Origin: Planctomycetota bacterium
GTDB taxonomy: Bacteria > Planctomycetota > Planctomycetia > Planctomycetales > Planctomycetaceae
DNA: 64,000 bases
Assembly: GCA_027618475.1 (NCBI GenBank)
Contig: JAQCEJ010000014.1
Location: 1 to 64,000 of the forward strand
Direction: 5' to 3'
In this document: positions 1 through 64,000 of the stretch, piece after piece
Layout of the letters: every line of letters begins with the position of its first letter
Numbering within the stretch: the stretch's first letter is position 1
Position numbers and translations under genes: made by a program
The notes under the pieces: generated by a model
Database searches by the model: none
The model's input: only the letters and a program-made list of their open reading frames with translations
What the model was told of the DNA's origin: nothing

Positions 1-514
1 AATCACCCGCGCGATCGACAGACGCATGCCGCAGACGATCAAGGATCGAATGCACTTGTGGTTGTGAGACGCGGGCTGCACACGCTGAACACTGGCGCAA
101 CGTGTATAGCTTCAAACCCCAATAACGCTGGGTGATCACAACAGGGATCGGCTGGCCTTGATCGATTGCAATTGGAAGTGCGGGATCGCTCAGACAATGA
201 TTCCGCTGGAATGCCTTCGAGCGTTTAGAACCGCACATCCGAAGACGCAAGCCTATACCCTATAATAAGAAAGCCCATCGACGTTCTCGTCGATGGGCTT
301 CCAGTCCAGTGGAGTCGAGAGAACAGGACGGCGATTGAACTTTTTCTGGGAGGTATTCAGGGCTGGGATGTTGGAATACGACGGCGTCTGGTTGACGGCA
401 AGCCGAGTCAGGATTGAGCGTTACGATTCACATCCTGCTTCATTCTCGCCCGTGCATCGCGGTTGCGGTATAGGCTCTTGCACCGATGGTACGAGAACCG
501 CCTAACGGTCTTGC
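1..514. other. Left-edge stretch without a supported gene
   Basis: No gene is supported here. Positions 2-67 on the plus strand read as an open frame ending in TGA at 65-67 (last residues IKDRMHLWL) and could be the last 21 codons of a gene lying off the left edge, but nothing identifies it. The only clear structure is the hairpin at 271-300, annotated separately. Confidence 0.4.
271..300 (-). terminator. Hairpin terminator, likely for merR
   Basis: A perfect 13-bp inverted repeat (271-283 against 288-300) with a 4-nt loop. On the minus strand it is followed by the T-rich run TTTCTTATTATA, the form of a rho-independent terminator. It lies about 215 nt beyond the end of the minus-strand MerR gene, so it probably ends that transcript. 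Confidence 0.6.
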
Positions 515-922
515 TCACGATTTTCGGCGCAGCGTCTCGACCACGTAGCAGCAGCCCGCCCGCTCCGTTTTGCGACAGTTTTCGAGCGATGACTTTAGTA
601 CCTTCTGGACATGCCGAAGATCCCGCAGTCTTGATCCGATGTCGACGAGACGCTCTTCAATGAGCGCCTGCACATCACCACACGAGGGTACGCCGCCGTC
701 CTGAGCACCGAGCAGCTTCTTCACGTCGTCCAGAGTGAAGCCAATGGACTGCGCCGCCCGAATGAACTGGAGCGTCCGCAGTGACTCCTCTCCATAGAGC
801 CGGTAGTTGCCCGCACTGCGATTTACGGGCTGCACGAGGCCAATCCGCTCGTAGTACCGCAGCGTGGTCGTCGGCACTTCGGCGGCATGGGCTAATTGGC
901 TGATCGTGTACCGTCCGCTCAT
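515..922 (-). CDS. merR: MerR-family Hg(II)-type regulator
   Basis: A 135-residue MerR-family regulator. The N-terminal winged helix-turn-helix covers about residues 5-43 (TLRYYERIGLV), followed by the dimerisation helix. Cys81, Cys116 and Cys125 have the same spacing (35 and 9) as Cys82, Cys117 and Cys126 of classical Hg(II)-sensing MerR, so mercury is the most likely inducer; Cys124 is an extra neighbour. The ATG at 922 was chosen over a TTG four codons upstream. It is divergent from the CopZ/MerT/MerP fusion gene, and the intergenic region has a typical MerR promoter. In the known family, MerR underwinds such a promoter to activate it when metal binds. Related lead or cadmium sensors are the alternative, but the cysteine geometry favours mercury. 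Confidence 0.85.
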   Translation of the reverse strand: MSGRYTISQLAHAAEVPTTTLRYYERIGLVQPVNRSAGNYRLYGEESLRTLQFIRAAQSIGFTLDDVKKLLGAQDGGVPSCGDVQALIEERLVDIGSRLRDLRHVQKVLKSSLENCRKTERAGCCYVVETLRRKS

Positions 923-995
923 GGACACATCCAAAATCCGATTTCAGGCGGGTGATTGCACAGCCACAGGTGGCTGCCCGAAAAAAATTCAAATG

Positions 996-1031
996 GACCT
1001 TGACATTACACTCAAGTGCAAGGTCGATAAT
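996..1031 (+). promoter_or_regulatory. MerR-type promoter with dyad operator
   Basis: TTGACA (1000-1005) and GATAAT (1026-1031) are separated by 20 nt, the overlong spacer typical of MerR-controlled promoters. Between and over them lies a perfect dyad, GACCTTG (996-1002) and CAAGGTC (1019-1025). It sits between merR and the transporter gene and fires toward the transporter. Confidence 0.75.
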
Positions 1032-1094
1032 AGGAGAACGATGATCATTCGACAAGAGCCGGACCACCGCACGAATGCGTGAAGGAGTTTGTAC

Positions 1095-2303
1095 ATGACG
1101 GCTGAAATGAAGATTGAAGAAGAAAACGCACGACGGGTCGAATGCCCCTCTTGCAGCACGAAGGCAAAACGGGTGAGTCCGGTCACGCTGGGAGCTTTGC
1201 TCAAGGATGAATTTGCGAAACCGTTCGCCACGAAAGGCCATTCAGGCTGCGACACGCCCGGCGACGGCTGCCAGCCCGTCACCGGTGACACCGGCTGGTG
1301 GTTCTGCGACTCACGGGACTGCGGCGTGGTGTACTTTTCCGAGGTCGGTGAGACGACGTTCACGAAGTCGCAACTCAACGTTTCGGTCGGCGTGAAAGAA
1401 ACCAGCGGCGAGCGGCCTCTGTGCTACTGCTTCGGCCACTCAGTCGCCAGCATTAAGGACGAGCTTCGCACGAAAGGGCGCTCCGACGCTCTCGACAATA
1501 TCCGGGCTAAGATGAAAGACCCCGGCTGCCACTGCGAGACAACCAATCCCAGTGGTTCCTGCTGCCTGGGAGTCGTGACCAGGGGCATCCAAATCGCTCA
1601 GGAAGAATTTAGCATGGATGGGTCGAACGTGATGCCTGCGACCCCGGCGCGTTCCTCGACTGGCTGGGCCGAAACGATTACAAAACTTGGCACAGTCGTG
1701 TCGGCGATCATGGCCTCGGCCTGCTGCTGGTTGCCCTTGCTCCTGCTCGCGGTAGGAGTCTCGGGAGCCGGAATCGCAGCTACACTTGAAGCCTATCGTC
1801 CGCTGTTCATCGTAGTGACTTTGGGGTTCTTGGGGGCAGCATTTTACTTAACGTACCGTCCGAAGCGAAATACCGCTGGATGCTGTGCCTCGGAAACGAC
1901 GGTGGGCGAAGACTGCTGCACTCCGTCCGGCAAGCAGCGGTTCAGCATGATGGCCACGAACAAGTTCATGCTGTGGGTTGTGACCGGGCTCGCGGTCGCA
2001 TTTCTCTTCTTCCCCAACTATGTCGGAATACTGTTTGGGACCGGGAATGGAGCCGACGCGACCGAGAACGTGAATCAGGCTGTCTTCCAGGTCGAAGGAA
2101 TGACCTGCGACGGGTGTGCTACGACCGTTGCTCATGCAATCCGGCAGGTTCCCGGCGTGCTGTCCGTCGACGTGAGTTACGAGACGCAACAGGCGATTGT
2201 TAGTACCGAATCCTGTTGCTCCGTCCCGACGGAGAAGATTCTCACTGCACTGAAAAACGCCGGATACAGCGGAGTGCTTTCACACCAACCTTTTAAGCGA
2301 TAG
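1095..2303 (+). CDS. CopZ-like/MerT/MerP fusion mercury transporter
   Basis: A 402-residue fusion predicted to import Hg(II) through the inner membrane. The N-terminal ~170 residues are cysteine-rich (CPSC near 17-20, FCDSRDC, LCYC, CHC, CC) and resemble the zinc-binding/[2Fe-2S] part of CopZ-type metallochaperones. Next is a MerT-like part with three membrane helices; the first contains the vicinal pair in ASACCWLP, and the loop before the third has further CC pairs. The C-terminus is a MerP/HMA domain with GMTCDGC. The ATG at 1095 was chosen over the TTG at 1089 because GAAGGAG (1081-1087) sits 7 nt upstream. It is driven by the MerR-type promoter. No mercuric reductase (merA) is in the window. 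MerT-MerP fusions are known; the added CopZ-like front part is the odd feature. Confidence is high for MerT/MerP, moderate for the N-terminal domain. Confidence 0.85.
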   Translation: MTAEMKIEEENARRVECPSCSTKAKRVSPVTLGALLKDEFAKPFATKGHSGCDTPGDGCQPVTGDTGWWFCDSRDCGVVYFSEVGETTFTKSQLNVSVGVKETSGERPLCYCFGHSVASIKDELRTKGRSDALDNIRAKMKDPGCHCETTNPSGSCCLGVVTRGIQIAQEEFSMDGSNVMPATPARSSTGWAETITKLGTVVSAIMASACCWLPLLLLAVGVSGAGIAATLEAYRPLFIVVTLGFLGAAFYLTYRPKRNTAGCCASETTVGEDCCTPSGKQRFSMMATNKFMLWVVTGLAVAFLFFPNYVGILFGTGNGADATENVNQAVFQVEGMTCDGCATTVAHAIRQVPGVLSVDVSYETQQAIVSTESCCSVPTEKILTALKNAGYSGVLSHQPFKR

Positions 2304-2325
2304 TTCCCAAAAATCCAAAAAGTTC

Positions 2326-2367
2326 AAATCCCGCCAACAGTCGCTGTTGCAACCATTGGCGGGATTT
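2326..2367. terminator. 12-bp stem hairpin after the mer fusion gene
   Basis: AAATCCCGCCAA (2326-2337) is perfectly complementary to TTGGCGGGATTT (2356-2367) with an 18-nt loop. It lies 22 nt beyond the stop codon of the transporter. It lacks a clean T-run, so termination is only likely. The left arm with its flank, GTTCAAATCCCGCCA (2322-2336), is identical to the 3' T-arm region of the neighbouring tRNA-Pro. Confidence 0.5.
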
Positions 2368-2382
2368 ATAGTTACGAACCAA

Positions 2383-2457
<75 letters not shown>

Positions 2458-2642
2458 TTCCTTTTGTCACGTCCGTCGAGCAAACGTCGCCGGTATGCGT
2501 AGTTATGACGGCGAACCACGCGAAATTCAAGTGTCGCAGTCGGCGAATTACGAAGATATCGGCAACCGGTTCCGCCCCCTCCCTGCTTGACATCGTCTCG
2601 ACAAAAATGGTTCAGGCGTGATGTCGAACATCGACGGCGGTT

Positions 2643-3422
2643 TTATGGAAGTCGAATGATCTGATTCTTACACGCCACATGCAGAGAACGCGAATAGTGG
2701 TACACGCTGACGTCGTTGCCGACATCAGTCGGCACGCGGATCAGGAATTCGATCCAGTCGGGGGAGTTCAATGCCGAAAAGGCAAGTTGCATTCCATCGA
2801 GCAGCAGGTCGGGCTCGGCGGTGAGATCGGGAATCAGCATCGGTCCGGTATCCGTTTGATAGACCCATTCGCGTTCGCTGGCGTTAATAGTCTTTACGGG
2901 ATATTCGATGACGGCACGATAACGATCGTTTTCCAGTTCCGTCCGCGCCACAAGAATTTCATTCTTGAGTACGGCGTGAACAATTTCTTGGGGCGACTCC
3001 AGCACTTCGCCGGGGCGTTCGGTGATATCGATTCGCACGTTATCGAATGTCGAATCGATGCGGCCGGTTTGTCGATCCGACTGCACGCCGCTGCCGGGGG
3101 GATAGAGCGGAACGCCCATGCCGCATTTCGCATAGGTTTTGAGGGTCAGGTATCTATCGGCAGTAAAAATGGGGATGAAGTCGGCATTGGGTTCGGTCCA
3201 GATATCCTGTTCGACGCCGACGCGTTCGGTTTTACAGCTGGTGCCGTGCGCGAAGGTCTGCACGTGACCGGTAGATTTTTCCGTGATCACGCAATGGCTT
3301 TCCAGCGGAATACGGGCGTTATTCAACGTTACCACCAGCTTGTGCGTCACGGTCTGCGGCGGTTTTTTAACGGCGTCGATACGAAACGTGAGAAATGTAC
3401 GCGAGAAATCAATGGCCTTCAT
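2643..3422 (-). CDS. Hypothetical protein
   Basis: A 259-residue protein I do not recognise. It has no signal peptide or membrane segment; the composition is that of a soluble, beta-rich cytoplasmic protein with a few scattered cysteines and no metal-site spacing. A weak ribosome site (AAGGA) lies about 10 nt upstream of the ATG. It is the last of several minus-strand genes, 77 nt beyond the sulfotransferase-like gene, so co-transcription with it is possible. The overlapping plus-strand frame has the repetitive, charge-poor look of an antisense shadow. Confidence 0.7.
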   Translation of the reverse strand: MKAIDFSRTFLTFRIDAVKKPPQTVTHKLVVTLNNARIPLESHCVITEKSTGHVQTFAHGTSCKTERVGVEQDIWTEPNADFIPIFTADRYLTLKTYAKCGMGVPLYPPGSGVQSDRQTGRIDSTFDNVRIDITERPGEVLESPQEIVHAVLKNEILVARTELENDRYRAVIEYPVKTINASEREWVYQTDTGPMLIPDLTAEPDLLLDGMQLAFSALNSPDWIEFLIRVPTDVGNDVSVYHYSRSLHVACKNQIIRLP

Positions 3423-3499
3423 GGGTGGAGATTCCTTGTTTGTCCTATCGATGATATTTCGAAGAAGCCGTCTTGTACAATCGAGGCGTTGCCCGGAAA

Positions 3500-4063
3500 T
3501 CAGCGTTCGTTTCGTTGGCGATACAGCGCCGGGTCGACGGTTTCGATCATCTTCTCGATGTCCAGATCGACTCCTAGAAAATCGACGACCGTGCGTGCCG
3601 TCGAGTCGGGAGAGACGACCAGATCGGCGTAAGGACAGTCGATAATCTTAACGTGCGGCTGCCGGGTAACCCACTCGGCGAGCGAGTCGAGATGTTTCGC
3701 GAAATGCTGCTTCATCGTCTCGCGCATCGGGCCGCCGGGCTGGTTCAAGCCTTCGAGCATCCGTTCTTGCGAGCGAAGAATTTCATCGAGATCGCGTCGC
3801 ATAAAAATCACGCGGTATTCAAAACCGGCCGGAAGATGATACAGCAACAGCGACACGACCTTAACGACTTTCCCTTCGGCGTCGGGCATCCACGAGTTGT
3901 CTTTTTCAAGCGAGCGAACTTTTTGCAGTTCGAGATAACCACGTGGGTTGTGTTCGTCGGCGGGACGCTTTTCGTCGCAGAGTACGGTCATCCCCCCCGC
4001 CTGCAGCATCTGCATCATCAACGACGTCCCCGAACGGGGTAAACCGGAAACGATGGTGATCAT
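3500..4063 (-). CDS. P-loop sulfotransferase family protein
   Basis: A 187-residue protein opening with the PAPS-binding P-loop GLPRSGTSLM (residues 7-16), the hallmark of the sulfotransferase superfamily, which moves sulfate from PAPS to an acceptor. The middle part (VIFMRRDLDEILRSQERML) matches the 3'-phosphate-binding strand and arginine region of the family. It is short compared with carbohydrate sulfotransferases (250-350 residues), but it has both conserved ends and so may be a compact family member. The acceptor cannot be read from the sequence. It lies between two unknown genes on the same strand. Confidence 0.75.
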   Translation of the reverse strand: MITIVSGLPRSGTSLMMQMLQAGGMTVLCDEKRPADEHNPRGYLELQKVRSLEKDNSWMPDAEGKVVKVVSLLLYHLPAGFEYRVIFMRRDLDEILRSQERMLEGLNQPGGPMRETMKQHFAKHLDSLAEWVTRQPHVKIIDCPYADLVVSPDSTARTVVDFLGVDLDIEKMIETVDPALYRQRNER

Positions 4064-4111
4064 AAATCGAACGTCCAGAGATCAAAGTCGAAAGACTGAA
4101 GGAATGATATA

Positions 4112-4939
4112 TTATGCAATATTCACGCCGAAAAGTTTACCGAAGGCGAGGCCGCCGCCCATCATCAATATCAGGGAAGCGACGAGCCAATGGACTTCAC
4201 TATCGCCGATGAGCAATTCCTGCGACGGATAACGAATGTCGATGCGGTCGATGAGACTGTCGGCCGGCAAGGGAGATTCAACCGGATAAAGCAGTTCCTG
4301 CCAGAGATTGTGTTTGATCCGGCGAGGAGAGATCTTGGCAAACGTGCCGCCGATTTGCAGACTCTTGCGGGCCGTCACGTCACCGCTACGGACGTCGATC
4401 CAGGTATCGCCGAGTTTCTTGGCTCGAATGCGCCAGCAGATTTCGTTGGTCTCTGGAATACGGACGCCGATTCCCTCTTGTTCGATAGAATCGGAGAGTT
4501 CCAGACTCACCGGCGTATCGAGTATGGAATAACTCTTGTCGAGTTTGACCTCGACGATCACCGATTCAGCGACGCGAACGGGACGATACTCGAACCAGGC
4601 GGCAAACTGTGAAAAGATGAAAATCATCGGGACGAGCGCAACGACCATCGGTCGGGCAAACGATGCCAGATAGGCGAAATTGCCGACCACAATCCGCCAG
4701 CACGCCGACAGACTCACACGAGCGTCGTGTCGGAAGAGCAGTAATTCAAGCGTGCGGGCAATAAATCGATTTCGCGAACGCCTGAGTGCGAATTGATTCG
4801 ACGAAAAATGAAACAATGCGACCAGCAACGCCGCCACTACCACACTACCGGCGATGAGCGCCGGCCAGGGAGATGCCGAACTCCATCGATGGAAGAAGAC
4901 ATCTCCCAAGAAATTCATCAATCGATTCACAACGTACAT
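4112..4939 (-). CDS. Hypothetical membrane protein, three helices
   Basis: An unrecognised protein of about 275 residues. Membrane helices are visible near residues 25-45 (ALIAGSVVVAALLVALF), 95-115 (MVVALVPMIFIFSQFAAWF) and at the C-terminus (WLVASLILMMGGGLAFG). Between the last two is a ~130-residue beta-rich, mixed-charge domain that would lie outside the cytoplasmic membrane. The ATG at 4939 was chosen over a TTG at 4957; no good ribosome site supports either. No catalytic motif is seen. Convergence with nothing and same-strand neighbours suggest a loose minus-strand group. Confidence 0.7.
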   Translation of the reverse strand: MYVVNRLMNFLGDVFFHRWSSASPWPALIAGSVVVAALLVALFHFSSNQFALRRSRNRFIARTLELLLFRHDARVSLSACWRIVVGNFAYLASFARPMVVALVPMIFIFSQFAAWFEYRPVRVAESVIVEVKLDKSYSILDTPVSLELSDSIEQEGIGVRIPETNEICWRIRAKKLGDTWIDVRSGDVTARKSLQIGGTFAKISPRRIKHNLWQELLYPVESPLPADSLIDRIDIRYPSQELLIGDSEVHWLVASLILMMGGGLAFGKLFGVNIA

Positions 4940-5051
4940 AGCGTGATCATCAAACAAGACAAAATCAAAGACCAGTTCCCCATAACATCGACAACGCCGC
5001 TATCAGTAGCAGCGTTTCAACCATTGTCAATTATCCATTATCAACTATCCA

Positions 5052-5243
5052 TTACTCAATGTACCCCAGTCCCTGCAATCGCTTGCGGACTTCTTCTTCC
5101 GATTGCGCCTGCTCGACTTCTGCGGCGGCGGTTTCGAGAATATGCAGAATGAATTCGTCGACGGAACTGTATCCCGCCACATCCGCCGCCTTTTTCAACG
5201 TGGCGTAGAGATCTTTTCCGATTTTAATTTTTGGTTCGAACAT
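5052..5243 (-). CDS. Small ribbon-helix-helix-like protein
   Basis: A 63-residue protein with a beta strand (KIKIGKDLYATLKK) followed by two helices (YSSVDEFILHILETAAAEV), the pattern of ribbon-helix-helix DNA-binding proteins such as Arc/CopG. Antitoxins often have this form, but no toxin-like frame lies beside it, so it is called only as a small RHH-like protein. No ribosome site is evident before the ATG. Confidence 0.6.
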   Translation of the reverse strand: MFEPKIKIGKDLYATLKKAADVAGYSSVDEFILHILETAAAEVEQAQSEEEVRKRLQGLGYIE

Positions 5244-5391
5244 CAGAAACTCGAATTCAGTACGATCGAATCGTGCTCAAGTCATGAGGATGAAGAGGAA
5301 CTTATACCGACCGGTGCTCCGGCACCGGGGCGTTCATTGTGGGGTTTCGCCTATGCTATTGGCAAGAGCCGATCGGACAAGTGCGGCATCG

Positions 5392-5427
5392 ATAAACAAA
5401 AAACCCCTCCGGCAGAACGGGAGGGGT
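5392..5427 (-). terminator. Rho-independent terminator of the parvulin-like gene
   Basis: ACCCCTCC (5403-5410) pairs with GGAGGGGT (5420-5427). On the minus strand the hairpin runs straight into GGGGTTTTTTGTTTATC. It lies about 45 nt beyond the stop of the minus-strand isomerase gene. Confidence 0.85.
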
Positions 5428-5473
5428 GAGAGAGATCGCGAGAGGAGAATCGTCGCCTTTTTTCCGGTAACAG

Positions 5474-6616
5474 TCAGTTCGTCGCCGGTTTTCTGGTTCG
5501 TGTCGACGCCTTACCGCTCGACGGTTTCTGAACCGCCGAAGTGGGACGAATTTTCGCCGTGCCGGCGGTATCGAAATCTGACGATTGCGCACCTCCCGTG
5601 CGTGTGTTCGTCAGATAGTTGTCGACGAGCGTTTCTTCTTTCAGTTTGGCGAAGACCTGATTGACGGCGTCGCCTGCTTTTTCTTCAACGAGATTGCCGA
5701 TAATGATTTCCCGGACTTCATCGATACCGCTGACAACCGGTTCGGTCTGTCCTTCGCACAGCAGAATCGCATAACGACTGGCGGCAATCTGAATGATTCC
5801 CGAAATTTCACCTGCCTTCAACTTGAAGGCGACTTTTTCAAGTTCGTCATTGCCGACATAGCGGCGAATCGGCGGAATCGCTCCACGCAACGAACGGCTG
5901 GTCGGCTCGATCGAGTGGGCGGCGGCGAGTCGTTCGAAATCGTCGGGGGTACCGCGGTTCGCTTCTTCCCAGACCGCCTGAGCACGGCGCTGGTTGTCGA
6001 GCACGATGATGCGGGCTTTGACGCGGGGCCCGTAATCGCGAATGAACGAACGCTTGATTTCGTCTTCGCTGATTTCCGTCTGTTCGCCGGCGAGTTTACG
6101 AAGTGCCAGAATCGGCCAGATCACATCGCGTCGATATTGGCCTTTGGTCAATCCCTGTTCGCTTTCGAGCATCTGATACCACGATTCGACGGGGAGATTG
6201 AACTGCTTCGAGATTTTCAACACTTCAGCGTCAACTTCAGCCGGAGTGACTTCGATCTGCCGTTTGTCGCAGGCCTGTTGAATAATCAACCGGTTGATCA
6301 TGTCGTCAAGAATTTTACGTCCGGTTACCTGCACGCATTCTTGAGCCAGATCTTCATAATTGATCACCACGTCGCCGACTTTGGCAACGGCCCGGTCGGG
6401 AGCGACGCGTCCTCTGGCCGATCGTTCCGAACGGTCATTCTCTTCGCTGGTCGTATCGGCCAAAGCCGGGTTCGGTTTGTCGCGCATGACTTGCATCATC
6501 ACGGCGGCGATGAGGACGACGAACGCGGTTCCTCCGAAAAAGAGTGCCCAACGGTTGGGCTTTTTTGGTGATTCCATTCTCGTGCTCGTGGTGTGATTCC
6601 CTTCACCCATGACCAT
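5474..6616 (-). CDS. Membrane-anchored parvulin-like peptidyl-prolyl isomerase
   Basis: About 380 residues: a short cytoplasmic start, one membrane helix (WALFFGGTAFVVLIAAVMMQ), then an extracytoplasmic part. This contains a SurA-like helical segment (VAKVGDVVINYEDLAQECVQ ... MINRLIIQQA) and a parvulin-type domain (KARIIVLDN ... AGEISGIIQIAASRYAILL). Such proteins assist folding of exported proteins. The start is uncertain: the longest frame begins at 6676 without a ribosome site; the ATG at 6616 has GGAG 4 nt upstream, and another in-frame ATG at 6577 precedes ESPKKPNRW. The C-terminus is basic and low in complexity. A strong terminator follows, so this is probably a single-gene unit. Confidence 0.75.
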   Translation of the reverse strand: MVMGEGNHTTSTRMESPKKPNRWALFFGGTAFVVLIAAVMMQVMRDKPNPALADTTSEENDRSERSARGRVAPDRAVAKVGDVVINYEDLAQECVQVTGRKILDDMINRLIIQQACDKRQIEVTPAEVDAEVLKISKQFNLPVESWYQMLESEQGLTKGQYRRDVIWPILALRKLAGEQTEISEDEIKRSFIRDYGPRVKARIIVLDNQRRAQAVWEEANRGTPDDFERLAAAHSIEPTSRSLRGAIPPIRRYVGNDELEKVAFKLKAGEISGIIQIAASRYAILLCEGQTEPVVSGIDEVREIIIGNLVEEKAGDAVNQVFAKLKEETLVDNYLTNTRTGGAQSSDFDTAGTAKIRPTSAVQKPSSGKASTRTRKPATN

Positions 6617-6821
6617 CGTTCTCCGCTGAATTTGAGGTGTCCATACCTGATTGAGATCGATCTGACACCGCTTCATGCGGGTGGTGTCAACGTCTCATTT
6701 TTCGACTGAGGGGGGCGGAATATAGGCCTTATTGAAAATTCGGTCAATCTCTTTTCGCGACGGATCGGCGGATTTTGCCGCCTGCGGTCGAAATCGTCGA
6801 AGAAAGTCACCTGAGTCTGAC

Positions 6822-6851
6822 TTGTCAGCAACCCTTTCGACACGGTATTCT
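6822..6851 (+). promoter_or_regulatory. Possible promoter of tRNA-Ser
   Basis: TTGTCA (6822-6827), an 18-nt spacer and TATTCT (6846-6851) lie about 25 nt before the tRNA-Ser gene, a fitting distance for a sigma-70 promoter. This is a match by eye only. Confidence 0.4.
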
Positions 6852-6875
6852 TTTCATACGTCCGCACTCGGGCTC

Positions 6876-6965
6876 GGAGAGATGGCTGAGTGGCCGAAAG
6901 CGCCGGATTGCTAATCCGGTGTACGGGGTTTACTCGTACCGAGGGTTCGAATCCCTCTCTCTCCG
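6876..6965 (+). tRNA. tRNA-Ser (GCT)
   Basis: 90 nt with a long variable arm, as expected for tRNA-Ser. Acceptor arms GGAGAGA and TCTCTCC pair fully with discriminator G; the anticodon stem CCGGA/TCCGG encloses TTGCTAA, giving anticodon GCT (codons AGC and AGT). The T-arm has GGGTTCGAATCCC. CCA is not encoded. Confidence 0.96.
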
Positions 6966-7075
6966 CTTTGAATCGCCTTACCGCAGGAATGATGAAAATC
7001 TATTGCTGATAAGAGCTTAGCCGCATGGCCGTCGGAGTCGGGTCAACGCCGGTTCTCTAGCGGAAGCACGGCATC

Positions 7076-8221
7076 ATGCAGCGCATTTACCTCGACAACA
7101 ACGCCACCACGCCGATCGATTCGCGCGTGCTCGAGGCGATGACGCAATGCTGGCGCGAAGTGTATGCGAACCCCGGCAGTCGCCATGCGGAAGGTCGTCG
7201 CGCCCGTCAGCTCCTTGAGACGTCTCGCGAACAGATCGCTTCGATTCTGGGGGCTGATCCCGAGGAGGTCATTTTCACCAGTGGTGGAACCGAATCGACC
7301 CATCTCGCTCTCTGCGGACTCGCACAGGGATTGCCCGGCCCGATTGCCTGCACCGCCGGAGAACATCCGGCGACTCGCGAAACGTGCCGTCAACTCGCCG
7401 ACCGCGGGTGGACCACAAAGATCATCGAAGTCGATGCTCACGGCGACATCGTCGCAGAACAACTGCGGCAACTTCCCTGGAAGGAGTTGAAACTTGTTTC
7501 GGTGATTCTTGCACATAACGAAACGGGGGTTATTCAGAAGACCGAACTGTTGCGAGCATTGTGTGACGAACATTCTGTTCCCTGGCATCTCGACGCCGTA
7601 CAGGCTGTCGGAAAAATTCCTGTCGACTTTCATGCCTTGGGGGCCACCTCCCTGAGTCTGGGAGCCCACAAATTCGGCGGACCGCGCGGCATCGGTGCAT
7701 TGCTGGTTCGTCGCGGCACGAGAATGTTGCCACAACTCGTCGGCGGACATCAGGAACGCGATCGCCGGGCAGGAACCGAAGCGGTCCCCCTCATCGGCGG
7801 GATGGCGAAGGCGCTGGAGATCTGGTCGCAAGAAGCCGCATCGCGGCAGCGGCATTTGCAACAGTTGCGCGACCGCCTGGAAGCGGGTCTGCGGGAACAT
7901 TGTCCCCCGGTCGTGGTTCATAGCGAACGAGCGGTTCGCTTACCGAATACCAGCAGTATTGCGTTTCCCGGACTGGAGGGCGAAGCGCTGCTCGTCGCCC
8001 TCGACCTGGCGGGGGTCTCCTGTTCGCTGGGAAGTGCCTGCGCCAGCGGCTCGGTAGAACCGGCGCCGGCTTTGTTGGCGATGGGATGTCCCCCCGACGT
8101 TTGCCTGTCGTCGATTCGTTTTTCGGTCGGAATTCAAAATACCTCCGAAGAAATTGACGTTGCGGTTTCACGCATCGCCGGCGAAGTCGCCAGATTGAGG
8201 CGGTTCGCCGAATCAAAATAG
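7076..8221 (+). CDS. Cysteine desulfurase, IscS/NifS type
   Basis: A 381-residue class V aminotransferase-fold PLP enzyme that takes sulfur from cysteine for Fe-S clusters or thiolation. It starts with the family signature IYLDNNATTP. The PLP lysine is Lys199 in SLGAHKFGGP, with HLDAVQAVGK before it supplying the PLP-contacting Asp and Gln. The persulfide cysteine is Cys322 in SLGSACASGS, an active-site loop typical of group I (IscS/NifS) enzymes. Length is usual for the family. No iscU, iscA or regulator lies beside it, so it appears to act as a single gene supplying sulfur generally, perhaps including tRNA modification (inference). It begins 110 nt downstream of tRNA-Ser. Confidence 0.92.
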   Translation: MQRIYLDNNATTPIDSRVLEAMTQCWREVYANPGSRHAEGRRARQLLETSREQIASILGADPEEVIFTSGGTESTHLALCGLAQGLPGPIACTAGEHPATRETCRQLADRGWTTKIIEVDAHGDIVAEQLRQLPWKELKLVSVILAHNETGVIQKTELLRALCDEHSVPWHLDAVQAVGKIPVDFHALGATSLSLGAHKFGGPRGIGALLVRRGTRMLPQLVGGHQERDRRAGTEAVPLIGGMAKALEIWSQEAASRQRHLQQLRDRLEAGLREHCPPVVVHSERAVRLPNTSSIAFPGLEGEALLVALDLAGVSCSLGSACASGSVEPAPALLAMGCPPDVCLSSIRFSVGIQNTSEEIDVAVSRIAGEVARLRRFAESK

Positions 8222-8364
8222 ACCGCAAATCGTGGCGAAGAATACAAATTGCCGCCATGTAACAATGACGAATCGAAAACCGGCTGCTAAGATTGAAGAG
8301 AAGTTGTGTTGCCGATTTTAGGACGATGTTGCCGTCTCTCTTTCTCCCGGTCAGGAGCTACGCC

Positions 8365-9198
8365 ATGTTACGCACCTTGATGATTGGTTTAGACAATTCG
8401 GCGTTTTCGCAGTCCGCCATCGAATGGGGTATTCAGACAGCGTCGCAGTTTGACGCGCTGTTGGTGGGCCTCGGCGTTATCGATAAGGACGGGATCGGGA
8501 GTTCGGAAGCGATTCCGCTCGGAGGAGGATCATTCGTCAAAGATCGGAACGAAGCCCGCCTGAAAGATGCACACCGTCAGATTCGCATCGTACTCGACAG
8601 CTTCGCTCAGCGCTGTGCACAAGCCCACGTCGCCTGTAAAGAACTCGAAGAAGAAGGGACACCGTCAGAGTGCATTACGACGATCGGTCAGCGTTACGAT
8701 CTGATCGTACTCGGCCAGGAGTCGCACTTCAGTTTCGAAACGCAACAAGGGCCCGACTCGACACTGAAGGAGGTCATTCTGCGATCACCGCGACCGGTCG
8801 TTGTCGTACCGCATACCGTGACTCCAGGTGAAGAAATTGTCATCGCCTACGATGGCAGTATGCAGGCGGCCCGTGCCGTGCAGGCGTTTCAGTCGCTCGA
8901 ACTTTATCGGGACAAGACGGTCCATGTCGTTTCGATCGATCCCGACAAAAAAGTAGCGACAAAATGGGCCGACCGCATCATCGACTTTCTTCATTTTCAC
9001 CATATCAATGCCCAGCCCCATGCCATCCGCTCAACCGCTCGGCCGCAAGACGTTTTGATCGATTTCCTCAATCAGCGTAGCGTCTCGATGCTCGTGATGG
9101 GGGCCTATGGGAAAATGACCTGGCGAGAATTTTTCTTCGGCACGGTCACAAAACGCGTGTTGACCGAATGCCCCGTTCCCGTTTTTATCTCTCTCTAA
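8365..9198 (+). CDS. Tandem universal stress protein
   Basis: 278 residues with two UspA domains. The first runs from LRTLMIGLDNSAFS to SPRPVVVVPH, the second from EEIVIAYDGSMQAARAV to the C-terminus. The second domain keeps the ATP-binding loop pattern G-x2-G-x9-GT (GAYGKMTWREFFFGT); the first lacks it, so only the second half is expected to bind ATP. The ATG at 8365 was chosen because AGGAG lies 7 nt upstream; the frame also stays open 24 codons further. Function is a cytoplasmic stress-adaptation protein. No operon partner is evident. Confidence 0.88.
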   Translation: MLRTLMIGLDNSAFSQSAIEWGIQTASQFDALLVGLGVIDKDGIGSSEAIPLGGGSFVKDRNEARLKDAHRQIRIVLDSFAQRCAQAHVACKELEEEGTPSECITTIGQRYDLIVLGQESHFSFETQQGPDSTLKEVILRSPRPVVVVPHTVTPGEEIVIAYDGSMQAARAVQAFQSLELYRDKTVHVVSIDPDKKVATKWADRIIDFLHFHHINAQPHAIRSTARPQDVLIDFLNQRSVSMLVMGAYGKMTWREFFFGTVTKRVLTECPVPVFISL

Positions 9199-9334
9199 TC
9201 AGATCGAGACAGGCGAATCAGACCGAGACAGTTCGTTTCGCCCTCTTCGTGAGGTCGGCGAACTCTCGGAGAGTCGATCGTCCATCGTCGATATCCAAAG
9301 AGAGAAAACCAGTCCAGCAACATCCGAGGCGGCT

Positions 9335-10303
9335 ATGAATGTGATCACCATCAGCGATCCGCAGTCGGGTTCGTCAGCGAAAATAGCTGTCGATCTCGGG
9401 TTCAACTGTTACGCGTTTCACTCGATGATCTCGAACGATCTGGGAGTCGACGTCCTCGAAGCCGCCGATGATTTTCCCGGCGGAGCGTATCGCCCGAGCG
9501 GGCGGGGAATTCCAATTCTCTTTCCGTTTCCCAACCGAATTGCCAATGGGCAATATCAATGGAATGGCAAGTCGTACCAGATTCCCCCCGAGCGAGCCGG
9601 ACACGATCCTAATGGAAACGCTATTCACGGGTTCTGTCTCGATCGCGCCTGGCGGGTGGTCGACGAGGGACCATCGCATGTAACGGGGCAATTCCAGCTC
9701 AGCGTTGATGCTCCCGATCGCCGCGACCTTTGGCCGGCCGATTTCATCCTCGAGATTCGTTACACCGTGAAACAATCGTCGTTGCGAGCCGATATCAGAA
9801 TCGCCAATCCATCGGACGAACCGCTCCCCTGGGGATTCGGTACGCACCCCTATTTTCAGTTGCCCCTCTCCCTCGATAGTCGAGCAGAACAGTGTCTGGT
9901 CGAAGTTCCCTGCGCCGAGTCGTGGGAATTGATCGATTGTCTTCCAACCGGTCGCCGACTCCCCGTCGATGAAAAAACGGATCTGAGAGAAGGTGAATAT
10001 TTCGGCCTGGCGAAATTCGACGACGTCTTGACGGGGCTGCCGCAGAACGTCCCCGAGCAGACAATGGCGATCTGGGACGAGCCGGCGGGGCTAAGGCTTG
10101 TTCAGCGATGCGATTCCCTCTTCCGTGAGATCGTCGTTTACACGCCACCGGGTCGATCTGCCGTCTGCCTCGAACCCTACACCTGCGTGATGAATGCCAT
10201 CAATCTCGAGGGAGGGGAATCCGCCACAGGCTGGCGCACGCTGGCCCCCGGTGCCGAACTTCACACGTGGATCGACATCGCTTGCGAACGAATCATGGCC
10301 TGA
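9335..10303 (+). CDS. Aldose 1-epimerase family protein
   Basis: A 322-residue GalM-superfamily protein that interconverts alpha and beta anomers of sugars. Family marks are the PILFPFPNRI segment near residue 65, the histidine in NAIHGF (about residue 93) and the second histidine in GTHPYFQLP (about residue 170). Glutamate in VCLEPYTC near the C-terminus is in the right place for the catalytic base. The substrate sugar is not readable; the branch could be a broad-range sugar or sugar-phosphate epimerase. It stands alone, before the chaperone block. Confidence 0.85.
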   Translation: MNVITISDPQSGSSAKIAVDLGFNCYAFHSMISNDLGVDVLEAADDFPGGAYRPSGRGIPILFPFPNRIANGQYQWNGKSYQIPPERAGHDPNGNAIHGFCLDRAWRVVDEGPSHVTGQFQLSVDAPDRRDLWPADFILEIRYTVKQSSLRADIRIANPSDEPLPWGFGTHPYFQLPLSLDSRAEQCLVEVPCAESWELIDCLPTGRRLPVDEKTDLREGEYFGLAKFDDVLTGLPQNVPEQTMAIWDEPAGLRLVQRCDSLFREIVVYTPPGRSAVCLEPYTCVMNAINLEGGESATGWRTLAPGAELHTWIDIACERIMA

Positions 10304-12403
<2,100 letters not shown>

Positions 12404-12510
12404 GCCGTCGTTCCTGATACCTCTTCCCACGTTTGACCTAAATAACTCACACGGCTTGATGGCCGATTCCCTTATATCCAGATATTGAAACGATAGAGAC
12501 AGGAGTTCAA

Positions 12511-12801
12511 ATGATGAAGCTGAAGCCTCTCGATGATCGCATTGTCGTCCGCCCCCTGGATGCCGAAGAACGAACCGCTGGTGGTATTGTTCTGCCCGAT
12601 TCCGCGAAAGAAAAACCTCAGCGAGGCAAAGTCATCGCTGTAGGACCGGGCCGTTTGCTCGAAACGGGCGACCGTTGTGCCGTCGAAGTCGAAATCGGTG
12701 ACGAGGTTCTGTTCGGGAAGTACGGCGGGACCGATATCGAAGTTGAAGGAACGGAAGTCAAGATTCTTCGCGAAAGCGACATCCTGGCGAAAATCGGCTA
12801 A
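12511..12801 (+). CDS. groES: Co-chaperonin GroES
   Basis: A 96-residue 10-kDa co-chaperonin, the lid of the GroEL chamber. It has the family opening [39 protein letters not shown], including the mobile loop that contacts GroEL ([10 protein letters not shown]), and the conserved [15 protein letters not shown]. Two ATGs lie in a row (12511 and 12514); AGGAG about 6 nt upstream serves either. It is placed between the two groEL genes, an arrangement that could allow one GroES to serve both. Confidence 0.96.
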
Positions 12802-12825
12802 ATAACCCATTGGAATTTTGACAAC

Positions 12826-12847
12826 ATTGGCAAACCTGTTTGCCAAT
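12826..12847. promoter_or_regulatory. 22-bp palindrome between groES and groEL2
   Basis: ATTGGCAAAC (12826-12835) and GTTTGCCAAT (12838-12847) are perfect inverted copies around CT. It lies 25 nt after the groES stop and 49 nt before the groEL2 start. With only 2 nt between arms it looks more like a repressor operator than a terminator, and no T-run follows. It shares the GCCAA/TTGGC core with the palindrome upstream of groEL1. Confidence 0.45.
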
Positions 12848-12895
12848 TCGAATACGACCTACTATTCGCATTGACTCAACGAGGAGTGCAGAGGC

Positions 12896-14512
12896 GTGGC
12901 TAAGCAACTACTATTTGATGATCGAGCTCGTCTGAAGTTACAAAAGGGAGTTCGCACGTTGGCTGATGCCGTCGCGGTGACTCTCGGGCCCACGGGGCGA
13001 AACGTCATCATCGACAAAAACTTTGGGAACCCTTTGGTCACCAAAGACGGCGTGACCGTCAGCAAAGAAATCGAACTCGACGACCCGTATGAAAATATGG
13101 GAGCGAAGCTCGTCAACGAAGTCGCCTCGAAAACGAGCGACATCGCCGGCGACGGAACGACTACCGCGACGGTTCTGGCCCGTTCGATCTACGAAGAAGG
13201 GCTGCGGAGCATCACGCTCGGTGCCAATCCGATGATCGTACGTCGCGGTATCGAAAAAGCGATCGAAGCCGCCGTCGAGGCGCTCAATGCCGCTGCCAAG
13301 CCGGTCACCGAAAAGTCGGAAATCGCACAGGTCGGTTCGATCTCGGCGAACAACGACAAGGTCGTCGGCGACCTCATCGCCGATGCGATGGAAAAAGTCG
13401 GCCGCGACGGCGTGATCACTGTCGAAGAGGGCAAAGGAAACGAAACCACGCTGAAACTCGCCGAAGGGATGCAGTTCGACAAAGGTTTCATCTCGCCGTA
13501 CTTCGTCACGAACCCGGCCGAAATGAAGTGCATTCTCGAAGACTGCCTCGTGCTGATTCACGAGAAAAAGATTTCGAGTCTTCGCGAATTTGTGCCGTTG
13601 CTCGAAAAGGTTGCCCAGACCGGTAAGCCGCTGCTCGTGATTGCCGAAGATGTCGACAGCGAAGCGCTCACCGCGCTGGTCGTCAACCGCCTTCGCGGCA
13701 TCTTGCAGATTTGTGCCGTCAAGGCTCCGGGATTCGGCGACCGTCGCAAAGCGATGCTCGGCGATATTGCCACGCTGACCGGTGGCACGATGATTTCGGA
13801 AGATTTGGGAATCAAACTCGAAACCGTTGAAATCGCTCAGCTGGGTCGCGTGAAGAAAGTCGAAGTCTCGAAAGACAGCTGCACGCTGATCGAAGGGCAG
13901 GGAGAACAGAGCGAAATCCAGGCCCGCGTTAAGCAGGTCCGCACGCAGATCGAAGGAACAGAGAGCGAATACGATCGCGAAAAGTTCCAGGAACGACTCG
14001 CCAAACTGACCGGCGGCGTCGCAATCATCTCGGTCGGTGCTGCAACCGAAACTGAAATGAAGCAGACCAAGGCCCGTATGGAAGATGCATTGCACGCCAC
14101 GCGAGCGGCGGTCGAAGAAGGCATTCTTCCCGGTGGCGGTGTCGCACTCATCCGTGCCATTGAAGCCGTCAAAAATGTCAATGCCAAAGGTGATGAAAAG
14201 ATCGGCGTACATATCGTCGAAAAGGCACTGGAAGGCCCGATTCGCCGAATCGCTGAAAACTGCGGTATGGATGGCTCGGTCGTCGCCGACGAAGTCCGCC
14301 AAAAGGGGAAAAACATCGGATTCGATGCCAACACCGGCGAATACGTCGACATGTTCTCTCGCGGCATTATCGATCCTGCGAAAGTCGTAAAGAGTGCATT
14401 GCAGAACGCCGGCTCGATCGCCGGGCTGATGTTGACGACCCAGGTTCTCGTCACTCGTGGCGACGAAATCGAAGGGGGCAAGCGACCTCAGGTTGAAGGA
14501 GCCGTCCGCTAG
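12896..14512 (+). CDS. groEL: Chaperonin GroEL, copy 2, without GGM tail
   Basis: A 538-residue GroEL paralogue. [11 protein letters not shown] and the usual apical and equatorial motifs are present. The C-terminus ends in [17 protein letters not shown] without Gly-Gly-Met repeats, which in other bacteria marks specialised or divergent copies. It starts with GTG at 12896, with GAGG upstream. A palindrome separates it from groES and could give it independent control. The stop codon TAG (14510-14512) is also the first three bases of an 87-bp dispersed repeat. A strong terminator lies about 170 nt downstream. Confidence 0.95.
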
Positions 14513-14596
14513 AACTGGTTTCATAACCCGGTTGGCGACAGAATAAACGTTCAATTTGCCTTAAAATATCTGTCGTCCAGAGGGTTATGAACCTGC
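14510..14596 (+). repeat. 87-bp dispersed hairpin repeat, copy A
   Basis: This copy aligns without gaps to 33952-33866 (minus strand) with 74 of 87 positions identical; the first 30 nt (from TAGAACTGG through GGCGAC) are the same. Its ends are near-complementary: GGTTTCATAACCC (14517-14529) and GGGTTATGAACC (14582-14593). Inside lies a second pairing, GACAGA with TCTGTC. It overlaps the groEL2 stop codon and points toward dnaJ. It may be a small mobile or palindromic repeat or a structured RNA; no gene lies in it. Confidence 0.75.
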
Positions 14597-14683
14597 AGGA
14601 GTCCAGGAAGCGAAGTTTCTCCCGTCTGGTGAAACGTGAACTCAATCGATGTCAGTTTTGACTCGAATCGTGATTAACAATTG

Positions 14684-14714
14684 ACGGGTCACCTGATGGG
14701 GTGACCCGTTTTTT
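14684..14714 (+). terminator. Rho-independent terminator after groEL2
   Basis: ACGGGTCACC (14684-14693) and GGTGACCCGT (14700-14709) form a perfect 10-bp stem with a 6-nt loop, directly followed by TTTTT (14710-14714). It separates the groE genes from dnaJ-grpE transcription. Confidence 0.92.
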
Positions 14715-14817
14715 ACTCTACCAGGTGATTTTGCGAAATTCTCATGACCTCTGAAAATCCATCTCGCGTCCCGTTCGGTTTTGCATACAATTCAGCCCTG
14801 TACCTGTTCCTACCAGC

Positions 14818-14823
14818 TATAAT
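14818..14823 (+). promoter_or_regulatory. Possible -10 box before dnaJ
   Basis: A perfect TATAAT lies 36 nt before the dnaJ start and downstream of the groEL2 terminator, where a promoter is needed. No good TTGACA-like box is found at the usual distance, so the assignment is weak. Confidence 0.35.
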
Positions 14824-14858
14824 TGACTTCAGATAATATCGAGCTTTCAGTTTTGCCC

Positions 14859-16007
14859 ATGACTTCTACACGCGATTACTACGAAATCCTGGGAGTCTCC
14901 AAAAGCGCATCCGCCGAGGAGATTAAGAAGGCCTATAAAAAAATGGCCCTCTCGAACCACCCGGATCGCAATCCCGATGATCCCGAAGCCATCGGTCGTT
15001 TCAAAGAGGCGGCCGAGGCATTTGAAGTTCTCGGCGATGAAAACAAACGTTCGCGTTACGATCGCTTTGGTCACGCCGGTGTTTCTGGTGGAAACGGCCG
15101 CGGTGCCGGTTTCCACGACGTCGGTGATATTTTCGAGGCGTTCGGCGATCTGTTTGAAGGTTTCGGGTTTGGGTTTTCAGGAAATCGGTCAACGCGCGGT
15201 GGACGCGCCAGTCGCGGGGCCAGCCTGCAAACATCGCTGACCATAAAACTTGAAGAGGCGGCGGCGGGCTGTACTCGAGAAATCGAACTGCAACGACACG
15301 AAACCTGTACGACCTGCGAAGGATCAGGAGCCAAAGCCGGGACGACACCCCAGAAGTGCGATTACTGCGGCGGACACGGCCAGGTTGTGCAGTCGCGCGG
15401 TTTCTTTCGAGTGCAGACGACCTGTCCCGCGTGCCGTGGTGAAGGGGCCATCGTTCGCGAGAAATGTGAAGGTTGTTCTGGTGCCGGCAAGATTGCCAAA
15501 ACCGTGCGACTGGAGGTCAACGTCCCCGCCGGTGTCGATAACGGCATGCAACTCTGCCTGCGGGGCGAAGGGGAAGCCGGCTCTCAAGGAGGTCCGCGAG
15601 GTGACTTGTATGTCGACCTCAACATTCCCGAACATCCCTTCTTCAAACGCGACGGCGTCAATCTGCTCTGCCAGATTCCGGTCACGTACACGCAAGCCGC
15701 GTTAGGGACCGAAATCGAAATCCCACTGATCAAAGGGCGGCACCAGTTGATCATTCCCAAAGGAACCCAACCGGGTGAGGTCATTCGCATTCGCGGCGCC
15801 GGTATGAGCGACCCGCGCGGTCACCGCAAGGGAGACTTGCTCGTGACCATTCAACTGGAAGTTCCGAAAAAGTTGAACGCGAAACACGAAAAAGCGTTGC
15901 GAGAGCTCGCCGAACTCGAACACGCGAATGTGTCCGCCCATCGCAAATCGTTTTTCGAGAAAATCAAAGACTATTTTGTAGACGATCCGGATGAGTCCGA
16001 CACGTGA
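14859..16007 (+). CDS. dnaJ: Chaperone DnaJ (Hsp40)
   Basis: 382 residues with the complete type I layout. The J-domain has HPD at 34-36, which stimulates DnaK ATPase. A Gly/Phe-rich linker follows ([15 protein letters not shown]). The zinc-binding domain carries four CxxCxGxG motifs ([32 protein letters not shown]), and the C-terminal substrate-binding domains follow. The ATG at 14859 starts the canonical RDYYEILGV; an in-frame TTG at 14823 lies inside the -10-like box and was rejected. It is followed 87 nt later by grpE; dnaK itself is not in the window. Confidence 0.96.
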
Positions 16008-16094
16008 TGCCATTTCGTCACACATGTTAACGGTACCCTTGAAAACGAAATCCGGCTCATTGAATCTCTAACTATTTTCATAGATCACGATTCC

Positions 16095-16685
16095 ATGTCA
16101 AAAGATAAGCAGCCAATCGATCCCTCGAACTCACCCGCAGCCGATCCCATCGAGGAAATCAGCGGTGAAGAGAGAGAACCGGCGATCGAAGAAATCAGCA
16201 TCGACGATATCAAGTCGCTGATTCAGACAGTGCAGACGCTTCAGACCGAACGCAACGAACTTTACGATCGCTGCATGAGGTCGCAGGCTGAGTTCGAGAA
16301 CTACCGCAAGCGCCAGCAAAAGGAAGCCGAACAGGAACGACTTTACGCCACGCTGCAATTCGTGCGGTCGCTGCTGCCGGGTCTCGATAACCTCGAACGG
16401 GCGATTGCCGCCGCGGAGAGTTCCGGCGATGCTTCACCGATGATTCAAGGGGTCGAGCTGGTGCTGAAGGAGTTTCAATCGGTGCTGGAAAAATTCGGCG
16501 TGACGCCGATTGTTGCACTGGGAGAACATTTCGATCCGAATTTGCACGAAGCGCTGCAGCAGATTCCCTCGCCCGATCACGAGCCGTGGACGATCATTCA
16601 GGAATTGGAACGAGGTTACCAGATGCACGAACGAGTCGTTCGCCCGAGTCGGGTGGTTGTTGCCAGCCCGCCTCCGGATGCCTGA
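16095..16685 (+). CDS. grpE: Nucleotide exchange factor GrpE
   Basis: 196 residues. An acidic N-terminus (EEISGEEREPAIEEISIDD) leads into the long dimerisation coiled coil (ELYDRCMRSQAEFENYRKRQQKE) and the C-terminal beta domain that contacts DnaK (GVTPIVALGEHFDPNLHEALQQI ... VVRPSRVVV). It swaps ADP for ATP on DnaK. It follows dnaJ at 87 nt and probably shares its transcript. The cysteine in the coiled coil (DRCMRS) is unremarkable. Confidence 0.94.
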   Translation: MSKDKQPIDPSNSPAADPIEEISGEEREPAIEEISIDDIKSLIQTVQTLQTERNELYDRCMRSQAEFENYRKRQQKEAEQERLYATLQFVRSLLPGLDNLERAIAAAESSGDASPMIQGVELVLKEFQSVLEKFGVTPIVALGEHFDPNLHEALQQIPSPDHEPWTIIQELERGYQMHERVVRPSRVVVASPPPDA

Positions 16686-16731
16686 TTTCAGTCTCTGTCA
16701 TTTCAACATCACGTTGTTTTGAGAACCCATT

Positions 16732-17064
16732 ATGCCCACATACGATTACAAATGTGCCAAATGCGATCACACCTGGGAACTCTTCCAGTCGATCACCGCC
16801 AATCCGATTAAAAAATGTCCTTCGTGCGGTGCCAACAGGGCAAAACGCCTGATCGGTACCGGTGCCGGAATCATCTTCAAAGGTTCCGGTTTCTATCAGA
16901 CCGATTACCGCAGCGCCTCGTATAAGGATGCTCAACAGGCCGACCAGAAATCCGAATCGTCCAGCAGCAGCGATGCATCGTCGAGCAAGAGTTCGACCGA
17001 CAAAAGTTCGACGAGCGAAAAGTCGAGTGGCGAAAAGTCGACCGACACGTCATCGGCGAAGTGA
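16732..17064 (+). CDS. FmdB-like zinc-ribbon protein
   Basis: 110 residues. The first ~45 form a zinc ribbon with CAKCDHTWE and CPSCGANRAKRLIG, the FmdB/CxxC_CXXC_SSSS family pattern, followed by GTGAGIIFKGSGFYQTDYR, which is also conserved in that family. The rest is a low-complexity Ser/Lys/Asp tail. The role of this family is not established; it was first described as a regulatory protein of formamidase and amidase genes. It begins 46 nt after grpE, so co-expression with the folding genes is likely. Confidence 0.85.
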   Translation: MPTYDYKCAKCDHTWELFQSITANPIKKCPSCGANRAKRLIGTGAGIIFKGSGFYQTDYRSASYKDAQQADQKSESSSSSDASSSKSSTDKSSTSEKSSGEKSTDTSSAK

Positions 17065-17093
17065 CCCCCGATGATCACGAGAGGAGACAGGAC

Positions 17094-17315
17094 ATGATCC
17101 GATCTCAATCTTGCCCGATCTGTAAAAAGGTACTTCCCGTCAATTCCGCCGCGAGCCTGGCAACCTTCCCCTTTTGCAGCGTGCGCTGCCGCGATGTGGA
17201 TCTGTATCGCTGGTCGGTCGGAAAATATGCGATCGTCGAACCGCTCGATCCCGACGAATTGGCGTTGAACGACGAACAGACCGAGTCGGAAGACGACGAC
17301 GACTACGAGTCGTAA
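17094..17315 (+). CDS. yacG: YacG-like zinc-binding protein
   Basis: 73 residues with a four-cysteine zinc site (CPICKK and FCSVRCRDVDLYRW), matching the YacG family, described in E. coli as an inhibitor of DNA gyrase. A very acidic C-terminus follows (ESEDDDDYES). The ATG at 17094 was chosen for the GAGGAG just upstream; the longer frame from 17061 overlaps the previous stop. It is the last gene of the dnaJ-grpE-fmdB run and is convergent with the next gene. Confidence 0.82.
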   Translation: MIRSQSCPICKKVLPVNSAASLATFPFCSVRCRDVDLYRWSVGKYAIVEPLDPDELALNDEQTESEDDDDYES

Positions 17316-17331
17316 GTCGATCATCTGTCGC

Positions 17332-18918
17332 TCAATGATTCACCACGAACTCCATCGACGTCACCATCGACCATGTCCACAGTGAGAGTGCGGCCTCTCG
17401 TCGTTCGGCGTGTGCGGCGAGAAAGTCTTTGAGCTCCGTTCGCTCGTCTTCAAAAGGAGAACGGCTGAAAACGCTCAAGTACAACTCCTCGGCGAGCACA
17501 TCACCGTCGGTGACCGCAAGCAGCCGATCGATTAAATTCCCCGGTTCCCGGGTCGTCAGTTTGAGTACAATGTCGTCGTTGAGTGTAAACAATGCCCCTT
17601 TAACAGTGGCGTTGAAATCATCCTCGGCCTCGCGCGGTTCGTTGGCAAACGCCGTCAGAAACTTCGTTTTCAGGTCGACGAACTGCGGGTTCGGCTTTCC
17701 CTCTTCAACCGGAGCAGTCACCCGCTCGCGGTTTCCGGTCGCGGTAAGAGTTGCGTTCAACAGCTGTTCGGCGGAAAGCCGTTTTTCGTTGAAGACAAGA
17801 TATGTCTCCGGCAGAGGAAGCTCCTGAATATCATCGGCATATCGGCTGCTGCGTTGATACGTCTGCGTGAGCGCCAGTTCTCGCAGCATCCATTTGATGT
17901 CGTAGTCGTGCGCGATGAACTCCGCCGCCAGCAAATCGAGCAGTTCAGGATGCGACGGCGGATTACCGGAGTGATGCAGATCGAGGGGATGCACCAGCCC
18001 GCGACCCATCATGATGAACCACAATCGATTGGCGATGTTTTTCGAAAACGAGGAATTCTCCGGCTTGGGAAATTCCTCGGCAAGTAATGCCAACACGCTG
18101 ACGGGGGGCCCCTCCGCCGGTTGCTCGGGAATCGGAATTTCTTTCCAGAATGGAATGCGCGGGCCCGTCTGACGTTGAGTCGGGTCGAAGACCGAAACGA
18201 ATTCGAGTTCTTTTTCCAGCTTCTTTTCCGTCACCGCAGGAAAATCAACGCCCCCCTGAATCGCCACATTCAGATAAACGGTGTACAACCCCTGAAAGTC
18301 GAGTTGCTTGTAATCGTCGATAAACAAGTGGTTGTGGCATTGGGCGCATTGCAGATCGAGTCCCAGCAGCAGCCGGGCGACATCGCGCGTCAGTCCCGGA
18401 TAATCGACCGGATTCTCACCATATTTTTCGAGCCGCTTCGTATAGAAAAACCCGGCCCCCTTCCGCGACTCGTCCTGAGCATCGGGATACAGAATCTCAC
18501 GGACGAACTGGTCCCAATGTTTGTTCTGTTCGAACGATGTCCGCAGAAATGCATCCCATTGTTCGTTGTCCCCCCGACGCTCCATCAGCATCACATGAAA
18601 GAGTTCCTGCATGCGCGTGGCATACGTCGGGGCGGCGAGCAGACGATCGATCATCCGCTCGCGCTTGTCGGCAGCCGTATCGGCAAGAAAGGTTCGTGTC
18701 TCGTCGGCAGTGGGAATCGTCCCCGCCAGATCGAGCCAGATGCGACGCAGGAATTCCGCATCGGTGGCAGATGCCGCCGGCTGGGCATCTCCAAATCGGG
18801 CGGAAATCAGTCCATCGATGCGAACCGACAATGGCGTTTCGTCGGCACGCACCCCCTCCCCCAGCAGCAACACGGCCGTAAGGAGGATCAACGTCGTCAC
18901 AACTCGCGAACAATTCAC
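17332..18918 (-). CDS. DUF1549/DUF1553 planctomycete protein
   Basis: A 528-residue exported protein. A signal peptide (TTLILLTAVLLLGEGVRAD) is followed by a DUF1549 domain (DAEFLRRIWLDLAGTIPTADETRTFLAD), a CAQCH haem c motif in DLQCAQCHNHLFIDDYKQ, and a DUF1553 region (NRLWFIMMGRGLVHPLD ... WMLRELALTQTYQRSS). It is shorter than the paralogue at 25688 and lacks the N-terminal PSCyt1 domains. These families are widespread in Planctomycetes and usually sit beside DUF1501 genes; here no DUF1501 neighbour exists. Their biochemical role is not established; an extracytoplasmic redox role is inferred from the haem motif. Confidence 0.88.
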   Translation of the reverse strand: MNCSRVVTTLILLTAVLLLGEGVRADETPLSVRIDGLISARFGDAQPAASATDAEFLRRIWLDLAGTIPTADETRTFLADTAADKRERMIDRLLAAPTYATRMQELFHVMLMERRGDNEQWDAFLRTSFEQNKHWDQFVREILYPDAQDESRKGAGFFYTKRLEKYGENPVDYPGLTRDVARLLLGLDLQCAQCHNHLFIDDYKQLDFQGLYTVYLNVAIQGGVDFPAVTEKKLEKELEFVSVFDPTQRQTGPRIPFWKEIPIPEQPAEGPPVSVLALLAEEFPKPENSSFSKNIANRLWFIMMGRGLVHPLDLHHSGNPPSHPELLDLLAAEFIAHDYDIKWMLRELALTQTYQRSSRYADDIQELPLPETYLVFNEKRLSAEQLLNATLTATGNRERVTAPVEEGKPNPQFVDLKTKFLTAFANEPREAEDDFNATVKGALFTLNDDIVLKLTTREPGNLIDRLLAVTDGDVLAEELYLSVFSRSPFEDERTELKDFLAAHAERREAALSLWTWSMVTSMEFVVNH

Positions 18919-19123
18919 ATCGATCTCCCGAGGAGAAATTTTTCAGCGAAGCACGTCACAATCGACGCCATGACGTTGCTCCCCGACAACCATTTTTTGC
19001 GCAACCATCTTGCTGCACGAGGCTTAAAATCGATCACCGTTATTTTATGGGATACCGGGAGACGATTCAATCGGCATTCGACGAATATACACCCGACAAT
19101 GCGACCTCGGCCAGATTCGCCTG

Positions 19124-19150
19124 TTGAAAACCGAAAAATTGTCTTATAAA
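19124..19150 (+). promoter_or_regulatory. Weak promoter candidate before pckA
   Basis: The 341-nt gap between the DUF1549/DUF1553 gene and pckA contains TTGAAA (19124-19129) and TATAAA (19145-19150) with a short 15-nt spacer, about 110 nt before the pckA start. Nothing else in the gap stands out. Confidence 0.25.
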
Positions 19151-19259
19151 TCGCATCGCACACGGCCCGGAAATGGTTCGTGTGCCAACAAAATGACTCT
19201 TTCCTCGACTTTCATCTTCCAATCGCAATCATAAATCCGTCCCAAAGGATATCCTTCCC

Positions 19260-20918
19260 ATGTCCTCCGCTCCGAAGTCATTCGATCCCCATTTGGTCCC
19301 TGAGATCGGCCGGAATCCGTTCGTTTCTTGTTCTCCCCTTCATCAGGATGCACAAAGCATGGTTGCTTCGACGAATCATCGGGTCGGCCTCGATCAACTC
19401 GGAATCAATCACACCGGCACACTGTATTGGAATCTTCCCACCCCAACGGTCGTCGAGCAGATTATCCAAAGGCAGGAAGGCTTGATGGCCCATCTCGGTG
19501 CGATTGTCGTCCATACGGGCAAATACACGGGACGAGCCGCCGGCGACAAGTTCATCGTTTCCGAAGCGAAAACGCAGCAGGAAATCTGGTGGGGAGAGAT
19601 CAACCGACCGGTCGACCCCGAAACCTTCGACCGATTGTTCGCCCGACAATTGGCGTACCTGCAGGATAAAGACCTCTTCGTCGAAGACTGTTACGCCGGA
19701 GCCGATCCGCAGTATCAACTCCCCGTTCGCGTCATCACCGAGACCGCTTGGCATAATCTCTTTTCGCGCAACATGCTCATTCGCGAATTCGATGCGAAAA
19801 AAATCGCCGAGTTCGTGCCGCAATTCACGATCGTGCATACCCCTCGTTTCGAAGCGGTCCCCGCCATCGACGGCACCCGTTCCGAAGCGTTTATCATCCT
19901 CAATCTGTCACGCCGACTGGTGATCATCGGCGGCACGCATTACGCCGGCGAAATCAAGAAGTCGGTCTTCACACTGATGAATTATCTGTTGCCGCACCAG
20001 AACGTGTTGCCGATGCACTCATCGGTCAACTACGGAAAGAACAAAGACGACGTCGCCGTCTTCTTCGGACTCTCAGGAACCGGCAAGACAACGCTCTCGA
20101 CATCCGCCGATCGCATGCTCATCGGCGATGACGAACATGGCTGGAGCGACAACGGCGTGTTCAACTTCGAAGGGGGCTGTTACGCAAAAGTAATTCGTCT
20201 GAATCCGCAGACCGAACCCGAGATTTACGATTCGACGCGCAAGTTCGGCACGATTCTGGAAAACGTCGTCATCGATCCGGTCGCACGACATGTCGATCTC
20301 GACGACGGTTCGATCACCGAGAACACGCGGGCGACGTATCCGATCACGCACATTCCGCACGCCGATATCACCGGGACCGCCGGACACCCGAAGAATATTC
20401 TCTTCCTCACCTACGATGCCTTCGGCGTGCTCCCGCCGATTTCGCGACTGACCGCCGAGCAGGCCGAATTTCATTTTCTCTGCGGCTACACGTCGAAAGT
20501 CGCCGGCACCGAAGCGGGGATCAAAGAACCGCAGGCAACGTTCAGCGCATGCTTCGGAGCCCCGTTCATGCCGATGCATCCGACGGTTTACGCCCGCATG
20601 CTCAAGCAAAAGATCAACCACCACGGCGTCAACTGCTGGCTCGTCAACACAGGCCTGACCGGCGGTTCGTACGGCACGGGCGAGCGCATGGCATTGCCGT
20701 TGACGAGAGCGATGGTCGCCGCCGTGTTGAAGGGAGAACTCGACGACGCAGACACGATCCCGGTCGAGCGATTCCATCTCAGCCGCTTAACAAAATGCCC
20801 CGGCATCCCCGAAACGATTCTCGACCCCCGCGCAACATGGAGCGACAAAGCCGCCTACGATCACCAAGCCGAACAGTTGGCGAAGCGGTTTGAAGAGACG
20901 ATTGCCAAGTTCGTGTGA
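19260..20918 (+). CDS. pckA: ATP-dependent phosphoenolpyruvate carboxykinase
   Basis: A 552-residue enzyme that converts oxaloacetate and ATP into phosphoenolpyruvate and CO2, the entry step of gluconeogenesis. The ATP-form kinase loop GLSGTGKTT is at 270-278, with the second metal-binding motif LIGDDEHGW and FNFEGGCYAK after it. The motif RLVIIGGTHYAGEIKKS and the substrate arginine region (HTGKYTGRAAGDKF) are as in PckA. Length is usual. AAGGA about 11 nt upstream supports the ATG. The first ~50 residues are less conserved. Single-gene unit. Confidence 0.95.
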   Translation: MSSAPKSFDPHLVPEIGRNPFVSCSPLHQDAQSMVASTNHRVGLDQLGINHTGTLYWNLPTPTVVEQIIQRQEGLMAHLGAIVVHTGKYTGRAAGDKFIVSEAKTQQEIWWGEINRPVDPETFDRLFARQLAYLQDKDLFVEDCYAGADPQYQLPVRVITETAWHNLFSRNMLIREFDAKKIAEFVPQFTIVHTPRFEAVPAIDGTRSEAFIILNLSRRLVIIGGTHYAGEIKKSVFTLMNYLLPHQNVLPMHSSVNYGKNKDDVAVFFGLSGTGKTTLSTSADRMLIGDDEHGWSDNGVFNFEGGCYAKVIRLNPQTEPEIYDSTRKFGTILENVVIDPVARHVDLDDGSITENTRATYPITHIPHADITGTAGHPKNILFLTYDAFGVLPPISRLTAEQAEFHFLCGYTSKVAGTEAGIKEPQATFSACFGAPFMPMHPTVYARMLKQKINHHGVNCWLVNTGLTGGSYGTGERMALPLTRAMVAAVLKGELDDADTIPVERFHLSRLTKCPGIPETILDPRATWSDKAAYDHQAEQLAKRFEETIAKFV

Positions 20919-21001
20919 GGGGAGCATACCAGTCGATCATGTTTCACATTTTAGCCGAATGGCAATGGGTGTCTGGGGCGCACATTGGCGAGAGAGAATT
21001 A

Positions 21002-21033
21002 TTGACACGACGAGTTCGCGACAATCGACCACG
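21002..21033 (+). repeat. 32-bp direct repeat, left copy
   Basis: Positions 21002-21033 and 22099-22130 match at 26 of 32 positions in the same orientation, sharing GAGTTCGCGA. They enclose about 1.1 kb that contains the IS110-family remnant. They could be duplicated target or remnant ends of a larger element. Confidence 0.45.
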
Positions 21034-21034
21034 C

Positions 21035-21269
21035 GGGGTGGCCCAGACGCCCCAGCGTCTGGGTGCCTTTAGCACAAGAAGCATCTCCTGTGGCAACAAT
21101 AAATAAATGACGTTCCAACGTGCAATCGCATCATGAATAAATGACGAACCGTCAGCGTGTTGATCGAATGGATTGAATGAATCGACAAGGGCGTTTTTGG
21201 TATCATTGAACGATTGATAGCAGCGTCTTATCGCTCCGCGATCCAGACGACGGGGCGTCTGGGCCACCC
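21035..21269. repeat. Inverted repeat of GTCTGGG-type sequence
   Basis: GGGTGGCCCAGACGCCCC (21036-21053) is the perfect reverse complement of 21252-21269. More copies of the GTCTGGG core lie at about 20971, 21056 and 21296. The sequence between the arms holds two AATAAATGACG copies and no gene. Confidence 0.6.
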
Positions 21270-21318
21270 AAAACCAAGAATAGGCATAGGAAATTGTCTG
21301 GGGCACCCCGGGGAAGAA

Positions 21319-21693
21319 CTTCCCGGTTTCGGCTGGATCCGCGCGCTCACCGCCTACGTGTACCTCGACACGCCGTTTCGCTTCCGCAGCAAACAAGCCT
21401 TATGGAAATACAGCGGGATCGGACTGGAACGGCACACCAGCGGCAAAGGCCGGCCGCGCGTCTCTCTGGTCAAGAACTGCTATCATCGGGCCTTGAAGAA
21501 TGTGTTCATGGGAGCGGCGAAATCGGCGATCTGCTCCGGTGACAACCCTTTCGCCGAGAAGTACGACCATTGGACACAGGAGGCAGGCTTGCATCCCGCC
21601 ACGGCCCGCCGCAACGTCGCCCGCTGCCTGGCGACGACGTTGTGGAGTCTGTGGAAACACAACAGCCGTTACGATCCCGCGCAAGTGCGGTAA
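21319..21693 (+). pseudogene. IS110-family transposase remnant (C-terminal part)
   Basis: About 124 codons with clear similarity to the C-terminal half of IS110/IS116-type transposases: LPGFGWIRALTAYVYLDTPFR, SKQALWKYSGIGLERHTSGKG, NPFAEKYDHWTQEAGLHPATA and RRNVARCLATTLWSLWKH. The N-terminal DEDD catalytic domain is missing, and the frame upstream of 21319 is unrelated repeat-rich sequence, so the gene is truncated and cannot be active. It lies between repeats in a gene-poor stretch after pckA. Confidence 0.8.
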
Positions 21694-22098
21694 ATCGCCG
21701 GTTTTTTGAAGAGTTAAATTCGACAGGAGCCAACACGGCGGAGTTCCCAGGGTGGCACTAGACCTAGAGTCCCAGCCAGTGAATGAACCCGCCGCTTTGA
21801 ATCACGTACGCTCTTTGATCCTCATAGACCTCGACAGAGAGTCTCACATAGGTGCCTGAGCGATGTTTTTGACAAATGACAATCGCCGCACGACGAGGAA
21901 GGAACGAAACAAAAACTCCCCAAATCAAACGGCCGACGAGAACGAAGAGAAGAGAAAACCGACTGGCTCAGAGACCGTAATCATCATCGCACCCCGAATG
22001 CCCCTTTTTCTACAAGTTTTTTGAGGAGCATCCGTGGTTTCGCCCAAAGTCTGCCTTGACAGAAAACTTCCTATAGGTGCCACCCGACGTGATCGTGT

Positions 22099-22130
22099 TT
22101 GACGCGATGAGTTCGCGATCATCGGCCATG
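22099..22130 (+). repeat. 32-bp direct repeat, right copy
   Basis: Second copy of the repeat at 21002-21033 (26 of 32 positions identical). Confidence 0.45.
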
Positions 22131-22598
22131 CTTCGAAACGAGTTCATGGCCCAGTCTGTTGGCCCTCCTCACATGTTATCGACTGGGGGCGTGGTCTTCA
22201 ATTTTCTTTCCTCATGTCTTGCGAAATTGAGGGCGGTTTTTTTCTCTTGCTGATACAGCATCCCTGCCCCCCTTCCATTCCCAAACAGCAATCGGACGGG
22301 GCGCGAAAGATCAGCACCTCTTTCGGTCTCTGGTTGCGCGAAGGAGAATGAATCAAACAGGAGGCCGAGTTCACATCATTGTTTATGAATGTGTAAAATT
22401 TGCGCAAAAACGCGCAAAAATGCGGATTTTTGGCTCCGAATGAGCACGAAACGCGCGCGAGACCTCATTTTGCGCGGATTTCGTGCCCATTTTGCAACTT
22501 CAAACACGATTTACGGTGCGACGGTGGGGGTGAAAAACGGCTTGGTTTTCCCACATTCACGCCGGGGCGCAACCGTGGCAGGAAGGATTGGAGAGCGA

Positions 22599-22630
22599 GG
22601 GGTTGGGGATTGGGGGTTAGGGATTGGGGA
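22599..22630 (+). repeat. G-quadruplex-like G-tract run
   Basis: Five G-tracts of 3-5 bases separated by 2-3 nt (TT, ATT, TTA, ATT) lie 85 nt downstream of the end of the minus-strand Kelch-type gene. The pattern fits the standard G-quadruplex rule on the plus strand. Confidence 0.6.
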
Positions 22631-22713
22631 TGGAGACATTCGAAAAGAAACGAGGAAGGCATGTGGGACTTTTTGATACGACGTTTTTCCCAGAACGAAA
22701 GCCTGGCGGGAGG

Positions 22714-23745
22714 TCATTCGCTCTTTCTCAACCGCCACACATCCGGCTCCATGTTGTTCCCGGCGACCATCCAGAGCGAACCGTCGTGCACGTAGACGCT
22801 CGCCGCGTGACGCGGCTTCCAGGGGGTGTTTTTGAGTTCGGTCCACTCGACGCCGTCGGTTGAGTACCAGACGTCATTGCGGTTGGTTTCGTTCCATCCT
22901 TCCAAGACCCACAGCTTATCGTCCCACACCGCAAGTTCATGCATCTGCCGCTTTGACCACGGGGCTTCGGCGAGGTGCTTTTTCCAATGCACGCCGTCGG
23001 CGGTGCTCCAGACGTCGTTGTGAAATGTCCGTTCGGTTCCCGGCGTGTCGTACAGGCCGCCGCCGATCAGCCAGAGGCGATCTTTGAAGACCGCCTGCCC
23101 GCCTATGAGAGCACGGGCCTCCCAGCAGGGTTCTTGAGGTTTGATTTCTTTCCACTCGATGCCGTCTGTCGTGGTCCAGATATCGCGGTGAAACAGCGGC
23201 TCGGCAGGGGCGATTTGCGGAATCGTCTGGCCTCCCAACACCCAGATACGATCGTCGAATGCGGCGGTGTACCCGAAGGCTCGCGGCTTCCAGGGAATCG
23301 GCCGGTCTTTGTTGACGTGCGACCACGTCTTGCCGTTGGTCGAGTTCCAGACGTCGAAGTGATAATGTCCCTGATTGACGTCGCCGCCGACGATCCACAT
23401 TTTGTCGCGATGGACGACATACCCGGCGTAATGTCGGCCTTCCCAGTCGGTCGTTGAGTCGAACGAATCGTCTTTGAAGGTGTTCGGTTTGACGAGTCTC
23501 CAATCGAGGCCGTCGGTCGACGACCAGACTTCGTTATTGCAGATGCGCGGGAAGAACTCTTTATCGCGGGGGTTCCAACCGCCGAGCAGCCACATTTTGC
23601 CGTCGAAGACGATCGCCCCTCCCCCGTCGCGCGGTTTGAACGGGGCGTTCAAGGTGATTTGTTCCCACGAGTACTCGGGCTCGCCGGATTGTGCGACGGT
23701 GCAGAGGGTCAGCAGAACAGTGAACGAAAGCATCAGGTTTGACAT
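22714..23745 (-). CDS. Exported Kelch-type beta-propeller protein
   Basis: 343 residues with a signal peptide (LMLSFTVLLTLCTVAQSGEP). About six repeats follow, each with a Gly-Gly pair and a WSS/WTT-D-G turn: MWLLGGWN ... NEVWSSTDGLDW, MWIVGGDVN ... FDVWNSTNGKTW, IWVLGGQT ... RDIWTTTDGIEW, LWLIGGGLY ... NDVWSTADGVHW, LWVLEGWNE ... NDVWYSTDGVEW, and a last SLWMVAGNN. These are Kelch-like propeller blades. No catalytic residues can be named, so the role may be glycan or protein binding. It is isolated, between the IS110 scar and the DUF1559 fragment. Confidence 0.85.
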   Translation of the reverse strand: MSNLMLSFTVLLTLCTVAQSGEPEYSWEQITLNAPFKPRDGGGAIVFDGKMWLLGGWNPRDKEFFPRICNNEVWSSTDGLDWRLVKPNTFKDDSFDSTTDWEGRHYAGYVVHRDKMWIVGGDVNQGHYHFDVWNSTNGKTWSHVNKDRPIPWKPRAFGYTAAFDDRIWVLGGQTIPQIAPAEPLFHRDIWTTTDGIEWKEIKPQEPCWEARALIGGQAVFKDRLWLIGGGLYDTPGTERTFHNDVWSTADGVHWKKHLAEAPWSKRQMHELAVWDDKLWVLEGWNETNRNDVWYSTDGVEWTELKNTPWKPRHAASVYVHDGSLWMVAGNNMEPDVWRLRKSE

Positions 23746-23804
23746 AACACGATTTCAGGAATGGAAGATGGCGGTCCGACGCTCACGTTCTGGGCATTCA
23801 AGGG

Positions 23805-24071
23805 TCATGACGTTATCAGTTCGACAATTGTCTCTTCTCCCCTTTCAATTGTCCATTGTTCCAACGAATACGCTGCTTCGTTGGCATCGCGAGTTCTAAT
23901 GAAGCCAAAGACGCGCGAACTGACATTCTCTGAAATAAAGCGAACGGCACCGTCGCAGAACAGAAAGGTGGCTTCTCCCGAATGCATACTGGCAAATGCG
24001 CCTCCGGCGGCGAGCAGTCCCAGAACGATGCCGAGAGGAACGTAGGAAGCACCGTCAGTTGAAAACGCCGC
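23805..24071 (-). pseudogene. DUF1559 (H-X9-DG) gene fragment
   Basis: The minus frame encodes GASYVPLGIVLGLLAAGG, FASMHSGEATFLFCDG and AVRFISENVSSRVFGFIRTR, the C-terminal H-X9-DG signature of DUF1559 prepilin-like proteins, which are highly multiplied in Planctomycetes. The expected N-terminal pilin-type leader and ~200 residues are absent: the frame is closed upstream by a TGA at 24072-24074. After the family end it runs into the low-complexity CAATTGTCCATTG sequence. It is best read as a decayed fragment. Confidence 0.65.
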
Positions 24072-24186
24072 TCACCCCTAATAATCCCTTCTCGTGCTTG
24101 ACAACGCTCCCTCATCGTGCCAAGAATCTACGTAGAAGTAAAATTCCATAAGTCCATATGCTGTAATAATTCCGGGCGATTTTACA

Positions 24187-25632
24187 ATGCTGCAAATCAA
24201 CCGCCGAAACATGCTGGGGCTTTCCGGGTTTGGTCTTGGGCAGATCGCGTTGGCTCAGCTCCTTGGGGCGTCTCGCGCGATTGCAACCGAGAGGCAGGCG
24301 ACAAGTCTTGTCCCTATTTACAGCAATTTGAAACCGCGTCCTACCCATTTTCCTCCCCCGGCGACATCGGTGATTCAGCTCATTCAAAACGGTGGGCCGA
24401 GCCAGATGGATCTCTTCGATCCCAAGCCACTGCTGACGAAGATGGCCGGTCAACCGCATCCCGACGGCGTCGAAATCCATCAACCGAATAATACGAATGC
24501 CCTGCTCCCTTCGCCTCTCAAGTTCAGCAAGTTCGGCGAATGCGGTATGGATGTTTCAGAGGCGTTGCCGCATTGCAGTTCGATCGTGGATGACCTGTGT
24601 TTCGTGCGTTCGATGCACACCGAGCACAATAACCACCTTGAAGGTTTAAACATGCTGTTGACGTGCAAGATTTTTCCGGGCCGACCCGTGATGGGGGCGT
24701 GGATCAGTTATGCACTGGGAACCGAGAATCAGAACCTCCCGGCGTATGTCGTACTCCGCGATCCCGATGGTTACACCGTCGGCAGTAAGCAACTTTGGGC
24801 GAATGCCTATTTGCCCGCGTTGTATCAGGGGGTTGAGTTCAGCACGCGGGGGGCACCGATTCATCATTTGGATCCGGCGACGCCGTTGCCGGTTGGGGTG
24901 CAGCGTGCCAATCTCGATTTTTTGAAGAAACTGAATTCCGCCCATTTGTCGAAGCGTCCGGGCGAATCGGAACTCGATGCGCGAATCGAGAATTTCGAAT
25001 TGGCCGCACGCATGCAGCTCGAAGCTCCTTCGGTTCTGGATTTATCGGGTGAAACCGAAGCGACCAGAAAAAGTTACGGGCTCGACAATCCCGCGACGGC
25101 CAAGTATGGCACGCGATGCTTGATGGCACGCCGATTGGTAGAATCGGGCGTGCGATTCGTGCAGGTGACTACCAGCCCTGGCCAACCCTGGGACCATCAC
25201 AACGACATCAAAAAGGGGATGGACGACATCGCCACCGCGACCGACCAGGGGGCCACGGCACTTATCAAAGATCTGAAGGAACGGGGGTTGCTCGAAAGCA
25301 CCATCGTGATGTGGGCAGGCGAATTCGGACGGCTACCGACAACACAAAACGGCAAGGGACGCGACCACAACCGCAATGCATTTACCATGTGGTTTGCGGG
25401 GGGGGGCTTCAAGCCGGGTTTGATTTATGGTGAGACCGACGAATTCGGTTACAAGAGCATTGTCAATCGCGTCAGCGTTCCCGATATGATTGCCACGGTC
25501 TGTCATCAATTGGGACTCGACCATCAACAGGTACAATTCCCGCTTGAGGGACGTTTGGAAACTCCAACCGACGTCACCGTCACCGGCGCGAAAGTGGTAG
25601 GCGATCTGCTGACGAGTGACGTGCGCACATGA
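24187..25632 (+). CDS. DUF1501 protein
   Basis: A 481-residue DUF1501 (sulfatase/alkaline phosphatase-fold) protein. It opens with INRRNMLGLSGFGLGQIALAQLL, a Tat-type leader in form, which would export it folded. Family marks are VIQLIQNGGPSQMDLFDPKP, HCSSIVDDLCFVRSMHTEHNNHLEG, YGTRCLMARRLVESGVRFVQV and MWAGEFGRLPTTQ-x-GKGRDHN. The conserved Asp and His clusters would suit metal binding. The reaction is not established for the family. It overlaps or abuts the DUF1549/DUF1553 gene downstream, the typical planctomycete gene pair. Confidence 0.9.
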   Translation: MLQINRRNMLGLSGFGLGQIALAQLLGASRAIATERQATSLVPIYSNLKPRPTHFPPPATSVIQLIQNGGPSQMDLFDPKPLLTKMAGQPHPDGVEIHQPNNTNALLPSPLKFSKFGECGMDVSEALPHCSSIVDDLCFVRSMHTEHNNHLEGLNMLLTCKIFPGRPVMGAWISYALGTENQNLPAYVVLRDPDGYTVGSKQLWANAYLPALYQGVEFSTRGAPIHHLDPATPLPVGVQRANLDFLKKLNSAHLSKRPGESELDARIENFELAARMQLEAPSVLDLSGETEATRKSYGLDNPATAKYGTRCLMARRLVESGVRFVQVTTSPGQPWDHHNDIKKGMDDIATATDQGATALIKDLKERGLLESTIVMWAGEFGRLPTTQNGKGRDHNRNAFTMWFAGGGFKPGLIYGETDEFGYKSIVNRVSVPDMIATVCHQLGLDHQQVQFPLEGRLETPTDVTVTGAKVVGDLLTSDVRT

Positions 25633-25687
25633 AGTTCAGGCTATGAGTAGAACTGATATTTTCGATTCTAAGACAACCGGTCCAATT

Positions 25688-28675
25688 ATGCATTTGCATT
25701 TTAATTCGCTGCGATTGCTGCTGATCCTCGCTTCGGTGGGACTTCTATTGCCAATCGCCTCACGCGCCGACGATGCCCCGGTCTTCGAAGAGGATGTCCT
25801 GCCAATCTTCACGCGGTATTGTTTTAACTGCCACGGCAAAAGTTCTCCCCAAGTCGGTCTTGAATTGCGAACCGCTCGTCAGATATTTCGGGGGAGTCAA
25901 AACGGAGCGGTCATTGTCAAAGGATCGCTAGAGAAAAGCTTGCTTTGGGAAAAGGTTTCGAAGCGCGAGATGCCTCCGGCTCTTTTCAACTTGAAACTTG
26001 AGGACGCAGAAATCGAGACGGTGCGGCAGTGGATTCTCGCCGGAGCACCGTCCGACGAAACAATGGAATTGCCTGCCGACGTGCAAGTGCAGTTCGACCG
26101 ATTCGAGAATGAAATTCAACCGATTCTGAATGATCGCTGCGTGGAATGTCACGGAGAAACGGCCCCCGAAGCGGGTCTCGATTTGCGCAACCTGTCGTCG
26201 CTCTTACGAGGAAGCAAGAAAGGCCCCGTGATCGTCGAAGGGTTTTCCGACAAGAGTGTGCTCATTCGCAAACTCTCCAGCAAAGCGATGCCCCCGCCCG
26301 AGGCCGGCGAACCTTTGTCGCCCGACGAAATCGGCCGGATAACGAGCTGGATCGACCAGGGCCGATTTGCGGATTTCGTCGACATCGATTCCGATGACGA
26401 GCTGGTAACGACCGCTGACGAAATCACGGAAGAGGATCGACAATTCTGGGCGTATCAAAAACCGATCGCGAATTCCCCTCCCAACGTTGTTGCGGTTGAT
26501 CGCGCGCGTACGCCAATCGATCGCTTCGTATTGGCCAAACTCGAGGCCGCGGGGCTGACGTTTTCGCCGGATGCCGACAACCAGACGTTGCTCCGTAGAG
26601 CCTATTTTGATCTGACGGGATTGCCCCCCACTCCTGAACAGGCTCAGCGATTTCTCGCCGACGATCAGCCCAATGCCTACGAACGGCTGATCGACGAACT
26701 GCTCGCATCGCCGAGATACGGCGAGAGATGGGGACGACATTGGCTTGACGTCGTCGGATATGTCGACACCAAAGACAAGGACTTCGACCCCAACAGCGCG
26801 AACCTGCTGGAGGGGTATTGGCGGTTCCGCGATTATGTGATTGCGTCGACGAATGACGATAAGCCGTGGAATCGATTTTTGGTCGAACAAATTGCCGGCG
26901 ACGAGCTGGTGGACTGGCGTAACGCGACGGAGTATACACCCGAGATTCTGGAATTGCTGACGGCGACGGGCTTCCTCCGAAACGTACTCGATGCCACCGA
27001 CGAAGATATTTCGGACCTCCCCTTCGATCGTTACGAAGCGTTGTTCAAGCTGATAGAGCGAGTTTCAACCAGCACGATGGGGATGACGATGGCTTGTGCC
27101 CGTTGTCACAGTCATAAATTTGATCCCATCCCTCAAACCGATTATTATCGATTCTTGTCGCTCTTCACAGCAGCGTATAATCCTTCCGACTGGCTCCCGC
27201 CGAGTCGTCGGCATCTGTTTGATGTTTCGAAGGTCGAACAGAATGAAATCGATCGACAGCGAACCGAAGTGACGGCACAACAAAATGAGTTGAAGAAGCA
27301 AGTCGCAGCACTCAGAGAACCGTTCCGACAGCAGTTGATTGACCGGAAGCTGTTGCAGCTTCCGGAAGCCATTCGAGCCGACACAAAGACGGCTGTTGCC
27401 GCTGATGAAAAGTCGCGGACGGAAATTCAAAAGTACCTTGCCGAAAAATTCACCACTCACTTGACCGTCAGTGATAACGATGTCGACGCTTCCCTTGGCG
27501 ATGCCGACCGTAAGCAACTGGCCGAATTGCAAGAAGGAATCGCGGCGAACGAACGACGATTGGCATCGTTGCAATTCCATCAGGTGCAGGCGTTATGGGA
27601 CGTTGGCAAGGCACCGACGATTCGACTGCTGCATCGTGGCGACGTGGAGTTCGCCGGTCCAAAGGTTTCACCTGGATTTCTGTCGATACTCAGCCCCTCC
27701 GGTCAAGCAGACGCACTTCCTTCACCGCAAGCGGTGGGTGAAACAACCGGACTTCGACTGGCGTTTGCCGAGTGGTTGACTCGCCCGGAGCATCCGCTCA
27801 CCGCGCGGGTCATCGTCAACCGTATGTGGCAGCATCATTTCGGAACGGGAATCGTCGCCACGCCAGGAAATTTCGGAGAAACGGGAGCGCGTCCGACACA
27901 TCCCGAATTGCTCGACTGGCTGGCCGTCGAATTCATGCAGCAAGGTTGGCATGCTAAACCTCTCCATAAAATGATCATGCTCTCGACGGTATATCGTCAG
28001 TCATCAACACGTCCGATCGATGGAGACGAAATCGTCGCCGACAGTGCCGAGTCGATCGATCCGCAGAATCGGTTGTTATGGCGGATGAATTTACAACGGC
28101 TGGATGCAGAATCAATTCGCGATTCCGTAATCGCCATTAGTGGAACTGCCGACTATAAGATGGGGGGCCCCCCAGTCGCGGTGACAACGTCTCCGACAGG
28201 ACTTCAATCAGTTCCCGGCGACGGGACGTCAGCTGCTTCACGGCGCAGCATCTACCTCGTCGCGCGGCGATCGAATCCCGTGACGTTTTTGCGAGTCTTC
28301 GATTACCCGGTGATCGACGTCAATTGCACTCAACGATCGACGTCGGCAACGCCACTTCAGTCGCTGACGATGATTAACAGCGAATTTCTGGCCGGCAGTG
28401 CCATACAGTTTGCCACCCGCGTCGAAAAACTCGTGGGCGAAACCGCTACAAATGCAGAGAAGATCGACACCGCTTATTGGCTGGCATTTTCTCGATCTCC
28501 GAGCGACACCGAAACGTCCGACGGCATCGCCTTCCTCGATCAACTGGAAAAGCTCTATGCGGACACCCCCGAGGCGGCGTCGGAATCAAGTATTCCACCG
28601 TCTGCCACACAACGAGCATTCGAGAATTTCGTGCACATGCTGCAATGCTCGAACGAATTCATGTATGTAGATTGA
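25688..28675 (+). CDS. PSCyt1/DUF1549/DUF1553 multihaem-motif protein
   Basis: 995 residues with a signal peptide (SLRLLLILASVGLLLPIASRA). Two planctomycete cytochrome domains (PSCyt1) follow with CFNCH (45-49) and CVECH (151-155); then DUF1549 (TPIDRFVLAKLEAAGLTFSP) with a third motif, CARCH, near residue 475; a charged coiled-coil-like stretch; and DUF1553 (VIVNRMWQHHFGTGIVATPGN). Three c-type haem sites and an extracytoplasmic location are therefore expected. The ATG at 25688 gives a clean signal peptide; 25643 (weak AGG) and a GTG at 25616 are alternatives. It overlaps or closely follows the DUF1501 gene and probably works with it; the joint function is unknown. Confidence 0.9.
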   Translation: MHLHFNSLRLLLILASVGLLLPIASRADDAPVFEEDVLPIFTRYCFNCHGKSSPQVGLELRTARQIFRGSQNGAVIVKGSLEKSLLWEKVSKREMPPALFNLKLEDAEIETVRQWILAGAPSDETMELPADVQVQFDRFENEIQPILNDRCVECHGETAPEAGLDLRNLSSLLRGSKKGPVIVEGFSDKSVLIRKLSSKAMPPPEAGEPLSPDEIGRITSWIDQGRFADFVDIDSDDELVTTADEITEEDRQFWAYQKPIANSPPNVVAVDRARTPIDRFVLAKLEAAGLTFSPDADNQTLLRRAYFDLTGLPPTPEQAQRFLADDQPNAYERLIDELLASPRYGERWGRHWLDVVGYVDTKDKDFDPNSANLLEGYWRFRDYVIASTNDDKPWNRFLVEQIAGDELVDWRNATEYTPEILELLTATGFLRNVLDATDEDISDLPFDRYEALFKLIERVSTSTMGMTMACARCHSHKFDPIPQTDYYRFLSLFTAAYNPSDWLPPSRRHLFDVSKVEQNEIDRQRTEVTAQQNELKKQVAALREPFRQQLIDRKLLQLPEAIRADTKTAVAADEKSRTEIQKYLAEKFTTHLTVSDNDVDASLGDADRKQLAELQEGIAANERRLASLQFHQVQALWDVGKAPTIRLLHRGDVEFAGPKVSPGFLSILSPSGQADALPSPQAVGETTGLRLAFAEWLTRPEHPLTARVIVNRMWQHHFGTGIVATPGNFGETGARPTHPELLDWLAVEFMQQGWHAKPLHKMIMLSTVYRQSSTRPIDGDEIVADSAESIDPQNRLLWRMNLQRLDAESIRDSVIAISGTADYKMGGPPVAVTTSPTGLQSVPGDGTSAASRRSIYLVARRSNPVTFLRVFDYPVIDVNCTQRSTSATPLQSLTMINSEFLAGSAIQFATRVEKLVGETATNAEKIDTAYWLAFSRSPSDTETSDGIAFLDQLEKLYADTPEAASESSIPPSATQRAFENFVHMLQCSNEFMYVD

Positions 28676-28822
28676 GTGAGAGGTATGACACCGACCGATG
28701 GTGTTAACCTCGTTCCCTTCACGCTCGAGGACAGCGAAGTCTTAACGGCGCATCAATTATTTTTCTGTGTCGTTCCGTTATCGTCTTGTATTATACATCG
28801 GCACCGAGGAGACACAGGCATA

Positions 28823-30433
28823 ATGCGCATGACAGCACTAAGATTAATCACGACTGCCGTTCTGTTTTCTTCATCAGCGTATGCCCAAAGCCGGCAGGCC
28901 CCTCCAGGGATGTTCAAAGATCTTGATGATGAAATTGCCGGAGGTGCCGCCATCGTACGAGGGGCTCAGTTGTTCGTCGACGATGTGATAATCGAAGAAA
29001 TGTCGGGCGTCGAGAAATCGCTCCATCAGCCCATCAAATACGAGGGTAATCCGATTCTCGTTCGCGACAAACCGTGGGAAGATTCGGGCCCCGGTTATGG
29101 GACCGTCCATTTCGACGTCGACGAAAACCTATTCAAAATGTGGTATTCGGTTTGGAAGCAAGGGAAAGAACCTTCGACAGCGTATCTCTGTTACGCTGTT
29201 TCATCCGACGGCATCGAATGGACGAAGCCGATTATCGATGACGGTCACAATACGAATCTTGTACAACAACCGGACCTCGACGGTTTTCAATGTCCCGGCA
29301 TTTTCAAGGATCTGCGTGAATCGAATCCGAATCGCCGTTATAAAATGCTTTTCAGTTGTGCCCCCGACGGTACATCCAAGACGTGGATGTCGAGCATTGC
29401 CTTTTCGCCGGACGGCCTCACGTGGCAGGCGTCCGACGACCCGGCGGTGATCCCGTTCAGCGATACTCAACTCTGTCCGTTCTGGGATCAGAGGCAGCAG
29501 CGGTACGTCGCCTTTCTGCGGTTCGGTCCTCCGAACACCAGAATTATTTCCCGCATCGAAAGTGAAGATTTTTTGCACTGGTCGCCGAAGGTGACCGTCT
29601 TGCGTAAAACGAAAATGGACGATCCGATGGCGACTCAATTCTATCAGATGGCGCCGTTTCCCTATGGGAATTACTATTTTGGACTGATCGCCGCCTATCA
29701 CAACGAAACACTCAAACAGCCGACAACCGATTCCCCCTGGACCGATCGCAAGAATCTGCAACTCGCATATAGTCGAAACGGAGTGACATGGTCGCGCGTG
29801 GGAAAAAACGGCACGATTCCCACGCGCGAACTGAACGACGACAAAGACTGGCTGCCGATTGCTCAGGATGCCATCTTTCTTCCCTACGGAGAGAAGGACA
29901 AAGACTGGGATTGGGGAACCGTCTCTCCTTACTTCACGCCGCAACCGATTATCGTCAATGACGAAATCTGGATGTATTACATGGCCCAGAATGGACGAAA
30001 CTGGTGGACCTACACTGGCGATCCCCCCAAGTTCGATCCCGATGCCAAAGAACCCGATCTCGGTGTCGGCCTTGCCAAGCTGCGACTTGACGGTTTCGTC
30101 TCGATCGACGCGGGCGATACTGAAGGAACGCTTACGACGAAGCCGCTGATTTTCCTGGGAGACACGCTGGAAGTGAATACCAACGCCGAAGGGGGTTCAC
30201 TCCTCGTCGAAGCGCTTGATGAGGACGGAAATTCTATTGAAGGATTCGGCAAACAGCAAGCCGATCCGATATCGTCCGACCATGTTCGTCACGTTGTCCG
30301 CTGGAACGGCGACGCCGATTGTCATTTGCTGCAAGGGAGACCGATTCGATTGAGGTTTCACCTGAAGAATTCAAAGCTGTATTCGTTCACGCCGCGTATT
30401 ACGTTGAACCATTATCTGCAGTCATACGATTGA
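28823..30433 (+). CDS. Exported glycoside hydrolase-like (GH32/43-type) propeller protein
   Basis: 536 residues with a signal peptide (MRMTALRLITTAVLFSSSAYA). The body has repeats in the style of five-bladed propeller glycosidases: NPILVRDKPWEDSGPGYGTVHFD, LFKMWYSVWKQ, YLCYAVSSDGIEWTKP, YKMLFSCAPDG and LAYSRNGVTW. A C-terminal beta-sandwich follows (GDTLEVNTNAEGGSLLVEALDEDG). The family call rests on this pattern; the catalytic acids cannot be fixed by eye. The ATG at 28823 was chosen for its GAGGAG and signal peptide. It follows the PSCyt1/DUF1553 gene by about 150 nt on the same strand and would act on polysaccharide outside the cytoplasm. Confidence 0.78.
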   Translation: MRMTALRLITTAVLFSSSAYAQSRQAPPGMFKDLDDEIAGGAAIVRGAQLFVDDVIIEEMSGVEKSLHQPIKYEGNPILVRDKPWEDSGPGYGTVHFDVDENLFKMWYSVWKQGKEPSTAYLCYAVSSDGIEWTKPIIDDGHNTNLVQQPDLDGFQCPGIFKDLRESNPNRRYKMLFSCAPDGTSKTWMSSIAFSPDGLTWQASDDPAVIPFSDTQLCPFWDQRQQRYVAFLRFGPPNTRIISRIESEDFLHWSPKVTVLRKTKMDDPMATQFYQMAPFPYGNYYFGLIAAYHNETLKQPTTDSPWTDRKNLQLAYSRNGVTWSRVGKNGTIPTRELNDDKDWLPIAQDAIFLPYGEKDKDWDWGTVSPYFTPQPIIVNDEIWMYYMAQNGRNWWTYTGDPPKFDPDAKEPDLGVGLAKLRLDGFVSIDAGDTEGTLTTKPLIFLGDTLEVNTNAEGGSLLVEALDEDGNSIEGFGKQQADPISSDHVRHVVRWNGDADCHLLQGRPIRLRFHLKNSKLYSFTPRITLNHYLQSYD

Positions 30434-30578
30434 AACTTTATAAGTATCATGGGCTGAGTTCATCCGACCGATGATTGATTTCATAAATATCCCCATCATT
30501 TACCTGCGGCGATTCGTGATTGCTGATCGGTACGAGAAACCAAGACCAGGCCGAATCTGATACATGTCGTTCAACACA

Positions 30579-30614
30579 CAGGGGCGTGGTCCCCTGAATG
30601 GAACCACGCCCCTG
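30579..30614. terminator. Strong 12-bp hairpin between convergent genes
   Basis: CAGGGGCGTGGT (30579-30590) and ACCACGCCCCTG (30603-30614) pair perfectly. It lies 25 nt beyond the end of the minus-strand FKBP gene and about 145 nt beyond the glycosidase-like gene. No T-run follows on either strand, so it may be a rho-independent-like, processing or protective structure. Confidence 0.5.
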
Positions 30615-30638
30615 GCGGTATCAACCAAATATTGTCGG

Positions 30639-31388
30639 TTATTCGCTCTTCTCGATTCCGAGTAATTCGATTTCAAAAATCAGCGCCGCATTCGGGCCGA
30701 TAGCTTGACCGGCTCCTCGAGATCCATAGGCCAGTTCGGCCGGTACGAAAATGCGCCATTTGTCGCCAACCTTCATCATTTGCAGCGCCTCCGTCCAACC
30801 CTTAATAACTTGATTGACGCCGAAGGTGGCCGGTTCGCCTCGATCGACCGAACTATCGAACACGGTTCCATCGATTAACGTTCCGTGATAATGCGTCTTC
30901 ACCGTGTCCGTTTTTTTTGGTGAGGGACCGTCACCCGCTGCGAGCACTTCGTATTGCAAACCGCTCTTAAGCGTCTTGACTCCCTTCTTCTTTCCATTCT
31001 TGCCAAGGAATTCCTCCCCCTCCTTCTTGTTTGCTTCTTCTTTAGCTTTCTGACGTTCGGCCTGCTTCGATTCGAAGTCCGCCAGAAATTCCTGCATGGC
31101 CGCATTGATATCTTCTTCTGAAAGTCGCGATTTCTTCTTGGCTAACGCATCACGAATACCAAGAATCAGCAAATCCACGTTGAGATCAAGTTCGTCACGG
31201 GACAGGTTCTTGCCGAAGTTCTGGCCGATGCCATAGCTGACTTTATCGAGGTTCGACGAAATTTCAGGAGCCTCTTCGTCGGCGGCCTCCGCATTTTTTT
31301 CCGGCTCATCCTGTCCCAGAACAGGACCGAACGAGAAACACAACCCGAAACCTGCCGCCAGACAGCCTGCCAGGATGAAGCGATACAT
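30639..31388 (-). CDS. Exported FKBP-type peptidyl-prolyl isomerase
   Basis: 249 residues: a signal peptide (FILAGCLAAGFGLCFSFGPVLG), an FkpA/Mip-like helical dimerisation part (VSYGIGQNFGKNL ... EDINAAMQEFLADFESKQ), a charged linker, and an FKBP domain (GLQYEVLAAGDGPSPKKTDTV, HYHGTLIDGTVFDSS, PATFGVNQVIKGW, GDKWRIFVPAELAYGSRG). It would speed folding of proteins outside the cytoplasm. The ATG at 31388 was chosen because AAGGA lies 6 nt upstream; a TTG two codons earlier opens the frame. Single-gene unit. Confidence 0.93.
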   Translation of the reverse strand: MYRFILAGCLAAGFGLCFSFGPVLGQDEPEKNAEAADEEAPEISSNLDKVSYGIGQNFGKNLSRDELDLNVDLLILGIRDALAKKKSRLSEEDINAAMQEFLADFESKQAERQKAKEEANKKEGEEFLGKNGKKKGVKTLKSGLQYEVLAAGDGPSPKKTDTVKTHYHGTLIDGTVFDSSVDRGEPATFGVNQVIKGWTEALQMMKVGDKWRIFVPAELAYGSRGAGQAIGPNAALIFEIELLGIEKSE

Positions 31389-31897
31389 TTGCAATCCTTA
31401 AGAAGAAAGTTGGTGCGAAATTCTTTCGGAACCCGACGGGCATCGGAGATTGACGGTCATTTCGCGTGGGGTTTACCTGTGAATCGCCGACAGCGACTTC
31501 CGTCTTGTGCCATCTTGCCGACGATGGAAACATCTCTCCAGTTGAGACAAGCCATCGTCATGAACATCTCATGAGACAGCCTGTTTACTCTCCCTCATTC
31601 AGTGGGAGCATATGAAGATTATCATATGCGTTCCCACAGCTGAAAACCACACTGAGGCGACCTTCCCGAAGAAAACTTTTGGGAGGTTCTCCACTTATGG
31701 GCAAACAAATGGCTTACCGGCGATCTTTCTCGATCCCGCAGTCACTTTTCTGTACCGTCGAGTGCCGATATTTTTCGGTATTCTCACCCATTTTTGAAAG
31801 GTCACTCTTGTCAAGCCGCCCCCAAATAGGCAATATGGATGCTCTGGGGTAAAAGATTCTATCTGGCATAGTAATCCGGTTTCGAGGAGCAGTTTCC
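31389..31897. other. 509-nt gap with hairpin at 31602-31637
   Basis: No gene supported. A long hairpin lies at 31602-31637: GTGGGA plus GCATATGA pair with TCATATGC and TTCCCAC, with a 2-nt bulge. A second, weaker pairing (ACCTTCCC with GGGAGGT) follows at about 31660-31687. This may be the leader of the DUF1080 gene or an end structure for a small transcript. Confidence 0.35.
31808..31836 (+). promoter_or_regulatory. Possible promoter of the DUF1080 gene
   Basis: TTGTCA (31808-31813), a 17-nt spacer and CAATAT (31831-31836) lie about 60 nt before the DUF1080 start. The spacing is ideal, the -10 box is weak. Confidence 0.35.
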
Positions 31898-32968
31898 ATG
31901 ATGACACGTCGTTGGTTGACATTCGTATTTACGGTGGTTGTCTCGGTTTCGACCGGTTTGGCATCCGCTCAGGATGATAAGAGCAAAACGGCAATGACCG
32001 ACCTGTCGCAGGTCGATGAAGACTTTGCGTTCCAAGGCGAATATGTGGGAGAAGTAACCGTCGGTCAGCGCGGCAACGTCACGATCGGATTGCAAGTCGT
32101 CGCCCTAGGTGACGGGCAGTTTCAAGCGGTCGAATACCCCGGTGGATTACCGGCTGCCGGTTGGGTGGGTCATGGGCGCGTTCAACTTGCCGGCTCTCGC
32201 AACGGAAGTGCCGTCCGGTTGGATGGCTACCCCCTCGAAATCACGCTCGAAAATAGCGAAGCCCATGTTGCATTTATCGGCGGTACTCCGGCTGGAGTCC
32301 TCCGCCGCGTTCATCGTACCAGTTCGACATACAATCTCGCCGCTCCCGAGGGAGCCGATGTCCTCTTCGACGGCACGAATACCGATCAATTCAAGAACGG
32401 TCGCATGACGCCTGATGGACTTTTGATGGTCGGCACCGAAACCGTAAAGGGATATCAGAATTTCCGTCTGCATGTCGAGTTCAAGCTTCCGTATATGCCC
32501 TATGCACGAGGACAAGGCCGCAGTAATAGCGGTGTCTATCTCAACGGTCGCTATGAAGTACAGATCCTCGATTCGTTCGGACTCGAAGGTGCCGACAATG
32601 AAGCGGGGGCGGTGTATCGCTACAAGAAGCCCGACATCAACATGTGTTTCGAACCGCTCGCCTGGCAGACCTACGATATCGAAATGACGGCACCAAAGTT
32701 CAACGCCGCCGGAGAGAAAATGTCGTCGGCACGCCTGACCGTTCGACACAACGGCGTCGTGATTCACGACAATATCGAAGTCACCCGCAAGTCGGGTGGT
32801 GGTGCCGAAGAAGGCCCCAATGCTTTGCCGATCCAGTTGCAAGATCACGGAAATCCGGTTGTATTCCGCAACGTCTGGATTGTCGACTACGACAAGAAGG
32901 TAGAATGCTGCTGCTGTGTCTGTAACCGCCGCGGCACAAGATGTTGCTGTGTGACCTGCGATAAATAA
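31898..32968 (+). CDS. Exported DUF1080 protein with cysteine-rich tail
   Basis: 356 residues. A signal peptide (RRWLTFVFTVVVSVSTGLASA) is followed by a small N-terminal domain and a DUF1080 (3-keto-disaccharide hydrolase-like, concanavalin-type) domain: VLFDGTNTDQFKNG, NFRLHVEFKLPYMP, GQGRSNSGVYLNGRYEVQILDSFG, QTYDIEMTAPKF and LQDHGNPVVFRNVWI. Family members are extracytoplasmic and linked to sugar breakdown. The last 20 residues are unusual: nine cysteines (337-340, 342, 349-351 and 354) in CCCCVC and CCCVTC groups after the domain end. GAGGAG upstream supports the ATG. Single-gene unit. Confidence 0.9.
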   Translation: MMTRRWLTFVFTVVVSVSTGLASAQDDKSKTAMTDLSQVDEDFAFQGEYVGEVTVGQRGNVTIGLQVVALGDGQFQAVEYPGGLPAAGWVGHGRVQLAGSRNGSAVRLDGYPLEITLENSEAHVAFIGGTPAGVLRRVHRTSSTYNLAAPEGADVLFDGTNTDQFKNGRMTPDGLLMVGTETVKGYQNFRLHVEFKLPYMPYARGQGRSNSGVYLNGRYEVQILDSFGLEGADNEAGAVYRYKKPDINMCFEPLAWQTYDIEMTAPKFNAAGEKMSSARLTVRHNGVVIHDNIEVTRKSGGGAEEGPNALPIQLQDHGNPVVFRNVWIVDYDKKVECCCCVCNRRGTRCCCVTCDK

Positions 32969-33065
32969 ATCGCGACATTGCAGACACCTTTATCTCGATT
33001 CACATGCCATGTTCGTTCGTGCGGACATGGCATGTGCCATTAATCAAGTGAAAAACCGGTTCGGC

Positions 33066-33833
33066 CTACAATCGCGTCGCCACATTTCGTTCGGCGAGAT
33101 ACCGCTTGGTTTGTTCAATCGTATACTGGCCGTAGTGGAAGATGCTGGCTGCCAGAGCCGCGCTCGCATGGCCGGCGGTGAGAATTCGGTAGAGATGCTC
33201 GGGCGAACCCGCCCCGCCACTGGCAACGACGGGGACGGCTACCGCATCGGCCACTGCCCGTGTCATCTCTTCGTCATAACCGTCTTTGGTACCGTCTGCG
33301 TCCATCGACGTCAGCACGATTTCACCTGCACCAAGGCGTTCAACTTCTCTTGCCCATGCAACGGCTTCGAGACCAGTCGGCACCCGGCCACCGTTAATAT
33401 GAACTTCCCAGACCGTCTTGCCATCCTTCACAATGCGTTTCGGATCGATATTGACGACAATACACTGACTACCAAATTTCTGAGCCGCTTCGTACACAAA
33501 CTGCGGATTCTTGACCGCCGTTGAATTGATAGACACTTTGTCGCAACCGGCGTTCAACAACCGACGGATGTCGTCGAGTGTGCGAATCCCGCCGCCGACC
33601 GTCAACGGCATGAAAATGACTTCCGAGGTTCGCATTACCACGTCGATAATGATGTCGCGTTCTTCATGACTGGCCGTAATGTCCAGAAAAACGAGTTCAT
33701 CGGCCCCCTGCTCTTCGTAACGCTGTGCCACTTCGACGGGGTCGCCGGCGTCCTGCAGATTCAGAAAATTGACCCCTTTGACAACACGGCCCGCATGGAC
33801 ATCGAGACAGGGAATAATACGCTTGGCAAGCAA
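33066..33833 (-). CDS. hisF: Imidazole glycerol phosphate synthase cyclase subunit
   Basis: 255 residues, the TIM-barrel cyclase of histidine synthesis that, with HisH ammonia, makes imidazole glycerol phosphate and AICAR. It has the full family pattern: [22 protein letters not shown] (catalytic Asp11), [15 protein letters not shown] and [13 protein letters not shown] (second catalytic Asp). The start codon is TTG at 33833 with GAGG 5 nt upstream; the protein then begins exactly as the family does. No other his gene is near, so the pathway is scattered. The 87-bp repeat copy B lies just upstream. Confidence 0.95.
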
Positions 33834-33865
33834 GTGAACCTCAACTCATTTCATGTTAACTACAA

Positions 33866-33952
33866 GCAGTTTCATAACCCTCTGGACGGCGGATAATTCC
33901 GGACAATTTGGACGATTCTTCAGTCGCCAACCGGGTTATGAAACCAGTTCTA
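33866..33952 (-). repeat. 87-bp dispersed hairpin repeat, copy B
   Basis: Reading on the minus strand from 33952 (TAGAACTGG) to 33866, it matches copy A at 14510-14596 in 74 of 87 positions, without gaps. The end arms GTTTCATAACCC and GGGTTATGAAAC are perfectly complementary. It lies 33 nt upstream of the hisF start and points toward hisF; copy A likewise points toward dnaJ. Confidence 0.75.
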
Positions 33953-34110
33953 CACACAAGCAGTCTTTATCCTCAGATTATCGTAGACAGACATAGATGA
34001 AAAGATAATTAGAAAAACAATTCCATCATGGTCTTCATCACATCTGTGACAAACGGTAGACCACCCGAACTTGTTTACGTTTTGATTCTGCGGCAATGAT
34101 TCTTGGTTAC

Positions 34111-34989
34111 TTATTCTTCTTTCACGACTTCATTCCGCAGTGTGCCGATGCCTTCGATTTCGACTTCGACGATGTCGCCTGGTTTCATTGCGGACGTCTT
34201 GCCGGGCGTGCCGGTGAAAATCAAGTCACCGGGGTACATCGTAACGTGCTGACTGATGAAGCTGATCATCTTCGCCGTGTTATGAATCAGGTGATCGGTG
34301 TTTTCTTCCTGCAGCACTTTGCCATTCAGCTTAAGCCGCATTTGCAGATGATCGGGATCCAGGCCGGTTACAAGAAACGGACCACACGGACCGAACGTGT
34401 CGGCCCCCTTTGCCCGCCACCATTGTACGTCGCTCTTCTGCCAGATCCGTTCACTCACATCATTGCCGCATGTTACGCCGAACAGATAGTCGAGGGCATC
34501 TTCCTCTGCGACGTTGCTGCACTCTTTGCCGATGACGAGGACGAGTTCAGCTTCAAAGTGCAGGTCTTCGGCTCCCTTGGGGTAAATAATCGCCCCCCCG
34601 TGAGGTGCGAGTGACGACGGACTTTTGAAAAACGGCTGCGGAATCTTAAACTTTTCGGGAATTTCTTCGTCTTTCAGATGGCTCTTGTAATTTCCTGCCA
34701 TTGCGAACACATGAAAGGGATCGGTCGGCGACAAAAGCGTGATATCGCTTAGCGGGAAGCTATGATCAGTGAGTTCCCATTGTTCGAAAATGTCTCCTTC
34801 AATTTCGTGCACTCGGTCGTCCTTATACAATCCGTACGCGACTTCGTTGCCGTGTAGAAAGCGGACAAACTTCTGTACCTTGGACTCTACCTTCTCACCC
34901 TCTTTATCGTCAGCCTGCGTGTTAGACAACGACATTTCGGTGAGTGTACAGAGTGCTAACAGACTGCTGAAAAATGCGAGTCGAGACAT
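34111..34989 (-). CDS. Exported FAH-family hydrolase/isomerase
   Basis: 292 residues: a signal peptide (RLAFFSSLLALCTLTEMSLS) and then a fumarylacetoacetate hydrolase-type domain, with VRFLHGNEVAYGLYK at the front and FKSPSSLAPHGGAIIYP, HFEAELVLVIGKEC, YLFGVTCGNDVSERIWQ and TMYPGDLIFTGTPGKTSAMKPGD in order. The metal-binding Glu-x-Glu (FEAELV) is kept. Family members act on 2-oxo acids and are usually cytoplasmic, so the leader is odd. The ATG at 34989 was chosen over the longer frame because GGAG lies 6 nt upstream. Confidence 0.85.
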   Translation of the reverse strand: MSRLAFFSSLLALCTLTEMSLSNTQADDKEGEKVESKVQKFVRFLHGNEVAYGLYKDDRVHEIEGDIFEQWELTDHSFPLSDITLLSPTDPFHVFAMAGNYKSHLKDEEIPEKFKIPQPFFKSPSSLAPHGGAIIYPKGAEDLHFEAELVLVIGKECSNVAEEDALDYLFGVTCGNDVSERIWQKSDVQWWRAKGADTFGPCGPFLVTGLDPDHLQMRLKLNGKVLQEENTDHLIHNTAKMISFISQHVTMYPGDLIFTGTPGKTSAMKPGDIVEVEIEGIGTLRNEVVKEE

Positions 34990-35246
34990 CGGGCTCTCCT
35001 TTTTTCGATTCATCGATTGACGTGTGCCGATGTAAATTGACGATGTCAGATCGAATCTGATCGCCAATCGATCGGTTTCCAGAGATGGTTCTGATCGTAG
35101 TGTCGTGTTCGTGTCGATGCAAGCAACGCCTTGAACATTGCTCCAGTGACGATTAGTATGAACCACACCATAAATCGAACCAGAGGTTCACTCATTGTCC
35201 GTTGATATTCAGATTTTGGTGACGTCGCCTGAAAAAAGGAGCAATC

Positions 35247-36533
35247 ATGAATCCGTTAACCCGCAGGAAATTCATGGAAACGACGGCTGCCGCGGCGGCA
35301 TCGACATTCGCGTTAAACTCCGCACACGCCGCCGCCAACGAGAAGGTGAACGTTGCGGTGCTCGGTTGTGGGCGCGGCGCTCATCTCGCCGAACGCTTTG
35401 CGACTCTTCCCGACAGCCAACTCGTCGCCGTCTGCGATGTCGATGAAAACCGCGCGGCGAAGTTATGCGACAAGATTGAGGGCATCACCGGGAAGCGGCC
35501 GGAACACGTCGTCGATTTCCGCATGTTGCTCGATCGAAAAGACGTTGACGCTCTTGCCGTCGCCACGCCCGATCATTGGCATGCCCCGGTGACCATTCAA
35601 GCCTGCATTGCCGGAAAAGACGTCTACGTCGAGAAACCCTGTTCGCACAATATTATCGAAGGGCGTACTGCCGTCGAGGCCGCACGCAAGTACAAGCGAA
35701 TCGTGCAGCACGGCACGAATTTGCGTTCGGCTCCGCATTATCAGGAAGCATGGAAACTGCTTCGAGACGGCGTTATCGGCAAAGTAATGATGGTCAAGGC
35801 AATCAACAACCAACGTCGTGGGCGGCTTGAAGCCCGTAACGACGAGCCGGTTCCCAAAGGGGTTGATTACGATCTCTGGCTCGGGCCCGCTCCCAAGCGA
35901 CCGTTCAATTACAACCGCTTTCACGGCAGTTGGCATTGGATGTGGGATTTCGGCACCGGCGACCTCGGTAACGACGGCGTGCACCAGATTGATCTCGGCC
36001 GATGGGCGCTCGGTCTGAAAGCCCCCAACGCGGTGTCATGCAGTGGAGCGAAACTCGGCTCGAAAGGGGACGCTCAGGAGACCCCCGACACACTTGTCGT
36101 GACGTGGGAATATAACGACTTGCTGTACGTCTTTGAACAGCGCGACTTCACGCCTTATCGCATGCAGGGGCATCGTATGGATAACGACAACATCATCTAC
36201 GGTGACACCGGTTACATGATGATCGATCGCAACGGTTACCGCGTGTTTCACAAGAACGAAAAGGGACCGTCGTTCGATCAGGCATGGACCGACACGCCGG
36301 CCCATTACCAGAACTTCATCGACTGCGTGAAGTCGCGCGATGCCGACAAACTGGTTGCCGAGATCGAGGAAGGGCACTATTCGTCGATGCTCTGTCACCT
36401 GGGAAACATCTCATACCGCACCGGCCGACGGTTGGTTTTCGACCCGAAGACCGAGACGTTCCCGCACGATGACGAAGCGAATCAGTACCTGGGCCGCGAG
36501 TATCGCGCAGGGTACGAGTTAGCGAAGATTTGA
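35247..36533 (+). CDS. Gfo/Idh/MocA-family oxidoreductase with Tat leader
   Basis: 428 residues. A twin-arginine leader (TRRKFMETTAAAAASTFALNSAHA) precedes a Rossmann domain (VNVAVLGCGRGAHLAERF), the DHWHAPVTIQACIAGKDVYVEKPCSHN motif and the C-terminal Gfo/Idh domain. It would oxidise or reduce sugars with NAD(P). Export by Tat with its cofactor fits a planctomycete habit, but the substrate is unknown. It is followed 92 nt later by an enolase-superfamily enzyme, and the two could form a sugar-acid route (inference). A hairpin lies between them. Confidence 0.9.
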   Translation: MNPLTRRKFMETTAAAAASTFALNSAHAAANEKVNVAVLGCGRGAHLAERFATLPDSQLVAVCDVDENRAAKLCDKIEGITGKRPEHVVDFRMLLDRKDVDALAVATPDHWHAPVTIQACIAGKDVYVEKPCSHNIIEGRTAVEAARKYKRIVQHGTNLRSAPHYQEAWKLLRDGVIGKVMMVKAINNQRRGRLEARNDEPVPKGVDYDLWLGPAPKRPFNYNRFHGSWHWMWDFGTGDLGNDGVHQIDLGRWALGLKAPNAVSCSGAKLGSKGDAQETPDTLVVTWEYNDLLYVFEQRDFTPYRMQGHRMDNDNIIYGDTGYMMIDRNGYRVFHKNEKGPSFDQAWTDTPAHYQNFIDCVKSRDADKLVAEIEEGHYSSMLCHLGNISYRTGRRLVFDPKTETFPHDDEANQYLGREYRAGYELAKI

Positions 36534-36552
36534 TCTGTCGAACCCAAAGAGC

Positions 36553-36571
36553 GGCGGGGTTTACCCCCGCC
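36553..36571. repeat. GC-rich hairpin between oxidoreductase and enolase-family gene
   Basis: GGCGGGG (36553-36559) and CCCCGCC (36565-36571) form a perfect 7-bp stem; GCGGGGGTAAC recurs at about 36599. No T-run follows. It may limit read-through or be a small intergenic repeat. Confidence 0.45.
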
Positions 36572-36625
36572 GTCTACTTCGATTCGCTTGTTAAGACAGC
36601 GGGGGTAACAATTGAAAGACGTCTC

Positions 36626-37747
36626 ATGAAAATCACTGAAGTCATCTGCCAGATCATCCGTCTCGAAAAAGTCGAAGCCAAAACCGCCGGGTGTCAGGAT
36701 GCGATTCTGGTTCGCGTTCGCACCGATGAAGGCCTCGAAGGGATCGGTGAGGCCGATGCCAGTCCCGAAGTCATTAAGTCGATTATCGATGCCCCCTTCA
36801 GCCATAATATCGCCTGCGGTTTGCGGAAGATCATCGTCGGCGAAAATCCGCTCGAAACCGAACGGCTCTGGCAGAAAATGTTCCGCCGTACGATGTACTT
36901 CGGCCGCACGTCGGTCACCATCACAGCGATGGCCGCCGTCGACATGGCGCTGTGGGATCTCAAAGGGAAAGCGTTCGGACAGCCGATCCATCGTCTGCTC
37001 GGCGGCAAACAGCACGACAAAATTTTGGGATATGCGTCGATTCTCTTTGGCAAAAATGGAGCCGAGACCAAAGAGATCGGCGAACGCTGGCGCGAAGCGG
37101 GTTACAAAGCTGTCAAATTCGGCTGGGAACCGATGGGACAATCCGAAGCCCTCGACCGCGAACTCGTCGCCGGAGGTCGCGCCGGCATCGGTGACGAAAA
37201 TACCTTGCTCGTCGACGCCGGTTGCGTGTGGGATGCCCGCACAGCATTGAAGCGGGCGCAGATGTTTGCCGAGTACAACGTCAGCTGGCTCGAAGAACCG
37301 CTTCGTCCCGATGATCTCGAAGGCTACATCTGGCTCAAAGATCGCTCGCCGATTCCCATCGCCTCGGGCGAAGAAGAATGCGGCCGCGAATCGTTCCGAC
37401 CTTGGATCGATCGTCGGGCCCTCGATATCTATCAGGTCGACCTCGCCAGAAACGGTTTCACAGAGTCGGCGTACATCCGCAGCCGGGTCGAAGAGATCGG
37501 CGCGCGGTTGTGCAATCATGCTTACACGAGCCCGATCACCGTCGCCGCGAGTCTGCACTGGCTGAGCACCTGCCGTGACGCCTTCATTTTCGAGAACTGC
37601 GTCGACGATTCGCCGATTCGTCACGAGCTGACCCTCGAACCGATGGAAGCGGTCGACGGCTGGCTCACCGTCCCCGACGGCCCCGGCCTCGGCGTGACAC
37701 TCAACGAAGACTTCGTGAAAGCGCATCTCGTTGCGCAAAGTGAATAA
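36626..37747 (+). CDS. Enolase-superfamily sugar-acid dehydratase
   Basis: 373 residues of the mandelate racemase/muconate lactonising group. The N-terminal capping domain is followed by a barrel with base lysines in YKAVKFGW, metal ligands in LLVDAG, WLEEPL and IASGEEE, and a histidine base in LCNHAYTS. Lys plus His bases suit a sugar-acid dehydratase, but the substrate cannot be read. The ATG at 36626 begins the usual MKITEV; the longer frame from 36530 crosses the intergenic hairpin. It follows a Gfo/Idh/MocA gene and converges with the haem-binding gene 27 nt away. Confidence 0.9.
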   Translation: MKITEVICQIIRLEKVEAKTAGCQDAILVRVRTDEGLEGIGEADASPEVIKSIIDAPFSHNIACGLRKIIVGENPLETERLWQKMFRRTMYFGRTSVTITAMAAVDMALWDLKGKAFGQPIHRLLGGKQHDKILGYASILFGKNGAETKEIGERWREAGYKAVKFGWEPMGQSEALDRELVAGGRAGIGDENTLLVDAGCVWDARTALKRAQMFAEYNVSWLEEPLRPDDLEGYIWLKDRSPIPIASGEEECGRESFRPWIDRRALDIYQVDLARNGFTESAYIRSRVEEIGARLCNHAYTSPITVAASLHWLSTCRDAFIFENCVDDSPIRHELTLEPMEAVDGWLTVPDGPGLGVTLNEDFVKAHLVAQSE

Positions 37748-37774
37748 CCGGCACCCTGCTTTGCAGCGAACCAA

Positions 37775-39517
37775 TTATTGACGCAGAAACGCGACGATGT
37801 CACGAAGCTCCTGCACCGTCAGCTTCTCGATCAACTTCTCCGGCATCACTGACATCTGCTGTGGCGTACGCTCGACGATGTCGATTGTGTCGAGTTCGAT
37901 CAACTTTCCCTCGGCATCGCCTAAAATTGTCTTCCCTTCATTCTCGTGGACGATCATGCCGGTGTGCACCCGGCCTTCTGTATCGATCATCGTCCACGTC
38001 GTGAACTGCGGGGCGATTTCCTGGCTCGGCTTCAAGATCGACGCCACAATTTTCTCGGGAGAAACATTGCGGCCGAAGTTCGTCAGGTCGGGACCAACCT
38101 TGCCACCGCGACCGTCGTATGTGTGACACTTGTAACACCCGGCGGAGTGGGCGTGAAAGAAGACCCGCCGGCCGCGCTCGGCATCGCCTCCCTTAGCGAT
38201 TTCCGCCAGCCATTCATTCTCGTCCTGCGGTCGCCGCGCGGCGATCGCTTGCGTGACGGTCGGTTCCATGCCGTACATGCTTCCGGTCAGCGAAAACTGC
38301 AACTGCTCAGCGAGATCGAGTTCTTTGCTGGTTTGAGGGACGTTCAGCGGTGCGAGCCGCGAGAGCATCAAATCGAGCGTGGCATCATTCGCCGCCACGC
38401 CGCGGAGCGACCGCAGGGCTTCGATGTAGAGATCGGTGCCGTATTGAGCAGGGGAACCATACGTCAAGTCTTCAAGCGTTTCGAGCGTCTTTTGATCAAG
38501 CGCCGTCGCTGAGGAGGCGAGTCCCACGGTGGCGTCGATGCGATGAGAGAGAGGTTGCTGATCGTCCTTGACGATCGCCAGCAACAATTTTGCCGCTTGA
38601 GGAATCGGCGAAGCATTGAGCGTGCGGATCGTCTCCCGCTTGAGAGCCGGGTCGTCGGTTGTCAGCAGGTTCGCAAGCAGTTCGCCATCCAAAGTCGGGT
38701 CGTTTGGCGGGACGAGCTTGAGTGCCAGCGCCCGCACGGCGGCGGGTCGAGTGTCATCCTGCACGATCGGCAGAACGTATTTTCCGGGAGGCGTGCTGTC
38801 AAACTCCTGCGGCGGGATGCCATCGAGCATTTCGAGAGCCGCGAGCGTGGCGAGGAAGAGGTCGGCGGTGATCGTGGGGTCGTGGAGGAGGGCTTCGACC
38901 TGCGGGCGGAAGCCGACGAGATGTTCTTCAGCGACCCACTGGACGGCGGTCCGACGGACGAGAGGGGAGGGGTCGTCTATTCCAAGAGTTATGAACTCCT
39001 GGAGCGGTACTTGGTGTTTTCTCGCCGAGAGCAAAACGAACAGACGTAGACCGGGGGTTACCCAGTCCTCGTTCCACCGTGCTGTCGTACAGCGAAACAC
39101 GAACGTGGACTCGCTTGATACGCGGTCCAAAAGGACGCTTTGAACGAAGGGGTCGAGGTCGTTCATTACGCTCGGAATTTTATCTATTAGATAATCCGTA
39201 CCAAACTGACAGTCGTAACAGAATATGGACTGTAGTAGATTGCTGTCGAACCTCGCGAGCTCAAGCCAAATGTTTGCGTTTGCTGTTTCCTCCGGCGTTA
39301 AGTGATCCTCAAACTGAGACTCCCATCTCAAAAATACCTCGTCAGACTCCGATGTCCGATATCCGTACTTCGGCTCAATCATGCGCAGATAAAGTGCATC
39401 AACGCTATCGGAAAAACTCACATATCCGAGCGAATGTCTGACTAGGTAATAACCTTCAAGTTCACCTCTAATGTCAAATCCCGCCTGCAACAACTCGGCA
39501 CGTCCGCGCATCGACAT
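37775..39517 (-). CDS. HEAT-repeat/haem c protein, C-terminal half of a PVC-type dehydrogenase
   Basis: 580 residues. From about residue 180 on are HEAT-like repeats (SPLVRRTAVQWVAEEHLVG, PTITADLFLATLAALEML and others), then a c-type haem domain (SAGCYKCHTYDGRGGKVGPDL ... PQQMSVMPEKLIEKLTVQELRDIVAFLRQ). This is the usual C-terminal half of the large PVC-type haem-binding proteins whose N-terminal propeller is encoded just upstream (39587-40957). The first ~165 residues are unlike that family and their DNA is more AT-rich than the surroundings. No ribosome site precedes the ATG. It may be a separated subunit or the broken end of a once-fused gene. Confidence 0.75.
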   Translation of the reverse strand: MSMRGRAELLQAGFDIRGELEGYYLVRHSLGYVSFSDSVDALYLRMIEPKYGYRTSESDEVFLRWESQFEDHLTPEETANANIWLELARFDSNLLQSIFCYDCQFGTDYLIDKIPSVMNDLDPFVQSVLLDRVSSESTFVFRCTTARWNEDWVTPGLRLFVLLSARKHQVPLQEFITLGIDDPSPLVRRTAVQWVAEEHLVGFRPQVEALLHDPTITADLFLATLAALEMLDGIPPQEFDSTPPGKYVLPIVQDDTRPAAVRALALKLVPPNDPTLDGELLANLLTTDDPALKRETIRTLNASPIPQAAKLLLAIVKDDQQPLSHRIDATVGLASSATALDQKTLETLEDLTYGSPAQYGTDLYIEALRSLRGVAANDATLDLMLSRLAPLNVPQTSKELDLAEQLQFSLTGSMYGMEPTVTQAIAARRPQDENEWLAEIAKGGDAERGRRVFFHAHSAGCYKCHTYDGRGGKVGPDLTNFGRNVSPEKIVASILKPSQEIAPQFTTWTMIDTEGRVHTGMIVHENEGKTILGDAEGKLIELDTIDIVERTPQQMSVMPEKLIEKLTVQELRDIVAFLRQ

Positions 39518-39586
39518 TTTCTTAAATCGAGGAGGGAGATTTTTTTCGAAAAGATTCCCGTCGTGGCTTATGGCATAGAGTTCACC

Positions 39587-40957
39587 TCATTTCACTTCGT
39601 CCTCGATGAGTTCTCGCGCCGCCATACGTCTGATGGAAAGATGTGGATTGTCAACCAGTTTCAGCAACTCCGCCGTCGACATGGCGGTCAACTTTTCAAT
39701 TGTTGTCGCATAATCATACTTCGGCTCCTCCTTCCCACTCACCCGCCACACGCGTCCCTTCCCGTGAAGCTTGTAATCCCGCAGCACCCAATCGCTGAAG
39801 TACAAACTCCCATCCGGAGCACACGCGATTCCCACCGGGCGAAAATTTTCGTCCCCCTGCACGATCGGCTCGGCGATGGATTCGAACGACGCTCCCTTCG
39901 GCTTCAACCGAAACCGGTCGATGCGGTGGTCGCCCCAACTGGTGACGATCAGGTTGCCGATGTAGTCCTCGGGCAGGCCGTCGGATTCGTACGCCAGAAT
40001 GCCCGACGGGGCTTCGCCGGTGCCGGCGACCATTGGGAGCGTGCCGGGGATTTCGCCGTTCCAGCTTGTGAAGGGATGCAGCCCTTTTCGACCGAGACGA
40101 AAGCGGTAGCCGTAATCGCCGTCGGGAACGATGTGCAGCAATCGACACGGTGGCCGACTGTCGGCGTCGTTATCGACGGTGAAAAGCCGGCCGAAGGCGT
40201 CGACGCAGCTCGCGTGAGGATTCCAGAACCCCGTCGCCCACTGCTTGAGTTCCGACCCGTCGGGCTTGCAGCGATAGATGTTGCCTCCCTCGCCGCCGCC
40301 GGAGAGGGTCACGCCGTCGGACCCGATGATCTGGTAATCTTCGCCGAGATTTTCGCCGAACCCGAAGTACATCCAGCCCAGCGCATCGAAGGCGATCCCG
40401 GCGAGCCCGTTGTGCGGGTAGTTCCCTTTCGTTTCGAGATGGACGAGGCGCGTGCGCTCGTCGCATTTCAGATCGCCATCGACGTCGGTGAGGAGCAAGA
40501 GTTCGTTGCGGGTGGCTACGAAAACGGCGAGTCGTGGGTCGGGGCTAGCGCTCCGCGTTGCGTCGCGGCTAACCTCCGAAGGCGAGATGTCGAGCCAGAG
40601 AGGACGCACGACGATGCTCATCGTAAAATTCAGGCCGTCGGCGAACGTCGTGATCTCGTCAACGCTCGCTTTGCCGTCGTTGTTCTGGTCGTGCATTACC
40701 AGAATACGATCGCTGGGATGCCGATCGTAACCCTCCGGTGGAAAGTGCGTATTCGATTCGATGACCCACACCCGGCCTTGATGATCGACATCAATCCCCG
40801 TTGGCGTGGCGAGATCGGGATGCTCGACGAAGAGTTCGATCTTCAGCCGCTCATCGAGCACCTTCGGATGCGAGGCCGGTTCGTTCTGTTCGGCATGGAC
40901 CAAGTGAGCGAGCGCGAACAGAATCGACGCAACGGAGAGAGTCCGCAGAATTGACAT
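39587..40957 (-). CDS. PVC-type membrane-bound dehydrogenase, propeller half
   Basis: 456 residues: a signal peptide (LRTLSVASILFALAHLVHA) then a beta-propeller of the PVC/membrane-bound dehydrogenase type (PTGIDVDHQGRVWVIESNTHFPPEGYDRHPSDRI, YFGFGENLGEDYQI, GFWNPHASCVDAFGRLFTVDND, PVGIACAPDGSLYFSDW). It stops after TAELLKLVDNPHLSIRRMAARELIEDE, precisely where family members continue into HEAT repeats and a haem domain; the next gene supplies those. The ATG at 40957 has GAGG 7 nt upstream. Natural split or truncation is the open question. Confidence 0.78.
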   Translation of the reverse strand: MSILRTLSVASILFALAHLVHAEQNEPASHPKVLDERLKIELFVEHPDLATPTGIDVDHQGRVWVIESNTHFPPEGYDRHPSDRILVMHDQNNDGKASVDEITTFADGLNFTMSIVVRPLWLDISPSEVSRDATRSASPDPRLAVFVATRNELLLLTDVDGDLKCDERTRLVHLETKGNYPHNGLAGIAFDALGWMYFGFGENLGEDYQIIGSDGVTLSGGGEGGNIYRCKPDGSELKQWATGFWNPHASCVDAFGRLFTVDNDADSRPPCRLLHIVPDGDYGYRFRLGRKGLHPFTSWNGEIPGTLPMVAGTGEAPSGILAYESDGLPEDYIGNLIVTSWGDHRIDRFRLKPKGASFESIAEPIVQGDENFRPVGIACAPDGSLYFSDWVLRDYKLHGKGRVWRVSGKEEPKYDYATTIEKLTAMSTAELLKLVDNPHLSIRRMAARELIEDEVK

Positions 40958-41073
40958 CGGATGACCTCGTGATAAAAATTCGTCGAGAGGATCGATCGAT
41001 GAGTATTGTAAATCAACCGGTCGAGAATGATCCACTCTCGCGGAAAAGAGGAGAGATCAAATCCAGGCTCAAG

Positions 41074-42453
41074 TCACTTCGTCGTGGCTTGTCTGACCTG
41101 CTCGGGAGCGGAAAGTGGACGATGTCTGAGGAGCTGGGCTTTGAAGTCGCCGATGTTGGCCCAGATCGTGGGCTGATCGAGGTCGACTTCTGTCACCGTC
41201 ACGGTGCCCCATGTGGTCGCTTGTGCGAGAATTTCTCCCGCGTGGCCGTAGATACCGGTGATCATCCAGTTGAGTGAGACATCGCAATACGTACTGCTGA
41301 CGACGTAGACGTGGTTCTCGCAGGCCCGCGCGGCGGCGAGCATCGGATTGCAACCGGCGACGGGGAAAGCAATCACCTCGGCTCCGTTGTTGCTGAGCTC
41401 GCGGGCGACCTCGGGGAAAAATCCGTCGTAGCAGACCATCATCCCGACTTTGCCGAATTGCGTGTCGAAGACCGGGTATTCATCACCGGGGGCGACTCCC
41501 GCCTCGACCTCGCCGCGCGGCAGGCAGACTTTGCGGTATTTGCCGATGATTTTACCGTCAGGTCCGATGAGGACGGCGACGTTATAGACCAGGTGATCGG
41601 CCTTCTCGTCGAGTCCCACCACGAGATGCAAGTTGTGTTTCTTCGCGAGTGTGCCGAAGTATTCGGTCGATGGTCCGGGAATCGATTCGGCGACGTCGGC
41701 GTAGGTCAGACCCGTGTTTGTGTGGGTCAGAGTTTCGGGGAGCACAACCAGATCGGCTTTCTGCTTCGCGGCGTCGGCGATCAGCGGGGCGAATTGTTTG
41801 CAGTTCTCCATTGGTGTCTTGCCGGTCGGAATGTAATGCACTGCCGCCAGTCGAACTTTGCGTCCCTCGGGTTCGTCGGTCTCGGTGACGCTGCACCCGC
41901 TCCATTCGACTTTCGCCGACGAAATCCATTGCGAGTGCAATTCGACGACGGCATTTTTTGCGTCGGACGGAGCACGATACACGGCGGAAAGCCGCGTCCA
42001 CCCTTCGGCGTCGGTTTCGCGATCGGGGAGATATTCGCCGGTCGTCAGTTCGGGGGCGTCTTTCGCGTGATACGGCCCGATAACCGGTTTGTCGCGATAC
42101 ACCGGCTTGCCGTTATCGTCATGCCATAACACGCGAACAAACACGGCTTGCCGCGGCACGGCGACGTTGGTCACGCGGCGGAACATTTCGAAGCGATAAT
42201 GTTTCCCGCCGTCGACCGGAAACGAGCGAACATAGAAGCCCTGTAATTTGGGCCGTTCGTCGGTCTGAATGACGAGCGAATCGCCGCCGTTGCGCCCGGT
42301 GCCCTTCTCGATGTAAAACTCGGGCTTGATCTCGTCGCGATAGGCTTGAGGCTGCCAGAGGGAGATTTCGTCGGGTTGATCGTTCGCGCCAGCGAATCTG
42401 CACAGGAACGCGACTACGACGATTGCGAGATAACGTGAAATCTGAGAAGGCAT
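41074..42453 (-). CDS. Exported carbon-nitrogen hydrolase (nitrilase family)
   Basis: 459 residues: a signal peptide (RYLAIVVVAFLCRFAGA), a ~170-residue beta-sandwich-like N-terminal part (YVRSFPVDGGKHYRFEMF, GWTRLSAVYRAPSDAKNAVVELH), and a nitrilase domain. The catalytic triad is visible: Glu in VVLPETLTH, Lys in IIGKYRKVCLP and Cys in MMVCYDGFFPE. It would hydrolyse an amide or nitrile outside the cytoplasm; the substrate is unknown, and the N-terminal part may bind carbohydrate. The ATG at 42453 has GGGAG 6 nt upstream. It is the first gene of a minus-strand run toward the PVC dehydrogenase pair. Confidence 0.87.
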   Translation of the reverse strand: MPSQISRYLAIVVVAFLCRFAGANDQPDEISLWQPQAYRDEIKPEFYIEKGTGRNGGDSLVIQTDERPKLQGFYVRSFPVDGGKHYRFEMFRRVTNVAVPRQAVFVRVLWHDDNGKPVYRDKPVIGPYHAKDAPELTTGEYLPDRETDAEGWTRLSAVYRAPSDAKNAVVELHSQWISSAKVEWSGCSVTETDEPEGRKVRLAAVHYIPTGKTPMENCKQFAPLIADAAKQKADLVVLPETLTHTNTGLTYADVAESIPGPSTEYFGTLAKKHNLHLVVGLDEKADHLVYNVAVLIGPDGKIIGKYRKVCLPRGEVEAGVAPGDEYPVFDTQFGKVGMMVCYDGFFPEVARELSNNGAEVIAFPVAGCNPMLAAARACENHVYVVSSTYCDVSLNWMITGIYGHAGEILAQATTWGTVTVTEVDLDQPTIWANIGDFKAQLLRHRPLSAPEQVRQATTK

Positions 42454-42673
42454 AACAGACTCCCGAAACATCGTGACTCGTGAAAAAAATGTTGTCCGCA
42501 ATTTTTACAGATTAGCATAAGTCACGGAAGAATTCAGGTGGAAATCATGACAGACACCGCGAAGTCGTAAAGTAAGCGATGATCCTGAAATGTAACCATT
42601 TTCAAATTCGTGGGTGTATCATCGGCGAAAATATCGACACCTTTGGCGAGTTTTTCGGTGATACAATCAAATG

Positions 42674-47245
<4,572 letters not shown>

Positions 47246-47374
47246 AATCGTACTCACTCATTCACAGACTTTGCATTCGACTTATACAATCGACAACTCC
47301 AACGTGCGAAACGTTCGCCCAGCGTCGGATGCGATACCATCTTGCAAGATGATTCGACCTCGTGCGCGGCGAGT

Positions 47375-48409
47375 TCAGCGGTTGTTTGATGAACTTCCGC
47401 TGGTTGCCGGCCTGACTTTTTTCTTTTTGCGTTTAACGGAGGAAACGGGTTCGAGAACCCGAGATGAATTATGAACGGTCTCACGCCTATGCGCGGCGGA
47501 CTGAGTTTCCGACGAAGTCGACTCGCGAGCGGAGTCGTCTTGAAGAAGTTCGACAAACTTGGCAACGGCTGTGCGAAATGTTTTGTGCCTCCGGTGCACA
47601 ATCCCTAGCGGACGATACCATGATACCGTCTCGAGTTCGATCGCACAAAGCGAACCGAGCTCGGTTTCACGCCGCACCGTCGGCAAAGGCAACAACGAAA
47701 TTCCCGACCCGATTTCAACCGCCCGCTTGATATTTTCGATATTGTCAAATTGATGAACCATATCCACCGTCACATGTGCCTGCTTGAGCCAGCGGTCCAT
47801 ACGCTTTTGAATCGTCAGATCATCGGTGAAGCCGACGAACTGCTCGCCATCGATCTCCTCGACAGCAACGCTGCCGCCGCCCGCGAGTCGATGCTCAGGG
47901 GGAACGACCAGCACCATCGGTTGTTCCTGCCAGGCTATGCTGCTCAGCTCACCACCGTCACGCGGGAAAGACACCAGACCCAAATCGGTTTCGTCGTGAA
48001 TGATCCGAGAATATACTTCATCGGGATGCAGGTATTCCAATTGCAGCTCGACGTCGGGATACAACTTTTGATACCGCCGGACGTAATCGTTCATCTGCAA
48101 CAGTCCGACCGAATAAATCGCTGCAATGCGTACGTGCCCTGCCACACGATTGTGTACTCGCTGCAGCCGGTCTTCAATTTTTCGGTAATCGGCGAGCAAC
48201 TCGCGGCATCCTTCATAATAGACTTCACCTGCGGCGGTAAGTTCGAACGGTCGCTTCGATCGATCGATCAGCTTTGTCCCTAATTGCTTTTCCAGCTGAT
48301 GGACGACCTGGCTGGCAGACGACTGCGATACCTCGTGCATCTCCGCTCCCTTCGAAAAGCTGCGGCAGGCCACGACATCGCAGAAAATCCCCGCACTCCG
48401 TAAATCCAT
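47375..48409 (-). CDS. LysR-family transcriptional regulator
   Basis: 344 residues: an N-terminal winged helix-turn-helix (LRSAGIFCDVVACRSFSKGAEMHEVSQSSASQVVHQLEKQLG), a linker helix, and a periplasmic-binding-protein-like effector domain (GHVRIAAIYSVGLLQ ... GISLLPLPTVRRE). The C-terminal ~50 residues are low-complexity and basic (SVKRKKKKVRPATSG). The ATG at 48409 begins the usual MDLR; AAGG lies 9 nt upstream. It is divergent from the DUF1501 gene and ends beside gltB on the same strand. The effector is unknown; gltB or the DUF1501 gene are the nearest candidate targets. Confidence 0.9.
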   Translation of the reverse strand: MDLRSAGIFCDVVACRSFSKGAEMHEVSQSSASQVVHQLEKQLGTKLIDRSKRPFELTAAGEVYYEGCRELLADYRKIEDRLQRVHNRVAGHVRIAAIYSVGLLQMNDYVRRYQKLYPDVELQLEYLHPDEVYSRIIHDETDLGLVSFPRDGGELSSIAWQEQPMVLVVPPEHRLAGGGSVAVEEIDGEQFVGFTDDLTIQKRMDRWLKQAHVTVDMVHQFDNIENIKRAVEIGSGISLLPLPTVRRETELGSLCAIELETVSWYRPLGIVHRRHKTFRTAVAKFVELLQDDSARESTSSETQSAAHRRETVHNSSRVLEPVSSVKRKKKKVRPATSGSSSNNR

Positions 48410-48451
48410 GACGAAAAACCTTGAGATGTGAGAACCGCGCAATTATCAGAA

Positions 48452-48500
48452 ATATCGATGTGATATCCCGATTATCATCAACATTTCGAATACAGTGTAT
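48452..48500. promoter_or_regulatory. LysR-type operator candidates
   Basis: ATATC-N5-GATAT (48452-48466) fits the T-N11-A rule of LysR binding sites and lies 43 nt upstream of the LysR gene. A further perfect palindrome ATACAGTGTAT is at 48490-48500. Both are in the gap between the LysR gene and the divergent DUF1501 gene. Confidence 0.45.
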
Positions 48501-48624
48501 GCCGGAGATGGACCGTTCGCAAGCGCAAACGAGGGGTATTTCGCCGGGAAAGGATTGCATTTCATAAATCAATATCCATAGATAACCTCACTGCTTTTGC
48601 TAGAATGACCGTGGAGGAAAATGA

Positions 48625-50049
48625 ATGATGTACGATCTTTCCCGTCGCCAGTTTTTGCAATCAACGGCCGCCTTGACTGGACTGGGACTCTGCACGTCGC
48701 TAAAGCCGACTTGGGCATTCGATCAAAAGCCGCCTCCTCGCAAGGCAACCGCCGATACTGTTATTGTCCTCTGGATGGCCGGAGGTATGGCCCATACCGA
48801 AACCTTCGACCCGAAACGCTACACACCGTTCGAACCGAATCTCCCATCCGAGAAAGTCCTCAGCACGTTTCCGGCGATTGATACCGCTGTCGACAACATC
48901 AAAATTTCGCAGCACCTCGATCATGTCGCGAGCGTGATGGACCGAGCCACGCTTATTCGCACACACGTACTCGGCGACCTCGGACATATCCTGCACTCGC
49001 GGCATCAGTATCACTGGCATACCGGCTACGAGCCGCCGCAAACCGTCGCCGCCCCGCATCTCGGGGCTTGGATCGCCCATGCACTCGGCCCGCGCAACGA
49101 TGCCGTTCCACCGTTCATCGACATCGGCCAAAGCTACGAAGGGAATGGCGAAGCCGAGGAATTAAAGGCGTTTCAGACCGGAGGTTGTCTCGGTGCCGAG
49201 TATGGTCCGTTTCGCATCCCCGATCCTGCCCAAGCGGTGGCAACGGTTCGTCCGCCGGGGGGAATGTCGCTGTCACGATTCCAGAATCGCAACCGCGCCT
49301 ATCGTCAGTTGATCTCAACGAGCCCGGTTGATAATCTCGCCGCGAGCGAACAGCAGCAATCGCTTTTACGATCGCTCGACAATGCCTACAAACTGATGAG
49401 TTCTCCCGCAGCTGTTGCGTTCGATCTATCACTCGAACCGAAAGATTCATACGAGCGTTACAATACCTGCAAGTTCGGTCTCGGTTGTCTGCTCGCCCGA
49501 CGGCTGACCGAAGTCGGTGCCCGGTACATCGAAGTCACCACCGAATACGGTCCGTTCTTACAGTGGGACACGCACGATAACGGCCACACGCGGTTGGCGA
49601 AGCTCAAGCAGGAAATCGACCGACCGATCGCACAACTCGTGCTTGATTTAGAATCACGCGGTCTGCTCAATCGCACACTGATTGTGCTCGCGAGCGAATT
49701 CAGCCGCGATATGATGGTCGAAGGAAAGGCCGACAAACCGGTCAAAGGTCAGGTCGCCCAACCCGACGTGATCACCGAACTGAAACACTACGGCATGCAC
49801 CGCCACTTCACCGCCGCATCGAGCGTGCTGATGTTCGGTGGCGGAACAAAGCAAGGCTTCCTTTACGGCAAAACCGCCGACGAACGTCCTTGCACGACGA
49901 TTGAAAAACCGGTAACCGTCACCGACCTGCACAGCACGATCTACGCGGCATTAGGCATCCCGCCAGATTATCAGGTGACGGTCGAGCAACGGCCGTTTTA
50001 TGTGACGGTGGATGGGAAGGGACGCGCGGTAGAGGCGTTATTTGGCTGA
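48625..50049 (+). CDS. DUF1501 protein, second copy
   Basis: 474 residues with a twin-arginine leader (LSRRQFLQSTAALTGLGLCTSL). DUF1501 marks are TVIVLWMAGGMAHTETFDPKRY, IKISQHLDHVASVMDRATLIRTHV, YNTCKFGLGCLLARRLTEVGARYIEVTTEYGPFLQWDTHDNG and SRGLLNRTLIVLASEFSRD. GGAGGA 7 nt upstream supports the ATG at 48625. Unlike the copy at 24187 it has no DUF1549/DUF1553 neighbour. It is divergent from a LysR gene, so it may be regulated by it. Function is not established. Confidence 0.9.
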   Translation: MMYDLSRRQFLQSTAALTGLGLCTSLKPTWAFDQKPPPRKATADTVIVLWMAGGMAHTETFDPKRYTPFEPNLPSEKVLSTFPAIDTAVDNIKISQHLDHVASVMDRATLIRTHVLGDLGHILHSRHQYHWHTGYEPPQTVAAPHLGAWIAHALGPRNDAVPPFIDIGQSYEGNGEAEELKAFQTGGCLGAEYGPFRIPDPAQAVATVRPPGGMSLSRFQNRNRAYRQLISTSPVDNLAASEQQQSLLRSLDNAYKLMSSPAAVAFDLSLEPKDSYERYNTCKFGLGCLLARRLTEVGARYIEVTTEYGPFLQWDTHDNGHTRLAKLKQEIDRPIAQLVLDLESRGLLNRTLIVLASEFSRDMMVEGKADKPVKGQVAQPDVITELKHYGMHRHFTAASSVLMFGGGTKQGFLYGKTADERPCTTIEKPVTVTDLHSTIYAALGIPPDYQVTVEQRPFYVTVDGKGRAVEALFG

Positions 50050-50111
50050 AATTGTTCTATTCGATTGATTCCTGACTTACGGTTAATCACTCAAGGATAT
50101 GAAAGACGGCA

Positions 50112-50435
50112 TTGACGAAAAAAACGATCATCGTTGCCGGGATTGTCTTCGTCCTGCTCTCGTGGGTGGCGATCGATGCTTTGGTCAACAGTCAGGTCCG
50201 GCGATTCAAAATGCTGTTGACCGAAGACAATTCTCGCAACAAGGTGACGCAGTCGGTCGGCAAACCCGATAAGATCATCGCCGCTGGCAGCGAGCTTTCT
50301 GCGTGGGGACGTTACGAAAAAGCCAATGTCCGCTATGAGACGTGGGTCTACTTCGTCTTCCCAAAGAATCGCAATCGCCTACTGCTTACGTTCGACGGCG
50401 ACAAATTGTTGGGGATGGATCACCAGAAGAATTAA
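50112..50435 (+). CDS. Small single-helix membrane protein, unknown
   Basis: 107 residues, not recognised. One N-terminal membrane helix (IIVAGIVFVLLSWVAIDALV) and a ~75-residue domain outside with VTQSVGKPDKIIAAG and a Tyr-rich strand region (YETWVYFVFPKN). The middle is reminiscent of small outer-membrane assembly (SmpA-like) modules, but this is only a similarity by eye. The start is TTG at 50112. Sixty nt after the DUF1501 gene. Confidence 0.6.
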   Translation: MTKKTIIVAGIVFVLLSWVAIDALVNSQVRRFKMLLTEDNSRNKVTQSVGKPDKIIAAGSELSAWGRYEKANVRYETWVYFVFPKNRNRLLLTFDGDKLLGMDHQKN

Positions 50436-50450
50436 ATCAAAGGATGAAAG

Positions 50451-50738
50451 ATGAGGCATGAGTCAGATAATTTCATCACCAGCAACGATCGTGAAATTTA
50501 TCATACGTGCTCAATTCTCGAATCGATTGCTCAGCAGTTCGATTCGGCGTCACCCGAACATCAGGCTATCGAAGATGCGGCGGTAGCTTTCATCCTGGTG
50601 CATCAACACAAATCTCTTTTGTCAGCCTATCGGAAATTGAAATCGACCGTTAGCGACGAACTCGATGCGGAGATCATCGATAAGCTGCGTGACATGGGGA
50701 TCAATCCGGACGAACTGGACAACGACAATCTTCAGTAA
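50451..50738 (+). CDS. Small hypothetical protein, helical
   Basis: 95 residues, not recognised. It is predicted helical and soluble, with no cysteine motif (one Cys), no leader and an acidic C-terminus (GINPDELDNDNLQ). It follows the preceding small gene at 15 nt and is probably in the same transcript; AAAGATG precedes the start. Convergent with the alpha/beta hydrolase gene. Confidence 0.55.
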   Translation: MRHESDNFITSNDREIYHTCSILESIAQQFDSASPEHQAIEDAAVAFILVHQHKSLLSAYRKLKSTVSDELDAEIIDKLRDMGINPDELDNDNLQ

Positions 50739-50760
50739 CCGAGAGTTATCGTTAACGAAG

Positions 50761-52728
50761 TCACTCCTCCCACGTCACTTTGTCTTCACCGATCAACTTC
50801 ACCAGGTTCGGCAGATCATACAATTCCAGCGCGCCGTGCACGGTACTCGCCAACTGCCCTTCGGCGGCGGGTTGGGCGACGATGGTTGTCCAATCTCGTG
50901 GGGTTCCTTTAAGAGTGACCGATGCGAATAACGTCGGATTGAGCGCTGCGGCGTGCAGCGCAACAATACCGGTTTGACCGACGGCGACGAGATGCACGTC
51001 ACGCGGTTCTTTGGTTTTGTAATGGGCCACGAAGTTGCCCGCGGCAATGGTCTCTTCTGTCTGTAATCCAACGAGAGACTTGCCGAGCAGATACGCCATG
51101 TAGAACGTCTTCCAGTCGCCGTGCAGTTTGTCGGCAGGACCGTGCGAGGTTTCGCCTTGCCCGCCGAGGTCGATGGCAACGACGACGTAACCGTCGTTGA
51201 CCAGATTTTCGATTTCTCCACCAATCGCACCGTTGCCGAGTTTACCGCCGTCGTGCAGATAGAGATACGCACCGGGGTTCGGTTTCGGAGGATGAAACGT
51301 CAGCGCGGGGATCGGTCCATTCGGGCCGGCCATTACGAGTTTGTCGATGTGATAGCCCTCCCGTTTGATTGTGCCCGCGTCGGTCCATTCAGGAGCATTC
51401 AAAACGTCATTTGGTCGCACGACAAGTTTCTGACGAATACGATCGGAGATGTCTTCGTTCGATGCCGTTTCCCACAATTCATTTCGTCGCGAGGCCAGTT
51501 CCGCTGCATACTCGGCGTTGATATCGGCGACCGAGCGTTCGCCGGGAAGTGTCAAGATCTGGCCCGAATCGGTGCAAAGCAGATCGGTTTCGGCGAGTGC
51601 CGGATAATCAACGGCGTCGACCGGTTCGTCTTTATCCAGCAGCCAGCGCTGCATCCATTGCGTGATGGCAGCAAGATTTTCCAGGGGAACACCGTGCCCT
51701 CCCCCACCTTCGACGAGGCTGATCTTTTCGGGGAAGCCGAGTTTTCCATAAATTCGCTTCGACTGACGATAGTTATCCCACGAACCTTCGATATCAAAGA
51801 AATCTTTTGTCGTCGAACTGATGATCGTCGGTTTTGGCGCGCGGAGCAGCACGTAATCGGGTTGATCGAGACCGAAGGCCACTTGACCGAAGATATTCTG
51901 CTCGGCATCTTGGGGACCGATGGTTTGAATCAACGCCCGGAAGGTCGTGAGATAACAGGCTGGTGCGGCACAAACGATGCGGTCGTCGAGAGCCATCGTG
52001 TAGCTGGTGAGCGTGCCGCCCCCCGAGCAACCGGTCATGCCGATGCGATCGGGGTCGATTTCGGGACGTGATACAAGGTAATCGACCGAGCGAATGGCAT
52101 CCCATACGCGATACCGCGCGGTGTTACGTCCTACAAGAATCGAACCGGTGCCGATAAAAAAGTGTTCGGTTGTTGTGCCGGAATATTTCGGCTGTCCGTT
52201 CTCGTCGACGATCTGCGAACGTTCTCCCTGACCGATGGGATCGAACGCAAGAGCAGCCATGCCGTGTGTCGCCATCGCGATGGCGAACCGTTGATTGTAA
52301 TCGGCGGTTTTGGCGGTGCGGCTGTGTCCGCTCGAAACGAGCACGCCAGGGAACGGGCCGTCACCGTCGGGAAGATACAAATTCGCCGTCACATGATGTC
52401 CCGGCTGACTTTCGTAGATCACTTTTTCGATGCGATAACCATCGGCTTCGATCACACCCACCGTCTCGGCGTTCAGAGGTGTCTTTTCGGGAAACCCGCC
52501 GAGTTGTGCAATAAAGAATTCGCGAAGCTCGCTTTGATAGGAGCGAATCTGCTCGGGGGTTTCGAGCAGTTCGAATTTCTCACGCCGTTTATCAAGAGCC
52601 TTATAGGCATCTTGGCGAAGATGATCGTAGAACACCGCGCCGGATCGGTCGGCCTCGGGAATGCAGTTCATATCTTCAGTCGGATCGGCGGCGAACAGGC
52701 AAAGCAACGTGATAATCGGTAGGGACAT
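50761..52728 (-). CDS. Exported alpha/beta hydrolase, acetyl-xylan esterase-like
   Basis: 655 residues with a short signal peptide (LPIITLLCLFAADP). The first half is an alpha/beta hydrolase with the nucleophile elbow GCSGGG (in GMTGCSGGGTLTSYTM), a preceding GPFPGVLVSSGH and AFDPIGQGERS, and a histidine in GGGGHGVP. The second half repeats the fold loosely (KPNPGAYLYLHDGGKLG, VAIDLGGQGETSHG) but its Ser elbow (VAVGQTGIVALHAA) lacks Ser, so it looks inactive. Such enzymes deacetylate xylan or similar glycans. GGAG 8 nt upstream supports the ATG. Confidence 0.8.
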   Translation of the reverse strand: MSLPIITLLCLFAADPTEDMNCIPEADRSGAVFYDHLRQDAYKALDKRREKFELLETPEQIRSYQSELREFFIAQLGGFPEKTPLNAETVGVIEADGYRIEKVIYESQPGHHVTANLYLPDGDGPFPGVLVSSGHSRTAKTADYNQRFAIAMATHGMAALAFDPIGQGERSQIVDENGQPKYSGTTTEHFFIGTGSILVGRNTARYRVWDAIRSVDYLVSRPEIDPDRIGMTGCSGGGTLTSYTMALDDRIVCAAPACYLTTFRALIQTIGPQDAEQNIFGQVAFGLDQPDYVLLRAPKPTIISSTTKDFFDIEGSWDNYRQSKRIYGKLGFPEKISLVEGGGGHGVPLENLAAITQWMQRWLLDKDEPVDAVDYPALAETDLLCTDSGQILTLPGERSVADINAEYAAELASRRNELWETASNEDISDRIRQKLVVRPNDVLNAPEWTDAGTIKREGYHIDKLVMAGPNGPIPALTFHPPKPNPGAYLYLHDGGKLGNGAIGGEIENLVNDGYVVVAIDLGGQGETSHGPADKLHGDWKTFYMAYLLGKSLVGLQTEETIAAGNFVAHYKTKEPRDVHLVAVGQTGIVALHAAALNPTLFASVTLKGTPRDWTTIVAQPAAEGQLASTVHGALELYDLPNLVKLIGEDKVTWEE

Positions 52729-52849
52729 GGAGGTTCTCCCGGTTGGTGTGATTTTTTGGCGATTATCGCATGACAGGCCGTCGAGGTCGAGCGTGCGGAA
52801 TTCGTGAAGCCGGTCAAACCAAAGTGCTATATAATTTGAGGCTCTCGAC

Positions 52850-53425
52850 TCAACCCGTCCACCATTTCGGTTCTGCGAAAAGTGCTTTCACTTTTACGTT
52901 CAAGCCGGATAACACGGGATGGCCGACGATCGTTTCGTGTTCGCCCAGATGAATCGTGACGAGATCGTTACCGAAGATATGCACCTGCCGGTCATCAGGA
53001 TCGATGACCCACACACGATTGACCCCCCAGCGAAGGTATTCGAGAACCCGCTCGCGCATGTCGCGGCGGCGGGCGTTGCTGGAAGCGACTTCGACGACTA
53101 ACGCCGGGCGAGTGTCGGTGATTAACTTGTCCGACTCGGCGAAGCGTTCGCCTTCAGTGAAAAATGCCATCGCCGACCAGCGAACGGTGTCGGGTTCGCG
53201 GGCGACGACGAGTCCGAGGTCGAAACAGGCGTAACCTTCTCCCCCCGCTTGCAAGAATTCGCCGATTTCTTTCGAGAGGTTGAGCACAATCACACCATGC
53301 GCATCGTCAGGCTGACCGAGAATGCTGATTCGTCCCGCTACGAGTTCGACCCATTGGCCTCCGTCGGGCAATTCGGGGCGTCGTTCGGCAAACTTTTCGG
53401 CAGTGAGCTGGGCCTGATCGATCAC
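52850..53425 (-). CDS. Uma2-family putative restriction-fold endonuclease
   Basis: 191 residues of the Uma2 (DUF820) family, which has a PD-(D/E)xK fold. The catalytic region appears as PALVVEVASSNARRRDMRERVLEYLRWGVNRVWVIDPDDRQVHIF. Members are highly multiplied in cyanobacteria and planctomycetes and their role is unknown. The GTG at 53425 was chosen because GGGAG lies 6 nt upstream; a longer frame from an ATG at 53467 would overlap the stop codon of the AhpD-like gene by 4 nt (ATGA). Same strand as, and directly after, the AhpD-like gene. Confidence 0.8.
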   Translation of the reverse strand: MIDQAQLTAEKFAERRPELPDGGQWVELVAGRISILGQPDDAHGVIVLNLSKEIGEFLQAGGEGYACFDLGLVVAREPDTVRWSAMAFFTEGERFAESDKLITDTRPALVVEVASSNARRRDMRERVLEYLRWGVNRVWVIDPDDRQVHIFGNDLVTIHLGEHETIVGHPVLSGLNVKVKALFAEPKWWTG

Positions 53426-53463
53426 GTTATTCTCCCTGTGCACGACACGAGCGCGGTGTGCAG

Positions 53464-54111
53464 TCATAACGTTTTCGTTGTATCGGTCTCGGTGAGGGAA
53501 TTGAGAAAACTGATACCCGAAACAACCGTTGCGGCGACTTGGATGGCTTCGAGAATCGCTTCATCAGAATAACCGAGCGATTGCACTTTTTTCACATGGG
53601 CTGACGTGCACGGTTGGCAGATATTCAAATTACTGATGACAACATTGAGGAGTTCAACGAACTTTTCGTCAAAGGACGTCCCCTGAAATGTATGCGCCCG
53701 CAGCGCCACCGGCATGCCATCGAAAATACTGGTACCGCTGAGAAAGCGGAATTTGAAGAACGTGTTGTACGTGGTGCTCGTCGCGACAATCGCGGCGATT
53801 TCAAGAGCTTGCTCGGCGGTACCGCCGAGATCGATCAGCCGCGAGCGAAAGTAATCGACCCATGGACTGCATTTGCCGTGCAGCGAAACGGCAAGTGCGA
53901 TCATGTTTTTCGTAGGCAGGTCGAGTTTGCCAGGTTGATAGATGAACTTTTTGAAGTTCATATAAAAGTCCTGCAGGAACGACGGGACATGGGCATAAAG
54001 ATAAAAGGGATGCGGAACCGGTTGGTCGCCGAACATTTCTTTGATGCGGCTGAACGTATTCGCAACCGCTTCGTGAGATTCGGGGTTGGCGATGGGTGTG
54101 ACATGGAGCAT
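53464..54111 (-). CDS. AhpD-like alkylhydroperoxidase family protein
   Basis: 215 residues with two carboxymuconolactone decarboxylase-like halves, the AhpD layout. The second half has the redox pair CQPCTSAHVKKVQSLG (CxxC then His), the catalytic form of AhpD. The first half has only HGKCSPW in that place and is probably non-catalytic. It would reduce peroxides or recycle a peroxiredoxin. The ATG at 54111 (LHVTPIANPES) was chosen; the longer frame crosses the upstream terminator. It follows the peroxiredoxin gene, from which it is separated by a rho-independent terminator. Confidence 0.85.
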   Translation of the reverse strand: MLHVTPIANPESHEAVANTFSRIKEMFGDQPVPHPFYLYAHVPSFLQDFYMNFKKFIYQPGKLDLPTKNMIALAVSLHGKCSPWVDYFRSRLIDLGGTAEQALEIAAIVATSTTYNTFFKFRFLSGTSIFDGMPVALRAHTFQGTSFDEKFVELLNVVISNLNICQPCTSAHVKKVQSLGYSDEAILEAIQVAATVVSGISFLNSLTETDTTKTL

Positions 54112-54157
54112 GGGGAATCTTCTTTCTCCTTCTCCCGAAGAAAAAGGGATTACACGA

Positions 54158-54196
54158 TAAAAAACTCGACAGCCCGAGGGGACCGGACTGCCGAGT
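54158..54196 (-). terminator. Rho-independent terminator after the peroxiredoxin gene
   Basis: On the minus strand ACTCGGCAGTCCG (54196-54184) pairs with CGGGCTGTCGAGT (54176-54164) with two mismatches and is followed by a TTTTT run. It lies about 40 nt beyond the peroxiredoxin stop and before the AhpD-like gene, so the latter needs read-through or its own promoter. Confidence 0.8.
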
Positions 54197-54233
54197 GCAC
54201 TGTTGTTTTCGCGTGAACGACCGGCAGTCCGAT

Positions 54234-54776
54234 CTAGTTCAATGTGCTCTCGCCCTTTTGCCAATTGCAGGGGCAGAGCTTGTCGGTCTGCAAGGCATCG
54301 AGCACGCGAAGCACTTCATCGACATTACGGCCGACCGACAGATCGTGCACCGCCATCCAGCGAAGCACTCCCTGGGGATCGATCAGATAGACGCCGCGGT
54401 ACGCGATACCCTTGTTCGGGTCGAGCACGTCGTATGACTGTGAAAGAACATGCGACGTATCGGCGAGCATTGGATATTTAAGACCCTTCAGATCGTCGTG
54501 CGCATCGCACCACCCTTTGTGCGAATAAACGCTGTCGGTGCTGGCGGTGAGTACGGCACAACTGCGATCGTTAAAATCGCCGAGAGCCTTATTGAATGAG
54601 ACAATCTCAGTCGGACAGACAAACGTGAAATCGAGGGGATAGAAAAACAGGCAGACCCATTTCCCTTTGAAGTCGGACAATTTGATGGTGCGAAACTGGG
54701 CATCGGTTCCATCTTTGGCGCGATCGTACGCTTGAACCGAAAATTCCGGGGCGGGTTGACCAACTTTCACTGGCAT
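54234..54776 (-). CDS. 2-Cys peroxiredoxin (AhpC/Prx1 type)
   Basis: 180 residues. Peroxidatic Cys54 is in FYPLDFTFVCPTEIVSFNKA and the resolving cysteine is Cys168 in KLCPCNWQKGES, where Cys170 replaces the usual alanine. It reduces hydrogen peroxide and alkyl hydroperoxides in the cytoplasm. The reductant could be the AhpD-like protein of the next gene. Length is usual for the family. A strong terminator follows. Confidence 0.93.
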   Translation of the reverse strand: MPVKVGQPAPEFSVQAYDRAKDGTDAQFRTIKLSDFKGKWVCLFFYPLDFTFVCPTEIVSFNKALGDFNDRSCAVLTASTDSVYSHKGWCDAHDDLKGLKYPMLADTSHVLSQSYDVLDPNKGIAYRGVYLIDPQGVLRWMAVHDLSVGRNVDEVLRVLDALQTDKLCPCNWQKGESTLN

Positions 54777-54887
54777 GGCTACGTCATTCTCCGTCTGTTG
54801 AATATGTGTTTGAATTTGTTTTGTTGTGGCTGGCCTCTGGGAGGCCGCCTGAAGGTCATAGACCTTAGCAACAGTAAAACGGTACGG

Positions 54888-55943
54888 TCACAGTCCCGGG
54901 TCGATGGCAATCAACTGCCCGGGCGATTTTTCGCTCCCTTCCTCCTGCGTGCCGAAGATCGTGAGATACAATTTGCCATTCGCATCAAAGGCGAGGGCGG
55001 TTGGTTTGTCGAGGCCAAGTAACTTGTTCGCCGTAACGGTCTCGCCGTCAATCACCAGTTCAAATAATCCTCCTTGCGTCGGATCGACCCAGGCGAAATC
55101 GACGGCGTACAGTTTTCCGGTTTTCGGGCTGTAAGCAAGACCGCAGATGTCGTTCAGGCCGGTCGCCAATTTCTTTGTCAGCGTGCCGTCGGCAGGATTG
55201 TACATCGTCAGCAGGCTGTCACCGGCCATGTTGACTTCTCCTCCCTGACCAACCACGATCTGGCTGCCATCGGGATTCATCGTAATGGCGATTGGAGCAT
55301 CGACCTCAGTCGCCACTTTGGTGGCTATAAACGGCGTCAATTCACCCGGTTTGCCTTCGGCGATGTCAAACTTTGCGACCCAACCTTTCGTATCGTCGCC
55401 GTTGCAGGTGATGTAAATGGCGGCGTCAGTCGAGGCGACTCCGTAGAAGTTGCCTTCACCCTTCGCCGAGGCTTCGCCGGCAACGATCGGGCCGAGAGTG
55501 AACTCGGCGGCGTCCTCTTTAATTGGTTCAGCGTCATCACTGTATTCGGGATTGATCTTATAGATACGGACGAGCTCTTCGCCATCGATGCGACTGCCGT
55601 CACCGACGACGAGGTGTTCGGCTCCCATAAACCCGATGCCGAGGGGACCGATGTTATACATCGGTCCTTTCCCGTAGACGTCGATCGGTTCGGGATACCC
55701 GGCAATTTCGAGATGCACCTTTTTAGCGGCGGGATTGTAACGATAGACGCCGTAACGCGAGGCGACGAACACGTCGCCAGTGCCGGCGTGGACGCCGACG
55801 CCGCTGGGGTTTTCGAGATTGGTCACGCGAACCTTGTATTTGAGATCTTCAGCATCGGCGGTGGCAGCCAGCACGAGGCTTGCGAGGCAGATACCGGCGA
55901 AGCACGCGGACTTGATAAGAGTGCTGTGTGAGAAACTCAACAT
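54888..55943 (-). CDS. Exported NHL/SMP30-like beta-propeller protein
   Basis: 351 residues with a signal peptide (SACFAGICLASLVLAATADAE) and propeller-like repeats (NPSGVGVHAGTGDVFVASRYGVYRYNP, GVASTDAAIYITCNGDDTKGW, DAPIAITMNPDGSQIVVGQGG, LAYSPKTGKLYAVDFAWVDP, PTALAFDANGKLYLTIFGT). No catalytic motif can be named; lactonase-like or binding roles are both possible. The ATG at 55943 was chosen; the frame opens nine codons upstream. Confidence 0.75.
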   Translation of the reverse strand: MLSFSHSTLIKSACFAGICLASLVLAATADAEDLKYKVRVTNLENPSGVGVHAGTGDVFVASRYGVYRYNPAAKKVHLEIAGYPEPIDVYGKGPMYNIGPLGIGFMGAEHLVVGDGSRIDGEELVRIYKINPEYSDDAEPIKEDAAEFTLGPIVAGEASAKGEGNFYGVASTDAAIYITCNGDDTKGWVAKFDIAEGKPGELTPFIATKVATEVDAPIAITMNPDGSQIVVGQGGEVNMAGDSLLTMYNPADGTLTKKLATGLNDICGLAYSPKTGKLYAVDFAWVDPTQGGLFELVIDGETVTANKLLGLDKPTALAFDANGKLYLTIFGTQEEGSEKSPGQLIAIDPGL

Positions 55944-56236
55944 GTTATTCTCGCTTTCTGGGTTCATCACGTTGTCGTAGGCTTTTATCCCCTGGTGAAG
56001 GGCCGATAATTCGTATCGGGATCGGGTCGGTAATCGAAGGAACGCCTCAAATCGTAACGGAACCGGTCCGGGATTTCAAAGGAGTCCGCTTCGTATAAGG
56101 CCGTTCGATCGTTACAATGAACGTCATCGATGACCAGAGTCGATCGCATTCTCGACCTGAAATCGTCGCACGGCGGGGAAGCGATACTAGAATTCCAGTA
56201 ATATCAAACACGAACAGCTGAGCACGTGAAAAAACG

Positions 56237-57301
56237 TCACCCTCCATTCGATGACGGATCGCACGAGCCGTTTACCGATCGCATCAAACCCATCGTTCCC
56301 CATACGCTGCCGAAATAGATGATAGGGAGTTTAAACTCGCCGGGAGTGACACCGGGGTGTCCCCGCCGTGTCATCGGCCACGAGCCGTCATCCTGCTGAG
56401 TTGCGACGAGAAATGCGACTCCCCGCTCAATGGCAGGGTTGTCGCAGGGAATACCGGCAAGCCGAAGTGCATATAATGCCTGACCCGTGCCATACGCATC
56501 GCTGGGGAGTTCGTCGAGTTGTCCCCAACCACCGTCTTCGTTTTGCCGGGCAATAAAAGAATCGATCTGCGGGTGCATGGTTTCGCTCGACATTCCGTCT
56601 TGTACATTACGCAGCAGTCGCAGTGCCGACGACTGCGTCGTGTTCGTCGGTTCGGTATGGTTGAGCCATGCGGCGGCTTTTTCGCGGCCGACAGCCATAG
56701 CCGAATTGCGATCGGCGTCATCTGAATGGTTCTCACCCAAAGCAATATACGTCAACAACGTAGCGACTTCGTCAGATTCGAAGAACGGCGGGGGACGGTT
56801 CTTGGCAGGGGCCATCGACCACGACCATGAACCATCCTCTTCTTGATGTCCCAATAAATGGTCGATGATACGTTTCAACTCATCGTCCGAGAGAACCGTT
56901 TGATCGGGATTCGCCAACGGAAGCAATGCCAGATAAATCGCGGGAGAATTCAACATTCGGCGACCCGGATTCGAATCAGTAGACCGTACGGCGTTGAACC
57001 GTTCCATCCAACGGTCTTTCGTCCACTTCGCATTCTCTGCCAGCGCATTGGATGCGACGTCGAAGCCTAAATGTTTCGCCTCGCTGAGAGCAAAAACCGT
57101 CACTGTGCCATGATGACATGTCGCACATTCGCGATCCTTTCGCCACTTCGCTGCGTCCGCAATCAGAAACTCAAGACCTTTTTCGATCGCGCGATGCGGT
57201 TGCTCATTCTGTGATGATTCCCCGGCCATCAGCACGATCGCGGACATAATGGTCGCCGGTATCAATGAAAAAATCGCACACCGCACCCACCCGACTGTCA
57301 T
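56237..57301 (-). CDS. Exported terpene-cyclase-fold protein with haem motif
   Basis: 354 residues. A signal peptide (FSLIPATIMSAIVLMAG) is followed by a CATCH motif (RECATCHHGTVTVFAL) and then prenyltransferase/squalene-cyclase-type QW repeats (HQEEDGSWSWSMAPAK, RQNEDGGWGQLDELPSDAYGTGQALYAL, ATQQDDGSWPMTRRGHPG). These alpha/alpha-barrel repeats here lack the DxDD motif of true squalene cyclases, so it is not expected to be a cyclase; the covalent haem suggests an extracytoplasmic redox role. Confidence 0.8.
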   Translation of the reverse strand: MTVGWVRCAIFSLIPATIMSAIVLMAGESSQNEQPHRAIEKGLEFLIADAAKWRKDRECATCHHGTVTVFALSEAKHLGFDVASNALAENAKWTKDRWMERFNAVRSTDSNPGRRMLNSPAIYLALLPLANPDQTVLSDDELKRIIDHLLGHQEEDGSWSWSMAPAKNRPPPFFESDEVATLLTYIALGENHSDDADRNSAMAVGREKAAAWLNHTEPTNTTQSSALRLLRNVQDGMSSETMHPQIDSFIARQNEDGGWGQLDELPSDAYGTGQALYALRLAGIPCDNPAIERGVAFLVATQQDDGSWPMTRRGHPGVTPGEFKLPIIYFGSVWGTMGLMRSVNGSCDPSSNGG

Positions 57302-57371
57302 AGCAACATCTCAGAAACTGTTTACTATCACGCCACTCAGCAACACCATGCGTCACCAGGGCGTAATCGAA

Positions 57372-57761
57372 TCATTCGCTATCATGACCTTCATCCGGTC
57401 GATAAGACCAACCGCACTCCGGGCAGGTTTCCTGGTCATCCATCGACGCACCGCAGACGAGGCACTCGACGTGTTCGGTCAATTCGGATTCCGTGGCGTT
57501 CGATGCTTGGTCGTCGTTGTCGTCAGATAAGGCATGTTCACTTTCCGCGAGTATCGCACGAGCACGCGACTCGTCTGCTTCCATGACCATGATGCGCGGC
57601 GCGATCGCTCCATAGGGGAGTTCTCCGACGGCACTCTGAAGATAATCGCCATCGACATATGATGGTATTCCTTCCGCTTCCAACGCGACGCGCAGTGAGT
57701 GGGCGAGAAGCGAAGTGCGAGCCCGATAGACTTCGACGAGTTTCGGATTAACCGAATCCAT
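57372..57761 (-). CDS. DUF2007-type protein with C-terminal zinc ribbon
   Basis: 129 residues. The N-terminal part (LVEVYRARTSLLAHSLRVALEAEGIPSYVDGDYLQSAVGELP ... PRIMVMEADESRARAIL) has the DUF2007 (putative signal-transducing) pattern. The C-terminal part holds a zinc ribbon, ECLVCGASMDDQETCPECGW. The ATG at 57761 has AAGGAG 7 nt upstream. Function of the family is unknown; the linker between domains is acidic. Confidence 0.75.
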   Translation of the reverse strand: MDSVNPKLVEVYRARTSLLAHSLRVALEAEGIPSYVDGDYLQSAVGELPYGAIAPRIMVMEADESRARAILAESEHALSDDNDDQASNATESELTEHVECLVCGASMDDQETCPECGWSYRPDEGHDSE

Positions 57762-57887
57762 AATGGAACTCCTTCTCATTGAGGACAGCTGAGCAGGCTT
57801 GTGCATCTTCGTGTTATTCTAGACCGCCGACGGCTGCGAATCGACTATCGCACGAGTGATTTTCTGCCGTCGGATGTTCAGGAAGAA

Positions 57888-58086
57888 AGTCGTCTCAATA
57901 GTGTTAATCACTGTTGAAACGACTGAATCCTGCAAATACTGTGATTGTCATAATCCGGAAAATTCGATAAATCGTCATAGATTGACGGGGGCGCGGAGAA
58001 TCCGCCTAGTGCGCGGTACACCGCGATGCCGGGTGAAACAAAACAACTGACCGTAAGATCCTACCTAAGAACGCCTTAGGTAGGAT
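57888..58086 (+). promoter_or_regulatory. Structured leader of the glycine-zipper lipoprotein gene
   Basis: A first hairpin (57888-57924) pairs AGTCGT, CAA and AGTG with CACT, TTG and ACGACT, separated by symmetrical mismatches. A second, near the start, is a perfect 12-bp stem, ATCCTACCTAAG (58058-58069) and CTTAGGTAGGAT (58075-58086), with a 5-nt loop. The second ends 3 nt before GGAG (58090-58093). Small GC hairpins lie between (GCGGAgaaTCCGC; CGCGGTacACCGCG). Confidence 0.5.
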
Positions 58087-58099
58087 TCTGGAGAGAAAA

Positions 58100-58702
58100 A
58101 TGCCCACTCGATACGCCAAGTTCATCCTCGGTTCGAGTTCACTGCTGTTGGCTGGTATTTTCGCGGGATGTCAGGGGACGGGTTACCACGCGACCAAAGG
58201 GACGGCGATCGGAACAGGGTTAGGCACCATTGCCGGCGCCATCGTGGGACATCAGAGTGGTCACGGTGTTGGCGGTGCCATTCTGGGTGCGACCGCAGGA
58301 GCCATTGCCGGAAACATGGTCGGCGACGTCGCCGACGCAGAGGAAGAACGCGATGCCGCGATTGCCCAGGCACGGTACTCGCAAGCGGTCGAGCGTGGAT
58401 TGACCAATGCCGACCTCATTCGCATGTCACAAAGCGGAATGAGCGATGACGTCATTATCACGTCGATCGAAACTCGCGGCGGACGATTTCGCCTCGATCC
58501 CGATTCGTTGATTTACATGAAGCAAAGCGGCGTAAGCGACAGCGTCATCCTCGCTGTGCAGAAATGGAGCCCGCCGATGGCCCCGACGACAATTGTCCGT
58601 CCCGCCCCGGTAACTGAGGTAGTTGTCGTCCCGCGCCCCTCGGTCGGCGTCGTCTACGCCCCCGGATATCACCGCCGTCATCGGCATTATCATGGTTGGT
58701 AG
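58100..58702 (+). CDS. Glycine-zipper outer-membrane lipoprotein
   Basis: 200 residues. A lipoprotein signal with lipobox LAGIFAGC is followed by a glycine-zipper segment (GTAIGTGLGTIAGAIVGHQSG, GGAILGATAGAIAGNMVGD), as in 17-kDa surface-antigen/OsmB-like proteins. A second domain has two repeated units (LIRMSQSGMSDDVIITSIETRG and LIYMKQSGVSDSVILAVQKW). The C-terminus is Pro/Val/His-rich. It would sit in the outer membrane or its inner face. GGAG lies 6 nt before the ATG; the leader is hairpin-rich. Confidence 0.85.
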   Translation: MPTRYAKFILGSSSLLLAGIFAGCQGTGYHATKGTAIGTGLGTIAGAIVGHQSGHGVGGAILGATAGAIAGNMVGDVADAEEERDAAIAQARYSQAVERGLTNADLIRMSQSGMSDDVIITSIETRGGRFRLDPDSLIYMKQSGVSDSVILAVQKWSPPMAPTTIVRPAPVTEVVVVPRPSVGVVYAPGYHRRHRHYHGW

Positions 58703-58721
58703 GCACGCAGATAACGATGGG

Positions 58722-59321
58722 CTAAGCGTTTTTCGCATTACAATGCTGATCTAGCACTCTCGTGAACTGTTCGATCTTCAACGTCACAGGGTGATCCGGC
58801 AAACGACGATGCGAGAGATTCTTAATGCGATTCAGTTTTTGTCGCTTGATAAGAATTCGTTCTTGCCAAAAAAAGATGGCATCTTCCACGAATTGAACGA
58901 GTGAGTCATCGTCGAGCAATTCGCTGGCCATGGCATTCGAGAACTGCGTAAATCGTTCGTTCCGTTTGCGAAGTTGCTGTGCATCTTGACGGCACTCGCA
59001 GCAATCAACCGCGGACGACCAGAGGTAGAACATTAATTCTTCATACCAGAATCGTTGCTCTTCGGCGTAGAAGATGAAATCGCGCCCGCACGTCCGGCAG
59101 ATTTTGAGGACATCAAAATATACCACTCGTTGAAAAACACTTGGTTTTTGCCGGGTGACGTCCGCAGGAATCGCCGTTTCCATAAAGACTTCACCACGCT
59201 CGAAACGTCTTGTGCGATTGATGGCATCGACGTCGACCTTACTATCAGACGTACGAATCCACTTTCCGTACCGCGGATGGGGAACCACATTCTCAAGTCG
59301 CTTGCGCACACTGGCTTTCAT
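58722..59321 (-). CDS. Protein with zinc-ribbon (EQ-F-type) domain
   Basis: 199 residues. The middle (LKICRTCGRDFIFYAEEQRFWYEELMFYLWSSAVDCCECR) has CxxC-x30-CxxC spacing with the EEQ-F-Y element of a probable zinc-ribbon domain found in several small proteins. The rest is charged and helical. Function unknown. It lies on the same strand as rpoD, behind the rpoD terminator, 61 nt upstream of which the frame begins; convergent with the lipoprotein gene 19 nt away. Confidence 0.7.
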   Translation of the reverse strand: MKASVRKRLENVVPHPRYGKWIRTSDSKVDVDAINRTRRFERGEVFMETAIPADVTRQKPSVFQRVVYFDVLKICRTCGRDFIFYAEEQRFWYEELMFYLWSSAVDCCECRQDAQQLRKRNERFTQFSNAMASELLDDDSLVQFVEDAIFFWQERILIKRQKLNRIKNLSHRRLPDHPVTLKIEQFTRVLDQHCNAKNA

Positions 59322-59372
59322 GACAAATCTCCTGACTTCATCAGGACAAAGTACGCGACCATCAGGTTCGAC

Positions 59373-59420
59373 TCGAAAAAGAACGACCCCACGACGTTCT
59401 GAGAAGCGTCGTGGGGTCGT
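59373..59420 (-). terminator. Rho-independent terminator of rpoD
   Basis: A perfect 14-bp stem (59383-59396 with 59407-59420) and a 10-nt loop; on the minus strand it is followed by TTCTTTTTCG. It lies 31 nt beyond the rpoD stop. Confidence 0.88.
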
Positions 59421-59450
59421 CGATAAGCAATTGAACTCAGCGGACGCGAA

Positions 59451-61190
59451 TTACGAAGTCGTCAGCGCCGCCAGCGATTCTTCCAGGTCGATTTCGCCCA
59501 TCATTTCGCCGGAAACACCGTTGGGGAACATCGCTTCGACGAAACCTTTAAGCTGCTTGCTGCGGGTGTGGTGTTGCAGCTTGCGTAACGCCTTCGATTC
59601 GATCTGACGGATACGCTCGCGGGTCACCTTGAAAATGCGGCCTGTTTCTTCGAGCGTGTAACTGTAGCCATCACCCAGGCCGTAACGCAGGCGGATGATT
59701 TCCCGCTCGCGATACGTCAGGCTCTTGAGCACGTGGTCGATCTTGTCGCGGAGCATTTCCTGCATCGCAGACTCGGCGGGCGAGACTTCGTGTGAATCTT
59801 CGAGAAAATCGCCGAAGTTGCTGTCTTCGCTTTCACCGATCGGCGTATCGAGGCTGATCGGGTGCTTCCACGTCTTCATAATCCGTTCGGTTTCGTCGAT
59901 CGAGAGTCCCACCGCTTCGGCGAGTTCTTCCATCGACGGGTCGCGTCCCGTTTCCTGACGAATCTGTTCGCTCTTGGCTTTGAGCGTCGAAATGCTCTGG
60001 AACATATGGACGGGAATTCGAATCGTACGAGCATGATCGGCCACGGCGCGTGTGATCGCCTGACGAATCCACCACGTCGCGTAAGTCGAGAATTTGTAAC
60101 CTCGGCGATATTCGTACTTTTCGACGCCGCGCATCAAGCCGGCGTTCCCTTCCTGAATGAGGTCGAGAAAGCTCAGTCCACGGTTACGATACTTCTTGGC
60201 AATGGAGACGACGAGACGCAGGTTGCCGCCGGAAAGTTTCTGCTTGGCGTCGGTCCAGGCGTCAAACCGCTTGGCGATAGTGCGAATACGGGCGCGGAAA
60301 TCGTCGACCTGTTCGAGCGTCATCTCGACCAGTTCCTGCCGTTCGCGCTTGAGCAGTTCGAGATCGATGGGGCGTCCCTGGCGATTGAACTGCCGATGAG
60401 GCTGTGCCAGATGGCGATCGATGTCGTCAAGACGATGTGCGATCTGCTGCATTCGCTTCATAATCGGTTGCAGACGCTGCGTACGAACGCTGAGTTCTTC
60501 ACAGAGCGTAGCCATCTTGCGACGGCGGCGGAGCATTCTCTGTTTAATGGCGTTTTTTTGAGACGTGGTATGTCCGCCATGACGAACATCGTCGAAATCG
60601 AGGCGGTTCTGTTCGAGCAGAACTTTGAGCGTCTGCAGGTTGTGATGCATCCGGCCGAGAATCTGCTCTTTACGAACATTCTCGGTGTCGGACGTACGCA
60701 GGGTGCGCTCGAAAGGGAGTTCCCCGCGCTGGACTTTCTCGACGATGTCGACGGCGACTTTAAGGGCAAAATCCGACTCGAGAATCGCTCTGCGAAACCA
60801 TTTACGGGTGATTTCGATCTGCTTGGCGAGAAAAATTTCCCGGCTGCGCGAGAGAAGAGGGATGTTACCCATCTGGCTCAGGTACATGCGGATGGGATCG
60901 CGTGACGAGAGTCCCACCTCGGGTTCCAGCAATGCTTTGGTGACCTCGGGTGGAATTGGAGGAATATCCGGTGGGGGAGTTTTGTCGGCGTCCTTGTCGA
61001 TTTCCGCATCGGCGACAAGATCGTTAACGAGATCGAGGTTGAGTTCGTCCACGCGGCGAACAAGCTCATCGATATCTTCCGGGGCTCCACCTTCGTCCGG
61101 AAGAAAAATGTGAATCTCCTGGAAGGTCAAAAACCCATTGTCTTTGGCTTGACCTACAAATGACTCGATATCCAACTCGGCTGGGTTCAC
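59451..61190 (-). CDS. rpoD: Primary sigma factor RpoD (sigma-70)
   Basis: 579 residues from the GTG at 61190. Regions seen: 1.1 ([23 protein letters not shown]), 1.2 ([25 protein letters not shown]), a long non-conserved insert, 2.1-2.4 ([72 protein letters not shown]), 3, and 4.2 ([28 protein letters not shown]). The GTG at 61190 was chosen because GGGAG lies 5 nt upstream; an in-frame ATG at 61262 has no ribosome site but extends the protein to 603 residues. It directs housekeeping transcription. Confidence 0.93.
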
Positions 61191-62073
61191 GGGGACTCCC
61201 TTTCCTTCAAATCCTGTGGATCGCACGTCCGTGCACGAACTGTCTGACTGATGTTTCATCATGATGCAATGGACAACGGGGGGCGTTGTCGTATCTCTTT
61301 TCTGCTTTCATTTTCATACTATCAACAAATCGTTTTCCGAGGGTGAAAGCAAGAGTTCACCCGTTCACACACATGGTTATTTCAGGAATTGTCACTTTTA
61401 AGAAATTTAAACAACAACAATCGAGGCCGAATTATCAAAATTGGGAGTTCTCACTTCCCGAATTAATCATGGCACGAGAACGATCGTCCTGATGCCGTCA
61501 ACGGACGCTGAGGCACATTCCGAACGCGTTCGATTTCGTCCCATCGAATTTCATTTGTCGCCACCTGGCCGGTCCACACCAGAACGAGCGCAGAACTTGA
61601 ACCAGCCAGAGACCGACGTGGATTGAGAAGGCTCCCCTGCAGGTGAGGCGCCGCGATAAATTCACTTCGCCACCCGGGTCGACCATCAGAACGCGTCAAG
61701 CGGGTTCTCGTTGATAGCATCCTACTCTCCGGGAGAACCGACGATCAAAGCAGGCATCAAGCATCGTGCCTGGTGCGAACATCCTACCAGAACTGCGCTC
61801 CGCGTCCACGGTAAAAAAATCGTTCCCGGAAAATATTCTGAAAATTCATCTTCGAAATCTCCGTCGTTCCATCTCAATTCGTCATTTTGCGTTCATGTCC
61901 GAACTGTCATGAAACGCCGCGTCTCGCCGATTTCGTCCCCCCGTTTCTACGTTGTGCCCCGGTCAGAAACTCTAAAACAAGGCACAAAACAACACATGAG
62001 CCGTTTTTGATGGTCTATACCCGGTCTGTCACTTACATTATTCGAGTTTCTCCGCCGATTCTCTCGTCGTTCG
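61191..62073. other. Gap between rpoD and citrate synthase
   Basis: Nothing gene-like is supported here. A perfect 7-bp hairpin, GACAACG (61272-61278) and CGTTGTC (61284-61290), lies about 80 nt before the chosen rpoD start, in its likely leader. A 7-bp pairing (GGGTGAA/TTCACCC) is near 61343-61363. Short minus and plus open frames around 61460-61720 have no recognisable features. Confidence 0.4.
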
Positions 62074-62101
62074 TTGAACTCGCCTGTCGGATTGATATAC
62101 T
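62074..62101 (+). promoter_or_regulatory. Probable promoter of citrate synthase
   Basis: TTGAAC (62074-62079), a 16-nt spacer and TATACT (62096-62101) lie shortly before the citrate synthase gene; the expected transcript start is near 62108. Confidence 0.55.
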
Positions 62102-62156
62102 GGAATCCTGAAATCAATCAGATGTTATGACGAAATGGTACGAAGAAAAACACTTC

Positions 62157-63326
62157 ATGGGGATTGTGGATACGGCACACATGAGTACGGAAGTCCAGAA
62201 ATCAGCAGCGGCTACAGTTAAAGGTCTCAAAGGGGTGATGGCGGCGGACAGTTCCATCTGCGAGGTGGATGGCGTCGTCGGCAAACTGCTCTATTGTGGA
62301 TATCACATCGATGACCTGGCCAATCACAGCACGTACGAAGAGGTGGCATACCTCCTACTTAACGGCGAATTGCCGCAGAAACAGGCATTACAGGATTTTA
62401 AGCAGGAACTCATAAAAAGCCGCGAACTTCCACCCCAGGTGCTCGAATTTCTCAAAACCGTTCCCGCGTCGGCGCCGCCGATGTCGATTCTGCGTTCGGC
62501 GATCTCCGTCGCCGGACTCTACGACCCCCACGCTGAAGATAACACTCCCGAGGGGGCCTACCCGACGGCGATTCGTTTAATTGCGCTGATTCCGACCGTC
62601 GTTGCCGCCATACAGCGATTGCGCACCGGTCAGGAGCCGATTAAAAGTAAGCCCGAACTGTCGCTTGCCGGCGATTTCATGTGCATGATGAACGGTCGAA
62701 TTCCCTCGCCCGACGAAACCCGTGCGATGGACCTGATCCTCATCCTGCACGCCGAACATGGTTTGAATGCCAGCACATTCGCTGCCCGTGTCATTATGGC
62801 GACGCTGACCGACATTTATTCGTCCATCACCGGTGCCATCGGAGCCCTGAAAGGCAAACTGCACGGCGGAGCGAATACCGAAGTCCTCAAGACACTGCAG
62901 GAAATCGGCTCTTTGGAGAATGTCGCTCCCTGGGTCGATGCGAAAAGGGCCGCCAAAGGAAAGTTTATGGGCTTCGGCCATGCCGTCTATCAGACGGAAG
63001 ATCCTCGCGCCAAACATCTCAAAGAACTCTCCGGTCGACTCGGTCGCGAAAAAGGAGAGACGAAATGGTACGACATGTCGATCGAGATGGAACGATTGAT
63101 CATCGATGCCATCGGCAAGAATTGTAACGTCGATTTCTACTCGGCGAGTCTGCAGCATTACATGGGCATTCCGGGTGACATGTTTACGTGCATTTTCGCC
63201 GCAAGCCGAATCTCTGGCTGGTGCGCCCACATTCTCGAACAGCTGACCGACAACAAAATCATTCGCCCCAGTGCGAATTACATAGGTCACCAGCAGCGTT
63301 CGTATGTGCCGATGACGAAGCGCTAA
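62157..63326 (+). CDS. gltA: Citrate synthase
   Basis: A citrate/2-methylcitrate synthase of 389-399 residues. The catalytic residues are visible: His in LHAEHGLNASTFAARV, His in GFGHAVYQTEDPRAKHL and Asp in NVDFYSASLQHYMGI. It joins acetyl-CoA to oxaloacetate to open the citric acid cycle; a 2-methylcitrate role cannot be excluded. ATGs at 62127, 62157 and 62181 are all in frame; 62157 is taken because GAAGA lies 10 nt upstream, but 62127 is possible given the promoter position. The next gene follows at 19 nt and may be co-transcribed. Confidence 0.92.
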   Translation: MGIVDTAHMSTEVQKSAAATVKGLKGVMAADSSICEVDGVVGKLLYCGYHIDDLANHSTYEEVAYLLLNGELPQKQALQDFKQELIKSRELPPQVLEFLKTVPASAPPMSILRSAISVAGLYDPHAEDNTPEGAYPTAIRLIALIPTVVAAIQRLRTGQEPIKSKPELSLAGDFMCMMNGRIPSPDETRAMDLILILHAEHGLNASTFAARVIMATLTDIYSSITGAIGALKGKLHGGANTEVLKTLQEIGSLENVAPWVDAKRAAKGKFMGFGHAVYQTEDPRAKHLKELSGRLGREKGETKWYDMSIEMERLIIDAIGKNCNVDFYSASLQHYMGIPGDMFTCIFAASRISGWCAHILEQLTDNKIIRPSANYIGHQQRSYVPMTKR

Positions 63327-63345
63327 GCCGACGTGGAGGTCGAGA

Positions 63346-64000
63346 ATGACGGTTACTCCCATCATGGCCGACGGGCTTCCCCCCGGGTTCGTCGAACTGC
63401 TCGAACGCGACTTCCACATTCTCGAATGGAACGCACAACCATCAGTGACGGAGTGCGAACAGATCGAAGCACTCGTCACCTACGGACATCCCTGCGTCGA
63501 CGGTCCGCTGCTCGACCGGTTTCCACGGCTTAAGGTCGTCAGTAATCATGGTGTCGGAGTCGATCACATCGATGTCGCTGCCGCTTCAGATCGTGGTATT
63601 CCCGTCGGCAACACTCCGGGCTGTCTCGATCAGGCGACTGCCGACATGACGATGACCCTGTTACTGGCCGTCGCCCGCAACATCGTGATCGGCGATCGTC
63701 ATGCACGCGGCCCCGATTTTACTCATTACGACCCGGCGATACTCATCGGCAAAGAAGTCTCGGGGAGCACGCTTGGGATCGTCGGTCTCGGCCGCATCGG
63801 TCGACAGGTTGCAAAGCGGGCGCTCAGTTTCGATATGACCGTTCTTTATCATAATCGCCATCGCGACCTCGACGCCGAGAAATCGCTGGGTGTTCGTTAT
63901 CTTTCGTTCGAAGAGTTACTTTCGACCAGTGATTTTATTTCACTTAATTGTCCGCTGACCTCTGAAACGACCGGAATGATCTCGACCAGCGAACTCGCGC
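63346..64000 (+). CDS. D-isomer-specific 2-hydroxyacid dehydrogenase (partial)
   Basis: The frame runs off the right edge, so only the first ~218 codons are visible. The catalytic-domain opening (VVSNHGVGVDHIDVAAASDRGIPVGNTPG) and the NAD-binding loop GIVGLGRIGRQVAKRALSF mark a 2-hydroxyacid dehydrogenase of the glyoxylate/hydroxypyruvate reductase type. The catalytic Arg-Glu-His region is beyond the edge or near it. The ATG at 63346 has GGAGG 6 nt upstream. It follows citrate synthase at 19 nt and may share its transcript. Confidence 0.88.
   Translation, partial: MTVTPIMADGLPPGFVELLERDFHILEWNAQPSVTECEQIEALVTYGHPCVDGPLLDRFPRLKVVSNHGVGVDHIDVAAASDRGIPVGNTPGCLDQATADMTMTLLLAVARNIVIGDRHARGPDFTHYDPAILIGKEVSGSTLGIVGLGRIGRQVAKRALSFDMTVLYHNRHRDLDAEKSLGVRYLSFEELLSTSDFISLNCPLTSETTGMISTSELA

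Follow-up and report, generated by a model that had tools for sequence, protein, structure and literature searches.

A recurrent, sequence-variable cysteine-rich tail on an exported DUF1080 protein of the Planctomycetaceae and its possible role as a disulfide handle

The window analyzed here, a stretch of 64,000 nucleotides (positions 1 to 64,000 of contig JAQCEJ010000014.1, assembly GCA_027618475.1) from a planctomycete genome of 5.93 Mb in 218 contigs, encodes a protein, P0001, that carries nine cysteines at its C-terminus, and it raises the question of what such a tail might be doing on an exported member of the DUF1080 family. Assignment of P0001 to this family rests on a Pfam scan in which PF06439 scored 115.2 bits against a gathering cut-off of 26.8 (E 4.9e-33) and was the sole match at E≤1; nothing was detected outside residues 153-328, the YTV repeats (PF07639) included, and NCBIfam assigned no family to the protein. 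Export, as proposed in a preliminary description of the locus, is borne out by direct reading of the N-terminus, which presents MTRRW, a hydrophobic core and ASA-Q (Table 1). The nearest solved structure is chain A of 4qhz (E 4.9e-24), with which the core aligns over 182 residues, and an AlphaFold2 model built from two sequences had a mean pLDDT of 46.2 and was set aside. One account, in which few characterized members are named, counts a 3-ketotrehalose hydrolase and a xanthanase/lichenase among the DUF1080 proteins and names BT2157, THTE_1561 and CCNA_01705 as PF06439 members (PMC9007349), and nine DUF1080 proteins, mostly predicted to be extracellular, have been reported for Thermogutta (PMC5673643). 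With these 3-keto-disaccharide hydrolases and 4qhz P0001 has the domain in common, a family-level annotation under which a comparable activity may be presumed, but it differs from them in its additional N-terminal region and in the Cys-rich tail. The N-terminal region, of some 120 residues, is conserved among orthologues and yet has no match in either Pfam or NCBIfam.

Table 1. Features of the P0001 gene and its product (positions in the window).
Feature	Position	Strand	Basis
ORF, exported DUF1080 (3-keto-disaccharide hydrolase family) protein P0001, 356 aa, Cys-rich tail	31898..32968	+	PF06439 match and orthologue L007
Signal peptide MMTRRWLTFVFTVVVSVSTGLASA, followed by Q; end ASA-Q, no lipobox Cys	31898..31972	+	Judged by eye from sequence
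N-terminal region, ~120 aa, aligns with relatives, no Pfam family	31994..32353	+	Pfam scan
PF06439 / DUF1080 domain, residues 153-328	32354..32881	+	Pfam; nearest structure 4qhz chain A
Ala236, replaces domain Cys kept in 94/110 group-A orthologues	32603..32605	+	Orthologue comparison
Cys250, second near-universal domain Cys (89/110), usual partner missing in P0001	32645..32647	+	Orthologue comparison
Nine-Cys tail CCCCVCNRRGTRCCCVTC	32906..32959	+	Codons checked one by one

P0001 ends in VECCCCVCNRRGTRCCCVTCDK, and its tail, WIVDYDKKVECCCCVCNRRGTRCCCVTCDK, follows directly upon the PF06439 domain. A codon-by-codon check places the cysteines at residues 337, 338, 339, 340, 342, 349, 350, 351 and 354 (5 TGC and 4 TGT codons), precisely where the preliminary description had located them and past the end of the domain at residue 328; its further remark that the rest of the protein is devoid of cysteine holds save for Cys250. 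Such a tail does not belong to PF06439 in general, as had also been suggested: across the 24 other PF06439 matches of the genome, the 30 C-terminal residues of the ORF never include more than 2 Cys (1 in the case of L002). The same count over 649 ORFs of at least 100 aa, obtained by simple longest-first picking in 855,957 bases of the source genome (window included), gave no Cys in 477 ORFs, one in 131, two in 30, three in 8, four in 2 and nine in P0001 alone, the Cys usage of the genome being 1.13% (453 ORFs). Among the 227 exported-like ORFs of this sample (P0001 included), as defined by a crude signal-peptide rule, the next highest tail has 3 Cys.

The proposal that the tail acts as a sorting signal was rejected, in the sense of a general signal in the source genome, given that P0001 is the only exported-like ORF of the 0.86-Mb sample to end in this way and that a whole-genome search with the 26-residue tail recovered only P0001 itself; the former result was also counted against the anchoring role considered below. 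Nor did the search for CCCxxC-type tails on other proteins, put forward as a check, single out the exact motif as a signal: the pattern occurs 51 times genome-wide versus 66 for the reversed-pattern control, and 28 of the 30 loci inspected have a central reading frame in short, mostly implausible ORFs. Sorting tags of the MYXO-CTERM and PEP-CTERM type present a hydrophobic segment and a basic end after their motif and are common to many exported proteins. The tails resemble these tags and LPXTG in their extreme C-terminal position and, in some relatives, in an Arg-rich end; unlike them, VECCCCVCNRRGTRCCCVTCDK has no hydrophobic stretch after the cysteines and is unshared by the exported ORFs of the sample, and a tag with a membrane anchor was discarded as well.

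The distribution of the tail was analyzed in the 170 genomes of the same family, all of which yielded a protein match at E≤0.001 (a search at the order level gave the same 170 genomes). The resulting 131 homologues (120 genomes plus L005) are mainly the best match per genome, the remaining family genomes, some 50 whose best matches were weaker, being left out. Three homologues (L042, L097 and L103) are cut off by a contig end and do not enter the tail counts. This leaves 110 complete tails in group A (109 family genomes and one MAG) and 18 in group B, a paralogue clade marked on a FastTree tree in which the long branches are uncertain. Similar tails, whose absence elsewhere would have spoken against the preliminary description, do exist: at least three tail Cys are present in 38 of the 110 group-A proteins, spread over 12 of 41 genera plus L005, and 55 have none, a distribution for which the FastTree tree requires no fewer than 10 changes. 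The group-B tails, 3-11 residues long, never reach two Cys (0/18). Cysteine makes up 174 of 3102 tail residues (5.6%) versus 492 of 39,957 (1.2%) for the protein bodies. The tails, exemplified by L040 ACCRPVKCCQPFDCCP, L104 CAPKPCVPCCVECVPCRKC, L020 CSSPCPPACCVPNPCCRPLRLRRCR and L016 CPNPCNCCPLVC, are not alignable across genera, and 12 of them, one per genus, hold 14 CC pairs (7.2 when shuffled) and 13 C-x-P (6.0), a comparison in which the shuffles reward mere Cys clustering too. The Cys tail thus recurs, with variable sequence, within one orthologue group and is not a one-off.

Within genera, the trait can be either labile or retained. In g51, seven of 14 tails lack Cys and the other seven have 3-7. 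In g10 (17 genomes/species), the three tail Cys of a YCxPCxxxxC element are invariant in 17/17, and purifying selection acts on them, since both TGC and TGT are used at each of the three and the position after the first Cys takes five residues (T, H, F, Y, S). Beyond the family, 25 of 60 further loci, drawn from 58 genomes within the class, have tails of at least 15 residues, but at least three Cys occur in only three of them: L287 (4), L312 (3) and L299, which ends in CCRCVCHCQRRC and whose tail, SCCRCVCHCQRRCQRVGLLRRLFCRR, has 7. Lys/Ala/Glu-rich C-terminal tails of up to 213 aa replace the Cys tails in orthologues of another, Pirellulaceae-like family, f5 (L315, L317, L323, L326, L333 and others), many of them without the domain Cys pair discussed below. 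The C-terminus is thus a site of varied additions, of which the Cys-rich one is one sort.

A tail this variable could also be unselected or mistaken, a C-terminus drifting past the last strand or an Ala-rich sequence, NAAAVSVTAAAQDVAV, turned into Cys by a frameshift where the Cys run begins. A frameshift at about 32900 had been named as the result that would expose the tail as an artefact. Frame +1 meets TAG at 32901-32903 and frame +2 ends after RMLLLCL (read from residue 335), so that an indel upstream of that position would terminate P0001 immediately or within seven residues, and only from about 32904 on, where the Ala-rich frame opens, does the objection stand. The synonymous codon usage score of the tail (0.33 over 22 codons, the gene averaging 2.65) is not decisive, if a little low for frame 0, and some doubt attaches to this tail in particular, because its closest orthologue, L007, is 57% identical and no relative of the same genus serves as a check. 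Against this, the 216 out-of-frame readings of 108 homologous tails contain at most 5 Cys, as compared with 6-9 in six of the 110 in-frame group-A tails, and at least three Cys occur in 38/108 in frame versus 4 and 11 out of frame. Cys-rich tails are therefore no general frameshift artefact, and an in-frame tail of this composition fits the behavior of the orthologue family. Together with the synonymously conserved cysteines of g10, these results make an unselected or mistaken tail the least probable of the alternatives, even though tail length and sequence vary wildly among relatives.

Two alternatives grant the cysteines a function. In one, which we regard as unlikely, they would bind a soft metal such as Zn or Cu, serving as a store, a sensor or a structural knot. 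Nine Cys within 18 residues, with CC, CxC and CxxC spacings, are congruent with this, and the YCxPCxxxxC[DE] ends of g10 might form a site of three Cys and an acid; but Cys number and spacing change by genus with no fixed ligand set, histidines are few (4 in 12 tails) and the setting is exported. In the other, to which we attach a similarly low likelihood, Cys250 would pair with a tail Cys, the remaining eight would pair among themselves and the tail would be a clasp rather than an anchor. Nearly all group-A proteins keep two domain cysteines (NECG...Y and NMC) when each site is counted by itself, and both are present in 77/110; P0001 has lost the first, and its 9+1 Cys make an even number. 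All four genera with tails of at least six Cys (g1, g39, g29 and g51) lack one member of the pair, as compared with 7 of 38 others (Fisher p 0.003; p 0.049, 0.005 and 0.013 at thresholds of 3, 4 and 5 Cys), and L299, the sole tail of at least six Cys outside the family, belongs to a protein that has lost one as well. This association was noticed post hoc and the independent pairs on the tree are too few to reach significance, for which reason we treat it as a lead only. No tail of at least six Cys occurred among 30 further out-of-family loci examined after it had been noted, and loss of the pair is common anyway, affecting 33 of 110 group-A proteins and 11 of 60 out-of-family ones, 10 of the latter 11 with 0-1 tail Cys.

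Among the options that the preliminary description left unranked, cross-linking or anchoring is favored here over metal binding. P0001 is an exported DUF1080 member with a lineage-specific thiol tail, and it seems reasonable to postulate, with a probability of roughly 0.4, that after export the tail cysteines form disulfides. Their partners would be other proteins, so that the enzyme becomes fixed in the envelope, plausibly within a network that the Cys-rich YTV proteins of the wall make up, or else other copies of the same enzyme, cross-linked via their tails. A disulfide handle would best account for a tail that is flexible and Cys-rich, on an enzyme exported into an envelope with YTV proteins. 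Planctomycete wall preparations have been reported to contain these proteins, which that report places in the Planctomycetales only (PMC8567305), and the wall to withstand boiling SDS (PMC3422733). YTV sequences are present in 168 of the 170 family genomes, and the source genome encodes two of these proteins, one with 40 Cys and the other with 78. Furthermore, the Cys total of body and tail is odd in several proteins (3+4 in 9 of 17 from g10, for instance), and therefore at least one thiol would be left for a partner outside the chain.

Several results count against a link to the wall. The number of tail Cys does not follow the YTV Cys content of the genome (Spearman 0.04, p 0.77, 47 genomes; 0.17, p 0.33 for the means of 36 genera), in a comparison of low power that used 52 loci (L245 without a clear YTV ORF) and one YTV match per genome, two in the source genome. 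YTV proteins are near-universal while half of the group-A tails are Cys-free, so that a thiol wall tether is not general. VKOR was not found in the source genome nor in 5 of 8 others (absent in 6 of 9), which also counts against anchoring, though it is uninformative. It is a long shot that planctomycetes repeatedly evolve short, variable thiol tails to weld one exported sugar enzyme covalently into a Cys-rich wall, without recourse to a sortase, a lipid or any conserved motif for sorting, and give up the domain disulfide when the tail becomes very Cys-rich. If true, this would constitute an enzyme-immobilization system independent of all three, in organisms whose way of retaining enzymes on a wall of Cys-rich proteins is poorly known. 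The tails that come and go among close relatives, as in g51, provide natural pairs for the study of thiol anchoring of extracellular enzymes.

P0001 and the YTV proteins are both exported, rich in Cys and endowed with CC and C-x-P elements (C-x-P being abundant in the YTV sequences examined, as in the tails), and they are encoded in the same genome; unlike those structural repeat proteins, P0001 has a short appendage on an enzyme, with no YTV repeat. Some tails, such as ACCRPVKCCQPFDCC in L040, are also reminiscent of the keratin-associated high-sulfur proteins, in which CCxPxCC-like spacing is found, a functional analogy that implies no kinship. No publication dealing with Cys tails in the DUF1080 family emerged from the literature searches. 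The tail is a confirmed feature and matches no known tag; it is a variant appendage that recurs in an established family of exported enzymes, and a function can be ascribed to it only tentatively.

The genomic context of P0001 comprises genes for an FKBP isomerase, HisF and an FAA hydrolase, together with a GFO/IDH/MocA oxidoreductase 2.3 kb downstream; it forms no clear operon and points to no firm pathway. A nearby ORF of 585 aa (28676-30433, + strand) has no Pfam match at E≤0.001. Elsewhere in the source genome, a short ORF on the minus strand (L156, G000:C109, ~34918-34938), MTEPTRSSESKHATPPQCCGTCCCCCCCSGQCGCGDTVNPQSANSGCSQ, contains seven consecutive Cys and may correspond to a small Cys-rich protein. 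Another small protein (L179, G000:C139:45609-46166), with a hydrophobic stretch and the tail DDCDNNQCDLACDP, is encoded about 2.2 kb from the YTV match at C139:48317, and its N-terminus is resembled by that of a third ORF (G000:C63:28263-28589), the tail of which has two Cys.
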